In this document: positions 1 to 6,980 of the stretch, piece after piece
How the letters are laid out: every line of letters begins with the position of its first letter
Numbering within the stretch: position 1 is the stretch's first letter
Source of the DNA: Candidatus Cloacimonadota bacterium
Lineage (GTDB): Bacteria; Cloacimonadota; Cloacimonadia; JGIOTU-2; B8-G9
Length of the DNA stretch: 6,980 nucleotides
NCBI GenBank assembly: GCA_003647765.1
Contig: QMNM01000076.1
Location: 1-6,980, forward strand
Direction: 5' to 3'
Position numbers and translations under genes: made by a program
Notes under the pieces: generated by a model
Databases searched by the model: none
Told to the model about the DNA's origin: nothing
Seen by the model: the letters and a program-made list of their open reading frames with translations, nothing else

Positions 1-97
1 CAAACATTTTTATAAATTAAATTTTTTGCGATGAGTTTGTAAAGTTAGCGTTTGGTTCGCGTTTAATCTCTTTTAAAGAAAAAGGTGAACATATACA

Positions 98-1351
98 ATG
101 ATACTTTCAATTATTATAATTATAGTATTTATTATTTTATCATTCTTTTTTTCTGGTTGTGAAACAGGTCTAATATCTATTAACAAATTATCTTTGGAAA
201 AAAAAGCCAATACAAATTCTAAAACCAAATATTTACTTGATTTTGTCAATAATCCAGATAAAGTATTAGGCACTACTTTAATTGGCACGAATATCTCTTT
301 AGTAATAGTGGCTTCTGTTTTTACTGCACTTGTAATAAAATATAGAAAGTTAGGACTATCCGAGATAGCTTCTACTCTTATTATTTCAGGAATATTATTA
401 ATCTTTGCTGAAATCATTCCAAAGACACTTTTTCGTGATCATTCTGAATATTTGATTCCCAAATTATTACCTGTATTAAAATTTTTTAATATACTATTTT
501 ATCCGTTGATAAAAGCGTTAAGTAAAGTGAATTATCTATTATTAGGAATCTTTGGTATAAAGCACACAAAAAAGACATTATTTACTAAAGATGATATAGT
601 TTTTTTAATATCAGAGGCAGAAAAAGAAGGTGAAGTAGAGAAAAGCGAGCAGGAAATGATACATGAAGTCCTGACTTTTCGGGAATTAAGTGCGAAAAAT
701 GTAATGACTCCAAGAACTGATATTATCGCAGTTCAGGAAGACGACACTATTCAAAGTGTAATTGAGCTTTCTAAAAAAGAAGGACTCACTCGTTTTCCAG
801 TATACTCAAAAGATATTGACCATATAGAAGGTGTGCTTATTATTTATGATTTATTAAAAGCAGAAAGTAATGACGAAAAAGTTGCTAAATATAAAAGAAA
901 AGTTCATTTCGTTCCAGAAAGTATGAAAGCAAGCATCTTACTAAAAAGGATGCGAATCAAAAAAACTCCTCTTGTCATAGTTGTTGATGAATATGGCGGC
1001 ACAGCAGGATTAGTAACAATTGAAGATTTATTGGAAGAACTTGTCGGCGAAATAGAAGATGAATATGATGAATCTGAAATAGAGATTCAAAAAATTACTG
1101 AAAATACTTATATGGTGTTCGGAGAAGTTGAAATTGATTATCTTAATGATAACTATGGTTTTAAATTGCCTAAAAAAGATGAATATGAAACTGTTGCAGG
1201 ATTGATTATTAACAAAATCGCCAGAATTCCAAAAGTAAATGAAAAATTTGTTATTGATGGATATGAATTAACTATCAAACAAGCAACCAAGAAAAAAATA
1301 GAAAAGGTAATGATAAAAATTTTATTTACCTCTAAAAAAATAGAATCCTAA
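98..1351 (+). CDS. CNNM/CorC-family membrane protein with CBS pair (probable divalent cation efflux)
   Basis: This 417-residue inner-membrane protein has the three-part layout of the CNNM/CorC (HlyC/CorC, 'hemolysin-like') family, whose studied members are linked to Mg2+ or Co2+ export. Residues 1 to about 150 form the DUF21 membrane domain, with hydrophobic segments near 1-19, 60-80, 90-108 and 120-150 and the family signatures SGCETG (19-24), GTTLIGTN (58-65) and AEIIPKT (104-110). A CBS pair follows at about 195-325, with NVMTPRTD (201-208), GLTRFPVY (229-236) and VDEYGGTAGLVTIEDLLEE (296-314). The C-terminal CorC/HlyC domain spans about 330-410. The ATG at 98 is supported by AAGGTG at 82-87, 10 bases upstream. 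Length and motifs are complete, so it looks functional. The next gene starts 106 bp downstream after a repeat, so co-transcription is uncertain. The family assignment is firm; the transported ion is inferred, and older 'hemolysin' names for this family should not be taken literally. Confidence 0.93.
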   Translation: MILSIIIIIVFIILSFFFSGCETGLISINKLSLEKKANTNSKTKYLLDFVNNPDKVLGTTLIGTNISLVIVASVFTALVIKYRKLGLSEIASTLIISGILLIFAEIIPKTLFRDHSEYLIPKLLPVLKFFNILFYPLIKALSKVNYLLLGIFGIKHTKKTLFTKDDIVFLISEAEKEGEVEKSEQEMIHEVLTFRELSAKNVMTPRTDIIAVQEDDTIQSVIELSKKEGLTRFPVYSKDIDHIEGVLIIYDLLKAESNDEKVAKYKRKVHFVPESMKASILLKRMRIKKTPLVIVVDEYGGTAGLVTIEDLLEELVGEIEDEYDESEIEIQKITENTYMVFGEVEIDYLNDNYGFKLPKKDEYETVAGLIINKIARIPKVNEKFVIDGYELTIKQATKKKIEKVMIKILFTSKKIES

Positions 1352-1390
1352 CTTAATTTGAAAAATTGAAAAATATATGAGTTAAAAATT

Positions 1391-1417
1391 CCTCTGTGAC
1401 ATCCGTGTCTCTGGGGC
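1391..1417. repeat. Dispersed intergenic repeat, 'CTCTGTG...GTGTCTCTGGGG' type
   Basis: The 106-bp spacer between the CNNM/CorC gene and guanine deaminase holds one copy of the CTCTGTG/GTGTCTCTG repeat, preceded by AAATT. It closely resembles 5267-5299, which has the same AAATTCCTCT lead-in and a GTGTCTTTGTGG end, and it is the reverse-strand form of the copies at 2791-2809 and 6801-6852. No open frame or hairpin followed by a T-run is seen here. It ends about 40 bases before the guanine deaminase start. Its function is unknown. Confidence 0.7.
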
Positions 1418-1457
1418 AATTCCATTCAGATATAAAGAAAATTTATTACTATTCGTA

Positions 1458-2702
1458 ATGATGCAAAGAAAAATTATCAAAAGCAATTTTCTAACTCCTT
1501 TATCCTCAGACAAAGCAATTTTGCTCAGAGATAAGTATTTAATTATTGATGAATCTGGACAAATTGAGAATATAACTGATAATCTATTGAAAAGCAAAAA
1601 TGAGCTTGTGTACGATTTTTCCTCACAAATCATAATTCCTGGCTTGATTGACATTCATATTCACTTTCCACAATTATACTCAATTGGTCAGCATTGCAAT
1701 GATTTATTGAAATGGTTAAATAATTATATATTTGATGAAGAGAGGAAATTTGCTAATAACGAATATGCAAAAAGCGTAAGTGAGAAATTTTTTGCTAATT
1801 TGCTAAAACACGGCACTACAACAGCAGTAGTATATTCATCCATACATAAGGATGCAACAGATATTGCTTTTCAAACTGCAAAAAGATTAGGCAACCGAGT
1901 TTTTATCGGGAAAATGATGATGGACCAAAATTGCCCATATTTTCTAAAAGAGAATACTGATACATCAATTGCAGAAAGTATTGAACTATACGAAAAATGG
2001 AATGGTTATAATGATAGATTATATTATATATTCTCGCCTCGTTTTGCTATTTGTTGCTCAATGAACTTAATGAAGAATATTGGCAAATTTATTCACAGGT
2101 TGCCTGATGGTGTCTATGTACAAACTCATCTATCTGAGGATAAATCAGAGATTCAAACTGTTAAAAGATTATTCCCTAAATATCCAAACTATACTTCTAT
2201 TTATGAACATTCTGAAATATTAACAGCAAAGACCATAGTTGGACATACATTACACTTATCAGAAGAAGAATTCCGAATTTTACAAAAGTATGATGTAAAA
2301 ATTGCCCATTGTCCAGATGCAAATTTTTTCTTAAAAACTGGCAGTTTCCCTTATCAAAAGATTGTAAATTATGGATTATTATTTGGATTAGGCAGTGATA
2401 TTGGTGCAGGTACAAATTTTTCTATTTTTTATATAATGAAGATGATGAACTATACTCAAAAGGAGATTGATATTTCGCCAGAAATTGCTTTTTATTATGC
2501 TACATTAGGTGGAGCAAAATGTCTATCATTAGCAAATAAAATTGGTAGTATAGAAGTTGGTAAAATAGCAGATTTAGTTCTACTTAAATTACCAGATTAT
2601 ATTGATACAAGCAATGAACACAGTATTTTATCTTACCTTAGTTATCAAGGTGGAAAAGAGAATATAGATAAAGTAATGATTGCTGGTGAGTTTGTGAAAT
2701 AA
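1458..2702 (+). CDS. guaD: Guanine deaminase (amidohydrolase superfamily)
   Basis: The predicted 414-residue cytosolic zinc enzyme would hydrolyse guanine to xanthine and ammonia, in purine salvage or breakdown. The amidohydrolase barrel carries a full set of metal ligands: H67 and H69 in GLIDIHIHFPQ (62-72), H224 in THLSE (223-227) with E227 as the likely proton shuttle, H263 in VGHTLHL, and D314 in GLGSDIGAGTNFS. Several motifs separate guanine deaminases from the related chlorohydrolases and cytosine deaminases: HFPQ after the HxH, SPRF (193-196), AHCPDANFFL (283-292) and SDIGAGT. The C-terminal IGSIEVGKIADLVLL is the usual superfamily closing strand. The start is one of two adjacent ATG codons (1458, 1461); no strong Shine-Dalgarno is visible, only a weak AAAGAAA about 17 bases upstream. 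No purine permease or xanthine dehydrogenase is adjacent. The main alternative is a closely related aminohydrolase with a different purine or pterin substrate. Confidence 0.88.
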   Translation: MMQRKIIKSNFLTPLSSDKAILLRDKYLIIDESGQIENITDNLLKSKNELVYDFSSQIIIPGLIDIHIHFPQLYSIGQHCNDLLKWLNNYIFDEERKFANNEYAKSVSEKFFANLLKHGTTTAVVYSSIHKDATDIAFQTAKRLGNRVFIGKMMMDQNCPYFLKENTDTSIAESIELYEKWNGYNDRLYYIFSPRFAICCSMNLMKNIGKFIHRLPDGVYVQTHLSEDKSEIQTVKRLFPKYPNYTSIYEHSEILTAKTIVGHTLHLSEEEFRILQKYDVKIAHCPDANFFLKTGSFPYQKIVNYGLLFGLGSDIGAGTNFSIFYIMKMMNYTQKEIDISPEIAFYYATLGGAKCLSLANKIGSIEVGKIADLVLLKLPDYIDTSNEHSILSYLSYQGGKENIDKVMIAGEFVK

Positions 2703-2715
2703 TTTCATACCAAAT

Positions 2716-2785
2716 AATCTTTCAATCTTTATGAATCTTTATAAATCTTTATGAATCTTTCAATCTTTTTAATCTTTCAATCTTT
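2716..2785. repeat. Short tandem array of AATCTTT, eight copies
   Basis: AATCTTT occurs exactly eight times, starting at 2716, 2724, 2734, 2744, 2754, 2762, 2771 and 2779. Unit lengths of 8, 10, 10, 10, 8, 9 and 8 come from two unit types, AATCTTTC and AATCTTTATG (or ATA). It begins 14 bases after the guanine deaminase stop and ends about 78 bases before the radical SAM start. The unit is not a multiple of three and the stretch is not translated in any supported frame. It looks like a slippage-prone low-complexity array; any regulatory role is speculative. Confidence 0.9.
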
Positions 2786-2790
2786 TATTA

Positions 2791-2809
2791 ACCCCAGAGA
2801 ACACAGAAA
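2791..2809. repeat. Dispersed intergenic repeat, 'CCCCAGAGAACACAGA' type
   Basis: This short copy of the CCACAGAGACACAGAG repeat follows directly on the AATCTTT array, in the orientation opposite to 1391-1417. Its CCCCAGAGA end is the reverse complement of the TCTCTGGGG end of that copy, which supports common descent. It lies about 54 bases upstream of the radical SAM gene and shows no coding potential. Confidence 0.6.
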
Positions 2810-2862
2810 AGAATTTAATTTTCTAATACCAAGAAATAGATAATAATGGATGGAGTGTATAA

Positions 2863-3819
2863 ATGGAATATAAATACATATTTGGCCCAGTGCCTTCAAG
2901 AAGATTAGGAATTTCTCTTGGAATAGACCTTATACCTTTCAAAACCTGTTCACTTAACTGTGTGTACTGCGAATGTGGAGCAACTACTAATTTAACTATA
3001 AAAAGACAAGAATATGTACCATTAGATAAAATATTTGAAGAATTGGATGATTTTTTAAAAAGAGAGCCAGAATTGGATTTTATAACCTTTTCTGGTTCTG
3101 GCGAACCAACTTTACATAATGGAATTGGTGAAGTAATAAAATTTATAAAGACAAAATATTCACAATACAAAATTGCTGTATTAACAAATGGCACACTTCT
3201 TTCTGAAAGTAATGTAAGAAATGCGATAATAAATGCTGATTTAATAATGCCATCTTTGGATGCTGTTACACAATCAGTATTTAAAAGATTAAATAGACCG
3301 TTCCCAGGTTTAAATATTCAAGAGATTATTTATGGATTAATCAAAACAAGAATGGAATTCTCTGGACAAATTTACTTGGAAGTATTTATTGTTCCAGGAT
3401 TAAACGATACTGACTCAGAATTGACATTTCTGAAAAAGGCATTAACTGAAATAAATTCTGATAAGATACAGTTAAATACATTGGATAGGCCAGGAACAAG
3501 TGCCTGGGTAAGGCCATCTAGCAAAGAGGAATTAGAGAGAATAGCTAATTTTTTCAAGCCATTGCCAGTAGAGATTATTGCTAATTTTCAATCAAGAAAA
3601 AATATAAAAAGTTATCACAAAGATATAGCTGATTTAATCATTTCTACATTAAAAAGAAGGCCCTGTACTGCCGAAGATCTTGCCAATACATTAGGACTTC
3701 ATATAAACGAGATTAATAAGTATATCCAATCTTTATTGGAAAATGATGTTATTGAGAGTGAAATCTTAAAAAGAGGGATTTTTTTTAGAGCCAAAAATAA
3801 AAATTTACTACTGAACTAA
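2863..3819 (+). CDS. Radical SAM protein (COG0731-like) with C-terminal winged-helix segment
   Basis: This 318-residue cytosolic iron-sulfur protein has an N-terminal radical SAM domain (about 1-235) and a helical C-terminal domain (about 245-318). The [4Fe-4S] motif CxxxCxxC is C29, C33 and C36, followed by C38 in the family-typical VYCECGATT. The family lead-in FGPVPSRRLGISLGID spans 7-22. The SAM-binding glycine-rich strand is FSGSGEPTLH (76-85), with LTNGTLL (107-113) and EVFIVPGLND (173-182) as later barrel strands. The tail (DLIISTLKRRPCTAEDLA..., helix-turn-helix, then a strand pair) resembles a winged helix. The relatives named in COG0731 are compared with TYW1 tRNA wyosine synthases, but bacterial members of this short form have no reaction I can name with confidence. 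The ATG at 2863 has GGAGTG at 2852-2857, well spaced. No substrate gene or partner lies beside it, so no function beyond radical SAM chemistry is claimed. Confidence 0.9.
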   Translation: MEYKYIFGPVPSRRLGISLGIDLIPFKTCSLNCVYCECGATTNLTIKRQEYVPLDKIFEELDDFLKREPELDFITFSGSGEPTLHNGIGEVIKFIKTKYSQYKIAVLTNGTLLSESNVRNAIINADLIMPSLDAVTQSVFKRLNRPFPGLNIQEIIYGLIKTRMEFSGQIYLEVFIVPGLNDTDSELTFLKKALTEINSDKIQLNTLDRPGTSAWVRPSSKEELERIANFFKPLPVEIIANFQSRKNIKSYHKDIADLIISTLKRRPCTAEDLANTLGLHINEINKYIQSLLENDVIESEILKRGIFFRAKNKNLLLN

Positions 3820-3842
3820 CATAGGGTTCATTGTCTATGCAA

Positions 3843-3866
3843 AACGACATTGGAAGGTTGTTCTAC
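3843..3866. repeat. Palindromic repeat, copy A (degenerate)
   Basis: The sequence reads AACGACATTGGAAGGTTGTT followed by CTAC. It matches copy B (5405-5428) over the whole length apart from four positions in the palindrome, and keeps the CTAC tail. The arms are imperfect here: one mismatch and one G-T wobble. It sits 23 bases after the radical SAM stop, in the gap between convergent genes. It could fold as a weak hairpin in transcripts from either side, but no T-run follows, so I do not call it a terminator. Confidence 0.7.
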
Positions 3867-3977
3867 TCTGATTTTATCTGCGATATAACTCGCTTTTAGT
3901 ATGTAAAATTTAAACAAATTCATTGCATAGCTAATAACCGCTAATCCGAATTTATTTAGTTCTTTATGCTATTATAA

Positions 3978-3999
3978 AGCCACAAATTCGCGAATTAAA
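3978..3999. repeat. Dispersed intergenic repeat, 'AGCCACAAATTCGCGAATTA' type
   Basis: AAGCCACAAATTCGCGAATTA is a close match to AGCCACGAATTCACCGATTA at 5227-5246, in the same orientation. It contains the small self-complementary AATTCGCGAATT (3985-3996). It ends about five bases from the acyl-CoA dehydrogenase stop codon (4004-4006), so it lies at the 3' end of that leftward gene. The rest of the 3820-4003 gap holds palindrome copy A and otherwise nothing recognisable. Confidence 0.65.
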
Positions 4000-4003
4000 A
4001 TGT

Positions 4004-5134
4004 TTAGCTCTTTAATAATTTTTCTGCAATAATATCCTTTTGCGTTTGCAATGTTCCCATTATGAATTCCATAGATTTAGCATCACGAAACATTCTTTCC
4101 AAAGGAAAATCCTTCATATATCCATATCCACCACGCACTTGAATGGCATTTATTGTTGTTTTAACAGCCACTTGTGCAGAGGTCAATTTAGCGATAGCAC
4201 ATTCTTTTCCAGTGGACTTAGATTCACCTTTCAAAGCTACTGCATAATATAAAGTGCTTCTTGCTCCTGTAATATCAGATTCCATTTGTGCTAACATCCA
4301 TTGTATTGCCTGAAATTCTGCAATTGTTTTACCAAACTGTCTCCTTTGCAAAGAGTATTCAATGCTCATATCCAAAGCAGATTGAGCAATTCCTATTGCT
4401 ACTGCTGAAATTGCAATCTTTCCCATATCTGAAATCTTTTTAAGATAAAGTGTCTGCTCCATATCCTTACCAAGAAGATTCTCTTTTGGAATTTGACATT
4501 TCTCAAAGCTAAGTTCACAACTCTTAATACCACGAAGTCCTAATGTATTCTCTTCTTTATCAAAGATAAATCCATCCATTCCTTTTTCTATGAGAAATAT
4601 CTTAATTTTGCTTTGCTCATCTTTTGCAAATACAAGAAATAAATCCGCAGTATTCCCACCAAGCATAAGCCGTTTTTTGCCATTCAAAATATACTTCTCA
4701 CCTTGTTGACTAGTGATTAAATCTAAATCTGTAATCAGTGATTCTGCATCTGGTTCCATCAAACTGATACCAGATATTTCCTTTCCTTGTGCTAATTTTG
4801 GCAAATGTTTCCTTTTCTGTTCCTCTGTTCCGAATTGAGAAATCGCATAAGAAACTACTAAATTATGAATAGCACATATAACAGCAGTTGAGGCACATAC
4901 TTTAGCAATCTCCTCAATAGCAATTACAATACTAAGTATATCCATCTCATTGCCAGAGAATTTTTCTGGAATCGCCAAACCGAGCAATCCAAGTTGGCTC
5001 ATTTTTTTAAGAACATTCTTTGGAAATTCTCGTTTTTCATCAATTTCTACAGCATAGTCCTTCAATTCCTTTTCTGCGAATTCTCGCGACATATCTCTAA
5101 TTAACTTTTGATCTTCTGATAAATTAAAATCCAT
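4004..5134 (-). CDS. Acyl-CoA dehydrogenase family protein lacking the usual catalytic glutamate
   Basis: This 376-residue protein has normal family length and fold: N-terminal helices (1 to about 120), a beta domain (about 121-230) and C-terminal helices (about 235-376). Typical members oxidise acyl-CoA to enoyl-CoA with FAD and pass electrons to ETF. Clear hallmarks are EEQKRKHLPKLAQGK (104-118), LGLRGIKSCELSFE (198-211), SLQRRQFGKTIAEFQ (261-275) and QVRGGYGY (332-339), then FPLERMFRDAK. Active-site positions are unusual. The EGT motif that carries the catalytic Glu in most members reads MGT here (M359, codon at 4060-4058), and the alternative Glu site of isovaleryl-CoA-type enzymes is G238. 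The TEPxAGSD loop is MEPDAESL (126-133), and the W-I-T-N flavin segment is L-M-L-G (156-159). The ATG is backed by GAGAGG (5145-5140), five bases away. The frame is intact, so this is not obvious decay. It may be an enzyme with altered chemistry or a non-catalytic subunit. hutI lies 290 bp upstream; no ETF genes are present. Confidence 0.9.
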   Translation of the reverse strand: MDFNLSEDQKLIRDMSREFAEKELKDYAVEIDEKREFPKNVLKKMSQLGLLGLAIPEKFSGNEMDILSIVIAIEEIAKVCASTAVICAIHNLVVSYAISQFGTEEQKRKHLPKLAQGKEISGISLMEPDAESLITDLDLITSQQGEKYILNGKKRLMLGGNTADLFLVFAKDEQSKIKIFLIEKGMDGFIFDKEENTLGLRGIKSCELSFEKCQIPKENLLGKDMEQTLYLKKISDMGKIAISAVAIGIAQSALDMSIEYSLQRRQFGKTIAEFQAIQWMLAQMESDITGARSTLYYAVALKGESKSTGKECAIAKLTSAQVAVKTTINAIQVRGGYGYMKDFPLERMFRDAKSMEFIMGTLQTQKDIIAEKLLKS

Positions 5135-5168
5135 ATTTTCCTCTCTATAATTTTATAATACTATCAAA

Positions 5169-5203
5169 TTTTAGCCACAAAAAAACACGAAACAACACAA
5201 AAA
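5169..5203. repeat. Dispersed intergenic repeat, 'TTTTAGCCAC...ACACGAA' type
   Basis: The sequence starts TTTTAGCCAC and continues with an A-rich stretch containing AACACGAAACAACACAA. The reverse complement of 6941-6975 starts with the same ten bases and continues with the same spaced ACACGAA words, so the two are diverged inverted copies about 1.7 kb apart, lying on either side of hutI. This copy is about 35 bases upstream of the acyl-CoA dehydrogenase start, so it lies in or near its 5' leader or promoter region. Confidence 0.75.
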
Positions 5204-5223
5204 GATATCAGACATTGGATTTC

Positions 5224-5246
5224 TTTAGCCACGAATTCACCGATTA
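5224..5246. repeat. Dispersed intergenic repeat, 'TTTAGCCACGAATTCAC' type
   Basis: This second TTTAGCCAC-type copy within the 5135-5424 spacer reads TTTAGCCACGAATTCACCGA, then TTA. It is close to 3978-3999. It runs straight into the CTCTCTGTG block that follows, which shows that different repeat words are joined head to tail in this spacer. Confidence 0.7.
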
Positions 5247-5248
5247 TT

Positions 5249-5299
5249 TCTCTCTCTGTGTCCATAAATTCCTCTCTGTGCCCTCTGTGTCTTTGTGGC
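5249..5299. repeat. Dispersed intergenic repeat, 'CTCTCTGTGTCC / CTCTGTGTCTTTGTGGC' type
   Basis: Two adjoining sub-copies are seen: TCTCTCTCTGTGTCC (5249-5262), then CTCTCTGTGCCCTCTGTGTC and TTTGTGGC (5272-5299). The second is the longest rightward form of the word seen at 1391-1417 and is the reverse complement type of 6801-6852 (CCACAGAGACGCAGAGGACACAGAG). No open frame or stable long hairpin explains it. Confidence 0.75.
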
Positions 5300-5309
5300 G
5301 ATATAGTAC

Positions 5310-5338
5310 TTTAGCCATGAAGAGCACAAAGAAGCAGG
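5310..5338. repeat. Dispersed intergenic repeat, 'TTTAGCCATGAAGAGCACAAAGAAG' type
   Basis: This is the third TTTAGCCA-led copy in the same spacer, reading TTTAGCCATGAAGAGCACAA and then AGAAGCAGG. It is in the same orientation as 5169-5203 and 5224-5246 but more diverged. The remainder of the spacer up to palindrome copy B (5339-5404) has no feature I recognise. Confidence 0.6.
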
Positions 5339-5404
5339 TATAAATTTCTAACAAAATATTCTTATTTGACAGCATCAGCCTTCTACATTTTGTCTTCTTA
5401 TTTA

Positions 5405-5428
5405 AACGACCTTTCAAGGTCGTTCTAC
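5405..5428. repeat. Palindromic repeat, copy B (perfect arms), overlapping the hutI stop
   Basis: AACGACCTT-TC-AAGGTCGTT (5405-5424) has perfect 9-bp arms around two bases and is followed by CTAC (5425-5428). On the leftward strand the tail reads GTAG, and its TAG is the stop codon of hutI (5427-5425), so the repeat supplies the gene's termination codon. In hutI mRNA the hairpin would form directly after the stop, followed by UUUAAAUAAG. That is a weak U-tract, so it might act as a modest terminator or as an mRNA 3' stabiliser. Copies A and C share the sequence and orientation. Confidence 0.85.
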
Positions 5429-6717
5429 TCCTGAACTCTTGTTATCAATTCCAAATTATTATCATTTCTAAACACAGTTTTACCTTTTTTGATAACCATA
5501 TCTACGCAGTTGCTACCTAAATGATATGGTATGTACTGATAAGAAGGTATATTCATTATCACAATATCCGCTTGTTTTGTTTTTTCAATAGAGCCGATTT
5601 TATCTGCAAGTTCTAATGAATATGCACCATTTATTGTGGAAGCAGCAATTGCTTCTGCTGGAAGCATTCTCATTTGAATACAAGCTAAACTGATAATAAA
5701 TTGCATAGAATCACAATTGCAGGAGCCTGGATTGTAGTCAGTGGCTAATGTAACAGCAAGACCTGCGTTTATCATATCTCTTGCTCGAGCATAATGGTCT
5801 AATCCTAAACTGAAAGTCGTGCCTGGAAGTAAAATTGGGACAACACCTGCTCGTTTCATTGCTTGGATACCTTTATCTGATGTGGCACCGAGATGGTCAG
5901 CAGTGATGGCACCAATTTCTGCTGATAGCTCTGCTCCACCTGTTGGCTCTAATTCATCAGCATGCATTCTAATCCTGAAACCCATTTCCTTTGCCTTACC
6001 TAAAATGTATCTGGACTGATCTATGTTATAAACATACGATTCACAAAAAATATCACAATATTTAGACAAACCTTGTCTTTTCACTTCTGGTAGCATTTCA
6101 TCAACTAAAATACGGATATACTTATCTTTATTATCTTTATATTCTTCTGGGAATTCGTGAGCTCCTAAAAAAGTTGGCACAATATCCATATCTGACTTTT
6201 CATTCAATATTTCAATTGCCCTAAGCATTTTTATTTCGCTATCAGTGGAGAGACCGTAGCCACTTTTCGCTTCCATAGTTGTTGTGCCTTGCTGAAGCAT
6301 TTTATTTATCCGCTTTTCTGCCAATGTAACTAATTCTTCCAGAGATGCTTTCCTTACAGCATTTATACTTGAACGGATGCCACCACCAGATTGCGAAATC
6401 TCTTTATATGATTTGCCTTTGATTCTCATTTCAAGTTCATTTTCTCGTGTCTGAACAAATATTGGATGAGTATGCGGGTCAACAAAGCCAGGCATTACAA
6501 TTTTTCCATTAGCATCAATAATGTTCTCTGATGTATATTTATTTAGAATTTCATCTGTTTTCCCTACATCAACAATTATCGCTTTATCAATAGCAACTGC
6601 TCCATGTTCAATAATCCCCAAATGTTGCATTTCTTCACCAATTCTTGGCCCTTTTTTATCAGATTGCAAAGTCAATAGTTGTTTAGCATTCTTTATTATC
6701 AAAGATAGTTTAGTCAT
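5425..6717 (-). CDS. hutI: Imidazolonepropionase, histidine degradation
   Basis: HutI hydrolyses 4-imidazolone-5-propionate to N-formimino-L-glutamate, the third step of histidine breakdown, in the cytosol with a bound metal ion. The 430-residue protein is complete and very typical. It has PGFVDPHTHPIF with H82 and H84, GTTTMEAKSGYGL (144-156), FLGAHEFPEE (183-192), MHADELEPTGGAEL with H252 and E255 (251-264), ADHL with H275, LPGTTFSLG (297-305) and LATDYNPGSCN with D327 (324-334). The closing strand is IGSIEKTKQADIVI. I chose the ATG at 6717 because TGAGG (6730-6726) sits eight bases upstream; a longer frame exists only by using TTG at 6738, which has no such site and lies inside a repeat. 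The start is preceded by palindrome copy C and the stop lies in copy B. No hutH, hutU, hutG or ftcD is within the window, although more hut genes could lie beyond the right edge. Confidence 0.97.
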   Translation of the reverse strand: MTKLSLIIKNAKQLLTLQSDKKGPRIGEEMQHLGIIEHGAVAIDKAIIVDVGKTDEILNKYTSENIIDANGKIVMPGFVDPHTHPIFVQTRENELEMRIKGKSYKEISQSGGGIRSSINAVRKASLEELVTLAEKRINKMLQQGTTTMEAKSGYGLSTDSEIKMLRAIEILNEKSDMDIVPTFLGAHEFPEEYKDNKDKYIRILVDEMLPEVKRQGLSKYCDIFCESYVYNIDQSRYILGKAKEMGFRIRMHADELEPTGGAELSAEIGAITADHLGATSDKGIQAMKRAGVVPILLPGTTFSLGLDHYARARDMINAGLAVTLATDYNPGSCNCDSMQFIISLACIQMRMLPAEAIAASTINGAYSLELADKIGSIEKTKQADIVIMNIPSYQYIPYHLGSNCVDMVIKKGKTVFRNDNNLELITRVQE

Positions 6718-6725
6718 ATTGTTTT

Positions 6726-6730
6726 CCTCA
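6726..6730 (-). promoter_or_regulatory. Ribosome binding site deciding the hutI start
   Basis: On the leftward strand the sequence is TGAGG, then AAAACAAT, then ATG at 6717. The eight-base spacing suits translation from that ATG and argues against the in-frame TTG at 6738, seven codons further upstream. Confidence 0.75.
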
Positions 6731-6736
6731 TCAAAC

Positions 6737-6760
6737 AAGGACCTTGGAAGGTCGTTTTAC
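6737..6760. repeat. Palindromic repeat, copy C, just upstream of hutI
   Basis: AAGGACCTT-GG-AAGGTCGTT is followed by TTAC. It has perfect 6-bp inner arms (GACCTT/AAGGTC) and one mismatch further out. It aligns with copy B in the same orientation, with a few substitutions. It begins seven bases from the hutI Shine-Dalgarno, so a hairpin in the 5' leader is possible if transcription starts upstream of it. On its right lies TTTTGCATA; the reverse complement TATGCAAAA lies directly left of copy A, which suggests the repeat unit is longer than the palindrome itself. Confidence 0.75.
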
Positions 6761-6800
6761 TTTTGCATAACTCATTATTTAATCGCGAACTAACTATATT

Positions 6801-6852
6801 ACCACAGAGACGCAGAGGACACAGAGTAAGATTTTTAAGGACACGGAGTAAT
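6801..6852. repeat. Dispersed intergenic repeat, 'ACCACAGAGACGCAGAGGACACAGAG' type
   Basis: The sequence starts ACCACAGAGACGCAGAGGAC and continues ACAGAGTAAGATTTTTAAGG, then ACACGGAGTAATT. It is the clearest example of the CCACAGAGACACAGAG word in the window, with a second partial GGACACGGAG word. The orientation is opposite to 1391-1417 and 5249-5299. Confidence 0.8.
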
Positions 6853-6861
6853 TTTAACTTT

Positions 6862-6899
6862 TTATCAGTGTTATTCAGTGTCTTCAGTCAGCGTTTTTC
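6862..6899. repeat. Short 'TCAGTGTTATTCAGTGTCTTCAG' repeat
   Basis: TCAGTG recurs at 6865 and 6875, followed by degenerate TTCAGTCA (6883-6890) and TTCAG (6897-6901), a roughly 10-base period. It sits between the CCACAGAG block and the TTCGTG block. It has no coding frame of note. Confidence 0.55.
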
Positions 6900-6940
6900 A
6901 GTATGCCATTCGTAGTTTTTAAGAATGTTTTGGTAAAAAT

Positions 6941-6975
6941 TTATTCGTGTTTCTTCGTGTTATTCGTGGCTAAAA
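6941..6975. repeat. Dispersed intergenic repeat, 'TTCGTGTTATTCGTGGCTAAAA' type
   Basis: TTCGTG occurs three times (6944, 6954, 6963) at about 10-base spacing, ending in GTGGCTAAAA. It is the inverted counterpart of 5169-5203. It reaches almost to the window end, so its full extent and the next gene to the right cannot be judged. Apart from these repeats, 6761-6980 shows no supported gene. Confidence 0.75.
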
Positions 6976-6980
6976 CTAAG

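Follow-up and report, generated by a model that had tools for sequence, protein, structure and literature searches.

An acyl-CoA dehydrogenase (ACAD) homologue of Candidatus Cloacimonadota, here called C, probably serves as a beta-like subunit without catalysis of its own in a heteromeric ACAD, whose catalytic subunit would be another ACAD encoded in this genome, E. E has lost exactly what C keeps and vice versa, and both therefore probably work as one mixed enzyme. The gene of C lies in the window, the stretch of 6,980 nucleotides analysed here, which is the whole contig C102 of a genome assembly of 360 contigs and 1.97 Mb (88.8 % complete).

Position and motif content of C

The FAD of each subunit in an ACAD tetramer lies between two sets of motifs: the subunit itself contributes the TEPxAGSD and ITN loops and the catalytic Glu, and a neighbouring subunit supplies RxxF and GGYGY from the opposite side. 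We assigned these motifs to cis and trans from knowledge of MCAD-type structures and a general statement in PMC11153573; a paper with a residue-level list of cis and trans FAD contacts was not found in the literature searched. The corresponding features of the window are as follows:

4004..5134, minus strand: C-type ACAD homologue of 376 aa, proposed non-catalytic beta-like subunit (ORF, Pfam, alignment, model)
5140..5146, minus strand: AGAGAGG, ribosome-binding-like, 5 bases 5' of the ATG of C (sequence)
4736..4768, minus strand: degenerate flavin/substrate loop, residues 123-133, ISLMEPDAESL versus LTEPxAGSD elsewhere (alignment)
4658..4669, minus strand: degenerate second flavin loop LMLG, residues 156-159, versus W/F-I-T-N elsewhere (alignment)
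4421..4423, minus strand: Gly238 at the base position of isovaleryl-CoA/long-chain enzymes (alignment)
4334..4345, minus strand: RRQF kept, residues 264-267, trans-acting FAD site (R and F in 5/5 C-type proteins)
4118..4141, minus strand: QVRGGYGY kept, residues 332-339, trans-acting FAD site (Q, GG, G and Y339 in 5/5 C-type proteins)
4058..4060, minus strand: Met359 (ATG) replacing the catalytic Glu (alignment)

The intact frame claimed in a preliminary description of this DNA, which did not give the strand, was confirmed as a 376-aa ORF on the minus strand. All three ACAD domains (PF02771, PF02770 and PF00441) were found above the Pfam cut-off at full length, and the AlphaFold model (pLDDT 88) has an intact ACAD fold with a Z-score of about 50 to solved ACADs, both of which place C in the ACAD superfamily. 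The only segment of the model with a pLDDT below 50, residues 132-136, is part of the degenerate loop. Compared with its orthologues, C shows changes at codon position 3 about twice as often as at position 2. As judged from these sequence comparisons, the gene is intact and under purifying selection.

The residue changes described earlier were all recovered. Both the sequence and the alignment show Met359, located within SMEFIMGTLQTQ, in place of the catalytic Glu, and the alignment puts Gly238 at the isovaleryl-CoA/long-chain (IVD/LCAD) base position. M126, E131 and L133 are present in the loop equivalent to TEPxAGSD, L156-M157-L158-G159 replaces W-I-T-N, and R264, QFG and GGYGY are retained. 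C thus lacks the Glu of a catalytic ACAD at both the EGT and the IVD/LCAD position (M359, G238), together with the flavin-ring loops TEPxAGSD and (W/F)ITN (MEPDAESL and LMLG; lost in all five C-type proteins). What it keeps are the ADP-side FAD motifs alone (RxxF and GGxGY, 5/5), as expected of the non-catalytic subunit of an alpha2beta2-like enzyme.

Since a change from GAA or GAG to ATG needs at least two base changes, a single base error cannot account for Met359. An isolated mutation or sequencing error in C was rejected, as the same losses are found in its orthologues. The suggestion that E356 serves as a substitute base did not hold: many ordinary relatives carry E356 in addition to the normal Glu, and it is therefore an inherited residue and not a replacement base. 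The alignment of C-type proteins revealed no new conserved acidic residue at any known base position.

Orthologues of C and their surroundings

Among 124 Cloacimonadota genomes scanned, the C type was seen solely in that of the window. Another small phylum (17 genomes) yielded four more orthologues, in genomes G124, G125, G132 and G131 (loci L032, L033, L145 and L146), with 53 %, 48 %, 56 % and 53 % identity to the window C, respectively; the one at L146 is truncated where its contig ends. In the tree, all five form a single clade (support 100/100) with long branches. The earlier caveat that close homologues might all carry EGT turned out the opposite way, as the visible orthologues likewise lack the Glu. 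It is kept in none of the four C-type proteins that reach this position (the fifth is cut off at that end), where M, L, L or F is found instead. Across the five proteins, the TEP Thr is M, V, N, M or I and the ITN Thr is L, L, L, V or V. Altogether, the aligned residues T126, G131, D133, T158 and N159 are kept in 0/5 and R264, F267, Q332, G335, G336, G338 and Y339 in 5/5.

A constant gene neighbourhood, also proposed as a check, was sought among the C-bearing loci and not found. C follows hutI in the window and an aldehyde dehydrogenase plus a thioredoxin-like gene in genomes G131 and G132, and stands in a tandem of four ACADs in G124 and G125. The aldehyde dehydrogenase, the thioredoxin-like protein and the C-type ACAD are encoded in identical order in both genomes (L145:1319-5648, L146:3569-7829). 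The genes of the window, including hutI and guanine deaminase, give no clear pointer to the substrate. EtfBA was found in all five C-bearing genomes, on contig C115 in that of the window. Three intergenic near-copies of GGTCGTTCTACTC are located in the window (3856-3868, 5418-5430 and 6750-6762; chance mean 0.02), two of which flank the ACAD gene; an exact copy was not found in the compared loci beyond the window's contig.

The tandems of genomes G124 and G125 have C placed between B and D, two members of a cluster of further ACADs designated A, B and D. Types A to E each form one clade in the tree, the deep order of which is unsure because of long branches. Both A-B-C-D tandems (L032:3655-8329, L033:1958-6525) belong to MAGs named Zod_Metabat and have a nitroreductase-like gene before them and one for an HdrC/TfrB-like iron-sulfur protein after them.

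Motif losses in the second ACAD, E

E (G000:C288:2509-3322) was the sole other ACAD detected in the window's genome (G000); A, B and D were not detected in this 88.8 % complete assembly. The E type is the ordinary ACAD throughout Cloacimonadota, and the E of the window's genome is 68 % identical to that of a relative from the same order. Its TEPEAGSD and WITNG are normal, but KKLHNSG replaces the KERHQFG of its relatives. Because the contig ends right after the RxxF site, GGYGY and the Glu lie beyond the visible sequence, and the partner-motif analysis in this genome covers E only up to RxxF. The last codons could carry a contig-end error, and the remainder of the gene was not found on other contigs.

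A partner in an alpha2beta2-like enzyme is expected to keep the loops and the Glu and to lose the reciprocal motifs, and this pattern is complete in three genomes. E has HEHEG and GGEAYT in G131, DQYYGG and REKGYT in G124, and EHHLEN in G125, each with normal flavin loops and an intact YEGT, whereas nine other E proteins of the second phylum keep both R and F. Among the four options of the preliminary description, a partner subunit now has good support from the losses in E that complement those in C, seen in the window's genome and three others. Another base has no support (no conserved acidic residue newly at a known base position), and inactive decay is disfavoured by conservation in five genomes.

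R and F are both retained in 47 of 55 E proteins; five have lost the two and three R alone. Both residues are lost in 4/4 E proteins from genomes with C versus 1/51 from genomes without it, where 47 keep both (Fisher p = 1.5e-5, relatedness ignored). In an E tree built with the motif columns removed, C occurs on three separate branches with motif loss in E on each, and a fourth loss is that of genome G137; with three independent events, the sign test has a floor of p = 0.25. E proteins with lost motifs have long branches. There are also exceptions: the E of G137 lost R and F, but no C was found in this genome, in which the contig with D ends inside D, on the side where G124 and G125 carry A, B and C. 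In the E proteins of genomes G008 (W, L199), G013 (G, L197) and G016 (W, L200), R is changed but F is still present, and C was likewise not found. Each of these three carries at least part of the A-B-D cluster, and their E may thus have another partner or be relaxed. Conversely, no E was found in G132, which carries C.

Based on residue patterns, conservation and co-occurrence, we infer that C pairs physically with E, putatively as a C2E2 mixed tetramer. Such a tetramer would contain two complete FAD/active sites, which E would provide and C would close, and the two sites of C would be empty; its electrons would go to the EtfBA encoded on contig C115.

A second proposed ACAD pair and known heteromeric enzymes

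A-B-D clusters were found at loci L036, L039, L043, L112, L113, L148, L149, L150 and L151. In several Cloacimonadota, as well as in WOR-3 and Neomarinimicrobiota records, the cluster is followed by EtfB, EtfA, HdrA-like and HdrC/D-like genes; phosphate butyryltransferases or butyrate kinase often precede it, and a MeaB GTPase and a methylmalonyl-CoA mutase-type gene are often present downstream. According to the alignment, A keeps RxxF and GGxGY and lost the flavin loops; it has a Glu in the aligned column in 5/9 proteins, yet without the EGT motif. B keeps the loops and EGT and lost R, F and Y339. The motifs are thus split between A and B in the same way as between C and E, and the two splits appear to be independent: the genes of A and B are adjacent, and their clades are separate from those of C and E. 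D is complete, with every cis and trans motif kept.

D lies next to C in L032 and L033 (G124 and G125) and is one of the ordinary ACADs nearest to it (45-48 % identity), which could indicate that C is non-catalytic but works with D, or is shared by several ACADs that it modulates. We regard this as unlikely, since the full motif set of D gives no sign of dependence on C, and the window's genome, G131 and G132, all of which carry C, yielded no D. Even less likely is that C works by itself as a homotetrameric flavoprotein, either with a different base or in a different reaction (as a reductase or in binding, for example). The fold of C is intact in the AlphaFold model and G132 carries C with no other ACAD detected in its incomplete MAG; however, the flavin-ring loops have been lost and differ between orthologues, the trans motifs are kept although they would be useless to an empty site, and the C-specific conserved acids (D26, D172 and an acidic residue at 273) lie away from the known base positions. 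A decaying, functionless duplicate, to which the lost catalytic residues and long branches might point, is very improbable in view of frames that are intact in all five genomes, from two phyla, the third-position excess of changes, the invariant RxxF and GGxGY and the matching losses in E. C is best read, from these sequence data, as a real, conserved, non-catalytic subunit.

The mixed C/E enzyme has its closest functional counterpart in the alpha2beta2 steroid ACADs ChsE4-ChsE5 (FadE26-FadE27), ChsE1-ChsE2 (FadE28-FadE29), IpdE1-IpdE2 and Scd1AB. In these enzymes, alpha is the subunit with the Glu and binds the isoalloxazine, and the ADP-ribose part is bound by beta (PMC11153573), with two active sites and two FADs per tetramer (PMC8399759). 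FAD is divided in the steroid ACADs, including those of Mycobacterium, as it appears to be in C/E. The steroid enzymes were described from actinobacteria and proteobacteria, whereas C/E is hosted by Cloacimonadota and a second uncultured phylum. In addition, steroid ACAD genes are adjacent or fused in the cases described, whereas C and E are unlinked, lying on different contigs in G000, G124, G125 and G131 and, in G124 and G125, between different flanking genes. C is also closer to short-chain ACADs than to steroid ACADs. By sequence it falls outside the steroid families: it reached 66.5 bits with the IpdE2 model (cut-off 450), and no FadE26/27 model was among its curated-model matches. The 50 entries listed by the structure search included no steroid-type heteromer subunit. 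By analogy, the best reading is that C/E works like the alpha2beta2 steroid ACADs, but evolved separately and from unlinked genes.

Butyryl-CoA dehydrogenase and other short-chain ACADs (5ol2, 4l1f, 1buc, 8sgs) resemble C in fold (Z about 50) and length, have 35-39 % identity to it and share RxxFG and GGYGY. In contrast to C, which lacks the Glu, TEPxAGSD and ITN, they form homotetramers in which every subunit has a complete active site. The best NCBIfam model of C by score, over its full length, is the dehydrogenase subunit AcrC of acryloyl-CoA reductase (NF042972), but the score of 364 bits stays below the cut-off of 640 and the catalytic features of AcrC are absent from C.

A search of the literature yielded no paper on heteromeric ACADs in Cloacimonadota. 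We lean towards the view that obligate ACAD heteromers with half of their sites active evolved two or more times in the ETF/Hdr-bearing Cloacimonadota and the second phylum (the A/B operon and the unlinked C/E), and that, on three or more separate branches, the subunit without the Glu took the host's ordinary ACAD as its partner, after which the FAD-clamping motifs of the partner were lost. If true, heteromeric ACADs would extend beyond steroid degraders to lineages with ETF/Hdr genes, and the change from a homotetramer with four active sites to a mixed enzyme with two would be a natural experiment repeated across lineages that can be followed in the sequences. Automatic annotation labels such non-catalytic ACAD subunits as dehydrogenases, and the FAD motifs kept versus lost provide a simple rule to recognise them.
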